Assembly: GCF_027214005.1 (NCBI RefSeq)
Contig: NZ_JAPWGY010000003.1
Span: 620,001 to 684,000 of the forward strand
DNA: 64,000 nt
Direction: 5' to 3'
Source: Kiloniella laminariae
Lineage (GTDB): Bacteria > Pseudomonadota > Alphaproteobacteria > Kiloniellales > Kiloniellaceae
Positions 1-64,000 of this stretch are shown one piece after another. The notes beneath the pieces were generated by a model that searched no databases, was not told the origin of the DNA, and saw only the letters and a program-made list of their open reading frames with translations. Numbering within the stretch: the stretch's first letter is position 1; each line of letters opens with the position of its first letter. The translations under genes and the position numbers were made by a program.

Positions 1-2
1 TG

Positions 3-1466
3 GTTGGTCAAATTGCAGAACCAAAATCACTGGATCCGGCGGCGGTCACCGCGGTGAATGATTTCCGAATTCTGGTGAATATCTATGAAGGCCTGGTGCG
101 CTATAAGCCCGGTACATTGGAAGTGGCCCCGGCATTGGCTGAAAGCTGGGAAATCAGCGAAGATGGTACCGAATACACTTTTAGACTGCGCGAAGGTATC
201 AGTTTCCATGATGGCGCACCATTTAACGCAGAAGCGGTGAAGTTTAACTTTGACCGGATGTTGAATGAGGATCATCCCTATCACAAGACGGGCCCGTTCC
301 CGCTGGCGTTTTTCTTTTCTGCCGTGCAAAAAACCACTGCCGTTGATGCGCTGACTGTAAAGTTCAGCTTGAACGAGCCTTATGCGCCGTTCCTGTCAAA
401 TCTGGCGTATCCGACAGGTTTGCTGGTGTCTCCAGAAGCGGTGAAAGAACATGGCGAAGATGTTGGGCGTCACCCAACAGGCACAGGGCCGTTCAAATTT
501 GTTGAATGGATATCTAACGAGCGTGTGGTTGTGGACCGTAACGATGAGTATTGGGGGGAAGCCGCAGGGGTGAACGCCGTGGTGTTTCGTCCGATCACTG
601 ATGCCAACACCCGTGTAGCGGAAATGCTGGCCGGGGGAATCGATATGATGGTGGAAGTGCCGCCAACGGCTTTGTCCCAGTTTCAGAGTGATGAATTCAC
701 AATTAAAGAACAGGCGGGACCCCACGTCTGGTTTTTGATTTTGAACGCCAAGGAAGGCCCCTTTGCCGACAAGCGTGTACGTCAGGCAGCGAACTATGCG
801 ATCAATAAAGAAGCACTGGTGAATGATGTGCTGGAAGGCACTGCGGCTGTGGCTGCCGGGCCGACGCCCCCCGCATTTGCCTGGGCATACAATAAAGAAC
901 TGGCGCCCTATCCCTATGATCCGGAGAAAGCCAAAGCGCTTTTGGCTGAAGCGGGTGTGGAAGGTGCCGAGCTGACATTCTTTGTCACAGAAGGCGGATC
1001 AGGGATGCTTGATCCGGTATCCATGGGAACAGCTATTCAGGCAGATCTCGCCGCCGTGGGTCTTGATGTGAAAATTGAAACCTATGAGTGGAACACCTTC
1101 TTGGGTGAAGTGAACCCCGGACTTGAAGGCAAAGCCGATCTGGCCGAAATGGCCTGGATGACAAATGATCCGGATACGCTCCCCTATCTGGCACTACGCA
1201 CAGATGCCTGGCCTGAAAAGGGCGGGTTTAACTCCGGGTATTATTCCAATGTAAAAGTTGATGAACTGCTTGAGCAGGCGCGTACATCAACCAGCCAGGA
1301 TGAACGGGCAAAGCTCTATCGCGAGATGCAGAGCATTGTTCAAGAAGATGCACCCTGGGTTTTTGTGGCCAACTGGAAGCAAAATGCAGTGACCAATGAC
1401 CGGGTGAAAAGCTTTGATCTTGAACCCTCCTTCTTGCTTCACTTGCAGAATGTGACCAAGAATTAA
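3..1466 (+). CDS. ABC transporter substrate-binding protein, peptide/nickel/opine type (5' partial)
   Basis: Periplasmic solute-binding protein of the SBP_bac_5 (DppA/OppA-like) family, which delivers peptides, opines or similar solutes to an ABC importer. The reading frame is open from the first complete codon at position 3, and the residues there (EPKSLDPA, then IYEGLVRY) are the usual start of the mature domain. The signal peptide and start codon therefore lie outside the window. About 487 residues are present, close to the normal mature length. Two permease and two ATPase modules follow, so this is the recognition component of one transporter. The ligand cannot be read from the sequence; the GntR/FCD regulator at the end of the operon hints at an organic acid or amino-acid-derived substrate, which is inference. 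Confidence 0.93.
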   Translation, partial: VGQIAEPKSLDPAAVTAVNDFRILVNIYEGLVRYKPGTLEVAPALAESWEISEDGTEYTFRLREGISFHDGAPFNAEAVKFNFDRMLNEDHPYHKTGPFPLAFFFSAVQKTTAVDALTVKFSLNEPYAPFLSNLAYPTGLLVSPEAVKEHGEDVGRHPTGTGPFKFVEWISNERVVVDRNDEYWGEAAGVNAVVFRPITDANTRVAEMLAGGIDMMVEVPPTALSQFQSDEFTIKEQAGPHVWFLILNAKEGPFADKRVRQAANYAINKEALVNDVLEGTAAVAAGPTPPAFAWAYNKELAPYPYDPEKAKALLAEAGVEGAELTFFVTEGGSGMLDPVSMGTAIQADLAAVGLDVKIETYEWNTFLGEVNPGLEGKADLAEMAWMTNDPDTLPYLALRTDAWPEKGGFNSGYYSNVKVDELLEQARTSTSQDERAKLYREMQSIVQEDAPWVFVANWKQNAVTNDRVKSFDLEPSFLLHLQNVTKN

Positions 1467-1471
1467 ATGAT

Positions 1472-1506
1472 CGAACTGGCGGGTGGGGTGCCCGCCAGTT
1501 CGTTTT
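1472..1506 (+). terminator. Intra-operon hairpin after the binding-protein gene
   Basis: A 12-bp perfect stem (1472-1483 with 1491-1502) with a 7-nt loop is followed by TTTTC. It lies 5 nt after the stop codon and just before the ribosome binding site of the permease gene. Such hairpins commonly stabilise the binding-protein mRNA and reduce read-through, so that the binding protein is made in excess over the membrane parts. Confidence 0.7.
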
Positions 1507-1521
1507 CTCGGGGAGGAAAGA

Positions 1522-2469
1522 ATGGCTGCCTATATTCTGAAAAGACTGATTTCGGCCATTCCAGTTTTGTTCGGTATTACGCTGATTGTTTTTTTGATCA
1601 TGGCAATGATACCGGGTGACCCGGCAACCGCGATCCTGGGGGCCTATGCAACGCCGGAAAACGTGGCAAAAATCAACCGTGATCTTGGATTGGATGCACC
1701 GTTATTTCAGCGTTATTTTATTTGGCTGGGAAATCTGTTTACGGGTGATCTGGGCAGATCCTATTCGCTCAACCGGCCTGTTCTCCACGAAATTATAGAG
1801 CGGTTTCATGCCACGCTTGTTCTGGCGGGGAGCAGTTTTGTCTTGTGCGCGGTCTTTGGCATTCTGGCCGGGGTTGTTTCTGCTGCACGCCAGTATGGCT
1901 GGGCGGACAAAGCCATCACCTTCACGGTTTTGATCGGTATTTCCATTCCATCATTCTTTTTGGGGATGGTGATGATTCTGGTATTTGCCGTGCGCCTGCG
2001 CTGGTTTCCGGTGTCGGGTATGTATGCCATTTATGGCGGCGGGGATATTCTTGACTTGCTCAGGCATTTGATTATGCCGGCGCTGGCGCTGGCAGCCGTC
2101 GCCACAGGTGTTGTCGCGCGGATGTCGCGCTCTGCCATGTTGGAGGTGCTGCGGCAAGATTATATCCGGACCGCGCGGGCCAAAGGCGTAAAAGAACGCA
2201 AGGTGATTTTGGGCCATGCGCTGAGTTCAGCTATGGTGAACATCATTCCGGTCCTTGGCATCCAGGCCGGGTTCGTTTTGTCCGGTGCCGTCTATATCGA
2301 AATGGTCTTCCAGTGGCCTGGCATTGGCCGGATGCTGGTGGATGCGATTTTAAAACGCGACATCCTGCTGGTGCAAGGGGGGGTGGTGTTTGTCGCGGCC
2401 TGCTATGTCCTGTTCAATATTGTGGTTGATGTGGTGCAATCTCTGCTCGATCCAAGGATCAAATCATGA
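1522..2469 (+). CDS. ABC transporter permease, DppB/GsiC type
   Basis: Inner-membrane permease of the binding-protein-dependent peptide/nickel family, 315 residues. The N terminus (YILKRLISAIPVLFGI) is the classical first membrane helix of DppB-like proteins. The typical EAA-loop region appears as DYIRTARAKGV at about residues 212-222, where the ATPase docks. About six membrane segments are visible. The start at 1522 is chosen because GGAGG (1512-1516) sits at proper spacing; a start 39 nt upstream would fall inside the terminator hairpin. Its stop overlaps the next start as ATGA, so translation is probably coupled. Confidence 0.95.
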   Translation: MAAYILKRLISAIPVLFGITLIVFLIMAMIPGDPATAILGAYATPENVAKINRDLGLDAPLFQRYFIWLGNLFTGDLGRSYSLNRPVLHEIIERFHATLVLAGSSFVLCAVFGILAGVVSAARQYGWADKAITFTVLIGISIPSFFLGMVMILVFAVRLRWFPVSGMYAIYGGGDILDLLRHLIMPALALAAVATGVVARMSRSAMLEVLRQDYIRTARAKGVKERKVILGHALSSAMVNIIPVLGIQAGFVLSGAVYIEMVFQWPGIGRMLVDAILKRDILLVQGGVVFVAACYVLFNIVVDVVQSLLDPRIKS

Positions 2470-4349
2470 TCCAGTTCCTGAATCTGTTATTCCGGAATCG
2501 CCTGGCAGGACTTGGCGCGGGAATGCTTGTCCTGATCCTGCTGATCGCCCTGATAACACCGGTCTTGCCGCTGCCAGACCCCAATATTACCGCCACGGCT
2601 GACCGCTTTATGTCCCCGTTTTCAGAAGGACATCTTCTGGGGACCGACCATTTGGGACGCGATCTGCTGTCGCGGTTATTGTCGGGAACCCGCCTGTCGT
2701 TGGCAGTGGGGGTTGCAGCTGCACTGATCGCAACTGTGATTGGCTCCAGTATCGGCATTGTTGCGGGTTTTTTGGGCGGGCGCACGGACAACATCATCAT
2801 GCGCCTGGTCGATATGCTGATGGCATTTCCCTATATTTTGCTGGCACTGGCGATCGTGGCTGCGCTTGGGCCGGGGCTGAACAATGCACTCATTGCCGTC
2901 GCCGCTGTCAATGTACCGTTTTTTGCCCGCAATATACGGGGTGTAACGGTGGGTTTGGCCAATAAAGAATTTGTCGATGCTGCAAGGTTGAACGGCATGA
3001 GCAATGGGCAAATTATCTTTTCCGAGATTTTGCCGAATGTTCTGCCAGTGATCGTGATTGCCATGTCGACCACGATCGGCTGGATGATTCTGGAAACGGC
3101 CGGGCTTTCGTTCCTTGGGCTTGGCTCGCAACCACCACAGGCGGACCTGGGGTCTATGCTTGGTGAAGCACGGGCCGCCTTGATCACCTTTCCGCATACT
3201 TCTGTGGTGCCAGGTATCATGATTTTTTTAATCGTCATGTCGATCAATCTTCTGGGAGATGGGGTACGCGATGCTATTGATCCCAGATTGAAATCCGGTG
3301 CTTTGTCCCGGCCATTGCCTGCCACGATTGTGGAACGCAAAGAGGTACCGCCGACCCCAGACAAGGATTTGTTGTCTTTGCAGGAACTGCGCACGGAATT
3401 TCATGTGGGGGAGCGTGTTTATAAAGCGGTTGGCGGGGTCTCTCTAAAAGTAAACAAGGGTGAGTGCCTTGGTATTATTGGAGAATCCGGATCAGGAAAA
3501 TCTGTCACCGCCCTCTCGGTGATGGGTCTTGTAGCCTCGCCGCCGGGTAAAATTGTCGGTGGCACGGTCAGCTTTCAGGGCAAGGATCTGGTGGGGGCGT
3601 CCTATAATGAATTGCGATCTTTGCGCGGTGATCGTGTCGCCTATATTTTTCAGGATCCCTTATCGACCTTACACCCGCTTTATACGGTGGGTGATCAATT
3701 GATTGAGGCAATGCAGGCGCACCGCAGTGTGCCGCAGAAAGATGCGCAGGCACGGGCGGTTGAACTGTTGGAAGCTGTTCGTATCCCCAATGCAGCGCAA
3801 CGGGTGAAGAACTATCCCCACGAAATGTCCGGGGGGATGCGTCAACGTGTATCCATAGCGATGGCATTGGCGAATGAGCCGGATGTCATTATTGCTGATG
3901 AGCCGACAACAGCACTGGATGTAACGGTACAGGCACAAATTTTATCACTGCTGAATGATCTCCGCCGGGAGCGTGATCTGGCAATTGTCTTTATCACCCA
4001 TGATTTTGGCGTGGTCGCGCAATTATGTGACCGCGTTGCGGTGATGTATGCAGGCCAGATTGTGGAAGAGGGCCCGACAGCAGCGATATTGGATGATCCG
4101 CAGCATCCGTACACCAAAAGGCTGATGGCCTGTGTACCAGAACTGGGCGGTGGTAAACGCGAATTGCACGCCATTGCCGGTTTGCCGCCAGCGGTGGATC
4201 AATTGCCTCAGGGGTGCGCCTTTGCCGCCCGTTGTGAATTTGCCCAGGAGGTGTGCAGACAAGGCGGGATTATGCTGGAACCTAAGGGGGAGCGTGCTGT
4301 GCGTTGCCTGTTTCCCGTCAATGCAGATCAAATCGAGGTGACATTATGA
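2466..4349 (+). CDS. Fused ABC permease-ATPase (DppC-DppD type)
   Basis: A single 627-residue polypeptide joins the second permease of the importer to its first ATPase. Residues about 1-280 are a DppC-like permease with a large N-terminal helix, the GTDHLGRD motif and the EAA loop (EFVDAARLNGM). After a short linker, residues about 300-627 are a DppD-like ATPase: Walker A GESGSGKS near 339, signature MSGGMRQRV near 454, Walker B VIIADEP near 475, then the C-terminal oligopeptide-type extension with clustered cysteines. No stop or frameshift separates the halves. Such fusions are known in proteobacterial Dpp/Opp-like transporters. The gene overlaps its upstream and downstream neighbours by ATGA junctions. 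Confidence 0.95.
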   Translation: MIQFLNLLFRNRLAGLGAGMLVLILLIALITPVLPLPDPNITATADRFMSPFSEGHLLGTDHLGRDLLSRLLSGTRLSLAVGVAAALIATVIGSSIGIVAGFLGGRTDNIIMRLVDMLMAFPYILLALAIVAALGPGLNNALIAVAAVNVPFFARNIRGVTVGLANKEFVDAARLNGMSNGQIIFSEILPNVLPVIVIAMSTTIGWMILETAGLSFLGLGSQPPQADLGSMLGEARAALITFPHTSVVPGIMIFLIVMSINLLGDGVRDAIDPRLKSGALSRPLPATIVERKEVPPTPDKDLLSLQELRTEFHVGERVYKAVGGVSLKVNKGECLGIIGESGSGKSVTALSVMGLVASPPGKIVGGTVSFQGKDLVGASYNELRSLRGDRVAYIFQDPLSTLHPLYTVGDQLIEAMQAHRSVPQKDAQARAVELLEAVRIPNAAQRVKNYPHEMSGGMRQRVSIAMALANEPDVIIADEPTTALDVTVQAQILSLLNDLRRERDLAIVFITHDFGVVAQLCDRVAVMYAGQIVEEGPTAAILDDPQHPYTKRLMACVPELGGGKRELHAIAGLPPAVDQLPQGCAFAARCEFAQEVCRQGGIMLEPKGERAVRCLFPVNADQIEVTL

Positions 4350-5299
4350 ATGCGCTCGAAGTCAAAGATCTCACCAAAACCTTTGAAGTTGGTAAGACCT
4401 TGTTCAGTCGTGGATTGGGAGTGAAGGCGGTACGCCGTATGAGTTTTGAGGTTCGCGATGGCGAAACATTGGGCATAGTGGGCGAAAGCGGTTGCGGTAA
4501 ATCGACTTTGGCACGGATGCTGGTGGGATTGTTGCCGTCCACTGAAGGTGAAATCAAGATTGAGGGAAAAGTACAGGACAAAGCCTCTCCACGTGAATTT
4601 GGCCAAATGATCCAGTATGTCTTTCAGGACCCGATTTCGAGCCTTAACCCGCGTAAAACCATCCGCCAGATCATGGAAACACCGCTGAAGCGGTTACACG
4701 GTATGGGCAAGGCAGAGAGGGACAAGCGGATCAGCGAAATATTTGCTTCGGTGAATTTGCGCGAAGAGTTCCTGTCGCGCTATCCGCATGAATTTTCTGG
4801 TGGCCAAGCACAACGGATCGGTATTGCACGCGCCTTGGCAGCAGCGGCACGTATTTTGATTCTGGATGAACCTGTTTCAGCTCTTGATGTTTCAGTACAG
4901 GCACAGGTACTCAACCTGCTGGCTGATCTGAAGCTGAAATTTGGATTGACCTATTTGTTTATCAGTCATGATCTGGCAGTTGTAGAGGCGGTGAGTGACC
5001 GGGTGATGGTGCTTTATTTCGGGACCATTGTCGAAGTAGGCCCGGCCGATGCGATTTTTAAACAGGCCAAACATCCTTATACCAAGTTGCTGGCAAATAG
5101 CGCTCCCGTTGTCGGGCGGCCATTGGAAGCACCAAAACAAAAGGGGGATGAACTACCGGACCCGCTTAACCCTCCGTCGGGTTGTCCGTTTGCCAAGCGG
5201 TGTATATATGCTACTGAGATTTGTGAAACGATTGATCCGGCGCTAATGGAAATGGGAGAAGGCCACTTTGCCGCTTGTCACAACCCGATCCGAGGATGA
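4346..5299 (+). CDS. ABC transporter ATP-binding protein, DppF type
   Basis: Second ATPase of the importer, 317 residues. Walker A is GESGCGKS, the signature is FSGGQAQRI and Walker B is ILILDEP. The C terminus has the oligo_HPY-type tail with cysteines (SGCPFAKRC) usual in DppF/OppF proteins. The start at 4346 overlaps the previous stop as ATGA; a longer frame reaches upstream but lies inside the previous gene. Together with the three upstream genes it completes a full importer (binding protein, two permeases, two ATPases). Confidence 0.95.
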   Translation: MNALEVKDLTKTFEVGKTLFSRGLGVKAVRRMSFEVRDGETLGIVGESGCGKSTLARMLVGLLPSTEGEIKIEGKVQDKASPREFGQMIQYVFQDPISSLNPRKTIRQIMETPLKRLHGMGKAERDKRISEIFASVNLREEFLSRYPHEFSGGQAQRIGIARALAAAARILILDEPVSALDVSVQAQVLNLLADLKLKFGLTYLFISHDLAVVEAVSDRVMVLYFGTIVEVGPADAIFKQAKHPYTKLLANSAPVVGRPLEAPKQKGDELPDPLNPPSGCPFAKRCIYATEICETIDPALMEMGEGHFAACHNPIRG

Positions 5300-6026
5300 G
5301 CCACGGTTGAGCCGCCCGGTGCGTGTTGCAGAAGCCATTAAGAACTGGGTGGTGGATAAAGGGCTGAAGGCGGGTGATCGCCTGCCCAGTGAGCCGGAAA
5401 TGATCGAGCAATTTGGTATGGCCAAAAGCACTATTCGCGAAGCCATGCGGATACTGGAGGCTCAAGGGCTTGTCCGTACCCGCACAGGGCCGGGGGGAGG
5501 CAGCTTTGTTCATGAAGTGTCGACCCAACGGGCCCGGGCGTTGCTTGGAAATTATTTCTACTTCAAAGACCTGACAATCGCCGACATTTATGAGCTGCGA
5601 TGTACGCTGGAACCGCAATTGGCGGCTTCGCTTGCGGGAAAATTACCTGACGAAGTTCTGATCAAGCTGGAAAGTATTGTTGCGCGTTATCCAAAGCCTG
5701 CTTCATCCGCCGATGAAGAGCGAGAACAACATATTGCGTCTTTGCAGTTCCACGCCTTGCTTGCCAAACAATCCAAGAACAAATTGCTTGGTTTCCTGAT
5801 TGATTTCATGACGAATATGTTGGCTGACCTGACCGTCTATCGAAAGCTTTATAATCCGCCAAACGTGGAATTATGGCAAAGAGGGCGTGATTATCAGGTC
5901 CAGCTGATCAAGGCCCTTCGCGAAGGCTTGTCGGGCGAAGCCTACCAGATTATGGCTGATCACATGACAACGGCGCAGACGCTGATGTCATTACAAGAGG
6001 CGGAAATACAAAAGCGGTTTATCTGA
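5268..6026 (+). CDS. GntR-family regulator with FCD domain
   Basis: Transcription factor of the FadR/FCD branch of the GntR family, 252 residues. Residues about 14-85 form the winged helix-turn-helix (RLPSEPEMIEQFGMAKSTIR, then GPGGGSFV). The C-terminal helical FCD ligand-binding domain starts around residue 100, with the family-type YELRCTLEP opening. The start is a TTG at 5268 with GGAGAAGG just upstream (5254-5261), so the gene overlaps the ATPase gene by 32 nt; a TTG at 5307 is an alternative. Its position at the end of the transporter operon suggests it senses the transported solute or a breakdown product and controls this operon. Confidence 0.9.
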   Translation: MPLVTTRSEDEPRLSRPVRVAEAIKNWVVDKGLKAGDRLPSEPEMIEQFGMAKSTIREAMRILEAQGLVRTRTGPGGGSFVHEVSTQRARALLGNYFYFKDLTIADIYELRCTLEPQLAASLAGKLPDEVLIKLESIVARYPKPASSADEEREQHIASLQFHALLAKQSKNKLLGFLIDFMTNMLADLTVYRKLYNPPNVELWQRGRDYQVQLIKALREGLSGEAYQIMADHMTTAQTLMSLQEAEIQKRFI

Positions 6027-6093
6027 TGCGATCCCGGGCCAACGTTGAGCGGCTGTGGAACGAACTGTGTTGACCCTTTTCCGGATCTGTTGA

Positions 6094-6747
6094 CTAGCAG
6101 GCTGGTCTGTCTGTTGTCAGATCACCCTGGTTTTCCTCGAGGGAGAGTTGCGGGGAATGCAGCGCGCTTAGAAGCGGGTGCCCGGCCCAGTCCTGGTAAG
6201 GCCATATCCGGAATTGCCCGGCGTCTTTGGTGTTGATGTGTTCGATCTCGTCGTCCCAAATCCGTTCCCGGCAACAGAGCAGCATGTCGATGTCGATGCC
6301 ATTGCTGGAAAGTGGCCAGATACAGCAGATAAACGGTAGCTGTTGCTGACTGTCGAGGAAAAACGAGGGATAGGCTACGGGCTCGCAGCTGTTCAGGACC
6401 TGCCGATAGGCCAAAAGCATTTTGTTAAGTGAGCCGGTTTCGGGGAATTCCTGTAAATACTTCCGGGTCAGTGATTGCCCGATCCGTGCCTGAATGTTCG
6501 AGCCAAGCAGTCTTATCCTGAATTGCTCCGTTTTTCCGGCTTCAGTCTCGACATCAATCAGGGAAACATCTCCCAGTGCATACCAGAAATCCAGTGGATC
6601 AATGTCCTTGCGGGAAGGAAACAGTTTTCCTGACTTTTGCGTGTGCCAGTATTGATGCAGTTTCTGCAGCTTTAACATGCCGACCAAATTGTTGTTTTGA
6701 TTTTGCGGTCCTGAATTATGGGCAGTAAAATCTTTTGTTGTCGGCAT
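6094..6747 (-). CDS. PAS_5-family PAS-domain protein
   Basis: A 217-residue protein matching the small alphaproteobacterial PAS proteins of the PAS_5 family. The hallmark is the LFPSRKDIDPLDF segment (about residues 42-54) followed by a single PAS fold with a short C-terminal tail. There is no attached kinase, cyclase or DNA-binding domain, so its output partner is unknown. The first 23 residues are low complexity, and an internal ATG at MLKLQKL is an alternative start. It is isolated between the GntR gene (convergent) and the FAH-family gene, from which a terminator separates it. Confidence 0.8.
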   Translation of the reverse strand: MPTTKDFTAHNSGPQNQNNNLVGMLKLQKLHQYWHTQKSGKLFPSRKDIDPLDFWYALGDVSLIDVETEAGKTEQFRIRLLGSNIQARIGQSLTRKYLQEFPETGSLNKMLLAYRQVLNSCEPVAYPSFFLDSQQQLPFICCIWPLSSNGIDIDMLLCCRERIWDDEIEHINTKDAGQFRIWPYQDWAGHPLLSALHSPQLSLEENQGDLTTDRPAC

Positions 6748-6774
6748 CAGAACCGAGATATGTGAACAGTTAGT

Positions 6775-6803
6775 AAAAATCGGACCATATCAGTCCGATT
6801 TTT
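6775..6803 (-). terminator. Bidirectional intrinsic terminator
   Basis: The perfect stem AAAAATCGGAC / GTCCGATTTTT with a 7-nt loop has A and T runs on both sides. On the minus strand it ends transcripts from the FAH-family gene before the PAS_5 gene. Confidence 0.85.
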
Positions 6804-6894
6804 CTTTGAAACACTGCTGTTTACTTCCCTTGATTGCATAAGGCAAGAGCTCTGCGGAGTATAACCTGTTTTATATTTCTGGCCTGCAAGAAGA

Positions 6895-7740
6895 TCAGGC
6901 GGAGACGGTGATCTGGCTCTGTTGCCCCAGGCCTTCGATTCCCAGCTCCATTGTCATCCCTGGCTTGAGGAAAAGCGGATCGGGTTTTAATCCCATGCCC
7001 ACACCTGCCGGGGTGCCTGTCAGAATAATGTCCCCAGGTAACAGGGTCATGAAATGGCTGAGGTGGCTGACGATAACTGGCACGGAGTGGACCAGGTTAC
7101 GGGTGTTACTGTTCTGCCGCCGGACACCATCTACCGCGAGCCAGATGTCAAGATTGTGGGGATCCGGTACTTCATCCCGGGTGACAAGCCAGGGACCAAG
7201 GGGGCAGAAGGTGTCATGGCTCTTGCCTTTGACCCACTGGCCAGAACGCCGTATCTGGAAGTCGCGCTCGGAGACATCATTGGCCAGACAGTAGCCTGCG
7301 ATATGGTCTATGGCGTCGGCCTCGGTGATATATTTGGCTTTTTTCCCGACTACAATTGTCAACTCGACTTCCCAATCGGTCTGGCTTGAGCCCCGGGGAA
7401 TTTCTACATTGTCGTTTGGTCCACAGATGGCAGAGGAAGCCTTCATGAATATACGGGGCTCAGGGGTCGGCTGCGCACCGACTTCAGCCGCATGGTCATG
7501 GTAGTTCAGGCCGATACAGATCACTTTGCTGACATTGTTGACGCAGGCACCGATCCTGGGAGCACCATCAACCAGGGGCAGGTTTTTGGGATCTTTGGTT
7601 CGAAGCATGTCGAGCGTCTGGTCATCAAGATTTGCCCCGGAGATGTCAGAGATCAATCCTGACAGGTCCCGTATTTCTCCATCCGGGCCGACAAGCCCGG
7701 GTTTTTCCTGCCCCATGGGGCCGTAGCGCAGAAGTTTCAT
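6895..7740 (-). CDS. Fumarylacetoacetate hydrolase (FAH) family protein
   Basis: 281 residues, the usual length for short FAH-family enzymes annotated as ureidoglycolate lyase or 2-hydroxyhepta-2,4-diene-1,7-dioate isomerase. An N-terminal lid region (about 1-75) precedes the catalytic fold, which shows IGLNYHDHAAE, then PRIFMK, the metal-site strand DWEVEL, GYCLANDVSERD and the C-terminal TGTPAGVGMG loop. The metal-binding acidic residues are present. Substrate cannot be assigned, because members act on several beta-keto or enol acids. The neighbouring Rieske system may or may not be functionally linked; 186 nt separate them. Confidence 0.88.
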   Translation of the reverse strand: MKLLRYGPMGQEKPGLVGPDGEIRDLSGLISDISGANLDDQTLDMLRTKDPKNLPLVDGAPRIGACVNNVSKVICIGLNYHDHAAEVGAQPTPEPRIFMKASSAICGPNDNVEIPRGSSQTDWEVELTIVVGKKAKYITEADAIDHIAGYCLANDVSERDFQIRRSGQWVKGKSHDTFCPLGPWLVTRDEVPDPHNLDIWLAVDGVRRQNSNTRNLVHSVPVIVSHLSHFMTLLPGDIILTGTPAGVGMGLKPDPLFLKPGMTMELGIEGLGQQSQITVSA

Positions 7741-7883
7741 TTTCCCCTCCCTGTGAAGTGGTGCTTCCAGACCAAATGGCCTGCTGCCATTATTTCAGGC
7801 AGCTTTGATGGTTATGGCGTGAGCTTGCCATGACATTACAGGATTGCCACGACAAATCACTTGTGACCGAAGGGATAAGCTGC

Positions 7884-7916
7884 CCTGCCCCGCCAACAGA
7901 ACGTCAGCGGGGCAGG
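7884..7916 (-). terminator. GC-rich hairpin after the reductase gene
   Basis: CCTGCCCCGC (7884-7893) pairs perfectly with GCGGGGCAGG (7907-7916), 11 nt past the stop codon of the minus-strand reductase gene. No clear T run follows, so it may be a weak terminator or an mRNA 3' end structure. Confidence 0.45.
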
Positions 7917-7926
7917 AATATTCGAA

Positions 7927-9015
7927 TCAGAAATCGATGACTACTTCGCCCAGTGGATTGGAACAACAGGCAAGGATATAACCGTCGTCAATCTGGTCCT
8001 GGGTAATCCCCCCGTTGTGAACCATGTGGATGTCACCAGAGACCTTCTTGACTTTACAGGTGCCACACACCCCGAACTGGCAGGCGCTGGGGATATGCAA
8101 GCCGGTTTTTTTGGCAGCTGTCAGAATAGTGTCGGACTCCTGGCAGGGAGTTTCTTTCTTTGAACGGGTGAAACTGACGCGGGAGGCAGCTTCAGCATCA
8201 ATGATCACATCATCATGATCGGGACGGTCTGATTCTTCTTTAATCGGCGAATCAAAACTTTCTTCATGATAGCGATCCATATCAAAGCCGGCAGCATTGA
8301 GAATATCCCTGACAGCCTGCATGAAGGGGGCAGGGCCACAGCAAAAGATTTCCCGTTCCTGATAGTCGGGAGAGATCAGCTCGAGCATCAGCTGGTTTAC
8401 CCGTCCGGTATAGCCGGTCCAGGCCCCGTAGGGATCTGGTTTCTCGCAGGCAAAGGCAACCTTGATGTCGTTGAGACGGGCACTCATGCTTTCCAGTTCC
8501 CGGCGGGCAATAATATCCGAGGGCGTACGGGCGCAATGAATGAAATGAACATCCGTGTGCAGTCCATAATCAAACAGCCAGCGGGTCATGGAAAGGGTTG
8601 GCGTGATACCAGCACCGCCGGAGATGAAAAGATACTTCTCGGCCATGTGATCGTGCAGGGTAAAAATCCCGGCAGGACCGTAAGCCTTGATCTGATCACC
8701 TTCTTTGAGGTTCTGGTGCAGCCAGTTAGAGACAAAGCCACCTTCGGTCGCTTTTACCGTGATGGAGATCGAGAGCGGCCGGGAGGGGCTGGAGGATAGT
8801 GTATAGGTTCGCAGAACCGGCTTGCCTTCAATTTCCAGTTCAATGGTGATGAACTGACCGGGAAGATAGCGGAACCAGCTGTTGTCCGTTGTCTGAAAAC
8901 AGAAGGTTTTAACATCGTGTGTGTCCTGGAGGATCATCACACATTCCAGCCTCTGGGAATGGCTATCCCAGGGCGTGGTTGTGTTTAAATCTCTGATTAC
9001 CTGTTTGACAGCCAT
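7927..9015 (-). CDS. gbcB: GbcB-like ferredoxin reductase, FAD/NAD(P) plus 2Fe-2S
   Basis: Electron-transfer partner of the Rieske oxygenase encoded just upstream, 362 residues. The flavin domain has LRTYTLSSSPSRP (FAD binding), the NAD(P)H domain has GGAGITPTLSM, and a C-terminal plant-type ferredoxin domain carries CQFGVCGTC with a fourth cysteine in ILACCSNP. This reductase-then-ferredoxin order is the type found in GbcB, the reductase of glycine betaine monooxygenase. The ATG at 9015 is preferred over a TTG at 9030. It is co-oriented with the oxygenase gene and separated by 91 nt holding a hairpin, so both are probably under the upstream cobalamin riboswitch. Other N-demethylase or carnitine/choline oxygenase reductases look similar. 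Confidence 0.88.
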   Translation of the reverse strand: MAVKQVIRDLNTTTPWDSHSQRLECVMILQDTHDVKTFCFQTTDNSWFRYLPGQFITIELEIEGKPVLRTYTLSSSPSRPLSISITVKATEGGFVSNWLHQNLKEGDQIKAYGPAGIFTLHDHMAEKYLFISGGAGITPTLSMTRWLFDYGLHTDVHFIHCARTPSDIIARRELESMSARLNDIKVAFACEKPDPYGAWTGYTGRVNQLMLELISPDYQEREIFCCGPAPFMQAVRDILNAAGFDMDRYHEESFDSPIKEESDRPDHDDVIIDAEAASRVSFTRSKKETPCQESDTILTAAKKTGLHIPSACQFGVCGTCKVKKVSGDIHMVHNGGITQDQIDDGYILACCSNPLGEVVIDF

Positions 9016-9064
9016 TATCTCAATTCCCAAATCGTCGTGGCCCTTATGGGCTTATTGTCAGTTG

Positions 9065-9092
9065 AAAGAGCGCAACTCGTGTTGCGCTCTTT
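9065..9092 (-). terminator. Hairpin between Rieske oxygenase and reductase genes
   Basis: A 12-bp perfect stem (9065-9076 with 9081-9092) with a TCGT-type loop sits between the two minus-strand genes. The T run on the minus strand is short, so partial termination or mRNA processing that lowers reductase expression is more likely than full termination. Confidence 0.55.
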
Positions 9093-9106
9093 TGTGTTGT
9101 TAGCGG

Positions 9107-10366
9107 TTATTGGCTGGCGGCTAGCTGAAACCTTGCAGGATCAAAAAGCTGTTTCAGCATTTCCGAGCTGTACCAGTTGATGAAGTTGATCACGCCAAAC
9201 TCGGCTTCCTGGGCATAGGGGCCGGGCTGGTAAGCACGGGAGTTGATACCAAGCTGGTTGTTTTCTGCCAGTTCCCGGTCCTGATGGTTTGTGGCATTCC
9301 AGACGGCGACCATCTTCTCGATGTCGTAGTCTTTGCCTTCAACCGCATCTTCGTGAACGATCCACTTGGTTGTGACCAGAGTTTCCTGTGGCCCGACCGG
9401 CATGACGCGGAAGACAATAGAATGGTCACCCATGAAGTGGTTCCAGGTATTGGGCAGATGCAAAAGGCGCATGGAACCCATATCCGGATCTTTCAGATCC
9501 CCCATCAGCTTCTGACAGGCAGGTGTGCCGTCCATGGTCATGGAGGTGGTACCGTTTGCCAGCGGCATGCGTACAGCGCGGTACTGGAGGTTATGCGGGG
9601 TCGACTCATGGGCAATGCCGAGCTGATCCCATTCCCGGGCCTTGCGGTCCACCAGCTGTTTGAATTCCGGGGTGGCTCTGGGGTCATCTGTGTTGTCGAA
9701 CTCCAGCAGGCTGTTCAGGAGTTCCGGATGAGACCCGTTGCAGTGGTAACATTCCCGGTTGTTTTCGATCACCAGCTTCCAGTTGGCTTTTTCACGAATG
9801 GTGATTTCATGAGCGATCTTGGCGCGATCCAGAGCGTGGGGCCGCAGGAAAGGTTCAACGGCCAGCTTGAAGCTGTCAAAAGCAGGCGGGTTTTCTGCAA
9901 GGCAGACGAATATCATGCCACCGGCAATGCCGATATTAGCTTTTTTCAGCGGGTAGTCGGCAGGCTTGAAGCCTTCCCCCATATTGCCGGCAAATAACAG
10001 ATTGCCATCAAGGTTATAGGTCCACTGATGATAGGGACAAACCAGTTTGGCTGTGCTGCCTTTTTCCGTCAGGCAGATTTTTGAACCACGATGGCGGCAG
10101 GTGTTGTAAATGGCATGGATCTCGTGATTGTCATCACGGACGATAACCAGCGGGTCGTCCCCAATAGAGAGTGTGAAGAAGTTGCCCGGCTTGGGGATGT
10201 CACAGACCAGGCCAGCAAAGATCCAGGATTTTCCAAACACGTGAGTCATATCGAGCTGGAAGAATTCCGGGTCATTGTAAAATTCACGGGGCAGGCTGTA
10301 ATTTTGTTTTTTGCTGCGAAGCAGATCAAACATCGTATCGTGGGCGGACATGCGCACATCTCTCAT
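9107..10366 (-). CDS. gbcA: GbcA-like Rieske monooxygenase oxygenase subunit
   Basis: Rieske non-heme iron oxygenase alpha subunit, 419 residues, closely resembling glycine betaine monooxygenase GbcA, which converts glycine betaine to dimethylglycine and formaldehyde. The Rieske 2Fe-2S ligands are in NTCRHRG and VCPYHQW (about residues 89-118). The mononuclear iron region is ENNRECYHCNGSHPEL, a motif characteristic of the GbcA group. The start at 10366 is chosen because AAGGTG lies 5 nt upstream; an ATG at 10351 is possible, and the frame extends further upstream but lacks a site. A cobalamin riboswitch precedes it. Stachydrine or carnitine demethylation are alternatives for the substrate. 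Confidence 0.87.
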   Translation of the reverse strand: MRDVRMSAHDTMFDLLRSKKQNYSLPREFYNDPEFFQLDMTHVFGKSWIFAGLVCDIPKPGNFFTLSIGDDPLVIVRDDNHEIHAIYNTCRHRGSKICLTEKGSTAKLVCPYHQWTYNLDGNLLFAGNMGEGFKPADYPLKKANIGIAGGMIFVCLAENPPAFDSFKLAVEPFLRPHALDRAKIAHEITIREKANWKLVIENNRECYHCNGSHPELLNSLLEFDNTDDPRATPEFKQLVDRKAREWDQLGIAHESTPHNLQYRAVRMPLANGTTSMTMDGTPACQKLMGDLKDPDMGSMRLLHLPNTWNHFMGDHSIVFRVMPVGPQETLVTTKWIVHEDAVEGKDYDIEKMVAVWNATNHQDRELAENNQLGINSRAYQPGPYAQEAEFGVINFINWYSSEMLKQLFDPARFQLAASQ

Positions 10367-10370
10367 TCGT

Positions 10371-10385
10371 GCACCTTGATGGTGC
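10371..10385 (-). promoter_or_regulatory. Hairpin sequestering the ribosome binding site of the Rieske gene
   Basis: On the minus strand GCACC, a five-base loop ATCAA, and GGTGC form a perfect stem. It contains the AAGGTG ribosome binding site of the ATG at 10366. It lies about 100 nt downstream of the cobalamin riboswitch and is a natural expression platform for translational repression. Confidence 0.6.
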
Positions 10386-10487
10386 GGTTGGGACTTGCAG
10401 CAGGAGACGGGACACGTTGACAGCAGAATGCTTTGGCGCAGACCAGTGTCAAATCGTTCCAATCGCCCACCGCGATTACCGACTTTT

Positions 10488-10694
10488 CTTCAGGCTGGTT
10501 TCCGGACTCGAGAGGAGGGTCTTGCGCCCTGATCCGCTTCCTTCCCAGAGATGATTCATCTCCAGTGGCTCTTGCGGATCTTGTCCTCTCCTACCGTTGC
10601 GGGGGCAGTGTCGGCATCGTGCGGGGAACGTTGCACACCGACTTCCCAATTATCCAGATGATCTCAACCGCTTGAAATGATCTGGCACCTGAAG
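10488..10694 (-). ncRNA. Cobalamin (B12) riboswitch
   Basis: Read on the minus strand, the 207 nt carry the family's conserved elements in order: AGGTGCC, GGGAA followed by CGGTG, CCCCCGCAACGGT, GCCACTGG, CTGGGAAGG and the B12-box variant GAGTCCGGAAACCAGCC. The closing stem P1 is a perfect 7-bp helix, CTTCAGG (10688-10694) with CCTGAAG (10488-10494). It faces the Rieske oxygenase gene 120 nt downstream. A further small hairpin (10461-10477, 6-bp stem) sits between the aptamer and the ribosome-binding-site hairpin. In this family ligand binding normally turns expression off. Confidence 0.93.
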
Positions 10695-10863
10695 GAGTTA
10701 TCGTTTTGTTGTTACCTGCTAGAATTTATGAGATTCCCTTGAGGGTTCATCTTGAAAAACGACGGGCTGCCCAGCGTTTGCGACAAGGTCTGTTATTGCT
10801 GTCTTCAAAGGTCGTAAGCGTGGTAAAACAGGTCGCGGTTATCCATTGTTCAGGAATTTTTTT

Positions 10864-11520
10864 ATGAAATCTCGACACCTGCCGATCTCGGCACAGCTGC
10901 AGGATTATCTGATTGAGCAGGGTGTCCGTGAAGATGATCTCTTGCGGCGCTTGCGGGCGGAAACACTGGCAATGAGATTCGGCCATATGCAGGTCAGCCC
11001 GGAACAGGGACAGTTTCTTGCTTTTCTGATCAAGATTCTGAGAGTCAGGACTGTCCTGGAAATCGGCGTTTTTACCGGCTACAGCAGCCTTTGCATGGCT
11101 CGGGCTCTGGATGATGACGGGTCGTTACTTGGTCTGGATAACCAGAAGCGCTTTACCGACATCGCCCAGCAATACTGGGCAGAAGCCGGGCAGGAGGAGA
11201 AAATTGAACTCAGGCTTTGCGACGCCCTTGCCGAGTTGGACCGATTACAGAAAAAAGGCGCGACATTCGACATGATTTTTCTGGATGCGGACAAGGAAAG
11301 GTATCCATCCTATTACGATGCCTGTCTGGAAGTTCTCAATCCGGGGGGATTGTTGGTCATTGATAATGTGCTCTGGTATGGGCATGTTGCCAATGCAACA
11401 ACGACAGAACCGATCACCTGTGCCATCCAGCAACTTAATCAGACAATTGTGTCAGACAGCCGTGTTGAAATGGTGATGTTACCCTTTGCCGATGGTATGA
11501 CACTGGTGCGCAAGCCCTGA
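10864..11520 (+). CDS. O-methyltransferase, class I SAM-dependent (CCoAOMT type)
   Basis: 218 residues, typical for the small O-methyltransferase_3 family related to catechol and caffeoyl-CoA O-methyltransferases. The SAM-binding motif EIGVFTGYSSLCMA is near residue 61 and the metal/acceptor motif IFLDADKERYPSYYD near residue 136, followed by GGLLVIDNVLW. The ATG at 10864 is preferred; a TTG at 10846 in the same frame is possible. The gene diverges from the riboswitch-controlled Rieske operon. The acceptor substrate is not readable; many bacterial members have no known substrate. Confidence 0.88.
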   Translation: MKSRHLPISAQLQDYLIEQGVREDDLLRRLRAETLAMRFGHMQVSPEQGQFLAFLIKILRVRTVLEIGVFTGYSSLCMARALDDDGSLLGLDNQKRFTDIAQQYWAEAGQEEKIELRLCDALAELDRLQKKGATFDMIFLDADKERYPSYYDACLEVLNPGGLLVIDNVLWYGHVANATTTEPITCAIQQLNQTIVSDSRVEMVMLPFADGMTLVRKP

Positions 11521-11547
11521 AATCTGCAGCTGTATTACTGAACTGTT

Positions 11548-12516
11548 CTAGGTCTCGGCAAGTTTCTTCAAAGCTTCGACAATCCGGGCAAAGGCAGCCG
11601 CCGCTCTTGGGCTGCTGTGTCTTGCCCGGAGCCAGCCATGCATTAACCCCGGTTCGACCAGGTAATCGGCTTTTGTACCTGCAGAGACCAGCTTGTTGGC
11701 ATAGTCAGGTACATCATCTGCGAGAGGATCCAGCTCGGCAGCAGTCAAAAACGCTGGAGGCAGGTTTGAAAAATCCTGAGCCTGTGCCGGGAAAAGGCGA
11801 AGGTCCTTCTTGTCCTCTTCCGTCACAGCCCGACCCAGATAATACTGAAGATAGATATCCATCTCTTCTGTTGTAAAAAGAGGGGCTTTTGCCTGTGTCT
11901 TTCGTGATTCCAGGTTTTCACTAGATAACGCTGGATAGATCAACAGCTGACCTTTCAGGTAAGCTGTTGAATCGGATGATTTGTTTGCTGCGTTTTGTGT
12001 GCGCAACAACAATGTGATCGCCGCAGCGAGGTTGGCCCCGGCGGAATCTCCGCCAACCAAAAGCCGCTTGGCATCAATAGAGAATAACTCGGGCGCGTGA
12101 AGCAGGCTTTGTAAAACAGTCCAGCTGTCGTCACAGGCTGCGGGAAAAAGGTGTTCGGGGGCCAGTCGATAATCGACAGCAATGACCTGAATATTTGCTT
12201 CCTTGGCAAGTTCTGCCGTGATGGAATCGTGGCTGTCCAGATTGCCGACAACCCAGCCGCCTCCGTGGAAATAGAGGAGGGTCGGACAGGGAGATGCCAG
12301 AGCAGCAGGACGATACACCCGGACAGGAATATCGCCCTCCAGGCCTTCAATGGCACCATTTTCGATCTGCAGTCCTTCAGGGTGCGGAGCCTGAAAATAA
12401 CGTGTCATCCGGTTATATCCTTCCCGGATGACAGAGAAGTCATTCGTCTCCGGCCCGGAAAAGCTTTCAGACTCTGAAACAAAAGTTTCCAGTTCAGGAT
12501 CCAGAATAGTTGCCAT
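11548..12516 (-). CDS. Alpha/beta hydrolase, hormone-sensitive-lipase-like esterase
   Basis: 322 residues, HSL (family IV) carboxylesterase. The oxyanion-hole motif is YFHGGGWVVGN (about residues 84-94), the nucleophile elbow is GGDSAGAN, the acid is in ELDPLADD, and the histidine is in GLMHGW near the C terminus. All catalytic residues are present, and no signal peptide is seen, so a cytoplasmic short-chain esterase is expected. It is convergent with the methyltransferase gene. Confidence 0.9.
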   Translation of the reverse strand: MATILDPELETFVSESESFSGPETNDFSVIREGYNRMTRYFQAPHPEGLQIENGAIEGLEGDIPVRVYRPAALASPCPTLLYFHGGGWVVGNLDSHDSITAELAKEANIQVIAVDYRLAPEHLFPAACDDSWTVLQSLLHAPELFSIDAKRLLVGGDSAGANLAAAITLLLRTQNAANKSSDSTAYLKGQLLIYPALSSENLESRKTQAKAPLFTTEEMDIYLQYYLGRAVTEEDKKDLRLFPAQAQDFSNLPPAFLTAAELDPLADDVPDYANKLVSAGTKADYLVEPGLMHGWLRARHSSPRAAAAFARIVEALKKLAET

Positions 12517-12535
12517 TTATATTCAGATCACCCGA

Positions 12536-12700
12536 TTAGAGAAGGCAATGTTTGGTGAAGTCAGCAGCTTCATTGGCTGACCAGTCGCCTTTGGGCTTTT
12601 CTTTCAGGGCATCGCACCATTCCTGGCTGCCAACCTCGGGAGAGCAGGCAGAAAGGGCAGTGATAAAAAGAGCTGCGAGAGCAAGCTTAAGATAGGTCAT
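12536..12700 (-). CDS. Small DUF3012-family lipoprotein, 54 residues
   Basis: A short gene coding for 54 residues with a clear lipoprotein signal: a hydrophobic stretch (YLKLALAALFITALSA) ends in the lipobox LSAC, with the acylated cysteine at residue 19. The mature part, PEVGSQEWCDALKEKPKGDW then KHC, matches the DUF3012 family, including its two conserved cysteines. GGGGA lies 9-13 nt before the ATG. Its function is unknown; it should be anchored in the envelope. It lies 19 nt after the esterase start on the same strand, so the two may share a transcript. Confidence 0.85.
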   Translation of the reverse strand: MTYLKLALAALFITALSACSPEVGSQEWCDALKEKPKGDWSANEAADFTKHCLL

Positions 12701-12883
12701 GGAATTTTCCCCGAAGAAATGATTTCTGATTAAGGAGGGTGGTGGTGAGAATACTACGATAGTCCGCCGGGGGGCTCAATACCACTTCGGGGTAATACCT
12801 ATTTGATGCGACTGCTTCAGGTTGTTTTGCTCTTGGCTGTAAAGGAATCTTTTCTCAGTCGGGGCTTGTGATAATCTGACCGG

Positions 12884-15800
12884 ATGGGAACAGCAAAAGC
12901 ACGGACACATAAAGCGGTACTCTTCTGTAAACGCGCCTTTATCTGGGGCGTTTTGGGGGTGATTCTCTGTGGGGGAGCGCTGGTTGTCTTTCGTGTGCCT
13001 CTGGTGCAATGGGGGCTGGAGCAGGTGGCTCTGCAGGCGAAAGTTCCCGCTTTTTCAGTTCGTGTTACAGATATAGATTTTGATCGTGTGGCAGTGGAAA
13101 ATATCTCTGTGGGGAAGGCGGAAGAGTTTTCGCTCAAAAGCCTTGTGATGGAGTTTGATCTGCTGGACTTGTGGCGCGGAGGAACTCTGCGGCTGGTGAC
13201 GGAGGGGTTACGCCTTAACCTTGACCTGACGGGAAAACAGCCTCTTTTGGGGTCGCTGGCCTCCTTGTTTGTGACAGCGGAAAATCCGGAAGCTGCAACG
13301 CGTATTTCTCTGCCCTTTCAGCCAGAAGTGCACCTGAGTGACGGAGCACTGCAAATCCTTTCACAGCAGGGTCTGGTAACCATGCCTTTTGCCGCAGAGT
13401 TTGTTGGAACCACGGCACAAGACCTTCAGGGCTGGCTGAATTTTCTGGGGGGGGATTTTGCCGGACATCAACCGGAACGGTTGGATCTGGGTATGATCTT
13501 TTCTTCCTCGGATCTTCAGGTGGATTGGGATGTTTCCTGGCGAGAACTGGGGCTTCAGGGCGAGGGAGCTGCTGCTCTCTTTCTTGATGTGCCCGGGCAT
13601 AATACAGCGGGTGCCAGCTGGAATATCAGTGGAAATCTGATGGGGGAAATACCGCTTGCTCTGTTCGCAGAGGCAATTCCGGAAAGTGGCAAGATCCGCT
13701 CTGCATCTGCAACGGTTGAAATGGATGGTGAGGGCGTTATTCCGATCAGCGGTGAGCAGCCGCAACAGTGGCAGGAAGCGATAGTCCCGCTTCTGGAGGG
13801 AATAGAGCGGGCGCGTGCTTCTTTGGCTGCACGGGTTCAAACCAGGGTTCAGTTGAAAGAAGGCGGGCTTTTGCTCGGGGATATGCCGCTTGTGTTTACA
13901 GCTGACCGGAAGCACTTCCAGATCGGGCTGTCGCAAAGGGCCTCGTTTGATTTTTCTGATTTTGCAAAGATGCCTTTATCTCCTGAGGTCAGGGATATTT
14001 TAGGCGCCAAGGCCAGAGTGGAAATCAGAAAAGAAGATACGCTCTTGCTGGTGCCGCTTCGGGGTGAGGGGCAAAGTATAGGGCATTTTTCCGGAAGATT
14101 TATCGGGCGGGATGGTTTTTCTCTCGGTTTTCAGGCGGACGGGGCCGGGAGATATAGCCTTGCAGAACGTGAGCTGGTTGACCCCTCCGCTGAAATCGAG
14201 ATTACGGGGGATGCGTTTTCAATAGCAAGAGCTGGTGGTGGAAAGATAAACGGGCGAGGGTTAAAGGTGAAGCTTTCTGCTGCCCCGACAGATGCAATCG
14301 AAGGGGATAGCAATAATGAATGGCAGGGAAAATGGCAGATAGCGCTTGCGGGAGGCGAATTCCGGGAGCCAAAGGCGCGAGCCAGCCTGTCCAGACTGGC
14401 GCTTGAGGGCGATTATGTTTTTGGACCTGAACTGTCCTTTTCAGAAACCCGCGGGAGTTTGCTGTTTGATACTTTCGTTCTGTCTGATCTGGTCGAGTTA
14501 CAAAAGCCTGCGCGTGTGGATCTGCAGGACCTTTCGCTTTCTCTCGATCTTCAGGCGAGGCCAGATGCCTCCTTGCGGTTCCCCAGTGTCTTGGTATCTG
14601 CTGCGATAAAGGATCTTGGCTTGAAGGTACTTGCCGATCCGCAGGAAGTCGTACTGTCAGGAATTGGACTGAAGCTTCAGGGGGATGTAACTGGACAGTG
14701 GGTCGCAATGTTTTCCAGTAAAGAAGTCACTGCGCCTGTACTGCAGGCGCAGATCAGAAATCTGCAGGGGCAGATGTCGACAGATCTGTCCTCTGGTGAT
14801 CCCAGCCGAGAGACTGGATCGCAGAATCTTGAGGAATTGCCATTTTCGGCAGAGGTGTCCGGGGGGCTTGAGAGTCTGGACCCGGATAGATATTTCCCAT
14901 CCCTGGTATTCAGGGGCGGAAGCAGAGGCAATCTGAAAAATCTGAACATTTCGGGCTCCGTGGCGTTGAACGAAGGGGCGACACTGTTAAATGCTACCGG
15001 CGCGTTCTCGCCAGATACCGGAGACGGAGAATTCGACCTGACAGTGCCCAAATTACTTCTGCTTGAAGGAGGTCTGCAGCCTGAAACCTTTTCTCCCTTG
15101 CTCTCGGGTATCCGCGTTAATGATGGCAGTGTTAACGGGCAGGCCAATATCCGGATTTCCGGGGGTGTCCCCGACGGTGAGGGCTATCTGAACCTCGATC
15201 TGGCAGATAGCCTGGTGAACGGGTTTCCCATGAAAGGTTTTGAAGGGCGGTTTTTCTTTCATGGAATTTATACGCCGAGTTTGCCGCCCGGTCAGAGCAT
15301 CCGGGTTGCCGAAATCGATGCCGGGGTGCCTGTGACCAACGTTGAGATGTTGTGGGGGGCCTTTCTCGAGGAAGGGGAGCCGATTGTTGAGTTGAGAAAA
15401 ACCGGACTTGAGATTTCGGGGGGAGTACTGGCCCTGTCTCCTGGAAAAATTCCTGTAACAGGAGAACGCCAGAACCTTGAGTTACTGATTGAATCTCTTG
15501 ATGTGAAGGAGCTGTTTGAACTGATCGGTCAGGACAACCTTGGGGGGACTGGACGCTTGTCAGGAAGTATTCCAATGATCATTGAGGGTGAAGATATCGC
15601 TGTCGGCCCGGGGCATCTTGCAACAGATGGTCCCGGTGTCCTGAATATCAGATCAGAGATAATTGCCGATGCCCTGTCTTCTGGGGGGGAGCAGGTTGAA
15701 CTGCTGGTCGAAGCCCTGAAAGATTTCCACTATAGCGAACTCACTCTTGATATCGAGAAACCTTTCAATGGGGCCAGTGAGGTAAGACTTGGGATCAGTG

Positions 15801-15943
15801 GGGCCAATGAGAACGTGCTTGATGGCCATCCCTTCCGGATAAATGTTAATCTGGAAACCAGGATCGAGCCTTTGCTTGCGGCGCTGTTACAAGGGCAGAA
15901 AATTTCCCAGGGACTGGTTTCCGGCTTTTTCAAACGTCCCTGA
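12884..15943 (+). CDS. ydbH: YdbH-family AsmA-like envelope protein
   Basis: 1019 residues. One N-terminal membrane anchor (AFIWGVLGVILCGGALVVF, about residues 18-36) precedes a long, beta-rich periplasmic region with the repeating amphipathic pattern of AsmA-like (YdbH/TamB/YhdP) proteins and the C-terminal YdbH domain. In E. coli YdbH works with the outer-membrane lipoprotein YnbE and the periplasmic protein YdbL as an intermembrane bridge for phospholipid movement. The same trio is encoded here in the same order, which makes the assignment firm. The start is the first ATG of the frame; no strong ribosome binding site is visible. Confidence 0.88.
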   Translation: MGTAKARTHKAVLFCKRAFIWGVLGVILCGGALVVFRVPLVQWGLEQVALQAKVPAFSVRVTDIDFDRVAVENISVGKAEEFSLKSLVMEFDLLDLWRGGTLRLVTEGLRLNLDLTGKQPLLGSLASLFVTAENPEAATRISLPFQPEVHLSDGALQILSQQGLVTMPFAAEFVGTTAQDLQGWLNFLGGDFAGHQPERLDLGMIFSSSDLQVDWDVSWRELGLQGEGAAALFLDVPGHNTAGASWNISGNLMGEIPLALFAEAIPESGKIRSASATVEMDGEGVIPISGEQPQQWQEAIVPLLEGIERARASLAARVQTRVQLKEGGLLLGDMPLVFTADRKHFQIGLSQRASFDFSDFAKMPLSPEVRDILGAKARVEIRKEDTLLLVPLRGEGQSIGHFSGRFIGRDGFSLGFQADGAGRYSLAERELVDPSAEIEITGDAFSIARAGGGKINGRGLKVKLSAAPTDAIEGDSNNEWQGKWQIALAGGEFREPKARASLSRLALEGDYVFGPELSFSETRGSLLFDTFVLSDLVELQKPARVDLQDLSLSLDLQARPDASLRFPSVLVSAAIKDLGLKVLADPQEVVLSGIGLKLQGDVTGQWVAMFSSKEVTAPVLQAQIRNLQGQMSTDLSSGDPSRETGSQNLEELPFSAEVSGGLESLDPDRYFPSLVFRGGSRGNLKNLNISGSVALNEGATLLNATGAFSPDTGDGEFDLTVPKLLLLEGGLQPETFSPLLSGIRVNDGSVNGQANIRISGGVPDGEGYLNLDLADSLVNGFPMKGFEGRFFFHGIYTPSLPPGQSIRVAEIDAGVPVTNVEMLWGAFLEEGEPIVELRKTGLEISGGVLALSPGKIPVTGERQNLELLIESLDVKELFELIGQDNLGGTGRLSGSIPMIIEGEDIAVGPGHLATDGPGVLNIRSEIIADALSSGGEQVELLVEALKDFHYSELTLDIEKPFNGASEVRLGISGANENVLDGHPFRINVNLETRIEPLLAALLQGQKISQGLVSGFFKRP

Positions 15944-16057
15944 TCTAGTTGATGTTTTGCCAGAAGATTTGCGCAAACATACAAATGCCTTTCCCTTGCC
16001 ATATTTGAACGCCTATTCTTCTGTCAGAACGTTTTAGTCTGAACAGAGGATACAGCC

Positions 16058-16270
16058 TTGGTCTGCCTTCAGAGAGATATTTTTCACAAGCGTTATCTGC
16101 TTTTGTGCGCGATGGTAGTAGCCATACAGGCCTGTACCCCGACGGTTCAGGTGGCGGCACCAAAAGAGCCGATCACCATAAACCTCAACATCAAGCTTGA
16201 TGCAGATGTCAGGGTTCGTCTGGAAGAAAAGGCGAAAGAAGATATCAACAACAATCCGAATCTGTTCTAG
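16058..16270 (+). CDS. ynbE: YnbE-like outer-membrane lipoprotein
   Basis: 70 residues. A signal segment ends in the lipobox IQAC with the lipidated cysteine at residue 26. The mature part reads CTPTVQVAAPKEPITINLNI, the hallmark of the YnbE family, and ends in a helical ARVRLEE-type tail (DVRVRLEEKAKEDI). YnbE oligomerises and bridges to the C terminus of YdbH. The start is a TTG at 16058 with GAGGA 8 nt upstream; a later ATG at residue 19 would destroy the signal peptide. Confidence 0.85.
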   Translation: MVCLQRDIFHKRYLLLCAMVVAIQACTPTVQVAAPKEPITINLNIKLDADVRVRLEEKAKEDINNNPNLF

Positions 16271-16293
16271 GTTGTGGCGCAGGAGATATAGAT

Positions 16294-16629
16294 ATGGTTC
16301 TACACGGCATGAAAATGTTGAGAGTTTTACTCGTTGCTTTGGCCTTCACATCAATCAGCGCAGCTTCCTGGGCACAGGATCTTGATGCCTTGCGCAGCAG
16401 CGGCGCGGTGGGCGAACGCTATGATGGTCTGGCTGTTGCCCGGGATGCTTCAGCGGCAAGCTTTGTCGCTTCGGTAAATGCCCAGCGGTCCAAGATCTAT
16501 CAGGAACGGGCTGCGAAAGAAGGTGTCCCTGCCGAGCAGGTCGGGATGGTTTATGGCAAGGAGATCAGAGGTAAAGCCCCTGCTGGAACCTGGTTCCTGT
16601 TGCAGGATGGTTCCTGGGCTCAAAAATAG
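16294..16629 (+). CDS. ydbL: YdbL-like DUF1318 periplasmic protein
   Basis: 111 residues with a cleavable signal peptide (hydrophobic core LRVLLVALAFTSISA, probable cleavage after SWA). The mature domain (DALRSSGAVGERYDG, then VNAQRSKIYQERA) matches DUF1318/YdbL, proposed to act as a chaperone-like factor for the YdbH-YnbE bridge. AGGAGA lies 7 nt before the ATG at 16294. It is the last gene of the ydbH-ynbE-ydbL operon and is followed by a strong terminator. Confidence 0.9.
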   Translation: MVLHGMKMLRVLLVALAFTSISAASWAQDLDALRSSGAVGERYDGLAVARDASAASFVASVNAQRSKIYQERAAKEGVPAEQVGMVYGKEIRGKAPAGTWFLLQDGSWAQK

Positions 16630-16690
16630 TCAGGCCAAGAGGTTGCTGGCATAACCATATGCCCGGAACTGTCCGCTGTGAATAAATTCA

Positions 16691-16720
16691 AAAGGCCCCG
16701 TTGATTGACGGGGCCTTTTT
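16691..16720 (+). terminator. Intrinsic terminator of the ydbH operon
   Basis: AAGGCCCCG pairs with CGGGGCCTT across an 8-nt loop and is followed by a T run. Confidence 0.9.
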
Positions 16721-17175
16721 TATGATTTGCAGATCCGACTGTGTAATGCTGCGGTGCAGTATTAATTTGTGCCGTTTTTTCATATATATTTCTACATTAA
16801 AGAACTGGTGGAACTTATACTTTATTGCTGTCAGCCAGTATTTTGATTCTGTCTAATATTTAAAAAAACCTGTCGTTCATGGCGCATAGCTTTCCATTTT
16901 TTTCGGCCTAAATGAATTAGAAGAGGTCATTTTAACTGAACTTTGAAGACATAATGGAACAGGTAATTGGTAAAATGCCTGTATTTACCATCATTAATTC
17001 TAAGGTTAAGTATAAGTAGCCTCTTTAATAGAAATAAATACACCTTCCCGGGTTTTATTTGTCCCTCCTGCTTTTGCAGGAAAGTTCGGGAGAACAGAAG
17101 AGTTAAGCGCAGACGACGGACATGTCCAACTGCACTCTCTGTCTGGGTGTGATAACGGCAGTGAGGATTAACGCA
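16721..17175 (+). other. AT-rich intergenic region and leader upstream of mtkA
   Basis: No gene is supported in these 455 nt; frames on both strands lack ribosome binding sites and family features. The last 130 nt can fold: CCTGC-TTTT-GCAGG (17067-17080) is enclosed by CTTCCCG (about 17044-17050) and CGGGAG (about 17088-17093). This may be an mRNA leader structure. No known riboswitch motif was recognised. Confidence 0.4.
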
Positions 17176-18360
17176 GTGGATATTCATGAGTATCAGGCAA
17201 AGGCTCTGCTTTCCGACTTTGGGGTAAATATTCCCCAGGGTGGATTGGCGTATAGCCCGGAACAGGCCGCCTATCGTGCCCGCGAAATCGGTGGTGACAA
17301 GTGGGTGGTCAAGGCACAAATTCATTCCGGCGCACGCGGTAAAGCCGGGGGTGTGGTTTTCTGTGACAAGGAACAAGCGGTCTGGGATGCGGCAGACGAG
17401 CTGTTAGGCAAGCGTCTGGTAACCCATCAAACAGGGCCGAAAGGCAAGGGTGTCTATCGGCTCTATGTCGAAGAGGCGACCCACATCCGCAACGAAATCT
17501 ATCTGGGTTTTGTCCTTGATCGCAGCAGCGACAGGATCCTGGTGGTTGCCTCGGCAGAAGGCGGGATGGAGATCGAGGAAATCTCGGCGAACAGACCGGG
17601 CTCGATTGTCCGGATGTCGGTTGAGCCTGCGGTTGGTATGCAGGCATTCCAGGCCCGGGAGATCGCTTTCTCTCTTGGCCTGCCGGGAAATCTGATCAAC
17701 CAGATGGTCAAAACCATTATGGGCTGCTATCGCGCGTTCCGTGAACTGGATGCCACGATGGTCGAGATCAACCCGCTGGTGGTGACCGAGAGCGACGATA
17801 TCATCGCGCTTGATGCGAAGATGACTTTTGACGACAACGCTTTGTTCCGTCGCCCGAATATTTCAGAACTGCGGGACAAGTCCCAAGAAGACCCGCGGGA
17901 GACCCGGGCGGCTGACCGGGGGCTTAGCTACGTTGGCCTTGAGGGCAATATCGGCTGCATGATCAACGGCGCGGGGCTGGCGATGGCAACCATGGACATG
18001 ATCAGCCATGCTGGTGGTGAGCCGGCCAACTTCCTGGATATTGGCGGTGGTGCTTCCCCGGAACGGGTGGCCAAGGCATTCAATCTTGTTCTGGCGGATG
18101 AAAACGTCCAGGCAATCCTTGTGAACATCTTTGCCGGGATCAACCGGTGTGACTGGGTCGCTCAAGGGGTGGTTCAGGCGATCGAGAAGATTGATCTGAA
18201 GATCCCCCTCGTTGTGCGTCTTTCCGGCACCAATGTCGAGGAAGGTCGACGTATTCTGGAGCAGTGTCGTCAGAAGGTGATTACGGCTGACACTCTGGCA
18301 GAAGCAGCGGAAGCTGTGGTCGGGGCCTGGAAAAAAGCACAAGCAGGGCAGAGGGGATAG
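17176..18360 (+). CDS. mtkA: Malate-CoA ligase (malate thiokinase) beta subunit
   Basis: 394 residues, ATP-grasp subunit of the succinyl-CoA synthetase superfamily. The pattern follows MtkA of serine-cycle methylotrophs rather than housekeeping Suc[31 protein letters not shown]-like [16 protein letters not shown] and GYEGNIGC-type [23 protein letters not shown]. MtkAB converts malate, CoA and ATP to malyl-CoA, which malyl-CoA lyase splits to glyoxylate and acetyl-CoA. The start is GTG at 17176, giving the canonical [13 protein letters not shown] is upstream. A broad-specificity succinyl-CoA ligase role cannot be excluded. Confidence 0.85.
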
Positions 18361-18364
18361 AACA

Positions 18365-19261
18365 ATGGCTATTCTGATCAACGAAAAAACCCCTGTGATC
18401 GTGCAGGGGCTGACAGGAAATATCGGCTCCTTTCATGCAAAGGAAATGATTGAATACGGCACGAACGTTGTCGGCGGGGTAACGCCTGGCAAGGGTGGCC
18501 AGATGCATCTTGGTGTGCCGGTATTTAACTCGGTCCGCGAGGCGGTGCGCGAAACCGGGGCTGAAGCCAGTATCGTATTTGTTCCGCCGCCCTTTGCCGC
18601 GGATTCAATAATGGAAGCAGCAGATGCCGGGATCCGGACCTGTGTTTCCATTACCGATGGTATTCCGGTCCAGGACATGATTACGGTCAAACGCTATATG
18701 ATGCGCTACAAGCGCGAGAACCGGATGTGTCTGACAGGGCCGAACTGTGCGGGCACGATCAGCCCGGGCAAGGCCATGCTGGGCATTATGCCCGGTCACA
18801 TTTACAAGCCAGGCAAGGTCGGGATCATCGGGCGCTCAGGTACCCTTGGGTATGAGGCTGCATCACAGATGAAAGCCTTGGGTATCGGTATTTCAACGTC
18901 TGTTGGAATTGGAGGAGACCCGATTAACGGCAGTTCCTTTAAAGATATTCTGGAAAAATTCGAGGAAGACGACGAGACCGTCGCCGTCCTCATGATCGGT
19001 GAGATCGGCGGACCACAGGAGGCAGAGGCGGCGCAGTTTGCGAAAGAGAACATGCGTAAGCCTGTTGCAGCCTATATCGCCGGTTTGACGGCGCCCAAGG
19101 GGCGTCAGATGGGGCATGCGGGTGCGATTGTTACGGCATTTGGCGAAAGCGCGGGTGAAAAAGTAGAGATCCTGCGTCAGGCTGGTGTTCTGGTTGCACC
19201 CAACCCATCCGAAATGGGCTCGACAGTTGCCGAGCTCCTGACATCAGTCGGAGCATTCTAG
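18365..19261 (+). CDS. mtkB: Malate-CoA ligase (malate thiokinase) alpha subunit
   Basis: 298 residues, CoA-binding subunit. It begins with the Rossmann motif VQGLTGNIGSFHAKEM, followed by TPGKGG, GPNCAGTISPG, RSGTLGYEA and GIGGDPINGSSF. The phosphorylated histidine is in MGHAGAI. Several segments, such as SPGKAMLGIMPGHIY, are those of MtkB. It lies 4 nt after mtkA in one operon and is followed by a strong terminator. No malyl-CoA lyase, hydroxypyruvate reductase or serine-glyoxylate aminotransferase gene is next to it. Confidence 0.85.
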   Translation: MAILINEKTPVIVQGLTGNIGSFHAKEMIEYGTNVVGGVTPGKGGQMHLGVPVFNSVREAVRETGAEASIVFVPPPFAADSIMEAADAGIRTCVSITDGIPVQDMITVKRYMMRYKRENRMCLTGPNCAGTISPGKAMLGIMPGHIYKPGKVGIIGRSGTLGYEAASQMKALGIGISTSVGIGGDPINGSSFKDILEKFEEDDETVAVLMIGEIGGPQEAEAAQFAKENMRKPVAAYIAGLTAPKGRQMGHAGAIVTAFGESAGEKVEILRQAGVLVAPNPSEMGSTVAELLTSVGAF

Positions 19262-19300
19262 CTTTAATTGATGTTCTTTTAGTCTGGGGAAATAACTTGA

Positions 19301-19331
19301 GGGCGTGTGACTGGTTCACACGCCCTTTTTT
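19301..19331 (+). terminator. Intrinsic terminator of mtkAB
   Basis: GGGCGTGTGA pairs with TTCACACGCCC-type sequence (19316-19325) around a short loop, followed by TTTTTT. Confidence 0.9.
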
Positions 19332-19514
19332 CTGTTCCGGCTCTGGTTTCCAGAAATAGATCGACCTCAAAGAGATAGGCGCGAAACAGATGGGGCGATT
19401 TTCTGAAAATCTGTCCACATGTTCTGCCCAACGCCGCCGTTGAAATAAACGTGTAATGCTTTTGTGCTCTTTGTCTGGGTAGTTATTATTTAAAAATCCA
19501 AAAGGGGTGCCGTG

Positions 19515-21110
19515 ATGAAGGCAATAGAGGTAGAGATCAAGTTATTACTTCAGCCAGAGGAGCTGGCTGTCTTCCGACGTTCACCTTTCCTGAAAGATCT
19601 GACGCTTGGAAAAGCAACGTTACACCGTCTGTTAACCCGGTATTTCGATACAGCGGATCATGCACTTAAAGACAAGAAAATGACCTTCAGATTGCGTCGT
19701 GAAAGTGGCCAATGGGTGCAGACTGTCAAGAGCAAGGAGGCCGATGCCGGGATCGTAAAACAGCGTGCCGAGTTTACCGCCCCCTCTGTTACCGGCGAGC
19801 CGGATCTGGAATTGATCGAGGATAGAAAACTGCGAGCCAAGCTGGAAGGCCTGCTTCAGGAGCAGCCATTGGAAGAAATCTGTCTTTCTGATGTCCACCG
19901 GGTAATTCGACTGATTCAATACCGGGACAGCAAAATAGAAATGGCGATAGATACGGGGAGTATCCGGGCAAAAGATCAGAGCGAACAGATTTCTGAAATA
20001 GAACTGGAACTTCTGGAAGGGTGCTCGGAAGACATGCTTGATTTTGTTTCTCTGCTTCAGGAGCATTGTACCTTTGCCATTGGCACCAGCTCAAAGGCCA
20101 GTCGTGGATTCCATTTGGCGTGTCACGGATATGGTCTTGAGGAAAGCACAGCGGATTTGTTGCGTGATGTCAGCTTTAAAAAGAGCACTTCTGGCTGGGT
20201 AGTAGTACAGCAAGGGATTCTGGTCGGGATCAAACAGCTGCTGGAAAGCGTGTCGAGACTTCAGGGGGCAGAGAGCCAACAGGCGATGAACGGTGTTTCA
20301 GATGCTTTATCCCGGCTGTTGGTCAGTGTCATAGTTCTAAAGGAAATGTTCCCGAAGCAAATCAAGAAAAAGGCATTGAAGCGCGACTTGCTTTGGCTGC
20401 ACCAGCTGTCTTGCTCGGTAGGGGACCTGGATTATCTGATCAATAAACGCGTACTGCCTCTGGTCGAGGAGAATGCAGAGTGCCTGGGGCTTTCTCAGTT
20501 GATCTCCCAGACCCAGGAACGCCGGGATCAGGCTTTGCGTGAACTCTGTGTTGCCGTGACCTCCAGCCGTTTCATCGAAATGGTAGTCTCACTTGAAAGA
20601 CTGATCGGCATTAGCGAAGGGTCCAGAGAAGGGGAGCAGAAAATCAGCAAAAGCTATGGCGGGATTCTGGCCGATCGTCGCGCTGAAATTCTCTATGCCG
20701 TTCCTGGTGATGTTGCTTTGCTCTCCAGTGATATGCTGGATGCGATGAGGCGGGATGTTCAGTACCTGCGATACAGTACAGAATTCTTCCAGAGCCTGTG
20801 GCAGAAGAAAGACAAGAATGACTTCCGGCATCGGTGCCTCAAGCTGGAAAAAAACCTCGATCTATTCCATTCCCGTGAAACTCTGACTCAGTTGAAGGGA
20901 AGCCTGAAAAGCTTGGTCGAGGGCACTGAGCCCGAAGTCGGGCAATCAGATATTATGGAGACAGAGACTCTGAACAGAGGTGATGCTGCTTTGTCTGAGG
21001 CTGTTTCGCTTGTCGAAAAAAGCTATAAAGAGACGAGAAAAAAAGATATGGCGGCTCTGGATAAGGCATGGAGGAAATTTTCTACCTGTGAGCCATTCTG
21101 GAAAGAGTAA
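19515..21110 (+). CDS. CYTH-CHAD domain protein (inorganic triphosphatase type)
   Basis: 531 residues. Residues about 1-205 form a CYTH tunnel domain with the signature EVEIK at the start, FDTADHAL, TFRLRRE and VKSK. The rest is a helical CHAD domain with basic, conserved-histidine helices (for example RHRCLKLEK). CYTH enzymes hydrolyse triphosphate-containing substrates, and CHAD domains bind polyphosphate. The next gene is polyphosphate kinase, so a role in polyphosphate metabolism is likely. GTG at 19512 is directly followed by ATG at 19515; AAGGGG spacing favours the ATG. Confidence 0.88.
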   Translation: MKAIEVEIKLLLQPEELAVFRRSPFLKDLTLGKATLHRLLTRYFDTADHALKDKKMTFRLRRESGQWVQTVKSKEADAGIVKQRAEFTAPSVTGEPDLELIEDRKLRAKLEGLLQEQPLEEICLSDVHRVIRLIQYRDSKIEMAIDTGSIRAKDQSEQISEIELELLEGCSEDMLDFVSLLQEHCTFAIGTSSKASRGFHLACHGYGLEESTADLLRDVSFKKSTSGWVVVQQGILVGIKQLLESVSRLQGAESQQAMNGVSDALSRLLVSVIVLKEMFPKQIKKKALKRDLLWLHQLSCSVGDLDYLINKRVLPLVEENAECLGLSQLISQTQERRDQALRELCVAVTSSRFIEMVVSLERLIGISEGSREGEQKISKSYGGILADRRAEILYAVPGDVALLSSDMLDAMRRDVQYLRYSTEFFQSLWQKKDKNDFRHRCLKLEKNLDLFHSRETLTQLKGSLKSLVEGTEPEVGQSDIMETETLNRGDAALSEAVSLVEKSYKETRKKDMAALDKAWRKFSTCEPFWKE

Positions 21111-21218
21111 GGGCTGTTTAATGTCCAGAGTTGATGCTGTGCGTTTCGTCGCAATGCCTGGGTCAGTTTTTGTGACTTGAGAGTTACATAAAACCGCAAC
21201 GTCATGCTGTTAAGGCTT

Positions 21219-21281
21219 TTAGGGCCAGGGTTTCTCTGTTTGCTCCATTTCGATGAGGTAAGAGAGAAACCATGGCCCTAA
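21219..21281. repeat. 19-bp inverted repeat upstream of ppk
   Basis: 21219-21237 is complementary to 21263-21281 with a single mismatch; the arms read TTAGGGCCAG..TTTCTCT. The loop is 25 nt. There is no T run. It ends 26 nt before the ppk start and could be a protein-binding site, an mRNA 5' structure or a dispersed repeat. Confidence 0.75.
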
Positions 21282-21307
21282 TCAATTAATAAAGTGCCTG
21301 GCTGAAA

Positions 21308-23521
21308 ATGACTGATCAAATGACAGTAAACCTCCTTGAAGTTCCTGTACTCCCCCAGACTGAAGGACTGGCCCGCTGTGAGCCGACGCCAGAGCATTCC
21401 AATGCAGCCCAGTGGTTGGAAAACAAGGACCCCAGGCGTTTTGTTAACCGGGAACTGTCATGGCTTGCCTTTAATTCACGTGTTCTGGAAGAGGCCAGTA
21501 ATCGGCAGCATCCCTTGCTGGAGCGGTTACGTTTTGTTTCGATCTCGGCCAATAATCTTGACGAGTTTTACATGGTTCGGGCTGCTGGTCTGAAGGGGCA
21601 GGTGGCTGCTGGTGTGACCAAGCTTAGTCTTGACGGCCTGACGCCAGAAGAGCAGCTGACGGCGATTTCAAGGGGTGCACGTTCTTTGATGGAGCAGCAG
21701 CAAAGGACTCTGCTGGAAATTTTGGCGAACCTGCGGGAAGAACAGGTTTTTCTACTTGATCAGGACGAATTGACCGATCAGGAGATTATCTGGCTCAGAG
21801 AATGGTTCAAAACCCAGGTTTATCCGGCATTGACGCCGCTGGCTGTTGATCCGGCGCATCCGTTTCCCTTCATCCCGAACAAGGGGCTTGTGCTGGCGCT
21901 GGAGCTTTTGCGCACCAAGGACAGTCATATTCATAATGGCCTGATTCCGATCCCCCACAACATCAAGCGCTTTGTAAGACTACCGGGGGATGACACCCGC
22001 TTTATTGCGCTTGAAACAGTGATCAGGCTGTTTCTTGACAAGATTTTTCCCGGCTTTGAGCTGTTGGGGGATGGTCTCTTCCGGATTATCCGGGATTCGG
22101 ATGTAGAGGTGGATGAAGAAGCGGAAGATCTTGTTCGTACCTTTGAAACAATGTTACGCCGCCGCCGCCGTGGTTCGGTTATCCGCCTTCAGCTACATTC
22201 ACGAATGTCGGAAGGCCTGCGGAGTTTTGTCACAAAACAGCTGCATGTAGAGGAAAGCGACGTTTTTGTTCTGGATGGTATGCTGGGGCTTTCGGATGTT
22301 TCACAGATGATCGTTTCGACACGGCACGATCTGTTGTTTGAAAGCTATACTCCGCGGTTTCCCGAGCGGATCAAGGATTTTGGTGGTGATTGTTTTGCTG
22401 CAATCCGGGCCAAGGATTTCATTGTTCACCATCCCTATGAAAGTTTTGACGTTGTTGTCCAGTTTCTCAAACAGGCAGCACATGATCCGGCTGTGATTGC
22501 GATCAAGCAGACACTCTATCGCACATCAAGCCAGTCTCCGATTGTCCGTGCCCTGATTGATGCCGCTGAGGCAGGGAAATCTGTTACGGCGCTGGTCGAG
22601 CTGAAGGCGCGTTTTGATGAGGCGGCGAATATACGCTGGGCCCGTGATCTGGAGCGCGCTGGCGTACAGGTGGTTTATGGATTTGTTGACCTGAAGACGC
22701 ATTCAAAAATATCGATGGTTGTTCGTGATGAAGAAGAAGGTTTGAGTACCTATGTTCATTTTGGAACAGGCAACTATCACCCGATTACGGCAAAGATTTA
22801 TACGGATTTGAGTTTCTTTACCTGCGATCCTGCGCTGGCCAGAGATGCGAGTTGCCTCTTTAACTATACGACCGGTTATGCCGCACCCGTGGGAATGGAA
22901 AAGCTGGAGTTCGCACCTGATACCTTGCGCCCGAGGATTATGACGGAAATTGCGGCAGAAATTGCGAATGCCAAAGCCGGAAAACCTGCAGCTATCTGGA
23001 TCAAGGTGAACAGTCTGGTTGATCCGGCCATTATCGATGGTCTGTATGAGGCGGGAAATGCCGGGGTTGAAGTCCAGATTGTGGCGCGGGGGATCTGTTG
23101 CCTGAGAGCGGGAGTGCCCGGGCTTTCTGAAAACATTCATGTTCGCAGCGTAGTCGGGCGGTTTCTTGAACACAGTCGGATCTTCTGTTTTGGTAATGGA
23201 GATGATTTGCCATCGGCCAAGGCGAAGGTTTACATCTCTTCGGCTGATTTGATGCCGCGTAACCTGGATCGACGTGTTGAAGCTATGGTTCCGATTGAAA
23301 ATGAAACCGTAAAGCGCCAGATTCTGGATCAGGTTATGTATGCCAACCTGCATGACGAAGCGCAAAGCTGGATCATGCAGCCGGATGGCTCTTTCAACCG
23401 TGTTGAACCGGTTGGACAGGGGTTTAGTGCCCATCGTTTTTTCATGACAAACCCCAGTTTGTCTGGTCGCGGGAAAGCCCTGAGAAAAGCCATGACCAAG
23501 CGCCACTGCAAAAAGTCATAA
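21308..23521 (+). CDS. ppk: Polyphosphate kinase 1
   Basis: 737 residues, full-length PPK1, which polymerises the gamma phosphate of ATP into polyphosphate. The N-terminal domain has [16 protein letters not shown] and [10 protein letters not shown]. The phosphorylated histidine is in LKTHSK near residue 463, and the second active-site histidine is in [14 protein letters not shown] near residue 620. The ATG at 21308 has no strong ribosome binding site. The long inverted repeat just upstream may affect its expression. It follows the CYTH-CHAD gene and is convergent with glpK. Confidence 0.95.
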
Positions 23522-23579
23522 ACTGTTCTCAGGCTTTTAGCCCAGTTCAAAAAATATTACCGGTAGTTCTCTTTGGTGA

Positions 23580-25067
23580 TTATTTCTGGCGGGTACGTTG
23601 AATGGCCAGATCCCACCCCGCCAGATTGTGGTCTCGCACGGCAGCAGGCATGTCGGGGGTGAAGCGTTTTTGCAGATGCCAGTTCTGCCTGATGTCTTCC
23701 AGGGATTTGTAAATTCCGTGTTGTAACCCGGCGAGATATGCGGCACCGAGCGCTGTTGTTTCGCTGACTTCCGGGCGGTCGACGGACAGATCCAGCGTAT
23801 CAGCGAGGAATTGCAGCAGCCAGTCATTGGTAACCATGCCGCCATCGACGCGAAGCTCTTTTGGCGTCAGGCCATCATCTGCCATTGCCTGGAACAGGTC
23901 CCGGGTCTGGTAACAGACAGCTTCAAGTGTTGCTCTGACGATCTCGGCAGGGCCGCTGTCCCGCGTCAGGCCAAAAATTGCACCGCGGGCATGGGGATCC
24001 CAGTACGGCGCGCCAAGTCCGGTAAAGGCAGGCACGAGGTATACGCCTTTGTTGTCGCTTAATGAGCTGGCAAGGGCTTCGGTTTCCGAGGCTGACTGGA
24101 TGATTTTCAGGCCATCCCGGAGCCACTGTACCGCGGCTCCCGAAACAAAGATGGCGCCTTCGAGGGCATAGGAGGTCTGTCCTTTTACCCGATAGCCGAT
24201 TGTTGTGAGCAAACGGTTTTTTGAGGCAAGGGGTTTGTCGCCTGTATTGAGCAGGACAAAGCAGCCGGTTCCATAGGTACTTTTGATCGCGCCTGGCTCA
24301 AAACAGGTTTGTCCAAAGCTGGCAGCCTGCTGATCTCCTGCGATCCCTTCAACAGGGATCGGATAGCCAAAAACTTCCGGGGCGGTTTGGCCAAAGCTTG
24401 CGGCAGAGTCTTTGACTTCCGGTAAAACTGAAGCAGGAATATTAAAAAGGGCCAGAAGTTCCTTGTCCCAGGTCAATTTGTGGATATCAAAAATCATGGT
24501 GCGCGAGGCGTTGGTCACATCCGTTGCATGAACTTTCCCTCCGGTCAGGTGCCACAAGAGAAAGGAATCAACCGTGCCAAAAGCCAGTTCTCCCTTTTCG
24601 GCCCGGGTCCGGGCTCCTTCGACATTGTCGAGGATCCAGGCGACCTTGGTCGCGGAAAAATAAGGATCGAGCAACAGGCCGGTGCGGGCCGTGACCAGCT
24701 CTTCGTGCCCGGCAGCTTTCAGCTCCGAGCAAAAGTCAGCCGTTCTGCGATCTTGCCAGACAATAGCGTTATAAACGGGTTTCCCGGTGACGCGATCCCA
24801 GACAATGGTGGTCTCGCGCTGGTTGGTGATGCCGATGGTGACAACCTCGGCGCCTTTTGCGTTGGCTTCCCTGAGAGCTTCGCGGCTGACGGCCAGCGTC
24901 GATGACCAGATGGTTTCCGGATCATGCTCAACCCAACCATCATTCGGATAAATCTGGGGGAATTCCTGTTGGGCCTTGGTCAGGCTTATACCGTTTGTGT
25001 CAAAGACGATCGCGCGGCTACTGGTCGTGCCTTGGTCGATGGAAAGGATGTATTTTTTGTCACTCAT
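23580..25067 (-). CDS. glpK: Glycerol kinase
   Basis: 495 residues, FGGY-family kinase making sn-glycerol 3-phosphate from glycerol and ATP. The N-terminal phosphate loop is [15 protein letters not shown], then GITNQRET and WQDRRTA; the C-terminal domain has [12 protein letters not shown] and [12 protein letters not shown] lies upstream of the ATG. It diverges from glpR across a 189-nt region carrying a palindromic operator. No glycerol facilitator gene is adjacent. Confidence 0.97.
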
Positions 25068-25091
25068 TAACTCTACCCCTTGGATTTTCAG

Positions 25092-25133
25092 CTTTACTTT
25101 CGTATGTTCGTTTACGAAAGTAAAGTGAACATC
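25092..25133. promoter_or_regulatory. Candidate GlpR operator between glpK and glpR
   Basis: CTTTACTTTCG (25092-25102) is a perfect inverted repeat of CGAAAGTAAAG (25115-25125). An overlapping inverted pair is ATGTTC (25104-25109) and GAACAT (25127-25132). TTCG-containing palindromes are typical of GlpR/DeoR-type sites in glycerol operons. The site is 25-66 nt upstream of the glpK start. Confidence 0.65.
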
Positions 25134-25256
25134 GGTTTCTTTTTGATGAGAAATTGGTAAAAAGAGAAATCATGAAGCTCCACTGTTGTCATGAACAGAT
25201 GCAATCAAGCACAATCAGGCAGGGGGAGATCAGGATCAATCTGAAGAGGATGGCAG

Positions 25257-26048
25257 ATGAATCTCAATAGTCTCAGTCGGCGGCAGCGCCAGATCCTGAA
25301 GCTGGCAAAGGATCAGGGGTTTGTGTCGATCGACGCCATGGCTCAGGATTTTGCTGTCACCACCCAGACCATTCGCCGTGATATCAACGAGCTTTGCGAA
25401 GCGAAATTTCTCAACCGTTTCCATGGTGGCGCAAGCTTCAGTTCATCTGTCCTCAATCTTGATTACAATCAGCGCAAAACCATCAATGCGGAAGAGAAAG
25501 AGGGTATAGCCCAGCTTGTGGCACAGGAAATTCCTGATAATGCCTCGCTCTTCATCAACATGGGAACAACTAATGAGTCGGTTGCCCAGGCCTTGATGCG
25601 TCATTCGGGGCTGCGTGTGATTACCAACAGTCTCAGCGTTGCTCATATCATGAGTTCGAATCCGAGTTTTGAAGTCATTGTTGCTGGCGGTGTGGTCCGC
25701 AGTCTTGACCGCAGCATTATTGGTGAAGCTACAATTGATTTTTTCCGCCAGTTCCGTGCTGATTACGGTGTGATTGCCGTCGGGGGAATTGACGAAGACG
25801 GAAGCCTGCTCGATTACAACTATGGTGGAGTTCGGGTTTCCCAGGCGATTATCGAAAATGCCCGCCATACCCTGTTGGTTGCCGATAGCAGCAAATTCGG
25901 CCGTAATGCTCTGGTTCGACTTGGGCATCTGTCACAAATCGATACACTGGTTACGGATTGCCTGCCTAAAGGGCCCCTTGCGGCTGTTGTGAAGTCGCTG
26001 GAGATCGAGGTTCTGACCAAGCCAAAACTGGTTCAGCCAAAAGACTGA
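25257..26048 (+). CDS. glpR: DeoR-family glycerol regulon repressor
   Basis: 263 residues. The N-terminal DeoR helix-turn-helix (RRQRQILKLAKDQGFVSIDAMAQDFAVTT in two segments, residues about 7-35, with TTQTIRRDINEL) is followed by the DeoRC sugar-phosphate sensor fold with the phosphate-binding NMGTTNESVA and the VADSSKFGR motif. Family members respond to glycerol 3-phosphate. It sits between glpK and gap, both with related palindromes upstream, so it probably controls this whole block. Confidence 0.92.
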   Translation: MNLNSLSRRQRQILKLAKDQGFVSIDAMAQDFAVTTQTIRRDINELCEAKFLNRFHGGASFSSSVLNLDYNQRKTINAEEKEGIAQLVAQEIPDNASLFINMGTTNESVAQALMRHSGLRVITNSLSVAHIMSSNPSFEVIVAGGVVRSLDRSIIGEATIDFFRQFRADYGVIAVGGIDEDGSLLDYNYGGVRVSQAIIENARHTLLVADSSKFGRNALVRLGHLSQIDTLVTDCLPKGPLAAVVKSLEIEVLTKPKLVQPKD

Positions 26049-26348
26049 TCGAGTTTCCAGCGTAGAGATAAACTGACAGCCATTTTTTGTCGGGGCTTCT
26101 GCCAGAGTGATTTCTGGTTACGATTTTGGATTCTGTTTGATCCTTCCTGTTTTGCTATCTGTTGAAATTCAGTTTCGAAAAAACTGAACGCAGTTCCTGA
26201 TTCGTAATGCAAAAATCGATTTTTTGTCCGGTGGCATGGCATAATTTGTTTATATCTAGGGATTTATTGTTGTTTTCCCTCTTGCTGAGTGCTGGAGTTT
26301 CCCGGCAAGGACCTTGCCTGTGGGGGTGAAAAATTTCTGTGTTTTTCA
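26049..26348 (+). other. Non-coding region between glpR and the gap promoter
   Basis: No gene is supported. It holds two inverted repeats: TTCAGTTT/AAACTGAA (26168-26188) around a TTTCGAAA core that could be another DeoR-type site, and GGCAAGG-A-CCTTGCC (26304-26318), a compact perfect palindrome of unknown role. Confidence 0.45.
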
Positions 26349-26400
26349 TTAAATTTTCATTTATTAAAAAATATACTTGCGTTTAAGTTCAAAAGTGAAC
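26349..26400 (+). promoter_or_regulatory. Candidate gap promoter with palindromic operator
   Basis: TTAAAT (26349-26354), a 17-nt spacer and TATACT (26372-26377) form a plausible promoter. The palindrome GTTCA-AAAG-TGAAC (26387-26400) covers the expected transcription start. AAGTGAACAT is shared with the glpK-glpR operator region. Confidence 0.45.
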
Positions 26401-26448
26401 ATTTATGAGGGCAAGAAGTTGTCTTATCAAACACGTAAGGAACAGAAA

Positions 26449-27456
26449 ATGGCAGTTCGCGTCGCTATTAATGGTTTTGGCCGGATTGGTCGCCTGGTGC
26501 TTCGGGCCGTAATTGAATCCGGACGTGATGATATTGAAGTCGTTGCAATCAACGATCTGGCTTCGGCACAGGCAAATGCCCATCTGCTGAAATATGACTC
26601 GGTCCATGGAACCCTGCGCAAAGATATCAAAGCCGAAGATGGCGCGCTGATTATTGAAGGCAAGCGCATTGCTGTTCTCTCCGAACGCAATCCGGCTGAT
26701 CTGCCCTGGGGCAAGCTGGGTGTTGATGTCGCCCTGGAATGTACCGGATTGTTTACCGATCGGGCCAAGGCTGCCGCCCATCTTGAGGCCGGTGCCAAGA
26801 AAGTGCTGATCTCTGCCCCTGGCAAGGATGCTGACCTGACGGTGGTTTATGGTGTGAACCACGACAAGATCAAACCTGAACACACAATCGTTTCAAATGC
26901 GTCCTGCACCACCAACTGTCTTGTGCCTGTTGCGCACGTGCTCAACCAGCTTGTCGGGCTGGAAGAAGGTTTTGTAACCACTGTTCATGCCTATACCGGT
27001 GACCAGAACACCGTCGATACAATGCATAGCGATCTGCGTCGTGCCCGTGCTGCGGCCCTTTCAATGATCCCGACATCTACCGGTGCAGCCAAAGCTGTTG
27101 GTCTGGTGCTGCCAGAGCTTTCCGGCAAACTGGATGGTACGTCGGTACGGGTGCCAGCGGCAAACGTATCCCTGATCGATCTGGTTTTTACGGCTGGCCG
27201 CGAAACAACTGCTGAAGAAATTAACCAGGCAATGCGCGTTGCTGCTGAAGGGCCCTTGAAAGGGGTGCTGGACGTTAATGACGAGCCACTGGTTTCCTGT
27301 GATTTTAACCACTCGCCTGCGAGTTCGACCTTTGATCTGACCCAAACCCAGCTTGTGGGCAAGCGGACAGTAAGGGTCTTGAGCTGGTACGACAACGAGT
27401 GGGGGTTCTCCAACCGTATGGTTGACACTGCTGTCGCCCTGGGGCTTAGCCTCTAG
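26449..27456 (+). CDS. gap: Glyceraldehyde-3-phosphate dehydrogenase, type I
   Basis: 335 residues. The NAD-binding motif is INGFGRIGR at the N terminus; the catalytic cysteine is C153 in SNASCTTNC, and the histidine is in [24 protein letters not shown] segment follows. The enzyme converts glyceraldehyde 3-phosphate to 1,3-bisphosphoglycerate. The ATG at 26449 is preceded by AAGGA; the frame stays open upstream to 26377 but contains the promoter there. It lies between glpR and glpD and is separated from glpD by a terminator. Confidence 0.97.
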
Positions 27457-27463
27457 GTCTACT

Positions 27464-27506
27464 TGATCAGGAGGAGGTAGAGGGCCTCCTCCTGATCATT
27501 TTTTTT
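27464..27506 (+). terminator. Strong intrinsic terminator of gap
   Basis: A 14-bp perfect stem (27464-27477 with 27485-27498) with a 7-nt loop is followed by eight T residues. Confidence 0.93.
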
Positions 27507-27546
27507 ACAGCAGTATACGGGGAAACCACGAAAAGAATTTTATCAA

Positions 27547-27571
27547 CTGGCACGCCGCAAGCGCGTGCCAG
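27547..27571 (+). other. Hairpin upstream of glpD
   Basis: CTGGCACGC and GCGTGCCAG form a perfect 9-bp stem with a 7-nt loop, 57 nt before the glpD start. No T run follows. It may be a leader structure or a regulator site. Confidence 0.5.
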
Positions 27572-27628
27572 TCTGCGTATGTCAGGATGGCTTAGGCGGC
27601 TGGCAATGCTGTATGCAAGCGAGAGACA

Positions 27629-29173
27629 ATGAGGACTGAAGACCTGTTCGACATCTTGGTTATTGGCGGCGGCATCAATGGTGTCGGTATTGCGCGGGAT
27701 GCAGCCGGGCGAGGTTTAAAGACCCTGCTTTGCGAGAAAGATGATCTGGCAAGCTGGACTTCTTCTGCCAGTACCAAACTTATTCACGGCGGGTTACGGT
27801 ATCTCGAACATTATGAATTTCGTCTGGTTCGAGAAGCTCTGAAAGAGCGTGAGGTCCTCCTGGCTTCTGCGCCCCATATCTCTTGGCCCCTTCGTTTTGT
27901 TCTTCCGCATAATAAAGATCTCCGTCCGGCCTGGCTCATTCGTCTGGGGCTGTTTCTTTATGATCATCTTGGCAAGAGGGAGCGGTTGCCCGGCTCCTGC
28001 GCGGTTGATCTGACCAGACATTGTGTTGGAACACCCCTGGTCGACAGCTTTACCAAGGGGTTTATCTATTCGGATGCCTGGGTACAGGATGCGCGCATGG
28101 TGGTATTGAATGCCATGGATGCTCGTAACCGTGGGGCGGAAATCCGGACACGCACGCGCTGTATCGGTGCAACACGCCTAAAAGATCATTGGGACGTCAG
28201 GCTGGTTGATGGTTTGACAGGCGAGACCTCGGTGGTTAGGGCAAAGCTGTTGGTCAATGCGGCCGGGCCTTGGATGCAAGCGCTGCTGACTGGCGAAATG
28301 GGTCTGAAGAGCGACAAAAGGCTTCGGCTGGTCAAGGGTAGTCATATTGTTGTGCCACGCCTGTTTGATCATGATCATGCCTATATTTTCCAGAACCACG
28401 ATAAACGTATTGTCTTTGCTATTCCGTATGAAAATGACTTCACACTGATCGGAACGACAGATGTGGATCACGAAGGTGATCCCGCCGATGTTCAGATATC
28501 GCAAGAAGAGATTTCCTATCTTTGCCAGTCTGTAAGCAGCTACTTCAAGCGCCCGGTAAAGACCAAAGATGTTGTCTGGAGCTACGCCGGAGTTCGGCCT
28601 CTGTTCGACAACGGGGAATCCAATGCTTCCCAGACGACACGGGATTATGCGGTTGAACTGGTCGCCGAGCCGGGGAGTGCTCCGGCGCTTAATGTGCTTG
28701 GAGGCAAGCTGACGACATATCGTAAACTGGCTCAAGCATCGCTCAGCTTGATTTGCGGGGCTTTGGGCATCGCGGATAAAAGCTGGACGGCAGGTTCGGT
28801 CTTGCCTGGTGGGGATATCCCGGACGAGGATGTGAACCTCTATATCGGGCAGTTGATGACCAGGTTCCCTTGGTTGCCGGTTAAGCAGCTTGAACGGTAC
28901 GTGAAAACCTATGGCACCAGAGTTGAACAGATCCTTGATGGGGCAACATGCCTTGAAGACCTGGGGGCTTGTCTTGAGGGAGATCTCTACACGGCCGAAG
29001 TCCGGTACCTCGTTGATGAGGAGTGGGCATTGACGGGTGAGGATATTCTCTGGCGGCGAACCAAGCTGGGTTTGCATCTTTCAGGGGGGGGTGCGGCTCG
29101 TCTGGATGATTTTCTGGTGGGCTACACCAAAAAGAAGTTGCAGCCAGTTGCGGGATTTTCACTTGCCTCATGA
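27629..29173 (+). CDS. glpD: Aerobic glycerol-3-phosphate dehydrogenase
   Basis: 514 residues, membrane-associated FAD enzyme oxidising sn-glycerol 3-phosphate to dihydroxyacetone phosphate and passing electrons to quinone. The FAD motif is VIGGGINGVGIARDAAGRG, followed by SSASTKLIHGGLRYLEHYEF, YSDAWVQDAR and GGKLTTYRKLA. It completes the glycerol route with glpK. The product feeds glycolysis through triose phosphate isomerase, whose gene is not in the window, to gap just upstream. Confidence 0.96.
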   Translation: MRTEDLFDILVIGGGINGVGIARDAAGRGLKTLLCEKDDLASWTSSASTKLIHGGLRYLEHYEFRLVREALKEREVLLASAPHISWPLRFVLPHNKDLRPAWLIRLGLFLYDHLGKRERLPGSCAVDLTRHCVGTPLVDSFTKGFIYSDAWVQDARMVVLNAMDARNRGAEIRTRTRCIGATRLKDHWDVRLVDGLTGETSVVRAKLLVNAAGPWMQALLTGEMGLKSDKRLRLVKGSHIVVPRLFDHDHAYIFQNHDKRIVFAIPYENDFTLIGTTDVDHEGDPADVQISQEEISYLCQSVSSYFKRPVKTKDVVWSYAGVRPLFDNGESNASQTTRDYAVELVAEPGSAPALNVLGGKLTTYRKLAQASLSLICGALGIADKSWTAGSVLPGGDIPDEDVNLYIGQLMTRFPWLPVKQLERYVKTYGTRVEQILDGATCLEDLGACLEGDLYTAEVRYLVDEEWALTGEDILWRRTKLGLHLSGGGAARLDDFLVGYTKKKLQPVAGFSLAS

Positions 29174-29317
29174 ATGCGTTACGGAGTCTGCTTTGAAGTT
29201 GGCTGTTTTCATAAAAAGACTTCGCGAAAGATCAAGTTTTTGTAATCGAAAGCTGATATTGAACAGATTGCAGGATATACTCCTGCCTAGAAATAATAAT
29301 AGAAAAGGTTGTTCGGG

Positions 29318-30763
29318 ATGAAGCGCAAGCACCTCTGTAAGATTGTTGCCACACTCGGCCCGGCAAGTTCAGATAAAGAGACGATTGCTGCGCTCTTTAA
29401 ATCGGGCGTGGATACTTTCCGTCTGAACTTTAGTCACGGGACACACGAAGATCACAAAAAGCGCTATGACCTGATCCGTGAAGTGGAGCAGGAAACCGGG
29501 CGACCAATTGCTGTCTTGATGGATTTGCAGGGACCGAAGCTGCGTGTTGGACGTTTTGCTGAAGGTTCGGCCGAGCTGAAAACCGGGGCAACTTTCCGTC
29601 TGGATATGAAGGACGAACTTGGTGATGCCACGCGAGCGACCTTGCCGCACAAGGAAATTTTTGACGCTATCGAAGCCGGAACCGATCTTCTGCTTGATGA
29701 TGGTCGCATTCGGTTGCGGGTGCGTTCAGTCAAGGGCACGGAAGCAGAAACCGAGGTTGTTGTTGGTGGGGTTCTGTCAAACAACAAAGGCGTCAACGTA
29801 CCTGGCGTTGTGTTGCCGCTGTCCGCGCTGACGGAAAAAGACCTCAAGGACATGGAATTCGGTCTTGAGCTTGGTTGTGACTGGTGTGCGCTTTCTTTCG
29901 TGCAACGCCCTGAGGATGTGATGGAAGCGCGCAAGCTGGTGAATGGCCGGGCGGGTGTCATGGCCAAGCTGGAAAAACCGTCGGCGATTGAACAGCTTGA
30001 GGCCATTGTGGCCCTGACCGATGCGGTTATGGTGGCCCGTGGCGACCTCGGGGTCGAGTTGCCTCCTGAAAACGTCCCGGTTTTGCAAAAACGGATTATC
30101 CGGATGTGCCGTGAACACGGCAAGCCCGTGATTGTTGCAACCCAGATGCTGGAAACCATGGTGACATCACCAACCCCGACGAGGGCGGAAGCTTCTGACG
30201 TGGCAACGGCGGTTTATGATGGTGCAGATGCCGTGATGTTGTCTGCTGAATCGGCCAGTGGTGCCTATCCGCTTGAAGCGGTTAGCATGATGAACCGGAT
30301 TATTGAGACAATTGAACAGGACCCTCTGTATCTGAAGCTTATTCATGCCGATGAGCTGGAGCCAAACCCGACCGAAGCGGATGCAATCAGTGATGCAGCC
30401 AGCCAGGTTGCGGATCTGCTGGGCGCCAAGGCAATCGTAACCTTCACCACAACGGGTAGCACGGCCTTCCGGGCCGCGCGTTGTCGGCCCAAGACGCCGT
30501 TGCTTGGCCTGACGCCTGACCTGCGGGTTGCACGGCGGATGTCCCTGATTTGGGGCGTGCATTCCGTCAATACGCGGGATGTCAGCAGCTTTGCAGAAAT
30601 GGTTGGGAAATCTACCAGGATTGCACGTCGAGAAGGCTTTTGTGAAAATGGCGACAAGGTCGTTGTAACGGCAGGCATTCCTTTTGGCACGCCGGGATCG
30701 ACCAACAACCTTCGCATCGCCACAGTCGGTCAACATGAAAAGACTGATCGTAATGAGGCCTGA
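29318..30763 (+). CDS. pyk: Pyruvate kinase
   Basis: 481 residues. Motifs in order: KIVATLGPAS, FRLNFSHGTHEDH, MDLQGPKLRVG, the active-site MAKLEKPSAIE (catalytic lysine), VARGDLGVELP and TRAEASDVA. The C-terminal regulatory domain is present. The ATG at 29318 has AAAGG upstream; a TTG 9 nt earlier is in frame. It ends the glycerol and lower-glycolysis block and is followed by a bidirectional terminator. Confidence 0.96.
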   Translation: MKRKHLCKIVATLGPASSDKETIAALFKSGVDTFRLNFSHGTHEDHKKRYDLIREVEQETGRPIAVLMDLQGPKLRVGRFAEGSAELKTGATFRLDMKDELGDATRATLPHKEIFDAIEAGTDLLLDDGRIRLRVRSVKGTEAETEVVVGGVLSNNKGVNVPGVVLPLSALTEKDLKDMEFGLELGCDWCALSFVQRPEDVMEARKLVNGRAGVMAKLEKPSAIEQLEAIVALTDAVMVARGDLGVELPPENVPVLQKRIIRMCREHGKPVIVATQMLETMVTSPTPTRAEASDVATAVYDGADAVMLSAESASGAYPLEAVSMMNRIIETIEQDPLYLKLIHADELEPNPTEADAISDAASQVADLLGAKAIVTFTTTGSTAFRAARCRPKTPLLGLTPDLRVARRMSLIWGVHSVNTRDVSSFAEMVGKSTRIARREGFCENGDKVVVTAGIPFGTPGSTNNLRIATVGQHEKTDRNEA

Positions 30764-30792
30764 TATATTTGGTCGATTAGGTGCAACAAGAT

Positions 30793-30828
30793 GAAAAAAA
30801 ACGGCTTCTTTTTGAGGCCGTTTTTTTG
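30793..30828. terminator. Bidirectional terminator between pyk and the MBL gene
   Basis: AAACGGC pairs with GCCGTTT around a U-rich loop, with A and T runs on either side. It serves the convergent genes. Confidence 0.85.
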
Positions 30829-31689
30829 TTACAGGCGATTGAGAGGAACCTTGAGGTAATGATTGCCGTCGGCTTCGGCGGGGGGGAGATCTCCGGCGCG
30901 CATGTTTACCTGAATAGAGGGGATCAGGAGAGCTGGCATGGCGAGCTGTTTATCCCTTTCCGTGCGCATCTTGATGAAGTCATCGCGGGTGATGCCGCTG
31001 CGAATATGGAGGTTGTGCTGTTTTTGTTCAGAGACTGTTGTCTCCCAGGCAATCTTGCGACCATTGGGAGCATAGTCATGACAGGTGAAAAGCCGGGTGT
31101 TGTCAGGCAGTTTAAAAATTTTATGAATTGAATCGTACAGGGCACCGGCATCTCCCCCCGGAAAATCTGCCCTGGCGGTTCCAAAGTCTGGCATAAAAAG
31201 GGTATCCCCGACAAAAGCACAGTCGCCGATTATATAGGTTATGCAAGCTGGTGTGTGTCCGGGGGTGTGCAAGACCTGGCAGGGAATGGACCCCAGTTCA
31301 AAATTTTCGTGATCCGCGAAGAGATGATCAAACTGCTCACCGTTGGTCTGAAAGGCCGGTTCTGTGTTGTAGATAGTTTTGAAGGTTCGTTGAACAGCAG
31401 AAATCTGGTTGCCGACAGCCGTCGTTCCGCCAATCGTCTTTTTTAAAAAGGGTGCAGCAGAGATGTGATCGGCATGGACATGGGTTTCGAGAATCCATTG
31501 GCAAGACAGTTTTTTCTGCCGGATTTTCTGAACGATCGCCTCGGCACTTTCTGTCGAGGTTCTGCCTGCACTGGGGGCGTAATCAAGCGCGGAGTCAATA
31601 ATGGCGCATTTCAAGCTTGTTGGATCCCAGACCAGATAGGAAAGGGTGTTACTGGCTTCGTGAAAAAAAGCTTCAATCTGGGGTGTCAT
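30829..31689 (-). CDS. MBL-fold persulfide dioxygenase/Blh-type hydrolase
   Basis: 286 residues, metallo-beta-lactamase fold of the ETHE1/Blh group. Metal ligands are in ETHVHADHISAA, LHTPGHTPAC, GDTLF and the C-terminal CHDYAP. These enzymes oxidise glutathione persulfide to sulfite. The ATG at 31689 has GGAGG 5 nt upstream; a longer frame starting at 31728 would overlap the promoter. It diverges from a SqrR/BigR-like repressor followed by a rhodanese, the usual persulfide detoxification set. Confidence 0.88.
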   Translation of the reverse strand: MTPQIEAFFHEASNTLSYLVWDPTSLKCAIIDSALDYAPSAGRTSTESAEAIVQKIRQKKLSCQWILETHVHADHISAAPFLKKTIGGTTAVGNQISAVQRTFKTIYNTEPAFQTNGEQFDHLFADHENFELGSIPCQVLHTPGHTPACITYIIGDCAFVGDTLFMPDFGTARADFPGGDAGALYDSIHKIFKLPDNTRLFTCHDYAPNGRKIAWETTVSEQKQHNLHIRSGITRDDFIKMRTERDKQLAMPALLIPSIQVNMRAGDLPPAEADGNHYLKVPLNRL

Positions 31690-31711
31690 TCCTGCCTCCG
31701 TCTTTCCCGGC

Positions 31712-31751
31712 ATTATATCAATTGACAAAAATATAGCAAATTTGATATGTA
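31712..31751. promoter_or_regulatory. Overlapping divergent promoters with a central CAAATTTG operator
   Basis: Rightward: TTGACA (31722-31727), 18-nt spacer, TATGTA (31746-31751). Leftward: TTGCTA (31734-31739 complement), 16-nt spacer, perfect TATAAT (31712-31717 complement). The palindrome CAAATTTG (31737-31744), within ATATAG..ATATGT, lies in both promoters, so one bound repressor could block both. Confidence 0.75.
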
Positions 31752-31758
31752 TTGATTT

Positions 31759-32055
31759 ATGAATTTATCAGATATGCAAAAATCTGTAGGAAAAGCCAGT
31801 GCATTGCTGCGGGCTTTGGCCAATGAGCGACGACTGATGATCCTGTGCCAGCTGGTTGAAGGCGAAAAATCCGTAGGTGCGTTGGCTGAAAGTCTTGATA
31901 TCGCCCAGGCAATGATTTCACAGCAACTCTCCATCTTGAGGAGGGAAGAACTGGTTTGTTTCCGACGTGAAGGGCAGTGCATTTATTACAGGCTCGACCA
32001 CCCGGCAGCAGCAGGGATATTACAGGTCCTTTATGATAGCTACTGCCCGAAATAA
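31759..32055 (+). CDS. ArsR-family persulfide-responsive repressor (SqrR/BigR type)
   Basis: 98 residues, winged helix-turn-helix of the ArsR family. The segment LMILCQLVEGEKSVG and the C-terminal LYDSYCPK place cysteines at residues 30 and 96, 66 residues apart, the same spacing as the two sensing cysteines of SqrR. In that family (per)sulfide links the two cysteines and releases DNA. No ribosome binding site precedes the ATG, and the promoter's -10 box ends 7 nt before it, so the mRNA is probably leaderless. It is co-oriented with the rhodanese gene. Confidence 0.88.
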   Translation: MNLSDMQKSVGKASALLRALANERRLMILCQLVEGEKSVGALAESLDIAQAMISQQLSILRREELVCFRREGQCIYYRLDHPAAAGILQVLYDSYCPK

Positions 32056-32096
32056 CTGTCAGGCCTGTGAGACACATTTTTATCAGGAGCGGAACT

Positions 32097-32630
32097 ATGG
32101 AAAAGAAGATTGTATCTATCTCGCCACAGGATCTGAAGAAACGGCTGCAGGCTGAAGGGGTGGAGCTGATTGATGTTCGTGGCGAGCTAGAATTTGCGCA
32201 AGAACATATCAAGGGAGCCAGGCTGGTCCCGCTTGATAAAGTGGCCTCTTATGATTTTTCCGAAATTTCGGACAAAGCGGTTGTCTTCCTCTGCCGAAGC
32301 GGACAGCGAACCTCGATGGCCTCCGAGCTATTGAGCCTGACGCCTTTTAAAGAAATTATGCTTCTCGAAGGCGGTCTGATGGCGTGGATCTCGGCAGGTC
32401 TGCCGACAAGAAAATTAACAAAAGCCCCGATTGATATCATGCGGCAGGTGCAGGTTATTGCTGGCAGTCTTGTTTTGCTGGGGGTATTGTTGGGGCTTAC
32501 TGTCCATTCCGGGTTTTTATTCATTGCCGCCTTTGTGGGGGCTGGCCTTGCGTTGGCAGGTTTGACCGGTTTTTGCGGAATGGCGCGAATTCTGGCAGTG
32601 ATGCCCTGGAACAGGGTCACATCAGGTTAA
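32097..32630 (+). CDS. Rhodanese with DUF2892 membrane domain (YgaP type)
   Basis: 177 residues. A rhodanese domain (about 1-105) has ELIDVRGELEFAQEHI and the active loop LCRSGQRTSMAS with the catalytic cysteine. Two membrane helices of the DUF2892 type follow (about 115-172). Such proteins transfer sulfane sulfur at the inner membrane. The ATG at 32097 has AGGAG upstream. It follows the SqrR-like repressor by 41 nt. Confidence 0.9.
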   Translation: MEKKIVSISPQDLKKRLQAEGVELIDVRGELEFAQEHIKGARLVPLDKVASYDFSEISDKAVVFLCRSGQRTSMASELLSLTPFKEIMLLEGGLMAWISAGLPTRKLTKAPIDIMRQVQVIAGSLVLLGVLLGLTVHSGFLFIAAFVGAGLALAGLTGFCGMARILAVMPWNRVTSG

Positions 32631-32775
32631 AGAAAGCCCTTCCTGTAAAGTGTAATTTTTAATCTTTTCATAACCTACTGAGAGATAAAGTGGTTCGTTG
32701 ATTAAAGCGCCTGTAGACAGGAAGGTGCATGGTGCCTTGCTTCGGGAGATTCGGGCATCATGCTTAAGATGAAGC

Positions 32776-34008
32776 TTGAAGAATGATCAAGAATATAGGC
32801 TGACGCCTGTTGTCCTTTTGAGTGATGATGAGAATTTCTCCTCTGATTTTCTTGGAGTGCTACGGGATACGGGCTTTCAGAATGTTTCCAGCTGCACGGG
32901 ATCTCACGCTGATGAGAAGGCTGCTCCCGGCCTGCTGTTTTTTGACTCCCGAACCAAGCCTGGTCCGGCACGTGAACTGCTCAAACAGATTTTGGCCTTG
33001 TCATCTGCGCATCGTTGTCCGGTAATCTATCTGGATCGGGATTTTCAGCAGACAAACGTTGACGGATTTAATCCGGGCTGTGATGACGTCCTTCATTATC
33101 CCCAGTCTTTATATCGACTTGAAACCTGCTGTCAGACTCTTTTGCGGATGGCACGCGAGCGTCAAAAGTGGGATGAGAAAAAGCGGCAGCTTGAATCCGA
33201 ACTGGAGAAAAAATCTGAAAAAGCTGATCAGGCTTTGATTTTGCTGCAGCAGGCAGAAAAGCGTTTGCTACAACAAAATCCCGGTCTGACGAGCCAGAAC
33301 CAGGAGAGGAACAATATTGTTGCAGATATGAGCCATGAGCTGCGAACGCCGCTCAACGCCATCCTGGGTTTCTCGGAGATTATGAAAGAGCAGGCCTTTG
33401 GGGCTCTCGGGCATGAAAAATATCTTGGTTATGCCGGTGATATCCATAAAGCCAGCCAGCATTTGCTGGGTATTGTTAATGATGTACTCGATATCGCCAA
33501 GGCTGATTCCGAAGCCCCCGTCCTCGAACTTTCTGACGTGTCTGTGAAGGATGCGGTTTCTGATACCTTTCGGATGATGGCTGTTCTGGCCGAAGAGGCT
33601 GGAGTGGAACTTTCACTAAACATACCGGCTGATTTCCCGGACTTGAAGACTGACGAACGTCGCTTCAGGCAGGTTCTTACGAATCTTGTTTCTAATGCCG
33701 TAAAATTTACACGTCCAGGAGGGCGGGTATCGGTTGAGGGCATGTACAGCGATGAAGACGGGGCCATTTTGATGATTATACGGGATAATGGTATTGGAAT
33801 GTCGCCAGCGGAACTCGCCATTGCTCTCACTCCCTATGGGCAAATAGAAAAAGCACAATCCAATACCCACGTCAGAGGAACCGGGCTTGGGCTGCCCGTA
33901 TCCAAAAAAGCGGTAGAAGCCCTGGGCGGAGATTTTCACATTACCAGTGAACCGGGATTGGGAACGGCGGTTACCCTGAGATTTCCTTCTTACCTCGTGG
34001 TAGGTTGA
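32776..34008 (+). CDS. Soluble histidine kinase with a receiver-like N terminus
   Basis: 410 residues, no membrane segments. Residues about 1-125 look like a divergent receiver domain (VVLLSDDENF, then FFDSRT at the usual phospho-aspartate strand). A charged coiled coil (about 125-175) leads to HisKA with MSHELRTPLNAILGFSEIMKEQ-type H box and a HATPase domain with NLVSNAVKF, DNGIGMS and GTGLGLPVSKK. The HisKA region is of the PleC/DivJ-like alphaproteobacterial sort. The only start is TTG at 32776, since an in-frame stop lies 4 nt upstream. No response regulator is adjacent, so its partner is unknown. Confidence 0.87.
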   Translation: MKNDQEYRLTPVVLLSDDENFSSDFLGVLRDTGFQNVSSCTGSHADEKAAPGLLFFDSRTKPGPARELLKQILALSSAHRCPVIYLDRDFQQTNVDGFNPGCDDVLHYPQSLYRLETCCQTLLRMARERQKWDEKKRQLESELEKKSEKADQALILLQQAEKRLLQQNPGLTSQNQERNNIVADMSHELRTPLNAILGFSEIMKEQAFGALGHEKYLGYAGDIHKASQHLLGIVNDVLDIAKADSEAPVLELSDVSVKDAVSDTFRMMAVLAEEAGVELSLNIPADFPDLKTDERRFRQVLTNLVSNAVKFTRPGGRVSVEGMYSDEDGAILMIIRDNGIGMSPAELAIALTPYGQIEKAQSNTHVRGTGLGLPVSKKAVEALGGDFHITSEPGLGTAVTLRFPSYLVVG

Positions 34009-34023
34009 GGTTTCCGGAGGATC

Positions 34024-34224
34024 TTAATTTTGAAGTTTTTTCTTGGGCTGCAAGCTCTGGATGTCTTTTTTTAAGTTCTCTTTTTCAGACACGGGATCAG
34101 CTTCCGTGCTGGAATCCAGATGCAGGGGACTGTTTTTGTTTTGCTCGGCTTGTGCTTGTTCAAGAGTCCGTAATGGCCTTGCAAGATAAGGGCTGGAAGT
34201 GACGGAATGAAAAGTTTTCATCAT
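34024..34224 (-). CDS. Small hypothetical protein
   Basis: About 65 residues, polar, with a SSPYLARPLRTLEQAQAE stretch near the N terminus and a lysine-rich C terminus. The arginine/proline motif resembles short uncharacterised alphaproteobacterial proteins, but I cannot name a family. ATG codons at 34224 and 34221 have no strong ribosome binding site. It is convergent with the kinase gene. Confidence 0.4.
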   Translation of the reverse strand: MMKTFHSVTSSPYLARPLRTLEQAQAEQNKNSPLHLDSSTEADPVSEKENLKKDIQSLQPKKKLQN

Positions 34225-34225
34225 C

Positions 34226-34246
34226 TTATCCACAGATTTGTCCACA
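34226..34246. promoter_or_regulatory. Pair of DnaA-box-like sequences
   Basis: TTATCCACA (34226-34234) matches the DnaA box exactly, and TTGTCCACA (34238-34246) differs at one base; both have the same orientation. It could be a DnaA titration or regulatory site. Confidence 0.4.
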
Positions 34247-34396
34247 AGATGTGGTGTTGTGCCTGAATAGGTATACACAATTGAAGGTGAAATACCAAGA
34301 AATAAACGCAAAGATGGTGTGAAATTTATTTTTCAACCCTATGGGTGTGCTTCCGGAAGCTTTCATGGAAGGGGAGCAAATTTTAACGCCTGTAGA

Positions 34397-34427
34397 CTTG
34401 ACCGAAGGCGGTTCTCCCACCAAATAT
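34397..34427 (+). promoter_or_regulatory. Candidate heat-shock (RpoH) promoter of hsp20
   Basis: CTTGACC (34397-34403) followed by CCCACCAAATAT (34416-34427) resembles alphaproteobacterial RpoH promoters. It would give a leader of roughly 90-100 nt containing the ROSE element. Confidence 0.4.
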
Positions 34428-34467
34428 AACAAGAGTTGTGGGGCTGAATGATTCAGGCCATTGAAAC

Positions 34468-34529
34468 AAGAACCGCCCTTTGGGGTTCTTTAAAGAGTTG
34501 AGCCTTGCTCTACCGAGGAGGTAACGATG
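34468..34529 (+). ncRNA. ROSE-type RNA thermometer in the hsp20 leader
   Basis: The Shine-Dalgarno AGGAGG (34516-34521) lies in a hairpin: CC (34503-34504) pairs with GG, and TTGCT (34505-34509) pairs with AGGA leaving a bulged G. U(U/C)GCU opposite AGGA is the hallmark of ROSE elements, which melt on heating. An upstream hairpin AAGAACC/GGTTCTT (34468-34490) is the next stem. The downstream gene is an Hsp20, the usual ROSE target. Confidence 0.82.
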
Positions 34530-34973
34530 TCGCGTTTGTCACTTTTTAACAGCCCTCTGATGCTCGGGTTTGAGCAATTTGAGCAGGCAGTTGATATGAT
34601 TACGAAAACTGCTGCTGATGGTTATCCCCCGTACAATGTAGAAAAGATTGGTGAAAATCGAATTCGCATCACACTGGCTGTTGCGGGATTTGCACCTGAA
34701 GACATGCAGGTGCAAATCGAGAGTAACCAGCTTGTCATCCGCGGCAAGGCAAAATCAGATGATGACCGGATTTACCTCCATCGCGGAATCGCGGCGCGCC
34801 AGTTTCGCAGGGCCTTTGTTCTGGCAGATGGCATAGAGGTTCAGGATGCGACTTTGGACAATGGCCTGTTGCATATTGATCTGGAAAAGCCGCTTGTTGA
34901 TGTCCCAATCAGGAGCATTGCAATTCAGACCGTGCAAAAGGCGCCTAAAAAAACGATAATTGAAGAAAATTGA
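34527..34973 (+). CDS. Small heat-shock protein, Hsp20 family
   Basis: 148 residues with a central alpha-crystallin domain (about 35-130: YPPYNVEKIGENRIRITLAVAGF start, QLVIRGKA strand, and NGLLHIDL), of the IbpA-like alphaproteobacterial type. It is an ATP-independent holdase that keeps unfolding proteins soluble. The very good AGGAGG site is masked by the ROSE hairpin. A DUF1150 gene follows, the common partner in this class. Confidence 0.95.
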   Translation: MSRLSLFNSPLMLGFEQFEQAVDMITKTAADGYPPYNVEKIGENRIRITLAVAGFAPEDMQVQIESNQLVIRGKAKSDDDRIYLHRGIAARQFRRAFVLADGIEVQDATLDNGLLHIDLEKPLVDVPIRSIAIQTVQKAPKKTIIEEN

Positions 34974-35085
34974 TACGCATTCCTTAAAAAAGCAAACGAG
35001 TTGATGCTTCCTTAATATTAGCGAAGTATGGTGACCTTTATAACAGTTGCCTTTGAGCTACACCCTGTAGCAGGCAGAAAGAAGT

Positions 35086-35304
35086 ATGATGGTAAAGCAA
35101 GTGATTTCAGAAATTATGACTGAACAGGACATGACAGCCCTGGGGCTGGAAGCCGTGGCTTATGTCAAGGCTGTTGATGTGGATGGAGAGGCTTGCTTTG
35201 GTATTTTTGCCGCTGATGGCACAGAAATAACAGTCGTTACCAATCGGGACGTCGCCTTTGCTGCCGTACGTCAGCAGGACCTGGAGCCTTTGAGTGTTCA
35301 TTAG
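35086..35304 (+). CDS. DUF1150 family protein
   Basis: 72 residues matching DUF1150: YVKAVDVDGEACFGIFAADGT in two segments, then ITVVTNRDVAFAAVRQQDLEPLSVH. Function unknown. Members are often next to hsp20 in Alphaproteobacteria, as here. ATG codons at 35086 and 35089 are both possible, with AGAAAGAAG upstream. Confidence 0.88.
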   Translation: MMVKQVISEIMTEQDMTALGLEAVAYVKAVDVDGEACFGIFAADGTEITVVTNRDVAFAAVRQQDLEPLSVH

Positions 35305-35374
35305 ACCTTGATCTTTCAGGCAAGAGCATTGTTTTGCTCGTGCAGATACGAAGTTTTGATCTGGTGATAGAAAT

Positions 35375-35404
35375 AAAAAAGGCCCCCTTTCGGGAGCCTT
35401 TTTC
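35375..35404. terminator. Bidirectional terminator between DUF1150 and ptsN
   Basis: AAAAAAGGC..CCC pairs with GGG.GCCTTTTT, forming a hairpin flanked by A and T runs between convergent genes. Confidence 0.85.
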
Positions 35405-35418
35405 AGTTTGTACCCTTA

Positions 35419-35883
35419 TCAGGCAGCGTGACTTGTTGCAGTAGCACTCAAGAGCGCATAGATGCCATCATCGCTTTCTGTACCCCGAAGTTTTTCGCAA
35501 GTTGCAGAATCTCTCAAGAGTCGTGATACCCTGGCCAAGGCCTTGAGATGGTCTGCTCCGGCGGTTTCTGGTGCGAGGAGAAGACAAATGAGATCCACAG
35601 GCTGTTCGTCTATGGAATCAAAGTCTACTGGACGCTCCAGCTTGACAAAGAAACCATAAAGTCGGTCAAGATTTGGCAGCTTCCCATGGGGAATTGCGAT
35701 TCCTTGCCCGATACCTGTCGTGCCAAGTTTCTCCCTTTCAATCAGAACATCAAAAATATCACGTTCTTCCTGTCCGGTAATTTCCGAGGCACGTTTTGCC
35801 ATTTCCTGAAGCACTTGCTTCTTGCTGTTGGCACGCAAGCCGGCGGCCACAGCATTAGGGCCGATAAGGTCGGTTATTTCCAT
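35419..35883 (-). CDS. ptsN: Nitrogen PTS enzyme IIA (PtsN/EIIA-Ntr)
   Basis: 154 residues, PTS_EIIA type 2 domain. The phosphorylated histidine is in GIAIPHGKLP (about residue 66). The protein regulates potassium and nitrogen-related functions through its phosphorylation state, not sugar transport. It is the last gene of the conserved rpoN-hpf-ptsN cluster. Confidence 0.95.
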   Translation of the reverse strand: MEITDLIGPNAVAAGLRANSKKQVLQEMAKRASEITGQEERDIFDVLIEREKLGTTGIGQGIAIPHGKLPNLDRLYGFFVKLERPVDFDSIDEQPVDLICLLLAPETAGADHLKALARVSRLLRDSATCEKLRGTESDDGIYALLSATATSHAA

Positions 35884-35905
35884 AGTACAATCAGGTCTTT
35901 AACTG

Positions 35906-36499
35906 TTAATTTCCCTGACTTTTTGTTGGATCTACCCAGCCAATGTTTCCGTCAGAGCGACGGTAGATCATGTTCAGACCCCCGTGTTTGCTGTTGCGGA
36001 ACATCATCGCGGGCAGATCTTCCAGGTCCATCCGCATCACGGCGAGACCTGCTGTCAAAGTCGGGATTTCTGTTGGCATCTCTGCCACAATCAAGGGGCT
36101 GTTGTCGTCGTTGTTCACGGCATCAACAGCGTCGTCTTGGTCTTCATCATGCTCGCCAGAAAGAATATAGTGCTGGGCATGGGTTGCTTCCTTACCGCCT
36201 TCTGCGTGATCATCACGGAGCTTCCGCTTATGACGACGCAGGCGTTTTGACAGGCGTTCTGCAGCCAGATCAAATGCTGGATAAGGTTCGCCAGCCTCTC
36301 CATTGGCTTCGAGGCGAATATTTTTGCCAACATGGGCAACAATTGTTGCCCGGTAGAGATAGGCATTTTTGGATAGGGTGACATTCACATCTATCGCGTC
36401 ACCAAAATATTTATCCAGTGTTGAGGAAAGGTTTTCTTCGATATGTGTGCGCAGCGCGTCGCCGACGTCGAGCTGCTTGCCTTTAACGGAAAGCTGCAT
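35906..36499 (-). CDS. hpf: Ribosome hibernation promoting factor, long form
   Basis: 197 residues. An N-terminal ribosome-binding domain (about 1-100: QLSVKGKQLDVGDALRTHIE start) is joined by an acidic linker to the C-terminal dimerisation domain (about 140-190: AVMRMDLEDLPAMMFRN). The long form makes 100S ribosome dimers without a separate RMF. A good promoter is in the gap behind rpoN, so it can be expressed independently. Confidence 0.95.
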   Translation of the reverse strand: MQLSVKGKQLDVGDALRTHIEENLSSTLDKYFGDAIDVNVTLSKNAYLYRATIVAHVGKNIRLEANGEAGEPYPAFDLAAERLSKRLRRHKRKLRDDHAEGGKEATHAQHYILSGEHDEDQDDAVDAVNNDDNSPLIVAEMPTEIPTLTAGLAVMRMDLEDLPAMMFRNSKHGGLNMIYRRSDGNIGWVDPTKSQGN

Positions 36500-36578
36500 G
36501 TGAACATATTCTCTGAATTGTTAAGGGGTTTTGTGTAATGACAATCCGTGCCATTCATGCCCCGCTATCTGGGGCGGC

Positions 36579-36607
36579 ACCATAGTGTCGTCGTCTATTG
36601 GAGTCAA
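36579..36607 (-). promoter_or_regulatory. Candidate sigma-70 promoter of hpf
   Basis: On the minus strand TTGACT (36602-36607), exactly 17 nt, then TATGGT (36579-36584). It lies 80 nt upstream of the hpf start. A small palindrome GCCCC..GGGGC (36559-36575) follows. Confidence 0.6.
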
Positions 36608-36705
36608 GGACAGTAGGTAGAACCATATTTTCCCTCCCGTTTTCGTAAACGACCAATGTAGTATATCACAGTCTTTGGCGCTGGGGAGACTTTGTTACAT
36701 CTAAA

Positions 36706-38235
36706 TTATAAAGAGAGTGATTTTTCTCGACGTCTTTGTACGGATGATGAAATCCCGAGGGCTTCACGATATTTGGCCACAGTCCTCCGGGCAATGTCGA
36801 TCCCTTCCTGTTTCAGCCTGGTCACGAGAGCATCGTCAGACAGGATTTTCTTGCTGTCTTCCTGATCAATCAGGTTCTTGATTCTGTCGCGGACGGCTTC
36901 GGAAGAATGATTATTCCCGTCATCCCCCCCGATGGAGGAGGTGAAAAAGTACTTCATTTCATAAGTGCCGCGCGGGGTGACCATATACTTGTTCGACGTC
37001 ACCCGGCTCACAGTTGATTCATGCATCTCGATAACTTCTGCAATATCCTTGAGGGTCAAGGGTCTGAGAGACTGGACACCCTTTTGCAGAAATTTCTCCT
37101 GTTGCCGGACAATTTCCGATGCAACCTTCATCACCGTGGTGGCGCGCTGGTGCAGAGCCTTTACCAGCCAGTTTGCGGACTGGATCTGTTCGGAAATATA
37201 GGTTTTTTCCTCTTTGGTCCGGGCGAGCTGAGATACATTGTTATAATAGTGATTGTTGATCAGGACCTTTGGCAGGGCGTCGGTATTAAGTTCTACATGC
37301 CAGCCCCCGGCCCGATCGGGCCTGACGATGACTTCGGGGATGACTGACTCCACATCACCGGTGTCAAAGGAAGCGGCTGGTCGCGGGTTTAAGGCCCGGA
37401 TTTCGGCGATCATATCGGTTATGTCTTCGTCGTCGACATGACAGACCTTGCGCAAGCCGGCGAGGTCCCTTTTTGCCAGAAGATCCAGATTGTCGAGCAA
37501 GGCCTGGATGACTGGATCAAGCCGGTTTTTTTCCCGGAGCTGGATCGCAAGACATTCTGCGAGATCCCGGGCACAGATTCCTGAGGGGTCAAAAGTCTGT
37601 AGTGTTTGCAAAACACTTTCGATCAACTCGATTTGGCACCCGAGCTGTTCGGCGAGCTCGCCAAGATCCGCTTTCATATAGCCGGATTCATCAAGGTGAT
37701 CAATCAGGTGCAACCCGATGATCCGTTTTGTCGGGTCATCAATTTCCATCACCAGCTGCTCGCGAAGATGGGCGCTTAGTGTGACGGTTTCTTCCAGGCG
37801 ATTTTCAAGCGAAAAGGACTCGTCATCAAATCGGGTATTGCCGCCTGGGCCCCAGCTGGAGAAAGCGGTGCTGTCTTCATTCCATTGGTTGTCAGGGCTG
37901 CTGTCGTAGTAGCTGTCAAAATCGGTGTCGAGGGGAGTCTGGTTACTATCCGGCAGGGTTTCCGCGTTTCCGAGCTCAAGCGAGTCGGGGGAGTTGCTGT
38001 CGTTGCCGGAAGAGGCTTCTGCGGCAGCATGAAGGTCGCCGGTTTCGCGTTCCTGCCTCTCGGCGTTACCCGTGCCGTCATCCCTGTCTAAAAGCGGGTT
38101 CTGTTCCAGTTCCCGCTGAACATATTCAGCCAACTCTATATTCGACAGCTGCAGTAATTTGATGGCCTGCTGCAGTTGCGGGGTCATGACGAGGCTTTGA
38201 CTTTGCCTCAGTTCAAGTCTTTGAGATACCGCCAT
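36706..38235 (-). CDS. rpoN: RNA polymerase sigma-54 factor
   Basis: 509 residues. Region I is glutamine/leucine rich (QSQSLVMTPQLQQAIKLLQL), followed by an acidic region II (about 50-130), the core-binding domain, the helix-turn-helix and the RpoN box RRTVAKYREA near the C terminus, which reads the -24 element. It directs activator-dependent transcription, for example of nitrogen genes. It follows lptB by 10 nt, as in most proteobacteria. Confidence 0.97.
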   Translation of the reverse strand: MAVSQRLELRQSQSLVMTPQLQQAIKLLQLSNIELAEYVQRELEQNPLLDRDDGTGNAERQERETGDLHAAAEASSGNDSNSPDSLELGNAETLPDSNQTPLDTDFDSYYDSSPDNQWNEDSTAFSSWGPGGNTRFDDESFSLENRLEETVTLSAHLREQLVMEIDDPTKRIIGLHLIDHLDESGYMKADLGELAEQLGCQIELIESVLQTLQTFDPSGICARDLAECLAIQLREKNRLDPVIQALLDNLDLLAKRDLAGLRKVCHVDDEDITDMIAEIRALNPRPAASFDTGDVESVIPEVIVRPDRAGGWHVELNTDALPKVLINNHYYNNVSQLARTKEEKTYISEQIQSANWLVKALHQRATTVMKVASEIVRQQEKFLQKGVQSLRPLTLKDIAEVIEMHESTVSRVTSNKYMVTPRGTYEMKYFFTSSIGGDDGNNHSSEAVRDRIKNLIDQEDSKKILSDDALVTRLKQEGIDIARRTVAKYREALGISSSVQRRREKSLSL

Positions 38236-38245
38236 AGGTTAACCT

Positions 38246-39028
38246 TTAGAGGCTAAACCTTTCACCTAAGTAAACGCGACGTACATCGTCGTTATTGACG
38301 ATCTCGCCAGGAGTGCCTTCCATCAGCACCATACCATCGTGAATGATATAGGCCCGATCTACAATATCCAATGTTTCCCGTACATTATGATCTGTAATGA
38401 GGACCCCGATTCCCCGATCCTTGAGGTGCATGACCAGATCGCGAATGTCGCCAACCGCAATGGGATCAATCCCGGCCAAAGGTTCATCAAGCAGAATAAA
38501 GCTGGGGTCAGATGCCAGCGCACGGGCAATCTCAACGCGACGTCGTTCGCCGCCCGAGAGGGCAATGGCAGGTGTTTTGCGCAGGTGGGTGATGGAAAAT
38601 TCGGCCATCAGGCTTTCGAGTTTGGCTTCACGTTTACTGCGAACCGGCTCGACAACTTCCAGTACACCACGGATGTTCTGTTCAACGGTCAATCCCCTGA
38701 AGATCGAGGCTTCCTGGGGAAGGTAGCCGATACCCATCCGGGCCCGCCGATACATGGGCAGGTCTGTAATGTCCTGGTTGTCCAGGGTGACCCAGCCGGA
38801 ATCCGGGGCCAGTAGCCCGGTGATGATATAAAAGCTGGTGGTTTTCCCAGCCCCGTTGGGGCCGAGAAGGCCAACGATCTCGCCGCGCTGGACCCGCATG
38901 GTCACAGCTCTGAGGACCGGGCGTTTCTTGAAGCTTTTCCCAAGGTTTGTTGCCATGAGCCCCTGATTGTCAGCAATCAAGGTTGGTTTGCTTTCCTGGT
39001 TCGCGGTATCGGGGTGCTTCTCAGTCAT
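38246..39028 (-). CDS. lptB: LPS export ABC ATPase LptB
   Basis: 260 residues. Walker [10 protein letters not shown], signature [10 protein letters not shown] and Walker B FILLDEP are present, with the LptB-specific YLPQEASIF at the Q loop. It powers LPS extraction from the inner membrane through LptFG (not in the window) and the LptC-LptA bridge encoded upstream. A short N-terminal extension of about 25 residues precedes the conserved domain. Confidence 0.97.
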
Positions 39029-39077
39029 TAATTTTTTTTGCCGTTAAAAGTGGTGCCGCGTAAATATCTTTAAGCTA

Positions 39078-39905
39078 TCAGGGTTTCTTCTTTTTACTGG
39101 AGGGAAGGATGAGACCTGTCACGGGTTTCCCGCCTGCGCTGGTCAGTTTGCTGACACCTGTTGCAAGATTGAATTCGGCCTGGTCCCCGTTCATCTGGTT
39201 TTCCCCCTGGGTTATCTTGACATTCCCGATAAGGTTCGCCAACTCCTTCTTGACATAATAGATGCCTTTGTCGCCGGTCGCGTACTCTGACTTGGTTGCA
39301 ACCCGTACATCCCCAAAGGCGTCAATGCGCTCGATTTCCAGTTTTTCCTGGGCATTTTTAACAAAGTGGGCTGTCAGAATGTTGCCGTGAACTCTTTTGT
39401 CTTCTCGGATGGCTACGGCATTGCCGCGGGCAACGGCGAGCTGCTTGGCTTCCCAGTATTCCAAGCTGTCCCTGGCCGTAATGGTGTCGGCCCCACTGAT
39501 CATGCGCAGGTCTTTACCTGTGAGGACCATGACCTGCTGGTCTATGTCATAAACGCCATTGTCACCATAAGCAGTTTCGCCAGGAGAGATGATCTGAACG
39601 TTACCAACCGCATCGACCCGGTAAATTTCGGTTCCACCTTCTGCGCCTTCACGGTAATGAGCAATCAGTTGGTCGCCACGAACCTCCAGCTCGCCCTGAG
39701 CTGCCCGGGCGTTGCCACTGGCAACGTACTGTTTCTTGTCACGTCGCCATTCAATACCTTCGTCGGCATTGATTTCAAGAGGCTCTTTGCCTTGCCCCAG
39801 GCCTTCGGTCAATCCCTGGCCCAGGGATGGTGTGTGCGACGCAAGTGTCAGGAAGAACGCGATTGCGGCTGTGACCGGAAGAATGGCCGATGTTAAGCGC
39901 CTCAT
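39078..39905 (-). CDS. lptA: LPS transport periplasmic protein LptA
   Basis: 275 residues, OstA-like beta-jellyroll with a signal peptide (ILPVTAAIAFFLTLASH). It starts its mature domain with LEINADEGIEWRRDKKQY and has a second half of OstA-type repeats, longer than the E. coli protein (about 185 residues), consistent with alphaproteobacterial LptA. It forms the periplasmic filament carrying LPS. Its start overlaps the lptC stop (ATGA-type). Confidence 0.93.
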   Translation of the reverse strand: MRRLTSAILPVTAAIAFFLTLASHTPSLGQGLTEGLGQGKEPLEINADEGIEWRRDKKQYVASGNARAAQGELEVRGDQLIAHYREGAEGGTEIYRVDAVGNVQIISPGETAYGDNGVYDIDQQVMVLTGKDLRMISGADTITARDSLEYWEAKQLAVARGNAVAIREDKRVHGNILTAHFVKNAQEKLEIERIDAFGDVRVATKSEYATGDKGIYYVKKELANLIGNVKITQGENQMNGDQAEFNLATGVSKLTSAGGKPVTGLILPSSKKKKP

Positions 39906-40615
39906 TTTTTTAACGTCTCCTGTGCGTCGGGAAGAATGACCAGTTGGCTCTTTCCGGTGAAAGTAATACGTTGTCCACGGTCTGTGATGACAAAACCCTC
40001 GGATACGACTGTGCCAGCTGGTCCGTGTCCATTGACTTCACTTTGCCCGTAGGCTGAGCCTGCATTCACATCGATCATGGCTTCTTGTGTCATGATTTCA
40101 AAGCCCTGATCCTGAAAAATATTCACGTTTCCATCAAGGGTGAGGTATTTTGCGTCTTTGTCGTAGATCCCGGAACGGGCAGAAAGCGCGATCCAGCTGC
40201 CGTCATGTAACGAAATGTCGGCCTTGGGTAACGTGAGGAGAATTTCATTTTCCCGCTCCCGTGACTGTTCCGCCAGATCAGCGATAATTGTGTAGGGTTG
40301 TTCCTGGTCATCAAGGCCAAGGTATTTAGGGTTGAGTGCGCTGAGCGTATCGGGCGTATCGCCAAGAATACTTTTGCCAATCGCTGTGCCTTCTGCAATC
40401 ACCTGTTCCTCAAGCTGTGGCCAGACGATAACCAGCAGAATCAGGATGACGGCGAAAAAAGGGAGTGCGACTTTGGCGATGCTGACAAAGACACTGTACC
40501 CGTTCTTCCCGGAAAAACTGGGCGGCTTCACGGCTTCGAGGGGCGTCGCGACTACGGGGGCAGTCGCGGTCGACACCTGTTTTTTTGTGGGCGTTTTTGC
40601 GGGCATCTTTTCCAT
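39902..40615 (-). CDS. lptC: LPS export protein LptC
   Basis: 237 residues. A cytoplasmic proline/lysine-rich leader (about 1-40) precedes one membrane anchor (VALPFFAVILILLVIVWP), then the periplasmic LptC jellyroll. LptC links the LptBFG transporter with LptA. It starts 6 nt after kdsD and is translationally coupled with lptA. Confidence 0.9.
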   Translation of the reverse strand: MEKMPAKTPTKKQVSTATAPVVATPLEAVKPPSFSGKNGYSVFVSIAKVALPFFAVILILLVIVWPQLEEQVIAEGTAIGKSILGDTPDTLSALNPKYLGLDDQEQPYTIIADLAEQSRERENEILLTLPKADISLHDGSWIALSARSGIYDKDAKYLTLDGNVNIFQDQGFEIMTQEAMIDVNAGSAYGQSEVNGHGPAGTVVSEGFVITDRGQRITFTGKSQLVILPDAQETLKK

Positions 40616-40621
40616 TTTGCC

Positions 40622-41626
40622 TCAAGCAATTCCGGCGCGAAGACAGTCGTGGATGTGAATGATTCCAACTGGCCGCTGATTATCAGTGACAAAAAGGCTG
40701 GTGATGGAGCTTTCGTTCATCTGGCCCAATGCCTCTGCGGCGAGTGCGCTGGGGCGGGTGGTCTTGGGAGACGCTGTCATCACGTCTTCGGCTGTCATTG
40801 CAAGAATGTCAGCGTCCATATGCCGACGCAGATCCCCATCGGTTACGATCCCTTTCAGATGGCCCGTGGCATCGGTAACACCAATACAGCCGAAAGCCTT
40901 TTGAGTCATGATCAGGATGGTCTCTGACATGGGGGTGTGGCCGGGACAGAGCGGCAGGTCCTCGCCATGCATCAGATCGGATACCTTGAGCAGCTTTGTC
41001 CCGAGGGCTCCGCCGGGATGAAAGACCTTGAAGTCCTGTGCCTTGAAATCTTTTTGTTCCAGCAGGGCTACCGCAAGGGCATCCCCCAGCGCGAGAGACA
41101 TGGTTGTCGAGGTGGTAGGGGCAAGCCCATGGGGGCAGGCCTCGGGCAGGTTCGGCAAGATCAGGGCGACATCCGCAGCTTCTGCGAGGGCAGAAACTTT
41201 GCGGCCAGTCATGGCAATCAACGGAATTCCATATCGGCGTGTATAAGTGATCAGATCACCCAGTTCAGCAGTGTTGCCGGAATTGGACATCGCTAGTACG
41301 GCATCACTGCGGGTGATCATGCCGAGATCCCCGTGGCTGGCCTCGCCGGGATGAACAAAGGAAGCGGGTGTGCCTGTCGAAGCCAGCGTGGCTGCAATTT
41401 TCCGGGCGATGTGTCCGCTTTTCCCCATGCCGGTAATGATTACACGACCCGTCACAGCCATCAGGATTTCGATTGCTTTCGTGAAGCTGTCATCCAGTCC
41501 CTGGCTTAAAGTGTGCAAGGCTGTGGCCTCCAGTTCAAGAACGCGCCTGGCCGAGACCAGGGCTTGTGAACTGCCAGGCTTTTGTCGTGGCATCTCTGGC
41601 TCGATATCGCGAACTCTATTGACCAT
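40622..41626 (-). CDS. kdsD: Arabinose-5-phosphate isomerase, KpsF/GutQ family
   Basis: 334 residues. The SIS domain (about 50-185) has GMGKSGHIARKIAAT and SNSGNTAEL; two CBS domains follow to the C terminus (about 215-330). The enzyme interconverts ribulose 5-phosphate and arabinose 5-phosphate, the first step to Kdo of LPS. Its place before lptCAB agrees with an LPS role. Confidence 0.95.
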   Translation of the reverse strand: MVNRVRDIEPEMPRQKPGSSQALVSARRVLELEATALHTLSQGLDDSFTKAIEILMAVTGRVIITGMGKSGHIARKIAATLASTGTPASFVHPGEASHGDLGMITRSDAVLAMSNSGNTAELGDLITYTRRYGIPLIAMTGRKVSALAEAADVALILPNLPEACPHGLAPTTSTTMSLALGDALAVALLEQKDFKAQDFKVFHPGGALGTKLLKVSDLMHGEDLPLCPGHTPMSETILIMTQKAFGCIGVTDATGHLKGIVTDGDLRRHMDADILAMTAEDVMTASPKTTRPSALAAEALGQMNESSITSLFVTDNQRPVGIIHIHDCLRAGIA

Positions 41627-41801
41627 TTTCTATACTTGCTACTCAGGCGTTCCATAGGAAGCGGTGGTTGGGTCCATGTCTGGACCATTGGTAACACGGA
41701 AAACATCAGCAAGTAAAACTGCCTCGCCGAGAAAATGCCGTTAAATGATGACCATATAAAGGCACCAACCTGCGTGAAATTGTCCCAGCAAGAAATGGGC
41801 T

Positions 41802-42425
41802 TTACGCGTGAGCAAAGATATCGCTCTCGGGCCATCCGGCAAGATCGAGTTTGGCGCGCCAGGGGAGAAATTCAAAACAGGCTCGGGCCATTTCCAGTCG
41901 TCCCTCGCGCGCCAGTCTCTGATCGAGGATCTCGACCATTTTGTGGAGATACAAGACGTCAGAAGCAGCGTAGTTGAGCTGATCCTGAGAGAGGTCAGGT
42001 GAGCCCCAATCTGATGATTGTTGCTGTTTGGAGATATCGACACCAAGAAGCTCGCGGCAGAGTTCCTTGAGGCCGTGGCGGTCCGTATAGGTTCGAATGA
42101 GCTTTGAGGCGATTTTGGTGCAATAGACCGGATTACAGGTTACGCCCAGATAGCGTTCGATTGCGGCAAGATCAAAGCGGGCAAAATGAAAGATCTTGGT
42201 GACGTCCCTGTTCGTAAAAAGTGCGCGGAGATTGGGGGCGTCATAATTACCGTCTTTGAACTGGACGAGATGGCAAACACCGTCTCCGGCGGAGAGTTGA
42301 ACCAGGCACAGGCGATCCCGTGATAAATTGAGACCCATCGTCTCTGAGTCAACAGCAACGGAGCCTCCAAAGTCTACGCCGTCTGGCAGGTCTGTCTGAT
42401 GCAGATGGATAGTTACTTCGCTCAC
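41802..42425 (-). CDS. Ribonuclease D-like 3'-5' exonuclease
   Basis: 207 residues, a stand-alone DEDDy exonuclease domain without the HRDC domains of true RNase D, as usual in Alphaproteobacteria. Catalytic residues: VAVDSETMGL (DxE), HFARFDLAAI, and YAASDVLYL (YxxxD). The GTG at 42425 with GGAGAG at good spacing is chosen and gives the family's normal start; the frame is open 27 codons further upstream. Confidence 0.9.
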   Translation of the reverse strand: MSEVTIHLHQTDLPDGVDFGGSVAVDSETMGLNLSRDRLCLVQLSAGDGVCHLVQFKDGNYDAPNLRALFTNRDVTKIFHFARFDLAAIERYLGVTCNPVYCTKIASKLIRTYTDRHGLKELCRELLGVDISKQQQSSDWGSPDLSQDQLNYAASDVLYLHKMVEILDQRLAREGRLEMARACFEFLPWRAKLDLAGWPESDIFAHA

Positions 42426-42655
42426 GTGTCTCTCCCGGGTTGCCGTGTGGCACAGGACTGTTGATGCCTGTTTCGCGTCGGTCTCGATTACAAATATGGG
42501 CTGCATTCTCTCTGGCGGGATGATTCTGTCAAGTGAACATCCGTCTTGTTGCCATGTTACTGCGGCTTGTTAGGAAAAAGCCAGCCCAATGCTGTATAGT
42601 ATGCCTGTCGGGAGGGGCAGCCGCCTAGAACAGTCAGCACAACGGCAGGGTGAAG

Positions 42656-43612
42656 ATGCAAAAACTGAAGCGAAGAGAAGAGCAGGTTGTAACGGTATTT
42701 GGCGGATCGGGTTTTGTTGGGCGTTACGTCGTCGCCCTGCTGGCACGGGATGGATGGCGGATCAGGGTTGCTGTTCGGGACCCGCAGAAAGCGGCTTTTC
42801 TGAAAGCCTGTGGAGATGTCGGGCAGGTTGTGCCGCTTGCTGTCGATGTGTCTGACCCGGCATCGGTTGCACGGATTGTTCAGGACAGTTCCGTGGTGAT
42901 CAATCTGATTGGAATTCTTCTGGAGCAAGGGAAGCAACGTTTTGATCTGCTCCAGGCCAGGGTGCCCGGCACGGTTGCGGCGGCGGCGCAGAAGGCCGGA
43001 GCCAGGACCTTGATCCAGATGTCCGCTATTGGGGCTGATTTGAATTCCCCTTCCAGATACGGGCGGAGCAAGGCAGAGGGGGAGGTGGCGGCACGGGCGG
43101 CCTTTCCGTCTGCTGTGATTATCCGGCCCAGTATTGTTTTTGGTCCCGAAGATGATTTTTTCAACCGCTTTGCCAGGATGGCGCAAGTCAGTCCGTTTTT
43201 GCCTCTCGTCGGAGGTGGGAATACCTGGTTTCAGCCAGTTTATGTTGGCGATGTGGCAGAGGCTATCCGAAAGATTGTTCTGCATCCTGATAAATATTCA
43301 GGAGAGATCTATGAGTTGGGCGGTCCGAGGGTCATGACATTCCGGGAGTGCCTTGAGCTGTTACTTCGGGAAGTCAGATTAAACCGGCTTCTGGTTGGTT
43401 TGCCTTTCTGGCTGGCAAGAGTGATGTCGGTTTTTATGACGGTTTTGCCTAACCCGCCTCTGACGCTGGATCAGTTGAAGATGCTTGAGAAAGATAATGT
43501 CGTATCTGATCAGGCAAAACATCTTGAGGATCTGGGTGTAAAGCCGGTGGATCCGCATTTGATCTTGTCTGACTATCTTTCCCGTTATCGCGATGGTGGT
43601 AGGAAAAATTAG
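42656..43612 (+). CDS. Complex I NDUFA9-subunit family protein (atypical SDR)
   Basis: 318 residues. The Rossmann motif VTVFGGSGFVGRYVV is at the N terminus, followed by VDVSD, INLIGIL and a YGRSKAEGE active-site-like segment (YxxxK). It resembles the bacterial relatives of the mitochondrial complex I accessory subunit NDUFA9, which bind NADPH but have no proven catalytic reaction. The ATG at 42656 has AGGG upstream; GTG at 42650 is an alternative. It diverges from the exonuclease gene. Confidence 0.9.
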   Translation: MQKLKRREEQVVTVFGGSGFVGRYVVALLARDGWRIRVAVRDPQKAAFLKACGDVGQVVPLAVDVSDPASVARIVQDSSVVINLIGILLEQGKQRFDLLQARVPGTVAAAAQKAGARTLIQMSAIGADLNSPSRYGRSKAEGEVAARAAFPSAVIIRPSIVFGPEDDFFNRFARMAQVSPFLPLVGGGNTWFQPVYVGDVAEAIRKIVLHPDKYSGEIYELGGPRVMTFRECLELLLREVRLNRLLVGLPFWLARVMSVFMTVLPNPPLTLDQLKMLEKDNVVSDQAKHLEDLGVKPVDPHLILSDYLSRYRDGGRKN

Positions 43613-43737
43613 TATCGACATAATTTAATGTTAAATAACTCTATGAAATAAAATATAAATAAAAGTCTCAAATCGGAACTAAAATAATTTTTAAACGCCA
43701 TGTTTAATGGTGGTTTCCCGAGAAATTCTGGATGTGA

Positions 43738-43783
43738 TTGACATATAGGTCAAATGTGGTTACCTATATTGACTATCGGTCAA
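43738..43783 (+). promoter_or_regulatory. Tandem TTGAC..GTCAA palindromes in the gltD promoter
   Basis: TTGAC-N6-GTCAA (43738-43753) and TTGAC-N5-GTCAA (43769-43783) begin 31 bp apart, about three helical turns. The first overlaps a promoter-like TTGACA with TACCTA 17 nt later (43761-43766). They look like a double operator. No regulator gene is adjacent. Confidence 0.6.
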
Positions 43784-43873
43784 AGCTATTCATTTAAAGA
43801 ATCGGGTATCAAGAGGCGTAAAGCCCTTTGCAAGCTACGGTATGGAGACTTGCGCCCGCTGCGGGAGAGATAC

Positions 43874-45301
43874 ATGTCTGACAAAATGCTGCAATTCGTC
43901 CGGCAGGGGCGGGAAATGCCTGAAAAGCGCGCTGTAAAGCAGCGGCGTGAGGATTTTCGTGAAATCTATGATGCCTTTACCCCGGCTGCAGCACAGACTC
44001 AGGCCAGTCGCTGTTCACAATGTGGCGTGCCTTTTTGTCAAATTCACTGCCCCCTTTCAAATAACATTCCCGACTGGTTGATGCTGACAGCCAATGATCG
44101 TCTGGAAGAGGCTTATGAGTTGTCACAGGCGACCAATAATTTCCCGGAAATCTGTGGTCGTATCTGTCCGCAGGATCGCCTGTGTGAAGGGAAGTGTGTC
44201 ATTCAGCAATCTGGCCATGGCACAGTGACGATTGGCTCGGTCGAGAAATATATAACAGACACAGCATGGGAAAAAGGTTGGGTCAAACCGGCCAGGCCGC
44301 AACATGAGCTTGCCGAGTCTGTCGCAATCATAGGGGCGGGGCCTGGTGGGCTGGCCGCAGCAGAACAGCTGCGCCGCAAAGGATACCAGGTGCACGTTTA
44401 TGACCGTTATGATCGTGCAGGTGGTCTGCTGGTCTATGGGATTCCCGGGTTCAAACTGGAAAAGAGCGTGGTCGAGCGCAGGGTAGATCTGTTGGAGCAG
44501 TCGGGCATACACTTTCATCTGGGCCAGGATATTGGCGGTAAAGTCTCTTTTGCCGATATCAGAAACAAGCATGATGCCGTACTGATCGCAACAGGTGTCT
44601 ATCAGGCACGGGATCTGAGTTTGCCAGGCAGTGAACTGCGCAATATTTTGCCCGCGCTCTATTACCTTACCGAGGCTAACCGGAAGGATCTGGGCATAGC
44701 TTCTGATCACATGAGTGATGAGCTGAACGCCAAAGGCAAAAATGTCGTGGTGATCGGCGGGGGTGACACTGCAATGGATTGTGTGCGTACGGCTGTTCGT
44801 CAGGGGGCAAAGTCGGTAAAATGTCTTTACCGTCGCGATAAGAACAACATGCCCGGGTCTGAACGTGAAGTGCAGAATGCAGAAGAAGAGGGCGTGGAAT
44901 TTGTCTGGCTCTCTGCCCCGGAAGCTTTTGTCGGCGATGAAGTTGTACGTGAAGTACTGGCCTCTAAAGTTCATCTGGGTATCGCTGATGCCTCAGGCCG
45001 TCAGGTGCCACAGATTGTTCCTGACTCCCGGGAAGCCATTCCAGCCGATCTTGTGATCAAGGCTCTTGGTTTTGAGCCAGAAAATCTGCCAAAGCTCTTT
45101 GATGAAAAGGATCTGGAAGTGAGCCGCTACGGGACGCTACAGGTTGATGATGCAACCATGATGACAGCGCTCGACGGGGTTTTTGCCGCCGGTGATATCG
45201 TACGGGGAGCTTCGCTGGTTGTCTGGGCAATCAAGGATGCCCGTGATGCAGCTGAACAGATGCATGCTTTTATAAAAAACAAAAATACAGCTGCTGCTTA
45301 A
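43874..45301 (+). CDS. gltD: Glutamate synthase (NADPH) small subunit
   Basis: 475 residues. N-terminal iron-sulfur cysteines are at residues 47, 50, 55 and 59 (CSQCGVPFCQIHC), with a second group CGRICPQDRLCEGKC. The FAD motif is IIGAGPGGLAAAEQL, and the NADPH motif is VIGGGDTAMDCVRTA. It supplies electrons to GltB for glutamate formation from glutamine and 2-oxoglutarate. The ATG at 43874 has GGGAGAG upstream; the frame is open further upstream but includes the promoter. gltD precedes gltB here. Confidence 0.96.
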   Translation: MSDKMLQFVRQGREMPEKRAVKQRREDFREIYDAFTPAAAQTQASRCSQCGVPFCQIHCPLSNNIPDWLMLTANDRLEEAYELSQATNNFPEICGRICPQDRLCEGKCVIQQSGHGTVTIGSVEKYITDTAWEKGWVKPARPQHELAESVAIIGAGPGGLAAAEQLRRKGYQVHVYDRYDRAGGLLVYGIPGFKLEKSVVERRVDLLEQSGIHFHLGQDIGGKVSFADIRNKHDAVLIATGVYQARDLSLPGSELRNILPALYYLTEANRKDLGIASDHMSDELNAKGKNVVVIGGGDTAMDCVRTAVRQGAKSVKCLYRRDKNNMPGSEREVQNAEEEGVEFVWLSAPEAFVGDEVVREVLASKVHLGIADASGRQVPQIVPDSREAIPADLVIKALGFEPENLPKLFDEKDLEVSRYGTLQVDDATMMTALDGVFAAGDIVRGASLVVWAIKDARDAAEQMHAFIKNKNTAAA

Positions 45302-45312
45302 GGAGAGAGCCC

Positions 45313-48300
45313 ATGGAAAAGAATGATCCGATTGCCCAGTGGGAACAACTGGCAGCACATTACGAGAAAAACGGCCTTTATAACCCGGAAGATGAACATT
45401 CTTCCTGTGGTGTTGGTCTTGTGGCCGCCATTGATGGCACGCCCCGACGTTCTGTGGTTGAAGCGGGTATCGATGCCCTGAAGGCGGTTTGGCATCGCGG
45501 TGCAGTTGATGCAGACGGCAAGACCGGCGACGGTTGTGGAATCCATGTAGAGATTCCCCAGGACTTCTTTCGCGAACATATTGAACGTATTGGCCACAAA
45601 GCAAAGCAAGGGCAGCTGGCGATCGGGATGGTGTTCCTGCCGCGTACTGACTTTGCCTCTCAGGAACGCTGTCGCGTTATCGTCGAGCGTGAAATTCTGA
45701 ATTTTGGTTACTCGATCTATGGTTGGCGACAGGTTCCGGTCAATACCTCAATTTGCGGGGAAAAAGCAGGTTTGAACCGGCCCGAGATCGAGCAGATCAT
45801 GATTGCCAATTCTGCCGGGGTTGATGACGAGCGCTTTGAAACCGATCTCTATATTATCCGTCGTCGGATCGAAGCTGCAGCCGAGCGTGATTCGATCAAA
45901 GATTTTTACATCTGTTCGCTGAGCTGTCGGTCAATTATCTATAAAGGCATGGTTCTGGCCGAGAATCTCTCGGATTTTTACCCAGACCTGCTGGACGAGC
46001 GGTTTGTGTCCAGCTTTGCGATCTTTCACCAGCGTTTTTCGACCAACACCTTCCCGACCTGGCATCTGGCCCAGCCTTTCCGGGTGATTGCGCACAACGG
46101 GGAAATCAACACCCTGCGGGGCAACGTGAACTGGATGAAATCGCATGAGTGCCGGATCGATCATCCGAAGTTTGGTTCTCACGTCGAGGATCTGAAGCCG
46201 GTTATCCGTCCCGGTAGTTCTGATTCAGCTGCACTGGATGCTGTGTTTGAACTGATGATCCGCTCTGACCGTAGCCTGCCGATGGCCAAAACCCTTTTGG
46301 TGCCGGAAGCCTGGAGCAAGAATGATGCGGTGCCGCAACACCACAAGGAACTCTATGCCTATTGCAACGCAGTGATGGAGCCCTGGGATGGGCCTGCGGC
46401 GATCTGTGCCTTCTCGGGCCCCTGGGCACTGGCGGGAACTGACAGAAATGGTCTGCGGCCCCTGCGCTATGCCATTACCAATGATGGTCTGCTCTTCGCC
46501 GGATCTGAAACAGGTATGGTGCACATTGATATCAGCCGGATCATCGAAAAAGGCCGCCTTGGCCCGGGACAGATGATTGCGGTGAATTTCAAGGAAGGTC
46601 GTCTCTACAAGGATCACGAGATCAAGGACCGTTTGGCGGCTCAACAGCCTTTTGGCGACTGGCTGAAAAACATCATGGTAATCGAGGATCTGGTCAAGAT
46701 TCATAAATACAGCCAGAAGCCGCTCAATCGGGAAGAGCTGCGCCGTCGCCAGCTGGCGTTCGGTTTGACGATTGAGGATATGGAGTTGATCCTGCACCCC
46801 ATGGTCGAGCTGGCCAAGGAAGCTGTTGGATCTATGGGCGATGATACGCCGCTGGCGGTTCTTTCTGACAACGTTCGTCCGATGCACCACTTCTTCCGCC
46901 AGAACTTCAGCCAGGTGACCAACCCGCCAATTGACAGTTTGCGGGAAAAACAGGTGATGTCCCTGATTACCCGCCTTGGCAATCTGGGGAACGTGCTGGA
47001 CGAAGAAGAGGGGCAGGTGACAATCCTGCAGCTTGATTCCCCGGTTCTGACCAATTCCGAATTTGTTGCCCTTTCGAAACATATGGGGCGTAGCGTTGGC
47101 GTGGTCGACTGTACTTTCGATGCCAACGGCAAGCCGGGCAACCTGCGCAATGCCTTGCGCCGTATCCGCCGGGAGGCTGAAGAGTTTGTCCGTGAAGGGT
47201 TTGAGCATGTAATTCTCACCGACGAAACCCAGAGTTCCGAACGGATTGCGATCCCGATGATCCTGGCAACAGGAGCCGTGCACACGCATTTGGTCGCTCA
47301 GAAACTGCGCTCTTTCTGTTCAATCAATGTTCGAAGTGCAGAATGTCTTGATGTCCACTATTTTGCCGTTTTGATCGGCGTCGGGGCGACAACGGTTAAT
47401 GCCTATCTGGCGGAAGAAGCCATCGCGGACCGGCATCGCCGTGGCCTGTTTGGCGACCTGAGCTTTGATGACTGTATGAAGCGCTATACCATCGCCGTGG
47501 ATGAAGGCCTGCTCAAGATTATGGGTAAAATGGGGATTTCGGTTATCTCGTCTTATCGTGGCGGGTATAACTTTGAGGCCCTTGGGCTTTCCCGCACGCT
47601 GGTCGATGAGTTCTTCCCCGGTATGCCAAGCCGGATTTCCGGGATCGGAATGAGCGGTCTGGAAGAGAAGGCGCTAGAGCTGCACAACAAGGCCTGGGGC
47701 GCCGATGCGTCCGCCTTGCCTGTCGGTGGATTTTATCGCTACCGTGCCGGTCAGGAACTCCACGCCTGGGAAGGTCAGTTGATCCATACCATGCAAACAG
47801 CCGTGACAAACGGTTCCTATTCCCTGTTTAAAAAATATACCAAGGGATTGCAGGAACGCCCGCCAATCAATTTGCGCGACCTGCTTGATTTCAAGCGCGA
47901 TGCCAAGGGCGGTCTGGATGTGGAAGATACTGAATCCATTACGTCGATCCGCAAACGCTTTATCACACCGGCAATGTCGCTGGGGGCGTTGAGCCCCGAA
48001 GCACACGGGACCCTGAACATTGCGATGAACCGGATCGGAGCGAAGTCTGATTCCGGGGAAGGGGGCGAGGTGCCCGAGCGTTATGTTCCCAAAGCCAATG
48101 GTGATAACGAGAACTCTGCAATCAAACAGGTGGCCTCGGGCCGTTTTGGTGTGACAGCCGAATACCTCAACAAGTGTCGGGAAATCGAGATCAAGGTGGC
48201 TCAGGGTGCCAAACCGGGTGAAGGCGGGCAGCTGCCCGGTTTCAAGGTAACCGAGCTTATCGCCCGTTTGCGCCATGCCACACCGGGGGTCACTCTGATT

Positions 48301-49842
48301 TCCCCGCCGCCGCATCATGATATCTATTCGATCGAGGATCTGGCGCAGCTGATCTATGATCTGAAACAGATCAATCCGGATGCCAAGGTTTGCGTCAAGC
48401 TTGTTGCCCGCTCCGGTATCGGGACCATTGCAGCCGGTGTGGCCAAGGCCAAGGCCGATGTCATCCTTATTTCCGGCAATGTGGGGGGGACAGGGGCTTC
48501 TCCGCAAACATCCGTCAAGTTTGCCGGGATTCCCTGGGAGATCGGACTGAGTGAGGTGCATCAGGTCCTGACTTTGAACGGGTTGCGGAACAAAATTACG
48601 CTGCGGACTGACGGAGGTCTGAAAACCGGCAGGGATATTGTGATTGCTGCCCTGCTCGGAGCTGAGGAATATGGTGTTGGTACGGCATCCCTGGTTGCCA
48701 TGGGCTGCATCATGGTGCGCCAGTGCCATTCCAATACCTGCCCGGTTGGCGTTTGTACCCAGGATGACGATCTGCGGGCCCGTTTTGCCGGGACACCGGA
48801 AAAGGTGGTCAATCTGTTCAGCTTCATTGCCGAAGAGGTTCGTGAGATTCTGGCGTCACTTGGCTTCAAGACCCTGAACGAGATTATCGGTCGCACTGAC
48901 TTGCTTAAACAGGTGAGCCGTGGCGCGCCGCATCTTGATGATCTGGATCTCAACCCGCTTCTTGCTCTTGCAGATGCTGGTGATTCCGAACGGTACTGTA
49001 CTGCTGTTGAACGTAACTCCGTGCCGGATTCTCTCGATGCCCAGATCATTGAAGATGCCAAGCCATTTTTTGATGTCGGCGAGAAAATGCAGCTGCTCTA
49101 TAATGTCCGCAATACGCACCGGGCGGTCGGCACAAGACTGGCGTCCATGATTACCCGACGTTTTGGTATGAAAGGGCTGCAGCCCGATCATATTACAGTA
49201 CGGATGCGTGGTTCTGCCGGGCAGTCGCTTGGCGCCTTTGCGGTTCAGGGGATGAAGCTGGAAGTTTTTGGCGACGCCAATGACTATGTTGGCAAGGGAC
49301 TTTCCGGAGGCACGATTGTGGTGCGCCCTCTGGCCTCGAGCAAGTTGCAGACCCAGCACAACACGATTATCGGCAACACCGTTCTCTATGGGGCGACTGC
49401 AGGCAAGTTGCTTGCTGCCGGGCAGGCGGGCGAACGCTTCGCGGTCCGGAATTCTGGTGCCGATGTAGTGGTCGAGGGCTGTGGTTCTAACGGGTGTGAG
49501 TACATGACTGGCGGAACCGCGGTTATTCTCGGTGATGTCGGCCTGAACTTTGCGGCGGGCATGTCCGGCGGAATGGCCTTCGTCTATGATCCCAACCGGT
49601 TACTGCCAAAGCGGATCAACAGCGATACGGTGATCTATCAACAGGTCGAGACCGAACACTGGGAGGGTGTTCTTTTAGGCCTGATGCGAGAACATCAGCA
49701 TGAGACAGGGTCGATTTATACGGAACAGCTGTTGAACGACTGGCAGAGAATAAAGGGAGATTTCTGGCAGGTTATCCCAAAGGAAATGCTGGCACGACTG
49801 GCGCATCCTGCCTCTGTCGAAACCGAGCTGAAGACGGCCTGA
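45313..49842 (+). CDS. gltB: Glutamate synthase (NADPH) large subunit
   Basis: 1509 residues. A propeptide of about 31 residues precedes the nucleophile C32 (HSSCGVGLV) of the class II amidotransferase domain. The central domain, the FMN-binding TIM barrel (GEGGQLPG, SPPPHHDIYSIEDLAQLIYDL region) and the C-terminal GXGXG beta helix follow. The 3Fe-4S cysteines are in CHSNTCPVGVC. It starts 11 nt after gltD and is followed by a terminator. Confidence 0.97.
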   Translation: MEKNDPIAQWEQLAAHYEKNGLYNPEDEHSSCGVGLVAAIDGTPRRSVVEAGIDALKAVWHRGAVDADGKTGDGCGIHVEIPQDFFREHIERIGHKAKQGQLAIGMVFLPRTDFASQERCRVIVEREILNFGYSIYGWRQVPVNTSICGEKAGLNRPEIEQIMIANSAGVDDERFETDLYIIRRRIEAAAERDSIKDFYICSLSCRSIIYKGMVLAENLSDFYPDLLDERFVSSFAIFHQRFSTNTFPTWHLAQPFRVIAHNGEINTLRGNVNWMKSHECRIDHPKFGSHVEDLKPVIRPGSSDSAALDAVFELMIRSDRSLPMAKTLLVPEAWSKNDAVPQHHKELYAYCNAVMEPWDGPAAICAFSGPWALAGTDRNGLRPLRYAITNDGLLFAGSETGMVHIDISRIIEKGRLGPGQMIAVNFKEGRLYKDHEIKDRLAAQQPFGDWLKNIMVIEDLVKIHKYSQKPLNREELRRRQLAFGLTIEDMELILHPMVELAKEAVGSMGDDTPLAVLSDNVRPMHHFFRQNFSQVTNPPIDSLREKQVMSLITRLGNLGNVLDEEEGQVTILQLDSPVLTNSEFVALSKHMGRSVGVVDCTFDANGKPGNLRNALRRIRREAEEFVREGFEHVILTDETQSSERIAIPMILATGAVHTHLVAQKLRSFCSINVRSAECLDVHYFAVLIGVGATTVNAYLAEEAIADRHRRGLFGDLSFDDCMKRYTIAVDEGLLKIMGKMGISVISSYRGGYNFEALGLSRTLVDEFFPGMPSRISGIGMSGLEEKALELHNKAWGADASALPVGGFYRYRAGQELHAWEGQLIHTMQTAVTNGSYSLFKKYTKGLQERPPINLRDLLDFKRDAKGGLDVEDTESITSIRKRFITPAMSLGALSPEAHGTLNIAMNRIGAKSDSGEGGEVPERYVPKANGDNENSAIKQVASGRFGVTAEYLNKCREIEIKVAQGAKPGEGGQLPGFKVTELIARLRHATPGVTLISPPPHHDIYSIEDLAQLIYDLKQINPDAKVCVKLVARSGIGTIAAGVAKAKADVILISGNVGGTGASPQTSVKFAGIPWEIGLSEVHQVLTLNGLRNKITLRTDGGLKTGRDIVIAALLGAEEYGVGTASLVAMGCIMVRQCHSNTCPVGVCTQDDDLRARFAGTPEKVVNLFSFIAEEVREILASLGFKTLNEIIGRTDLLKQVSRGAPHLDDLDLNPLLALADAGDSERYCTAVERNSVPDSLDAQIIEDAKPFFDVGEKMQLLYNVRNTHRAVGTRLASMITRRFGMKGLQPDHITVRMRGSAGQSLGAFAVQGMKLEVFGDANDYVGKGLSGGTIVVRPLASSKLQTQHNTIIGNTVLYGATAGKLLAAGQAGERFAVRNSGADVVVEGCGSNGCEYMTGGTAVILGDVGLNFAAGMSGGMAFVYDPNRLLPKRINSDTVIYQQVETEHWEGVLLGLMREHQHETGSIYTEQLLNDWQRIKGDFWQVIPKEMLARLAHPASVETELKTA

Positions 49843-49870
49843 TATAAGCGATTATGGAAATAAGGTATGG

Positions 49871-49898
49871 AAAAGGGGCCGGTTATCTGGCCCTTTTT
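49871..49898 (+). terminator. Intrinsic terminator of gltDB
   Basis: AAAAGGG-GCC pairs with GGC-CCTTTTT around an 8-nt loop with a T run, 28 nt after the gltB stop. Confidence 0.9.
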
Positions 49899-49908
49899 CT
49901 TTGGCGGA

Positions 49909-50340
49909 TCAGGCCTGGATTCCGGAAAGATAGTTTTTAATCCGCTGTCCGAGTTTTGCGGAAGGTTTTTCAAGCTGGTGAACGGCCAGTTCTTCAGCGC
50001 CTGTTCGCCTGCCGCAGCCCGGGACAGGAGTAAAACGCCCTTTGCTGTCGGTAAACTCAAGCAGCCCTTCGCGAAAGCATCGGTTTTGTCTGTCGCCTGT
50101 GACGGACATGGAGACAAAAGACAGGCGCTGAAAATGTTTGTCCGAGAGTAATAGCCAGTGAAACAGTTCGGATTTCTCTTCCGTGTCGGGGAGGTCCAGA
50201 CGTTTTATTTCTACGATATCTATGGTCTCATTCGAAAGGTGGAAGAGTACTTTAAAGCTTGGTTTGTTCACGGCATGGCTCTGCTTGTTACGCGGGTTGT
50301 TTCTCAGGGTATTGCAGTGGGTTTTAGCTGTGTTATTCAT
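49909..50340 (-). CDS. Hypothetical protein, no family recognised
   Basis: About 143 residues from an ATG at 50340. The N-terminal 30 residues are asparagine-rich and unlikely to be folded; the rest is mixed (IDIVEIKRLDLPDTEEKSE, then RTGAEELAVHQLEKPS). The frame continues upstream to 50463, but that part lies in the promoter of the divergent GST gene. No good ribosome binding site is visible, and no homologous family is known to me. It could be a spurious frame filling a 600-nt gap; no other gene is seen there. Confidence 0.35.
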   Translation of the reverse strand: MNNTAKTHCNTLRNNPRNKQSHAVNKPSFKVLFHLSNETIDIVEIKRLDLPDTEEKSELFHWLLLSDKHFQRLSFVSMSVTGDRQNRCFREGLLEFTDSKGRFTPVPGCGRRTGAEELAVHQLEKPSAKLGQRIKNYLSGIQA

Positions 50341-50445
50341 TCGCAACAAGAAGAACGAATCGCTCGCCCAGAGTAGCTGTGTTCTTTTTGCTATCCGTAT
50401 TTTCCGAGGTTTTCTCCTCGGGTTCGCAGGGTTATAGTCGCGGCA

Positions 50446-51117
50446 ATGAGAACACTTTATCATCTTCCACTCGATCCGGGCTGTCGCAAGGTTCGCATGC
50501 TCTTGCGCGAAAAACAGCTGGAATGTGAGTTACACGCAGAAAAGATCTGGGAACGCCGGGACGAGTTTTTGAAACTAAATCCTGCGGGTGAGGTTCCCGT
50601 GCTTGTCGAAGAAGACGGGACCACCATTACCGGCGGAGCCCAGGTCGTTGCCGAGTATCTTGAAGAAGCCTATCCGGAAAATCCCCTGCTGGGTGACGGG
50701 CCGCTATGCCGGGCGGAAGTCCGACGGCTGATTGCCTGGTTTGATCTGAAGTTCTGGCGTGAAGTTACCGCGAATCTGGTCGAGGAGAAGATGCTCAAGC
50801 GTTTTCTGGGATTGGGGCAGCCGAACTCCTCTGCTATCCGGGCAGGTCATGCAAATATACACTATCATCTGGAATATATCGGCTGGCTGAGTGACAGAAG
50901 AAACTGGCTTGCCGGAGAAGATTTTTCCCTCGCCGATATTACCGCGGCATCCCATATTTCAGCGCTGGATTACATTGGCGATGTCCCCTGGCAGATGCAC
51001 CCTGGTGCCAAAGACTGGTATGCCCGGGTCAAGTCCCGTCCCTGCATGCGCGGGGTGCTCGGTGATACAATCGCCGGGGCACCTCCGGTCAAACACTATG
51101 CTGATCTGGATTTCTAG
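50446..51117 (+). CDS. Glutathione S-transferase family protein
   Basis: 223 residues. The thioredoxin-like N-terminal domain (TLYHLPLDPGCRKVRMLL start, NPAGEVPVLV with the cis-proline, then GGAQVVAEYLEE) is followed by an all-helical C-terminal domain with FSLADITAASHIS. It probably conjugates or reduces electrophiles with glutathione; the substrate is unknown. It starts at ATG 50446 without a strong ribosome binding site. Confidence 0.92.
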   Translation: MRTLYHLPLDPGCRKVRMLLREKQLECELHAEKIWERRDEFLKLNPAGEVPVLVEEDGTTITGGAQVVAEYLEEAYPENPLLGDGPLCRAEVRRLIAWFDLKFWREVTANLVEEKMLKRFLGLGQPNSSAIRAGHANIHYHLEYIGWLSDRRNWLAGEDFSLADITAASHISALDYIGDVPWQMHPGAKDWYARVKSRPCMRGVLGDTIAGAPPVKHYADLDF

Positions 51118-51182
51118 GTATACCCGGAAAAACAGATCAATGGTGTTGAAGAGGGGATCTGAAACCAGGCTCAGCCTGCGGA

Positions 51183-51965
51183 TCAGTTTACCGTAACATC
51201 CAGTTTTTCGAGATTAAGCTGGGCAGCGTCGGCTGCTGGAGTGCCAAGGGCTTTGTTGACGATTCGGAGCCAGTCTTCCCGGGCTCCGGCATCATCCCCC
51301 TTGAGACGGCGCAGAATCCCGCGTTCAAGCAAGGCTTCCATATTATCGGGATTCAGGGACAAGGCTTTCTCTGCATCGGTCATCGCGTCTGCATCATTGC
51401 CGAGAAACCTTTTGGCAGAAGCACGGAGAACAAGCACGTCATCACGCTCTGGTTCAAGGCCATGGGCAACCTCAAGATCAATCAGTGCCTCATCAAAACG
51501 ACCTTGTTCAGCAAGGATTTCGGCGCGGTCAATGTAATAGTCTGTACCATCGGGATAGATCGTGATTGCTGTGCTCTGGACAGCAAAGGCCCGGTCAAGA
51601 TCACCATGGCTGTACCAGGCCCGTCCTGCTTGATGCAGCAGTTGTGACTTGAGCAGGAGATCATTGCTTTTCATGTCCTGCGCGAGCTTTTCCAGTCGGG
51701 TTGCTGCAGCATCATAAATCTTGAGTGCATAAAGGGCCTGGGTCGCGCAGTGTTCCGCTGCATAGCCTCCGCCCTGTGAAGCCCAGCTCAGAGCAGCCTC
51801 GAAGGCAGAATCAGGTCGGCTCTCAACCAGTCTGAGGCAGGCTTCGTATTGCTCTTCGTGGTTGATCGGTGCTTTGTTTTCTGCCACGGCAGCAGAGCTC
51901 ATGCCGATGGTCGTCAGAAGCAGAAGCAGGCTTGTGGATATCCGGGTTTTTGTCATCATGCGCAT
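51183..51965 (-). CDS. Periplasmic TPR-repeat protein
   Basis: 260 residues with a signal peptide (hydrophobic STSLLLLLTTIGMSSAAVA, cleavage near residue 28). Several tetratricopeptide repeats follow, clearest at about 115-225 (RAWYSHGDLDRAFAV, RAEILAEQGRFDEALIDL, KALSLNPDNMEALLERGIL). TPR arrays mediate protein contacts; the partner is unknown. Starts at 51965, 51959 and 51956 are all possible. Confidence 0.88.
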   Translation of the reverse strand: MRMMTKTRISTSLLLLLTTIGMSSAAVAENKAPINHEEQYEACLRLVESRPDSAFEAALSWASQGGGYAAEHCATQALYALKIYDAAATRLEKLAQDMKSNDLLLKSQLLHQAGRAWYSHGDLDRAFAVQSTAITIYPDGTDYYIDRAEILAEQGRFDEALIDLEVAHGLEPERDDVLVLRASAKRFLGNDADAMTDAEKALSLNPDNMEALLERGILRRLKGDDAGAREDWLRIVNKALGTPAADAAQLNLEKLDVTVN

Positions 51966-52058
51966 ATTTGGCTCATCGAACGGGATTTTGGCAAGGGGTG
52001 CTTTTTTATTTCTGTGCGGAGCCTATAGTGTGATTCAGGCAATTTCGAGATCGACTTT

Positions 52059-52946
52059 ATGACGGATACAACCAAACATCTTTTTTGTTTCGGACTGGGC
52101 TATTCCGCCCTGGTTTTTGCCCGCAGGCTTTTGGCCAAGGGGTGGCGGGTGTCAGGCACAGTACGGCCCGGTGCGGATAAGGACCGAGGCAAAATGGATG
52201 CCTTGCGGGCTGAAGGGATTATGGTCTGGCCTTTCGATCGGGATGCGGTGCTGCCAAATGCGGATGAAGCATTGCTGGGAGTTACCCATATCCTTACCTC
52301 CGTGCCGCCGGATGCTGAAGGGGATGCCGTATTTGATCACCACGTAACAGATATTCTGGCTTGTAAAAGTTTGAAATGGTTCGGATATCTTTCAACAACG
52401 GGTGTTTATGGGAACAGGGATGGTGGTCTTGTCCATGAAGAGGATGTCCTGCATCCCAGTAGCACCCGCAGCCAACGCCGGGCAAAGGCAGAGCTGCAGT
52501 GGCAGCAGCTGTTTCATGAAGAAAACCTGCCGCTGCAGATCTTCAGATTGGCCGGGATTTACGGCCCCGGACGCAGTCCGATTGACAGTATCCGAAGGGG
52601 CAGGGTAAAGCAGCGTATCAACAAGCCGGGGCATATTTTCAGCCGGATTCATGTGGAAGACATCGCAAACGTTCTTGAGGCCTCGCTGGAGAGGCCAGAC
52701 CCCGGACGCATTTATAATGTTTGTGATAATGCCCCGGAAGAACCCTGGCGGGTCACGACCCGTGCTTGCGAGCTGATAGGGATTGCTCCGCCGCCACTGG
52801 TTTCTTTTGAAGCCGCTGATATGACGCCGATGGCCCGCTCGTTCTGGCTGGATAACAAGCGGGTTGATAACAGCCGTATGCTTCACGAACTGGGTGTTGT
52901 TCTCCAGTATCCTGATTATGAAACAGGTCTGCAGAGTCTTTTGTGA
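52059..52946 (+). CDS. NAD(P)-dependent epimerase-like SDR (YeeZ type)
   Basis: 295 residues. The nucleotide motif is degenerate, FCFGLGYSALVFARRLL (GxGYxA rather than GxxGxxG), as in the YeeZ/YbjS-like atypical SDRs. Later features are YLSTTGVYGNRDGG, RLAGIYGPGRSPID and the FSRIHVEDIANVL segment. There is no canonical catalytic YxxxK, so enzymatic activity is uncertain. It is in the opposite direction to the TPR gene. Confidence 0.88.
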   Translation: MTDTTKHLFCFGLGYSALVFARRLLAKGWRVSGTVRPGADKDRGKMDALRAEGIMVWPFDRDAVLPNADEALLGVTHILTSVPPDAEGDAVFDHHVTDILACKSLKWFGYLSTTGVYGNRDGGLVHEEDVLHPSSTRSQRRAKAELQWQQLFHEENLPLQIFRLAGIYGPGRSPIDSIRRGRVKQRINKPGHIFSRIHVEDIANVLEASLERPDPGRIYNVCDNAPEEPWRVTTRACELIGIAPPPLVSFEAADMTPMARSFWLDNKRVDNSRMLHELGVVLQYPDYETGLQSLL

Positions 52947-52984
52947 CCAGGTTCATTTGACGATGTGAACCAGCTTGCCATACC

Positions 52985-53356
52985 TCAGGCGAGCTGGTCT
53001 TCAATACTGCGGGTGCGATCGGAAACCACGTCTCCCGTGTGGGCGGTGCTGACAGGCTCAATCAGCATGATCCAGCACTCTTCTGCGGCGACAGGATTGT
53101 GAAGAACGCCTTTGGGGACCACGTGCATGTCGCCTTCTTTAAGCGATACGGTCCTGTTTTCATACTGCATCGTCAGACTTCCCTTCATGATATAAAAGAG
53201 CTCGTCTTCGTTATCATGCTTGTGCCAGACGAACTCTCCTTTGAGTTTGGCAATCTTGACGTACTGATCATTGACCTGGGCGAGAACTCTTGGCGACCAA
53301 TGCTGGGTAATCTGATCAAATTCTTGTTGAGGTGTAGCGACATCTGGAAACGACAT
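52985..53356 (-). CDS. Cupin-domain protein
   Basis: 123 residues, a single cupin barrel: the first motif is FVWHKHDNEDELFYIMKG with metal-binding histidines and glutamate, the second is GDMHVVPKGVLHNPVA. Metal binding is expected; the reaction is unknown. The ATG at 53356 has AAAGGA 7 nt upstream; the frame extends 18 codons further without a site. Confidence 0.9.
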   Translation of the reverse strand: MSFPDVATPQQEFDQITQHWSPRVLAQVNDQYVKIAKLKGEFVWHKHDNEDELFYIMKGSLTMQYENRTVSLKEGDMHVVPKGVLHNPVAAEECWIMLIEPVSTAHTGDVVSDRTRSIEDQLA

Positions 53357-53397
53357 AGATTGTTCCTTTAAGCTGGCAGCAAGTTTGTTTTTTCTGG

Positions 53398-53715
53398 TTA
53401 AAGCAGCCATTTGAACAGACCGAAAGCGAACATCCCGACAATAATTGTTGTCAGCAGGTCCTTGCGGACCAGGCCCGTGATCACAGCAACGATGGCGGCA
53501 AGAAGCGCGGGGTTCTCAATATTGAATTCGATGCCATTGTTATTGGGAATCAATATAGCCGGGAAAATAATGGCCGTGAGGACGGCGGGCGGAACAAAGT
53601 TCAAACCGGCCTTGGCCCAGCCCGGAAAAGAGAAATGTCCAGCAGAGGCAAGCAGTATATAGCGGATAGCAAATGTTACGGCTGCCATTCCGGTTATCAT
53701 CAGAATTTCAGTCAT
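53398..53715 (-). CDS. azlD: AzlD-family membrane protein
   Basis: 105 residues, four membrane segments, matching AzlD, the small subunit of AzlCD exporters for branched-chain amino acids. The motif ITFAIRY-like VTFAIRYILL is near the N terminus. It overlaps azlC by 4 nt and probably forms a complex with it. Confidence 0.93.
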   Translation of the reverse strand: MTEILMITGMAAVTFAIRYILLASAGHFSFPGWAKAGLNFVPPAVLTAIIFPAILIPNNNGIEFNIENPALLAAIVAVITGLVRKDLLTTIIVGMFAFGLFKWLL

Positions 53716-54554
53716 TTGTTTTCCTCATTTGTCTTTATGTCCTCTGTACTCATTCCTTCGGGTACTGCGGTTTTCTCTTTTCTCCGGCAGGCAAGATGAA
53801 AGGAAAGCCCGACGGCAATTGCTGAAATGGCAGAAACCATCAGGCCGAGTTGGTGCGGCAGATCTGCTGTTCCCAAAGACATCGCCCCGGCAACCAGGAC
53901 ACAGGCCAACATGGGTCGTGTGGTGAGGTAGGGCAACACCATGCCAATGAAGGTTGCAGACATGGCAAAGTCCAACCCCCAGCTGTTCATCTGGGGAAAG
54001 AGTTCGCCCAGGGTAATGCCGATAACGGTACAGAGAATCCAGTTACAGTACATGGCCAGGAAAGAGCCAAGATAAAACCATTGCAGAGACCCGAGACGCC
54101 AATTTTCATCTGATTTACGGATCTTGTCGGCGAGAATGGCGAAGCTTTCATCGGTCAGGCCAAAAGCGATCAGGGCCCGCCAAAACCCGGGAAGGTGTTT
54201 GACGTCATCAACAATCGCTGCGGAATAGAGCAGGTGGCGCAGATTGACGATAAAGGTCGTTGCAATAATGATCAGAGGGCCTGTGCCGGCACTCAGTAAA
54301 CCAAGAGCAATAAACTGGGAGGAGCCGGCAAAGACAAAAACTGACATGGCAATGGCCCCAAGAGGCGAAAGGCCGCTTTGTTCCGCCAGTGTACCAAAGA
54401 TGATGCCAAAAGGAATTGCACCAACAATCATAGGAATTGTTGCACGGCTGCCTGCAAAGACTTCTTTAAGACGGTTTGGGCAGCTTTGACTTGTCCCGGT
54501 GTTGGCAAGGATTTCCGGGGAGGAGCAGGTGCCCGGGTCATGCAGGTTTGTCAT
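53712..54554 (-). CDS. azlC: AzlC-family branched-chain amino acid exporter
   Basis: 280 residues with about seven membrane segments. It starts with a 30-residue polar leader, then AGSRATIPMIVGAIPFGIIFG and SQFIALGLLSAGT, which are AzlC features. The C terminus is charged. With azlD it forms a two-gene exporter operon. The exported amino acid is unknown; members export branched-chain amino acids and analogues. Confidence 0.93.
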   Translation of the reverse strand: MTNLHDPGTCSSPEILANTGTSQSCPNRLKEVFAGSRATIPMIVGAIPFGIIFGTLAEQSGLSPLGAIAMSVFVFAGSSQFIALGLLSAGTGPLIIIATTFIVNLRHLLYSAAIVDDVKHLPGFWRALIAFGLTDESFAILADKIRKSDENWRLGSLQWFYLGSFLAMYCNWILCTVIGITLGELFPQMNSWGLDFAMSATFIGMVLPYLTTRPMLACVLVAGAMSLGTADLPHQLGLMVSAISAIAVGLSFHLACRRKEKTAVPEGMSTEDIKTNEENK

Positions 54555-54589
54555 GTCGTCTTCTCGCTGGGTCTTGAAGCGTGTCAGGG

Positions 54590-55552
54590 TTAAAGGGTTA
54601 AGATCATGTAGATGTCAGAGCGTTCATATTCAGACTTTCCGAGGGGGTGTGCCGTTTCGCAGAAGCCCAGTTTTCGGTAGAGTTTCTGAGCATGGAGCAG
54701 CTTCCTGTTACTCTCGAGAAAGACCTGCTTTGCGCCAAGACGTCTCGCTTCGGCAAGTGTTTCCAGCATCAGTCTGCGCCCAATCCCTTTTGACTGGGCG
54801 GAGGGCGTGACCCCGGTTTTCGAAATTTCAAATAGGTCGTCACTGACCCGGGCCAATGCACAGGTACCAACAGGGGCGCCATTGATCAGGGCAAAGAATA
54901 TGGAGCCCCCACGCGAAAGATAATAGCCGCCAGGGTTGCCGAGGGACTCTTTGTCTCTTTGGGCCTGTTGGTCGGGGAAATAGTGGTCAAGCCATTCCTG
55001 ATTTAACTGCCTGAAGGCTTCGGCATATTTTGGGTCCCAGCCGACGATCGTTATCGCGCCATTAAGCCGGGGGTCGTTGAGCCTTTCAAGAACCTGTTGG
55101 CTTAGAGATGTTTCTTGCAGGCGCTGTTCGATAGCGAGGATATGTTCGGTCAAGGTTGCCGCTTTTATGCCCTCTTGCAGCTCATCAACTGCCTTGCTCA
55201 ATTCTTTCCAGATAGGCTTGAGTTTAGGCAAGAGGTTTTTTGACTGTTCGGTAAAGGAGAGCTTCTGGGTTCGTTCATCTTCAGGATCGGGCGTCTTTAT
55301 GATCCAGCCTTCCCGGATCATTTTCTGCGCCATCTTGCTGACCGCAGGGTGACTGACGCACAAGGCCTCCGATGCATCGGTGACAGAAATTGTTCCTTGT
55401 CTGAAAAGGAGATAGAACAGGGGAAAATAACTTGGCTGCAAAGAAACCCCCGCCTGACCATAGATCGAGGTAACTTCCTGAAAGAGCTGATCACTCAATC
55501 TTTTCAAGCGGCTACCAAGTGAGATGCTGCCAAAGGACGCCATAATGTCCAT
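54590..55552 (-). CDS. MarR-GNAT bifunctional regulator/acetyltransferase
   Basis: 320 residues fusing a MarR-type winged helix (about 1-145, with TISVTDASEALCVSHPAVSKMAQKM split across the recognition region) to a GNAT N-acetyltransferase domain (about 160-320, with SKGIGRRLMLETLAEARR for acetyl-CoA binding). This fusion is a recognised family whose substrates are mostly unknown. A long palindrome lies 23 nt upstream of the gene and is probably its own operator. Confidence 0.92.
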   Translation of the reverse strand: MDIMASFGSISLGSRLKRLSDQLFQEVTSIYGQAGVSLQPSYFPLFYLLFRQGTISVTDASEALCVSHPAVSKMAQKMIREGWIIKTPDPEDERTQKLSFTEQSKNLLPKLKPIWKELSKAVDELQEGIKAATLTEHILAIEQRLQETSLSQQVLERLNDPRLNGAITIVGWDPKYAEAFRQLNQEWLDHYFPDQQAQRDKESLGNPGGYYLSRGGSIFFALINGAPVGTCALARVSDDLFEISKTGVTPSAQSKGIGRRLMLETLAEARRLGAKQVFLESNRKLLHAQKLYRKLGFCETAHPLGKSEYERSDIYMILTL

Positions 55553-55574
55553 GTAGATTATTTATCTCGAATCT

Positions 55575-55610
55575 AAAACCAATTACGTAACTGATTACAT
55601 AATTGGTTTT
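55575..55610. promoter_or_regulatory. 16-bp palindromic operator of the MarR-GNAT gene
   Basis: AAAACCAATTACGTAA (55575-55590) and TTACATAATTGGTTTT (55595-55610) are inverted repeats with one mismatch and a 4-bp spacer. The location just upstream of the MarR-type gene suggests autoregulation. Confidence 0.75.
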
Positions 55611-55687
55611 GCGAGGTGAAATGGCAAGAGTGAAAATGAAAAAAGGATATCAGGCTGCCTTGATAAATGGGGCAGGACGTTATTATG

Positions 55688-55711
55688 GCCCGGCAATCGC
55701 GATTGCCGGGC
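55688..55711 (-). terminator. Perfect 24-bp palindrome after the hydrolase gene
   Basis: GCCCGGCAATCG is directly followed by its complement CGATTGCCGGGC, 11 nt past the stop codon of the minus-strand hydrolase gene. There is no T run, so it is a likely but not certain transcript end. Confidence 0.5.
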
Positions 55712-55721
55712 TTGTCGCTGG

Positions 55722-56528
55722 TTAAAGTTTCTTGTGGCTGAGTTCTTTGACAATTTTGAACAGACGGTGGAGGTCATGTGGCGTGGAAAGCCGATGATCG
55801 CCGTTTTTCACAAGAATGATCTCGACATCATCACTTTGCAGGGACTCTGATATTCGTGTCGCGGTTATCCAGGGAACATCAAGGTCCTCAATTCCCTGTA
55901 TAAGTCTGACGGGACAGGAAATTTTCTGCGTCTGTCGTAAGAGCAGGTGGTTGCGTCCTTCTTCGATCAGATTGAGTGTAAGGGGATAGGGGGCATCGCC
56001 ATAGTCACTGGGCTGGTGGTAGACGCCATCCTGCAATAGCGTTTGTTTTATTTCAGGTGAAAACTGTTGCCACATGAGATCTTCGGTGAAATCCGGGGCT
56101 GCAGCAATTCCAACCAACCCCTGGATCCTGCCCGGTCTCTGCAAGGCGACGTTCAACATGATCCAGCCCCCCATGGAGGAGCCAACGAGTATCTGTGGCC
56201 CCTCGGTGAGGTGGTCGAGAGCAGCCAAGGCATCCTGACTCCATTGACCAATGGTGCCATCTTTAAAAAGACCGGAAGATTGCCCGTGTCCGGCATAGTC
56301 AAACCGCAGGAAACTCTGCCCGCTGTCGCGGGCAAAATTTTCCAATGCAACGGCTTTTGTCCCGGTCATGTCAGACATGAAACCGCCAAGAAACACAAGT
56401 CCGGGTAAATCCTTATCGCCTTCTGTCTTTATATAGGCTATACGCTGCCCATCAGGGCGTTCGAGAAATGCTGGTGACTGGGTGCTGGACACTGTATTTT
56501 GAGCGGGTGCTATGATTTTGTCGGACAT
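55722..56528 (-). CDS. Alpha/beta hydrolase, ABHD10-like
   Basis: 268 residues. The nucleophile elbow is VGSSMGGWIM (serine near residue 118), with the acid in EDLDVPW and the histidine in NGDHRLS near the C terminus. The order resembles mitochondrial ABHD10-like depalmitoylating thioesterases. The first 20 residues are unstructured. It diverges from the glycosyltransferase gene with only 30 nt between the starts. Confidence 0.88.
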   Translation of the reverse strand: MSDKIIAPAQNTVSSTQSPAFLERPDGQRIAYIKTEGDKDLPGLVFLGGFMSDMTGTKAVALENFARDSGQSFLRFDYAGHGQSSGLFKDGTIGQWSQDALAALDHLTEGPQILVGSSMGGWIMLNVALQRPGRIQGLVGIAAAPDFTEDLMWQQFSPEIKQTLLQDGVYHQPSDYGDAPYPLTLNLIEEGRNHLLLRQTQKISCPVRLIQGIEDLDVPWITATRISESLQSDDVEIILVKNGDHRLSTPHDLHRLFKIVKELSHKKL

Positions 56529-56558
56529 AAATAAAACAGGACTCCTGAAGTAACCGTT

Positions 56559-57788
56559 ATGACGGATGGTTCTTACATTAACACTTTGTTATCGCAAGCT
56601 GCTACCCCCGAGCTTCCGTCTCTGATCAAGGCGGATGGAACAGCCATGACCATTCTCCAGGTCGTCCCTGCCATGGATTCTGGCGGGGTTGAACGGGGAA
56701 CGCTGGATATGGCCAAGGCCATTGTCGAAGCGGGTGGCAAAGCGATTGTCGCTTCGCGCGGCGGGCAGCTTGTCACGCGGTTGAATATGGCGGGTGTCGA
56801 GCACGTTGAATTGCCGGTTCATTCGAAAAATCCCTGGACCATGTGGCGTAATACCAGCCGCCTGTTGAAGGTGATCCGCAAGCACGGTGTTGATCTTGTC
56901 CATGTGCGCTCGCGTGCACCGGGAAGACCTGCCCAAAGAGCCGCGCGCAAGGCCGGGATCCCCTTTGTTACAACTGTGCATGCCCCTTACAATATCCAAA
57001 ACCGGTTCAAGCGCTACTACAATTCTGTGATGACCCGGGGCGATATTGTCATTTCGATCTCTGAATTTGTTTCGGACTATATCCGTAACAATTATGAGGT
57101 TGATGAGAGCAAAATTCGTGTGGTTCATCGTGGTATGGATACCGACAGTTTCAGTCCACATACTGTTAGTGCCGAACGGGTCATTCAGCTTTCGACCAAA
57201 TGGCGTCTGCCTGATGGGGTGCCTCTGATTATGTTGCCAGGACGTTTGACCCGCTGGAAGGGGCAGGCGATCCTGCTGCAGGCTCTGACCCATTTACAAG
57301 ATCTTGATCTTTGTTGTGCCCTGGTCGGATCTGATCAGGGGCGTACAGCCTATCGTGAAGAGCTGGAAAAGATGATTGCAGATCTGGGGCTGAGTGAACG
57401 GGCTTTCATCATGGATAACTGTGACGATATGCCTTCCGCCTATATGCTTTCCGATGTCGTGGTTTCTGCTTCTACAGACCCGGAAGGATTTGGGCGAGTG
57501 GTGAGTGAGGGCCAGGCAATGGGGCGCCCGGTGGTCGCAAGTAATCATGGTGGAGCCAAGGAGCAGTTGCTGCCAAACGAAACAGGTTTCCTGTTCGAAA
57601 ACGGTGATGCTGAAAGCTGTGCCAGGGCTATTCGTAAAGCTCTTAGTCTCAATGCCCGGGAGCGGGAAATCCTTTCGCGTAAGGGACAGGAGCGGGTTCA
57701 GCAGTTTTTCACCAAGAAACTGATGTGTGCCAAGACGCTGTCAATCTATAGTGAACTTATCAACGCCAAGACCAGCAAGGCGGTTTAG
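56559..57788 (+). CDS. Glycosyltransferase family 4
   Basis: 409 residues, GT-B fold. The N-terminal acceptor domain begins ILQVVPAMDSGGVERGTLDMA, and the donor domain has PGRLTRWKGQ and the EPEGFGRV-like DPEGFGRVVSEGQAMGRPVVAS motif with the conserved glutamate. Such enzymes assemble LPS, capsule or glycolipid sugars. There is no surrounding polysaccharide cluster; the acceptor is unknown. Confidence 0.93.
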   Translation: MTDGSYINTLLSQAATPELPSLIKADGTAMTILQVVPAMDSGGVERGTLDMAKAIVEAGGKAIVASRGGQLVTRLNMAGVEHVELPVHSKNPWTMWRNTSRLLKVIRKHGVDLVHVRSRAPGRPAQRAARKAGIPFVTTVHAPYNIQNRFKRYYNSVMTRGDIVISISEFVSDYIRNNYEVDESKIRVVHRGMDTDSFSPHTVSAERVIQLSTKWRLPDGVPLIMLPGRLTRWKGQAILLQALTHLQDLDLCCALVGSDQGRTAYREELEKMIADLGLSERAFIMDNCDDMPSAYMLSDVVVSASTDPEGFGRVVSEGQAMGRPVVASNHGGAKEQLLPNETGFLFENGDAESCARAIRKALSLNAREREILSRKGQERVQQFFTKKLMCAKTLSIYSELINAKTSKAV

Positions 57789-57967
57789 ATCGCAGGTTCG
57801 CCGTATGATTCTATAATGATTTCCCTGCGGGGAAATTAAAAGAATCGGTCTGTTTACCCGGATTCCCCTGTGCTGTGCTTGACAGTACAGGGAAACATTC
57901 TACAGTGCCGAAACCTTGTAAAAATTCAATTTCCTCTACGTAAAACAGTAACTGAGAACGGTTTCCT
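57789..57967 (+). other. thrS leader region with hairpins
   Basis: ATTTCCC-TGCG-GGGAAAT (57819-57836) may end the glycosyltransferase transcript. A second hairpin, CCCTGT..ACAGGG (57866-57892) with inner CTGT/ACAG pairing, lies 75 nt before thrS and could be a leader control element. No T run follows either. Confidence 0.45.
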
Positions 57968-59887
57968 ATGGTCACGATTACATTGCCTGATGAAAGTCAG
58001 CGCAAATTTGACGGTCCCGTCACAGGGCATGAGGTGGCTGCATCCATTGGTCCACGTTTGGCCAGTGATGCTTTGGCTGTGGTTGTTAATGGCGAATTAC
58101 GCGATACGTCCTATACCATCACCACCGATGCGACCCTGGAAATTGTGACCCGGAAACATGCAGAAGCCCAGCCTCTGTTGCGCCATGACTGTGCGCATGT
58201 AATGGCTGAGGCTGTACAGGAGCTTTACCCGGATACACAGGTTACTTTTGGTCCCTCTACGGATACAGGGTTCTACTACGACTTTGCCCGGGCAGAACCT
58301 TTTTCTTCCGATGATCTGGAGAAGATCGAGGCGAAGATGCACGAAATCATCGCGCGGGATCTGCCCTTCGTACGGGAAGTCTGGGATCGGGCCAGGGCTA
58401 AGGAGTTCTTCCTTGCCAAAGGCGAGAAGTACAAGGCCGAGCACGTTGACAATATTCCCGGGGATGAAGATCTGACAATTTATCGTCAGGGGGACTGGCT
58501 GGATCTGTGTCGCGGACCTCATGCGCCCTCCACGGGCAAGATCGGCAAGGGCTTCAAGCTGATGAAGGTCTCCGGTGCCTATTGGCGCGGTGACAAGGAT
58601 AATGATCAGCTTCAGCGTATCTATGGCACCTGCTGGTCAGACGAGAAGGAGCTGAAGAAGCACCTGCTCATGCTTGAAGAAGCAGAAAAGCGTGATCACC
58701 GTCGTCTGGGCAAGGAACTGGGCCTGTTCCATCTGCAGGAAGAAGCTGCGGGTTCTGTGTTCTGGCATCCAAAAGGCTGGGCGCTCTATCGCTCGCTGGA
58801 AGACTATATGCGCAAGCGCCTCAGTGTGGCTGGCTATCAGGAAGTCAAGACACCACAGCTGATTGATCGTTCCCTGTGGGAGGCGTCTGGTCACTGGGAG
58901 AAATTCCGCGAGGGCATGTTTATCGCCAGTTCCGAGGATGACCGTACTTTGGCGGTCAAGCCAATGAACTGTCCCGGACATGTGCAGATTTTCAAACAGG
59001 GTCAAACCAGCTATCGCGACCTGCCGCTGCGGATGGCAGAATTTGGCGCCTGTCACCGGAATGAGCCTTCTGGTGCTTTACACGGGCTGATGCGCGTGCG
59101 GGCCTTCACTCAGGATGATGCGCATATTTTCTGTACCGAAGACCAGATCAACAGCGAGACAGTGATTTTCTGCGACCTGCTCAAGATGGTCTATAAAGAT
59201 CTCGGTTTTGAAGACATCGTTGTCAAATTTTCCGACCGTCCCGAGAAGCGTGCGGGTACCGACGAAAGTTGGGACAAGTCGGAAGCTGCACTTCGTGAAG
59301 CAGTCGAAGAAGCTGGCCTTAGCTATACAATGAACCCGGGTGAAGGAGCATTCTATGGTCCAAAGCTCGAATTTGTGCTCAAGGATGCGATCGGTCGAGA
59401 CTGGCAGTGCGGAACTTTGCAGGTTGATGTGATCCTGCCAGAGCGTCTTGATGCCTCCTATATTGGTGAAGATGACAAACGTCATCGCCCGGTTATGTTG
59501 CATCGGGCGATCCTCGGGTCTTTCGAACGCTTCATTGCCATCCTGATTGAACAATATGCAGGCAAATTTCCGCTCTGGCTGGCACCGCAACAGGTCGTGG
59601 TTGCCTCGATCACGACGGATGCAAACGACTATGCACTTGAGGTCCGAGACAAGCTGAAAGCCGCTGGTCTTCGGGTTCAAGCGGATCTGCGTAATGAGAA
59701 AATCAATTACAAGATTCGCGAGCACAGCCTGAGCAAAACACCGGTCATTGCTGTTGTCGGGCGTCGGGAAGCAGAGGAAGGGAAAGTTGCTCTGCGTCGC
59801 CTTGGTGGCAAGGACCAACAAATTATGACTTTGGAAGAGGCACTTAGCTCTCTCGCTGAGGAAGCGAAGTCGCCTGCTGAAGGATAA
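57968..59887 (+). CDS. thrS: Threonyl-tRNA synthetase
   Basis: 639 residues with the TGS domain (about 1-60), the editing domain ([11 protein letters not shown] with the zinc-binding HxxxH), the class II catalytic core (MNCPGHV containing the zinc cysteine, [22 protein letters not shown]) and the anticodon-binding domain. It charges tRNA-Thr. It is upstream of infC, the conserved neighbour. Confidence 0.97.
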
Positions 59888-59910
59888 GGGATAAAAAATA
59901 ACTTTCTGGT

Positions 59911-59974
59911 TGCCGACCACTGGGGGTTATTGGCATTATGCCGGGCGTAATGGTAGAATATGGTCGGCATTTTT
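59911..59974 (+). terminator. Terminator of thrS overlapping a candidate infC promoter
   Basis: TGCCGACCA (59911-59919) pairs perfectly with TGGTCGGCA (59961-59969), followed by TTTTT; an inner CATTAT/GTAATG stem fills much of the loop. Inside it, TTGGCA (59930-59935), 18 nt and TAGAAT (59954-59959) resemble a sigma-70 promoter for infC. Confidence 0.65.
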
Positions 59975-60044
59975 AGGGTAATGACCTGCTGCTGACGCCA
60001 GCTGTCAGCAATTTTGGAATAACAGGAATAACGGGAGCACGACA

Positions 60045-60581
60045 ATAGCACGCCCTCCAATGACAACACCCCCGCGCATCGATGGTCCGCGGGTAAATGA
60101 ACGAATCACAGTCAATTCTGTCCGCCTTGTCGATGAAGAAGGCGAACAGGTTGGTGTGGTATCAACAAGAGACGCGATGAAACGCGCGCTCGATGCCGGA
60201 CTGGATCTTGTAGAGGTTTCTCCAAATGCGGAGCCACCGGTATGCAAGATCATGGACTATGGCCGTTTTCGTTTTGAGACGCAGAAAAAGAAAAACGAAG
60301 CTCGCAAGAAACAGAAAATTGTTGAGCTCAAGGAACTCAAGGTTCGCCCCAACATCGATACACATGACTATGATGTGAAGATGCGGGCCGCGAACAAGTT
60401 CATTTCTGCGGGTGACAAGGTCAAGGTGACGATGCGTTTTCGTGGCCGTGAAATTACGCACCAGGACATTGGACTTGATGTTCTCAAGCGTATCGAGACT
60501 GATCTTGATGAAATCGCAAAAGTCGAGTTGCGCCCCAAGATGGAAGGTCGCCAAATGATTATGATCTTGGCTCCGAGGTAG
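60045..60581 (+). CDS. infC: Translation initiation factor IF-3, AUA start
   Basis: 178 residues. The N-terminal domain ([20 protein letters not shown] in two segments) and C-terminal domain ([18 protein letters not shown]) are complete. The first ATG of the frame (60060) has no ribosome binding site, but an ATA at 60045 does: CGGGAG lies 9 nt upstream, and it yields the family-typical IARPPM start. Rare AUU/AUA starts let IF-3 control its own translation. A hairpin TGCTGAC/GTCAGCA (59990-60010) precedes it. Confidence 0.93.
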
Positions 60582-60600
60582 GGGTTGAAATCTGGATTGA

Positions 60601-60632
60601 AAAAGCCGCTCGGTTCCGAGCGGCTTTTTTAT
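60601..60632 (+). terminator. Strong terminator of infC
   Basis: AAAAGCCGCTCGG pairs with CCGAGCGGCTTTT followed by T residues. It isolates infC from downstream genes. Confidence 0.93.
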
Positions 60633-60672
60633 TGTCTGTAATACATCGGTTTTAGTTATGGAAGGTATAGCT

Positions 60673-61890
60673 ATGGCAAAGGCCTCGCTTGTCGTAATCG
60701 GAGGAGGAATACTGGGCTGTTCCATTGCCTATCACCTTGCAAAGCGGGGTGTGGACGATGTTCTGTTGCTGGAACGTCGAGACCTTGCAACGGCTTCCTC
60801 TTCGCAAGCTGCCGGGCTAATGTTCAAAATATCTTCCAAGCCTGCTGTTGATCACTTGAGCCGTCGGACATTCGAGCTCTTTTCCGAACTGGAAGAGATT
60901 ACAGGGGAGGCGCTTGATTTTAAGGCTGTTGGCAGCTTGAGAGTTGCAGAGAGTGAAGCAAACAAAGCCAGTCTGCTGAAAACGCTGAACAGAGCGCGGG
61001 AAGAAGGCACCTCTGCCGAGATGGTGGACCGGAATTGGCGGTCCGAAAAGCTGCCCTGGTTTACGGCTGGGGATGATGCCCTGACAGTGTACTTCAAAGA
61101 GGAAGGTTATATTGATCCTTATCGTTTAACCCGGGCCTATGCAAAGGCGGCAAGATTATCCGGGGCGACGGTTAAAGCGGGTATCGCTGTTCTGGGTATC
61201 AGGATGGCAAATGGTGTTGTCACTGGTGTCGAAACCGACCAGGGAGTTGTTCCCTGTGACAGAGTAGTTGTTGCTGGCGGGTCCTGGTCAAATAATCTGA
61301 CTCTTCCTCTTGGTATCGCATTGCCGATGGTTCCAACCCGAAGCCACTTCTGGATTGCCGCACCAGAACCCGACTTTGGGGATCACCAGCCCATGATGAT
61401 ACATGCAGACGCCGGGGCCTATACCCGACCCGAGGTGGGTGGCCTGTTGCTCGGGGTTCAAGAGGCCCGTTCGCGTACTTTTGATTACCGGATCCTGCCA
61501 GAAGATATATCGTCTTTTGCTGTAACGGACGAGGGAGATGAATGGGACGCCCTGATTGAGGCAGAGCAAAGGGTTTCGGGTTTTTTTCCTGGTTTGGGGG
61601 CTGCTCGTTTTGAGCACTATATGGCAGGCCTCTCAGCGTACACACCGGATGGGCATTTTCTTTTAGGAGCTGCAAAAGCCGTAGAAGGTCTGTTCGTCGC
61701 GGCAGGTTGCTGTGGGTCGGGGGTGATGGCTTCGGGAGGTATTGGTGACGCTCTTGCCGAACTGATCACAGAGGGGAAAAGCGGGTATGATCTGATGCCT
61801 TTTGATCTGCAGCGATTTGGTGCTGTCGAGCCGGCTTCGGAGGCATTTCAGCTCCTTTGCGCAAATGCTCGGGCGAGAAAGGCAAAGTAA
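60673..61890 (+). CDS. FAD-dependent oxidoreductase, DAO family
   Basis: 405 residues, D-amino-acid-oxidase-like fold: VVIGGGILGCSIAYHLAKRG at the N terminus, ATASSSQAAGLMF, and CCGSGVMASGGIGDALAELI at the C-terminal flavin site. It may oxidise an amine or N-methyl amino acid such as sarcosine or dimethylglycine, but the substrate is not readable. The ATG at 60673 has GAAGG upstream; ATG at 60658 is an alternative. It occupies the place where rpmI-rplT often follow infC. Confidence 0.88.
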   Translation: MAKASLVVIGGGILGCSIAYHLAKRGVDDVLLLERRDLATASSSQAAGLMFKISSKPAVDHLSRRTFELFSELEEITGEALDFKAVGSLRVAESEANKASLLKTLNRAREEGTSAEMVDRNWRSEKLPWFTAGDDALTVYFKEEGYIDPYRLTRAYAKAARLSGATVKAGIAVLGIRMANGVVTGVETDQGVVPCDRVVVAGGSWSNNLTLPLGIALPMVPTRSHFWIAAPEPDFGDHQPMMIHADAGAYTRPEVGGLLLGVQEARSRTFDYRILPEDISSFAVTDEGDEWDALIEAEQRVSGFFPGLGAARFEHYMAGLSAYTPDGHFLLGAAKAVEGLFVAAGCCGSGVMASGGIGDALAELITEGKSGYDLMPFDLQRFGAVEPASEAFQLLCANARARKAK

Positions 61891-61892
61891 GT

Positions 61893-61928
61893 CTGAAAGG
61901 GCCAAAATGACTATTCCGGCCCTTTCAG
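61893..61928. terminator. Hairpin between convergent oxidoreductase and RND genes
   Basis: CTGAAAGGGCC (61893-61903) pairs perfectly with GGCCCTTTCAG (61918-61928). T runs are weak on both sides. Confidence 0.65.
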
Positions 61929-61936
61929 GATTTGTA

Positions 61937-64000
61937 TTACTTTTCTTTGGGCTTCCAAAGTTTGTTGTTGGCAGCTTCTCGCAGGGATTGGAAGGCTACA
62001 TAGAGCGTCGGGATGAAAAGGATGCCGATTGATGTGGCGGCAACCATGCCCCCGAATACAACGAAGCCAACGGCAACCCGGCTGGCCGCGCCAGCACCAG
62101 AAGCAAAGATCAAGGGTAAAACACCGAGGATGAACGAAAGCGCTGTCATCATGACAGCCCTGAAGCGCAATGAAGCAGCTTCAAGTGCAGCTTCATGGAT
62201 TGTCAGACCTTCTTCACGACGTACCTTGGCAAATTCAACAATCAGAATGGCGCTTTTGCTCGCAAGGCCGATCAGCATGACCATCCCGATCTGGGCGTAG
62301 AGGTTGTTGTCGAGAAAGGGGAGCAGTGTCATGGGCAGCAAAGCGCCAAATCCGGCGATTACTACGGATGTGATGACAGACAGAGGTATGGTCCAGCTTT
62401 CATACTGGGCCACAAGGAAGAGATAGGCAAAGATCAAAGCCAGAGAGAAGATAATGACAATGTAACCCCCTGCCTCCTGCTCCTGTTTGGATGTCCCGGT
62501 CCATTCAATTCCATACCCATCAGGCAGGGCGTTTGCAGCAGCGCGTTCCAGTGCCGCAATGGCATCGCCACTACTATAGCCGGTCGCAGGAGAACCCGTT
62601 ATGGATGCTGATTTGAATTGATTGTAGCGGGCAACCGACAGAGGGCCGAGGATTGGTTCTATTTCAATAAGCGTCCGTAAAGGGATCATATCGCCGTTAT
62701 CATTTCGAACATGCAGATTATCGATGTCTTCCAACCCGTCACGGAACTGAGCTTCGGCTTGAATTTGAACCCGATAAACTTTTCCGTAGAGGTTAAAGTC
62801 ATTGATGTAGGATGAGCCAAGGTTTGCCTGCAAGGTTGAGAAAATGTCCGAAACCTTGACGCCAAGAACGAGAGCTTTTTCTCGGTCAACTTCCAGGAAT
62901 AGCTGGGGAATATTGGCGGAGTAAGTGCTGAATACAGAACTTAATTCAGGTTGCTGGTTGGCTGCAAAAGCCAAGCTGCGCACAGCTGAAGCAAGTTCTT
63001 GTGGTGTTCGTCCTAGATAATCTTGAACTTGGGCCTCTACGCCGCCGCTTGTACCCAGCCCCATGATTGGGGGGAGAGGGAAAGCAAAAGATTCTGCTGC
63101 TGCAAGACCTGCTAACTGACCATTAATTCGGCCGAGAATATTGAACCATTTTAGTTCAAAGGAGCTGCGTTCTGACCAGTCACTTAATATCGGTATCAGA
63201 AGGGATGAGTTTGAAGCTGCTCCCGATATTATACTGAAGCCGGAAACGGAAATAACATCTGTGACGCCTTCTTCTTCCAGAAGCATTTCGGTGACTTTCG
63301 CTGTAACTTCATTTGTTCGTTCCAGTGATGCACCATCGGGGAGTTGAACGTTCACGAAGAACACCCCTTTGTCTTCCATGGGAATAAATCCTGTGGGGAC
63401 CGTCTGGAACATATAGACGGTCACACCAGCGAAAATACCAAGAACGGCCAAGGAGATAGCAAGCCTTCTGATCATAAGGGCAACAACTCTGCTGTAGCCA
63501 TTACGGGTACGATCAACGAGGTTTGCGAACAGTTTCAAAGGGCCACGGGGTTCGCCGCTGTCTGGTTTTAAAAGAAGTGCGCAAAGTGCAGGCGAAAGCG
63601 TTAAAGCGTTAATGGATGAGAGTGAAACTGCCACGCAAATGGTGAGTGAGAACTGTTTATAGAGTTCGCCGGTAATGCCTGGCATGAAGGATACAGGTAC
63701 AAAGACTGCCAAAAGCACCAAAGTTGTTGCTACGACAGGGCCGGTGACCTCTTTCATTGCCTGCTTGGTTGAATCAGCTGCCGATTTGCCGGTTTCTTTC
63801 ATGATCCTTTGGACATTTTCAACAACGACAATGCTGTCATCTACGACAATCCCGATTGCAAGGATAATGGCAAAGAGCGTGATCATATTGGCACTGAAGC
63901 CGACAGCATATAGAACGGCAAAAGTACCGATAAGAGATACCGGGATTGCAAGACTCGGGATCAGGGTTGAACGCCAATCACTCAAAAATAGGAAAGTTAC
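61937..64000 (-). CDS. RND efflux transporter, AcrB/MexB type (5' partial)
   Basis: 688 residues of the C-terminal two thirds of an HAE1-type RND pump; the frame is open to the window edge ([10 protein letters not shown] is the TM2 region near AcrB residue 330), so the true start lies outside. The proton-relay residues are present: two aspartates in [14 protein letters not shown] and the lysine in [15 protein letters not shown]. It ends 8 nt after the shared hairpin. The periplasmic adaptor gene would be expected upstream, beyond the window. Confidence 0.95.

What the first reader, a model, noticed from the sequence alone, without database searches (positions are those of the whole stretch)
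9107..10694. Cobalamin riboswitch controls a GbcAB-like Rieske N-demethylase operon
A complete B12 riboswitch (minus strand, 10488-10694; all core motifs and a perfect 7-bp P1) faces a Rieske oxygenase and its reductase. Known targets are mostly B12 synthesis, uptake, metE and ribonucleotide reductases, where B12-independent isozymes are made when B12 is scarce. By the same logic this oxygen-dependent demethylase may replace a corrinoid-dependent betaine methyltransferase (MttB/MtgB-like) or a B12-dependent methyl route when cobalamin is low. I do not know of a described B12-controlled Rieske betaine demethylase.
Basis: partly seen in the sequence, partly recalled or inferred. Interest (0 to 1): 0.8.

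Follow-up and report, generated by a model that had tools for sequence, protein, structure and literature searches.

The report
Vitamin B12 switch on betaine demethylase
A vitamin B12-sensing RNA sits in front of genes for an oxygen-using enzyme that probably strips methyl groups from betaines, and since the genomes found to carry it also hold a B12-dependent enzyme family for that kind of job, it probably turns on a B12-free backup when B12 runs short.

Summary
A full cobalamin riboswitch (RF00174, 100.1 bits, threshold 31.5) lies at 10707-10476(-), 109 nt upstream of a GbcA-type Rieske oxygenase gene followed by its reductase gene. The linkage is conserved: 11 of 11 GbcA/Stc2-type loci found in the order, own genome included; 28 of 41 such genomes examined in the class; Rhodoferax lacus; and plasmids of Sinorhizobium meliloti, Phaeobacter gallaeciensis and Shinella. 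The isozyme idea passes a genomic test: all 29 riboswitch-bearing genomes encode MttB-family B12-dependent demethylases and an MtgC-like corrinoid protein; 6 of 70 riboswitch-free genomes have MttB. The window's genome has four MttB genes, a stand-alone MtgC and an MtgE/Bmt; no MetE or full-length MetH was found. Likeliest mechanism: an OFF switch. With B12, betaine goes through MttB/MtgC; without it, GbcAB takes over and spares B12 for methionine synthesis. Binding, repression and substrate are not shown, and relatedness of genomes is only partly corrected. The window enzyme groups with GbcA; 15 of 22 riboswitch-linked rows in the tree lie in a sister clade holding stachydrine demethylase. 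My paper searches showed no report of this linkage. New member of a known kind.

The parts
10476..10707 (-). Cobalamin riboswitch aptamer (RF00174, full length)
   Evidence: cmscan 100.1 bits, E 7.5e-24, model 1-189; found upstream of the homologous gene in 28 other genomes of the survey
10563..10569 (-). B12 box GCCACUG (L5 side of the L5-L13 kissing loop)
   Evidence: sequence and Rfam alignment; NCCA[C/U]UG found in all 29 loci compared; the kissing-loop role is from PMC9600662 (passages seen)
10461..10477 (-). P13-like hairpin with loop GGUGG (L13), just after P1
   Evidence: folds alone at -8.2 kcal/mol, z -2.45, but is replaced by a longer stem when the next 100 nt are included; a G-rich-loop hairpin follows P1 in the 29 loci compared
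10371..10385 (-). Hairpin GCACC-AUCAA-GGUGC just upstream of the gbcA ATG, covering a Shine-Dalgarno-like AAGGUG (candidate translation control; not shown)
   Evidence: fold of 10360-10400, -8.3 kcal/mol, z -1.41; by eye also in the closest relative G042, not in four other genus members
9107..10366 (-). gbcA: Rieske oxygenase subunit, glycine betaine monooxygenase type (ATG at 10366 or 10351)
   Evidence: NCBIfam NF058607 661.1 bits, cut-off 670; Pfam Rieske and Ring_hydroxyl_A; in a 13-row clade with Pseudomonas and Chromohalobacter sequences, support 99/95
7927..9015 (-). gbcB: FAD/NAD/2Fe-2S reductase subunit (ORF open to a TTG at 9030)
   Evidence: NCBIfam NF058606 445.8 bits, cut-off 500; FAD_binding_6, NAD_binding_1, Fer2; start chosen by the relative L111

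Best explanation
The element is a cobalamin-sensing OFF riboswitch in the leader of a gbcAB mRNA. When cobalamin is ample it binds the aptamer, the L5-L13 kissing loop forms, and gbcAB expression falls; betaine is then demethylated by the B12-dependent MttB/MtgC route, which gives methyl-THF and feeds methionine synthesis. When cobalamin is scarce the leader is open and GbcAB is made: an O2- and NADH-dependent, B12-free demethylase giving dimethylglycine and formaldehyde. The cell keeps the use of betaine and saves its little cobalamin for the split methionine synthase, which shares MtgC. Shown by sequence: riboswitch, gene family, conservation, and co-occurrence with MttB and MtgC. Inferred: ligand binding, direction of control, exact substrate, and the physiological reason.
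For: Aptamer and P13-like hairpin. Linkage to GbcA/Stc2-type genes in 11 of 11 loci of the order, 28 of 41 such genomes examined in the class (the order included) and one betaproteobacterium. MttB family in 29 of 29 riboswitch-bearing and 6 of 70 riboswitch-free genomes; within the class 28 of 28 against 4 of 13, by genus 17 of 17 against 3 of 9 (Fisher p 2e-6 and 4e-4). A stand-alone MtgC homologue in 29 of 29 riboswitch-bearing genomes, and in 6 of 23 riboswitch-free ones tested, exactly the six with MttB. Natural control in family f173: three g300 genomes without MttB and MtgC lack the riboswitch, eight genomes of g302, g322 and g330 with both have it. The own genome has four MttB genes, a stand-alone MtgC beside DUF1638, MtgE/Bmt (490 bits, cut-off 338), and no PF01717 match, so no MetE found. 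PMC12478193 reports that MtgC and MtgD serve both betaine demethylation and methionine synthesis in Ruegeria pomeroyi.
Against: No binding or expression data. Six genomes have MttB and MtgC but no riboswitch found at the Rieske gene (G160, G098, G750, G778, G547, G447). Related genomes are not independent; the genus-level count only partly corrects for this, and most riboswitch-free genomes (57 of 70) are from outside the class. The pterin subunit MtgD was not located in the own genome: the single PF00809 protein is FolP. No intrinsic terminator in the leader, the gbcA start lies about 95 nt beyond P13, and the fold of 10355-10480 and of the whole leader does not form P13 but a longer alternative stem, so the expression platform is unresolved. 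With no MetE, gbcAB alone would not rescue a B12-starved cell unless Bmt makes methionine from betaine, as shown in vitro for Phaeobacter inhibens Bmt (PMC12366255, abstract and passages).
Confidence: 0.73

Rival explanations
1. Precursor supply: when B12 is low the cell opens gbcAB so that betaine yields glycine (for 5-aminolevulinate) and one-carbon units for corrin-ring building; the enzyme supports B12 synthesis rather than replacing a B12 enzyme.
For: Other riboswitches of the same genome sit at cobalt uptake (CbiM/Q/O), a nitroreductase-family protein that looks like BluB, and a B12-type ABC transporter. Betaine feeding is said to raise B12 yields in industrial strains (recalled, no call).
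Against: The riboswitch goes with MttB and MtgC (29 of 29 against 6 of 70 for MttB), which this idea does not predict. Corrin synthesis in these genomes was not surveyed, so the idea was not tested directly.
Confidence: 0.12
2. Same switch logic but another substrate: the enzyme demethylates proline betaine or another quaternary amine, replacing an MtpB-like rather than an MtgB-like MttB protein.
For: 15 of 22 riboswitch-linked rows of the tree lie in a 24-row clade that holds stachydrine demethylase Stc2 (3vca) and 3n0q. MttB paralogues are often several per genome. The window protein is 9 bits under the GbcA cut-off.
Against: The window protein groups with Pseudomonas/Chromohalobacter sequences (99/95) and matches the GbcA model at 661 bits, while its phmmer score to Stc2 is 404 bits (different kinds of score).
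Confidence: 0.13
3. Evolutionary hitch-hiking: the riboswitch was captured together with a neighbouring B12 transporter and persists at gbcAB without adaptive control.
For: In three loci a second, divergent cobalamin riboswitch lies back to back with the Rieske-gene one (L117, L127, L185).
Against: The gene-side elements share GGAAACCAGCC (29 of 29), unlike the three divergent ones and the six others of the own genome. The element persists at 45% protein identity and was not found in any genome without MttB.
Confidence: 0.02

Closest known systems
Cobalamin riboswitch on metE and other B12-independent isozymes
   Same: RF00174 element upstream of a B12-free enzyme in genomes that hold the B12-dependent counterpart; PMC2211319 and PMC3766115 name isozymes of B12-dependent enzymes as one class of targets (passages)
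   Different: The target is a catabolic, O2-dependent Rieske demethylase, not methionine synthase or ribonucleotide reductase; the two routes send the methyl group to different ends (formaldehyde or methyl-THF)
GbcAB / BmoAB glycine betaine monooxygenase of Pseudomonas and Chromohalobacter
   Same: Same two-subunit Rieske system; 52-60% identity to the 80 nearest named loci; same clade
   Different: None of 20 Gammaproteobacteria loci put to cmscan has the riboswitch. By motif scan of the 80 loci, 78 are negative, L091 is positive and L063 has one chance match downstream of its gene; L098 has only 351 nt upstream
MtgBCDE: B12-dependent betaine demethylation and split methionine synthase (PMC12478193)
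   Same: The proposed B12-dependent counterpart; the own genome has MttB x4, an MtgC-like protein and MtgE/Bmt
   Different: In the parts seen, the paper treats GbcAB and MtgBCD as alternative pathways and does not link GbcAB to a B12 riboswitch (its one use of the word is a reference title)
Stc2 stachydrine demethylase (PDB 3vca)
   Same: Sister clade that also holds riboswitch-linked members
   Different: 404 bits to the window protein; other substrate

Membership tests
Cobalamin riboswitch RF00174 | Covariance-model score above the gathering threshold, full length | tested here: met
   100.1 bits against 31.5, model 1-189
Cobalamin riboswitch RF00174 | P13/L13 hairpin able to kiss L5 | tested here: inconclusive
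   GGUGG loop and B12 box GCCACUG are complementary, but the longer leader folds into an alternative stem, and some relatives have GGCGG loops that pair less well
Cobalamin riboswitch RF00174 | Binds cobalamin and represses the downstream gene | not testable with these tools
   needs in-line probing and reporter assays
GbcA (NF058607) | Score above the curated equivalog cut-off | tested here: not met
   661.1 bits against 670; the next family scores 107.7 bits. Eight riboswitch-linked relatives tested score 498-655, two riboswitch-free Gammaproteobacteria ones 795-819
GbcA (NF058607) | Clade with characterised GbcA, not with Stc2 | tested here: met
   13-row clade with Pseudomonas and Chromohalobacter sequences, 99/95; Stc2 lies in another clade; that enzymes of these genera are characterised is from PMC12478193
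GbcA (NF058607) | Rieske ligands C-x-H and C-x2-H; Cys-x-x-Cys next to the iron ligand as in group V | tested here: met
   C90/H92, C110/H113, C206/C209 invariant in 10 rows; the Cys pair is described in PMC10952381 (passages)
GbcA (NF058607) | Demethylates glycine betaine | not testable with these tools
   enzyme assay needed
B12-riboswitch-controlled B12-independent isozyme | B12-dependent counterpart in the same genome | tested here: met
   four PF06253 proteins, stand-alone MtgC-like protein
B12-riboswitch-controlled B12-independent isozyme | Riboswitch goes together with the counterpart across genomes | tested here: met
   29 of 29 against 6 of 70; relatedness only partly corrected
B12-riboswitch-controlled B12-independent isozyme | B12 lowers its expression | not testable with these tools
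   no expression data
MtgBCDE system in the own genome | All four subunits present | tested here: inconclusive
   MttB-family and MtgE/Bmt present; MtgC-like protein 197.9 bits to NF047996, under its cut-off of 370; MtgD not found, PF00809 gives only FolP

The most novel reading that the evidence does not exclude
A dedicated lineage of cobalamin riboswitches, recognisable by its own signature, has stayed with or been regained by Rieske betaine demethylases across Alphaproteobacteria and at least one betaproteobacterium where the B12-dependent MttB/MtgC route exists. Cellular B12 status would thus decide where betaine methyl groups go: into methyl-THF and methionine, or into formaldehyde at the cost of O2 and NADH. 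B12 supply would then steer the turnover of a major osmolyte.
Probability: 0.5. Interest if true: 0.75.

Novelty: new member of a known kind. Interest (0 to 1): 0.64.

Why it matters
It would add a catabolic, oxygen-dependent enzyme to the B12-free substitutes under B12 riboswitches, and tie betaine turnover to B12 supply. The B12-dependent betaine route of aerobic bacteria was described in 2025 (PMC12478193). The pair makes a direct prediction, B12-dependent choice of demethylation route, that can be tested in laboratory strains such as Sinorhizobium meliloti and Phaeobacter gallaeciensis, whose plasmids carry the same riboswitch and gene type.

Tried and rejected
An intrinsic terminator as expression platform: none found in 10300-10860. 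A conserved leader peptide: start codons follow P13 in many loci, but lengths, frames and sequences differ even within the genus (six loci gave no readable gbcA start there and L114 a false one), so it is not claimed. A translation-blocking hairpin at the gbcA ATG (10371-10385) is seen in the window and its nearest relative only. The single PF00809 protein as MtgD: rejected, it is FolP-like beside glmM- and ftsH-like genes (read from sequence). Human-type BHMT in the own genome: NCBIfam does name the MtgE protein betaine-homocysteine S-methyltransferase (NF005718, 490 bits, cut-off 338), but among solved structures it scores 161 bits to MetH and 60 to BHMT, and PMC12478193 reads such proteins as MtgE; I leave open that it uses betaine directly. 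A second PF02574 protein matches BHMT weakly (30 bits); the third (C33:10213) was not compared. S. meliloti pSymB protein as Stc2 itself: rejected, 508 bits and many differences in the alignment.

Rows dropped from the 99-genome count: class genomes whose best Rieske match was more distant (502 bits or less). Eight of these were searched for MttB: two have it (G315, G112), six do not. The 17 distant loci put to cmscan (L135-L151) have no riboswitch; further distant matches got no locus and were not examined. Second Rieske copies in G707, G727, G768 and G820 were checked (no riboswitch) but not counted as extra genomes; those of G097, G392 and G393 were not examined. MttB was searched in 33 of the 79 loci other than L091. 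For riboswitch absence in these 33: 20 by cmscan at the gathering threshold, L034 by cmscan at E<=0.1, 12 by motif scan only. Of the 24 phylum-run genomes outside the class, 19 were checked by motif scan only, L155 and L173 also by cmscan, three by cmscan of a 0.9-kb stretch. Absence means absence within about 0.7-2.6 kb upstream. The motif scan finds 41 of 42 cmscan-verified elements. The eleven plasmid regions were not searched for MttB. In one search the hairpin was chosen by pairing score, so its paired-cell count (167 of 174; 3' strands shuffled among loci: mean 153, max 159) is flattering; for L119 and L120 it picked a different hairpin from the one seen by eye.

Full report
WHAT IS THERE. 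The window holds one Rfam match above threshold, a full-length cobalamin riboswitch at 10707-10476 on the minus strand (100.1 bits, threshold 31.5, E 7.5e-24). Both strands of its 7-bp P1 are there. After it comes a small hairpin, P13-like, at 10477-10461 with loop GGUGG, complementary to the CCAC of the B12 box at 10569-10563; L5-L13 kissing is the known regulatory contact of this class (PMC9600662, passages seen). The gene below, 9107-10366, encodes a Rieske oxygenase whose best NCBIfam match is GbcA (661.1 bits; cut-off 670; next family 107.7 bits), and the next gene is its reductase GbcB (445.8 bits; cut-off 500).

IS THE LINKAGE REAL? In the same order, 11 of 61 genomes, own included, have a close homologue (E<=1e-80), and cmscan finds RF00174 just upstream of all 11, although five of these proteins are only 45-49% identical to the window's. 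In 386 genomes of the class, 11 further loci with 584 bits or more were examined; 7 have the riboswitch (L124, L126-L130, L132) and 4 do not (L125, L131, L133, L134). The 17 more distant Rieske loci put to cmscan (502 bits or less) had none. In 397 genomes of the phylum, ten more class members have the riboswitch and nine lack it; in the 24 from outside the class none was found, mostly by motif scan. Of 80 named loci closest to the window protein (capped at 80), Rhodoferax lacus (L091, Comamonadaceae) has it (110.7 bits); 20 Gammaproteobacteria loci put to cmscan have none. Of eleven named plasmid regions fetched (140 records matched), four carry it: two S. meliloti pSymB, P. gallaeciensis DSM 26640 and Shinella sp. 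PSBB067; seven do not (Paracoccus x2, Ancylobacter, Cereibacter, Agrobacterium, Roseivivax, Rhizobium sp. CB3090).

A SIGNATURE. All 29 gene-side elements compared contain GGAAACCAGCC and GCAACGG, as do the four plasmid ones. GGAAACCAGCC is not in the six other cobalamin riboswitches of the window's genome, nor in the divergent second elements of L117, L127 and L185. I read the CCA/UGG against CCU/AGG difference as a compensated pair on the Rfam alignment; this was not tested separately.

THE ISOZYME TEST. If the enzyme replaces a B12-dependent demethylase, the riboswitch should occur where that enzyme exists. PF06253 (MttB family) was searched in 99 genomes with a GbcA/Stc2-type gene whose riboswitch status I had examined. 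It is present in 29 of 29 with the riboswitch and in 6 of 70 without (Fisher p 2e-19). Within the class: 28 of 28 against 4 of 13 (p 2e-6). By genus within the class: 17 of 17 against 3 of 9 (p 4e-4). Relatedness is not otherwise corrected. In family f173 (Rhizobiaceae-like, judged by its grouping with S. meliloti and Shinella) three g300 genomes lack both MttB and the riboswitch, while eight genomes of three other genera have both. The exceptions, MttB without a riboswitch found, are G160, G098, G750, G778, G547 and G447. A search with the own MtgC in 52 of the 99 genomes gave a stand-alone homologue in all 29 riboswitch genomes (212-497 bits; the 212 is a partial match of 120 residues) and in 6 of 23 others, the same six exceptions. 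The other 17 gave only 97-109 bits inside ORFs of 899-1287 aa, as expected of MetH (14 genomes), or nothing (3).

THE OWN GENOME. It has four MttB-family genes. One (C2) is closest to PDB 4yyc (831 bits), then 2qne and 9yce (423 bits each), the last named glycine betaine methyltransferase; it shares a contig with an OpuAC-type ABC transporter, a BetI-like regulator, an aldehyde dehydrogenase and MtgE/Bmt. Another (C7) lies near soxBA. The MtgC-like protein is a stand-alone 230-aa protein beside DUF1638 and a weak MTHFR match. The only other PF02310 proteins found are 685- and 741-aa ORFs, so no full-length MetH was found. There is no PF01717 match, so no MetE was found. MtgD was not found. Apart from MtgD this resembles the system of PMC12478193 (abstract, section 7 and passages read), in which MtgC and MtgD serve both betaine demethylation and methionine synthesis. 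The other riboswitches of the genome lie at cobalt transport (CbiM/Q/O), a DUF4198 protein, a B12-type ABC transporter, a nitroreductase-family protein that I read as BluB, a gene pair that I read as CbtBA (from sequence, no model hit), and a 113-aa ORF without a Pfam match.

WHICH BETAINE? Trees put the window protein with Pseudomonas and Chromohalobacter sequences (99/95). Of the 22 riboswitch-linked rows, 7 are in that clade and 15 in a second clade that holds stachydrine demethylase Stc2 (3vca) and 3n0q. Eight riboswitch-linked relatives tested score 498-655 bits to the GbcA model, below its cut-off. The riboswitch label needs at least 6 changes on well-supported branches (the 8 counts the two PDB rows, of unknown status, as lacking it), so it has been gained or lost repeatedly.

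MECHANISM. Cobalamin riboswitches of this kind are as a rule OFF switches (general knowledge). There is no intrinsic terminator in the leader; the gbcA start codon lies about 95 nt beyond P13, so classical Shine-Dalgarno occlusion by P13 is unlikely. Folded alone P13 forms; folded with the next 100 nt, or in the whole leader, its sequence pairs instead with a downstream C-rich stretch (z -1.58 and -1.89), which might be the ligand-free form but was not tested. Rho-dependent termination, or coupling to a leader ORF (as described for M. tuberculosis ppe2, PMC11260477, abstract seen), are possible and untested. Physiologically, low B12 would open gbcAB, which would keep betaine usable and free MtgC and its cobalamin for methionine synthesis. 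Bmt of Phaeobacter inhibens can make methionine from betaine without cobalamin in vitro (PMC12366255, abstract and passages), which could complete a B12-free mode.

LITERATURE. Searches of the held library (some listings capped, e.g. 20 of 73 papers) showed no paper, in titles, abstracts and the passages I opened, describing a cobalamin riboswitch on a Rieske or betaine demethylase. PMC2211319 and PMC3766115 (passages) name isozymes of B12-dependent enzymes as targets; the words betaine and dioxygenase do not occur in their main texts; their supplements were not read. PMC2573895 (passages) lists chromosomal S. meliloti riboswitches; the passages seen do not cover pSymB. Most subscription papers are not held.

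VERDICT. Observation confirmed; interpretation supported by comparative genomics; function unproven. New member of a known kind, with a clear and cheap experimental test.

Noticed in passing
G000:C6:8035-8256(-) and 9015-9224(+) (L009): Two divergent cobalamin riboswitches flank a TetR-like gene (read from sequence); one faces a cobalt-transport operon (CbiM/Q/O), the other a DUF4198 protein.
   Followed up: partly
G000:C22:886587-886788(+) (L008 4588-4789): The best-scoring cobalamin riboswitch of the genome (118.3 bits) precedes a 113-aa ORF without any Pfam match, then a gene that looks like a MATE-type transporter.
   Followed up: partly
L117 3219-3423(+), L127 3155-3365(+), L185 657-850(+): A second, divergent cobalamin riboswitch lies back to back with the Rieske-gene riboswitch; in L117 the divergent gene looks like a BtuF-type binding protein.
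   Followed up: no
window 10462-10366(-): A UUG 4 nt after the GGUGG loop of P13 opens a frame that runs into gbcA without a stop; in relatives the same position gives short leader ORFs of different length and frame.
   Followed up: partly
window 10846-11520(+): The divergent neighbour is an O-methyltransferase-family gene (Methyltransf_3), seen beside gbcA in the six genus members L110-L115.
   Followed up: no
G160, G098, G750, G778, G547, G447: Genomes with MttB and MtgC but a Rieske gene without a riboswitch found; L134 (G098) has a divergent LysR-like gene upstream, so other regulators may have taken over.
   Followed up: partly
window 54-6026(+): Oligopeptide-type ABC transporter operon followed by a GntR/FCD regulator.
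   Followed up: no
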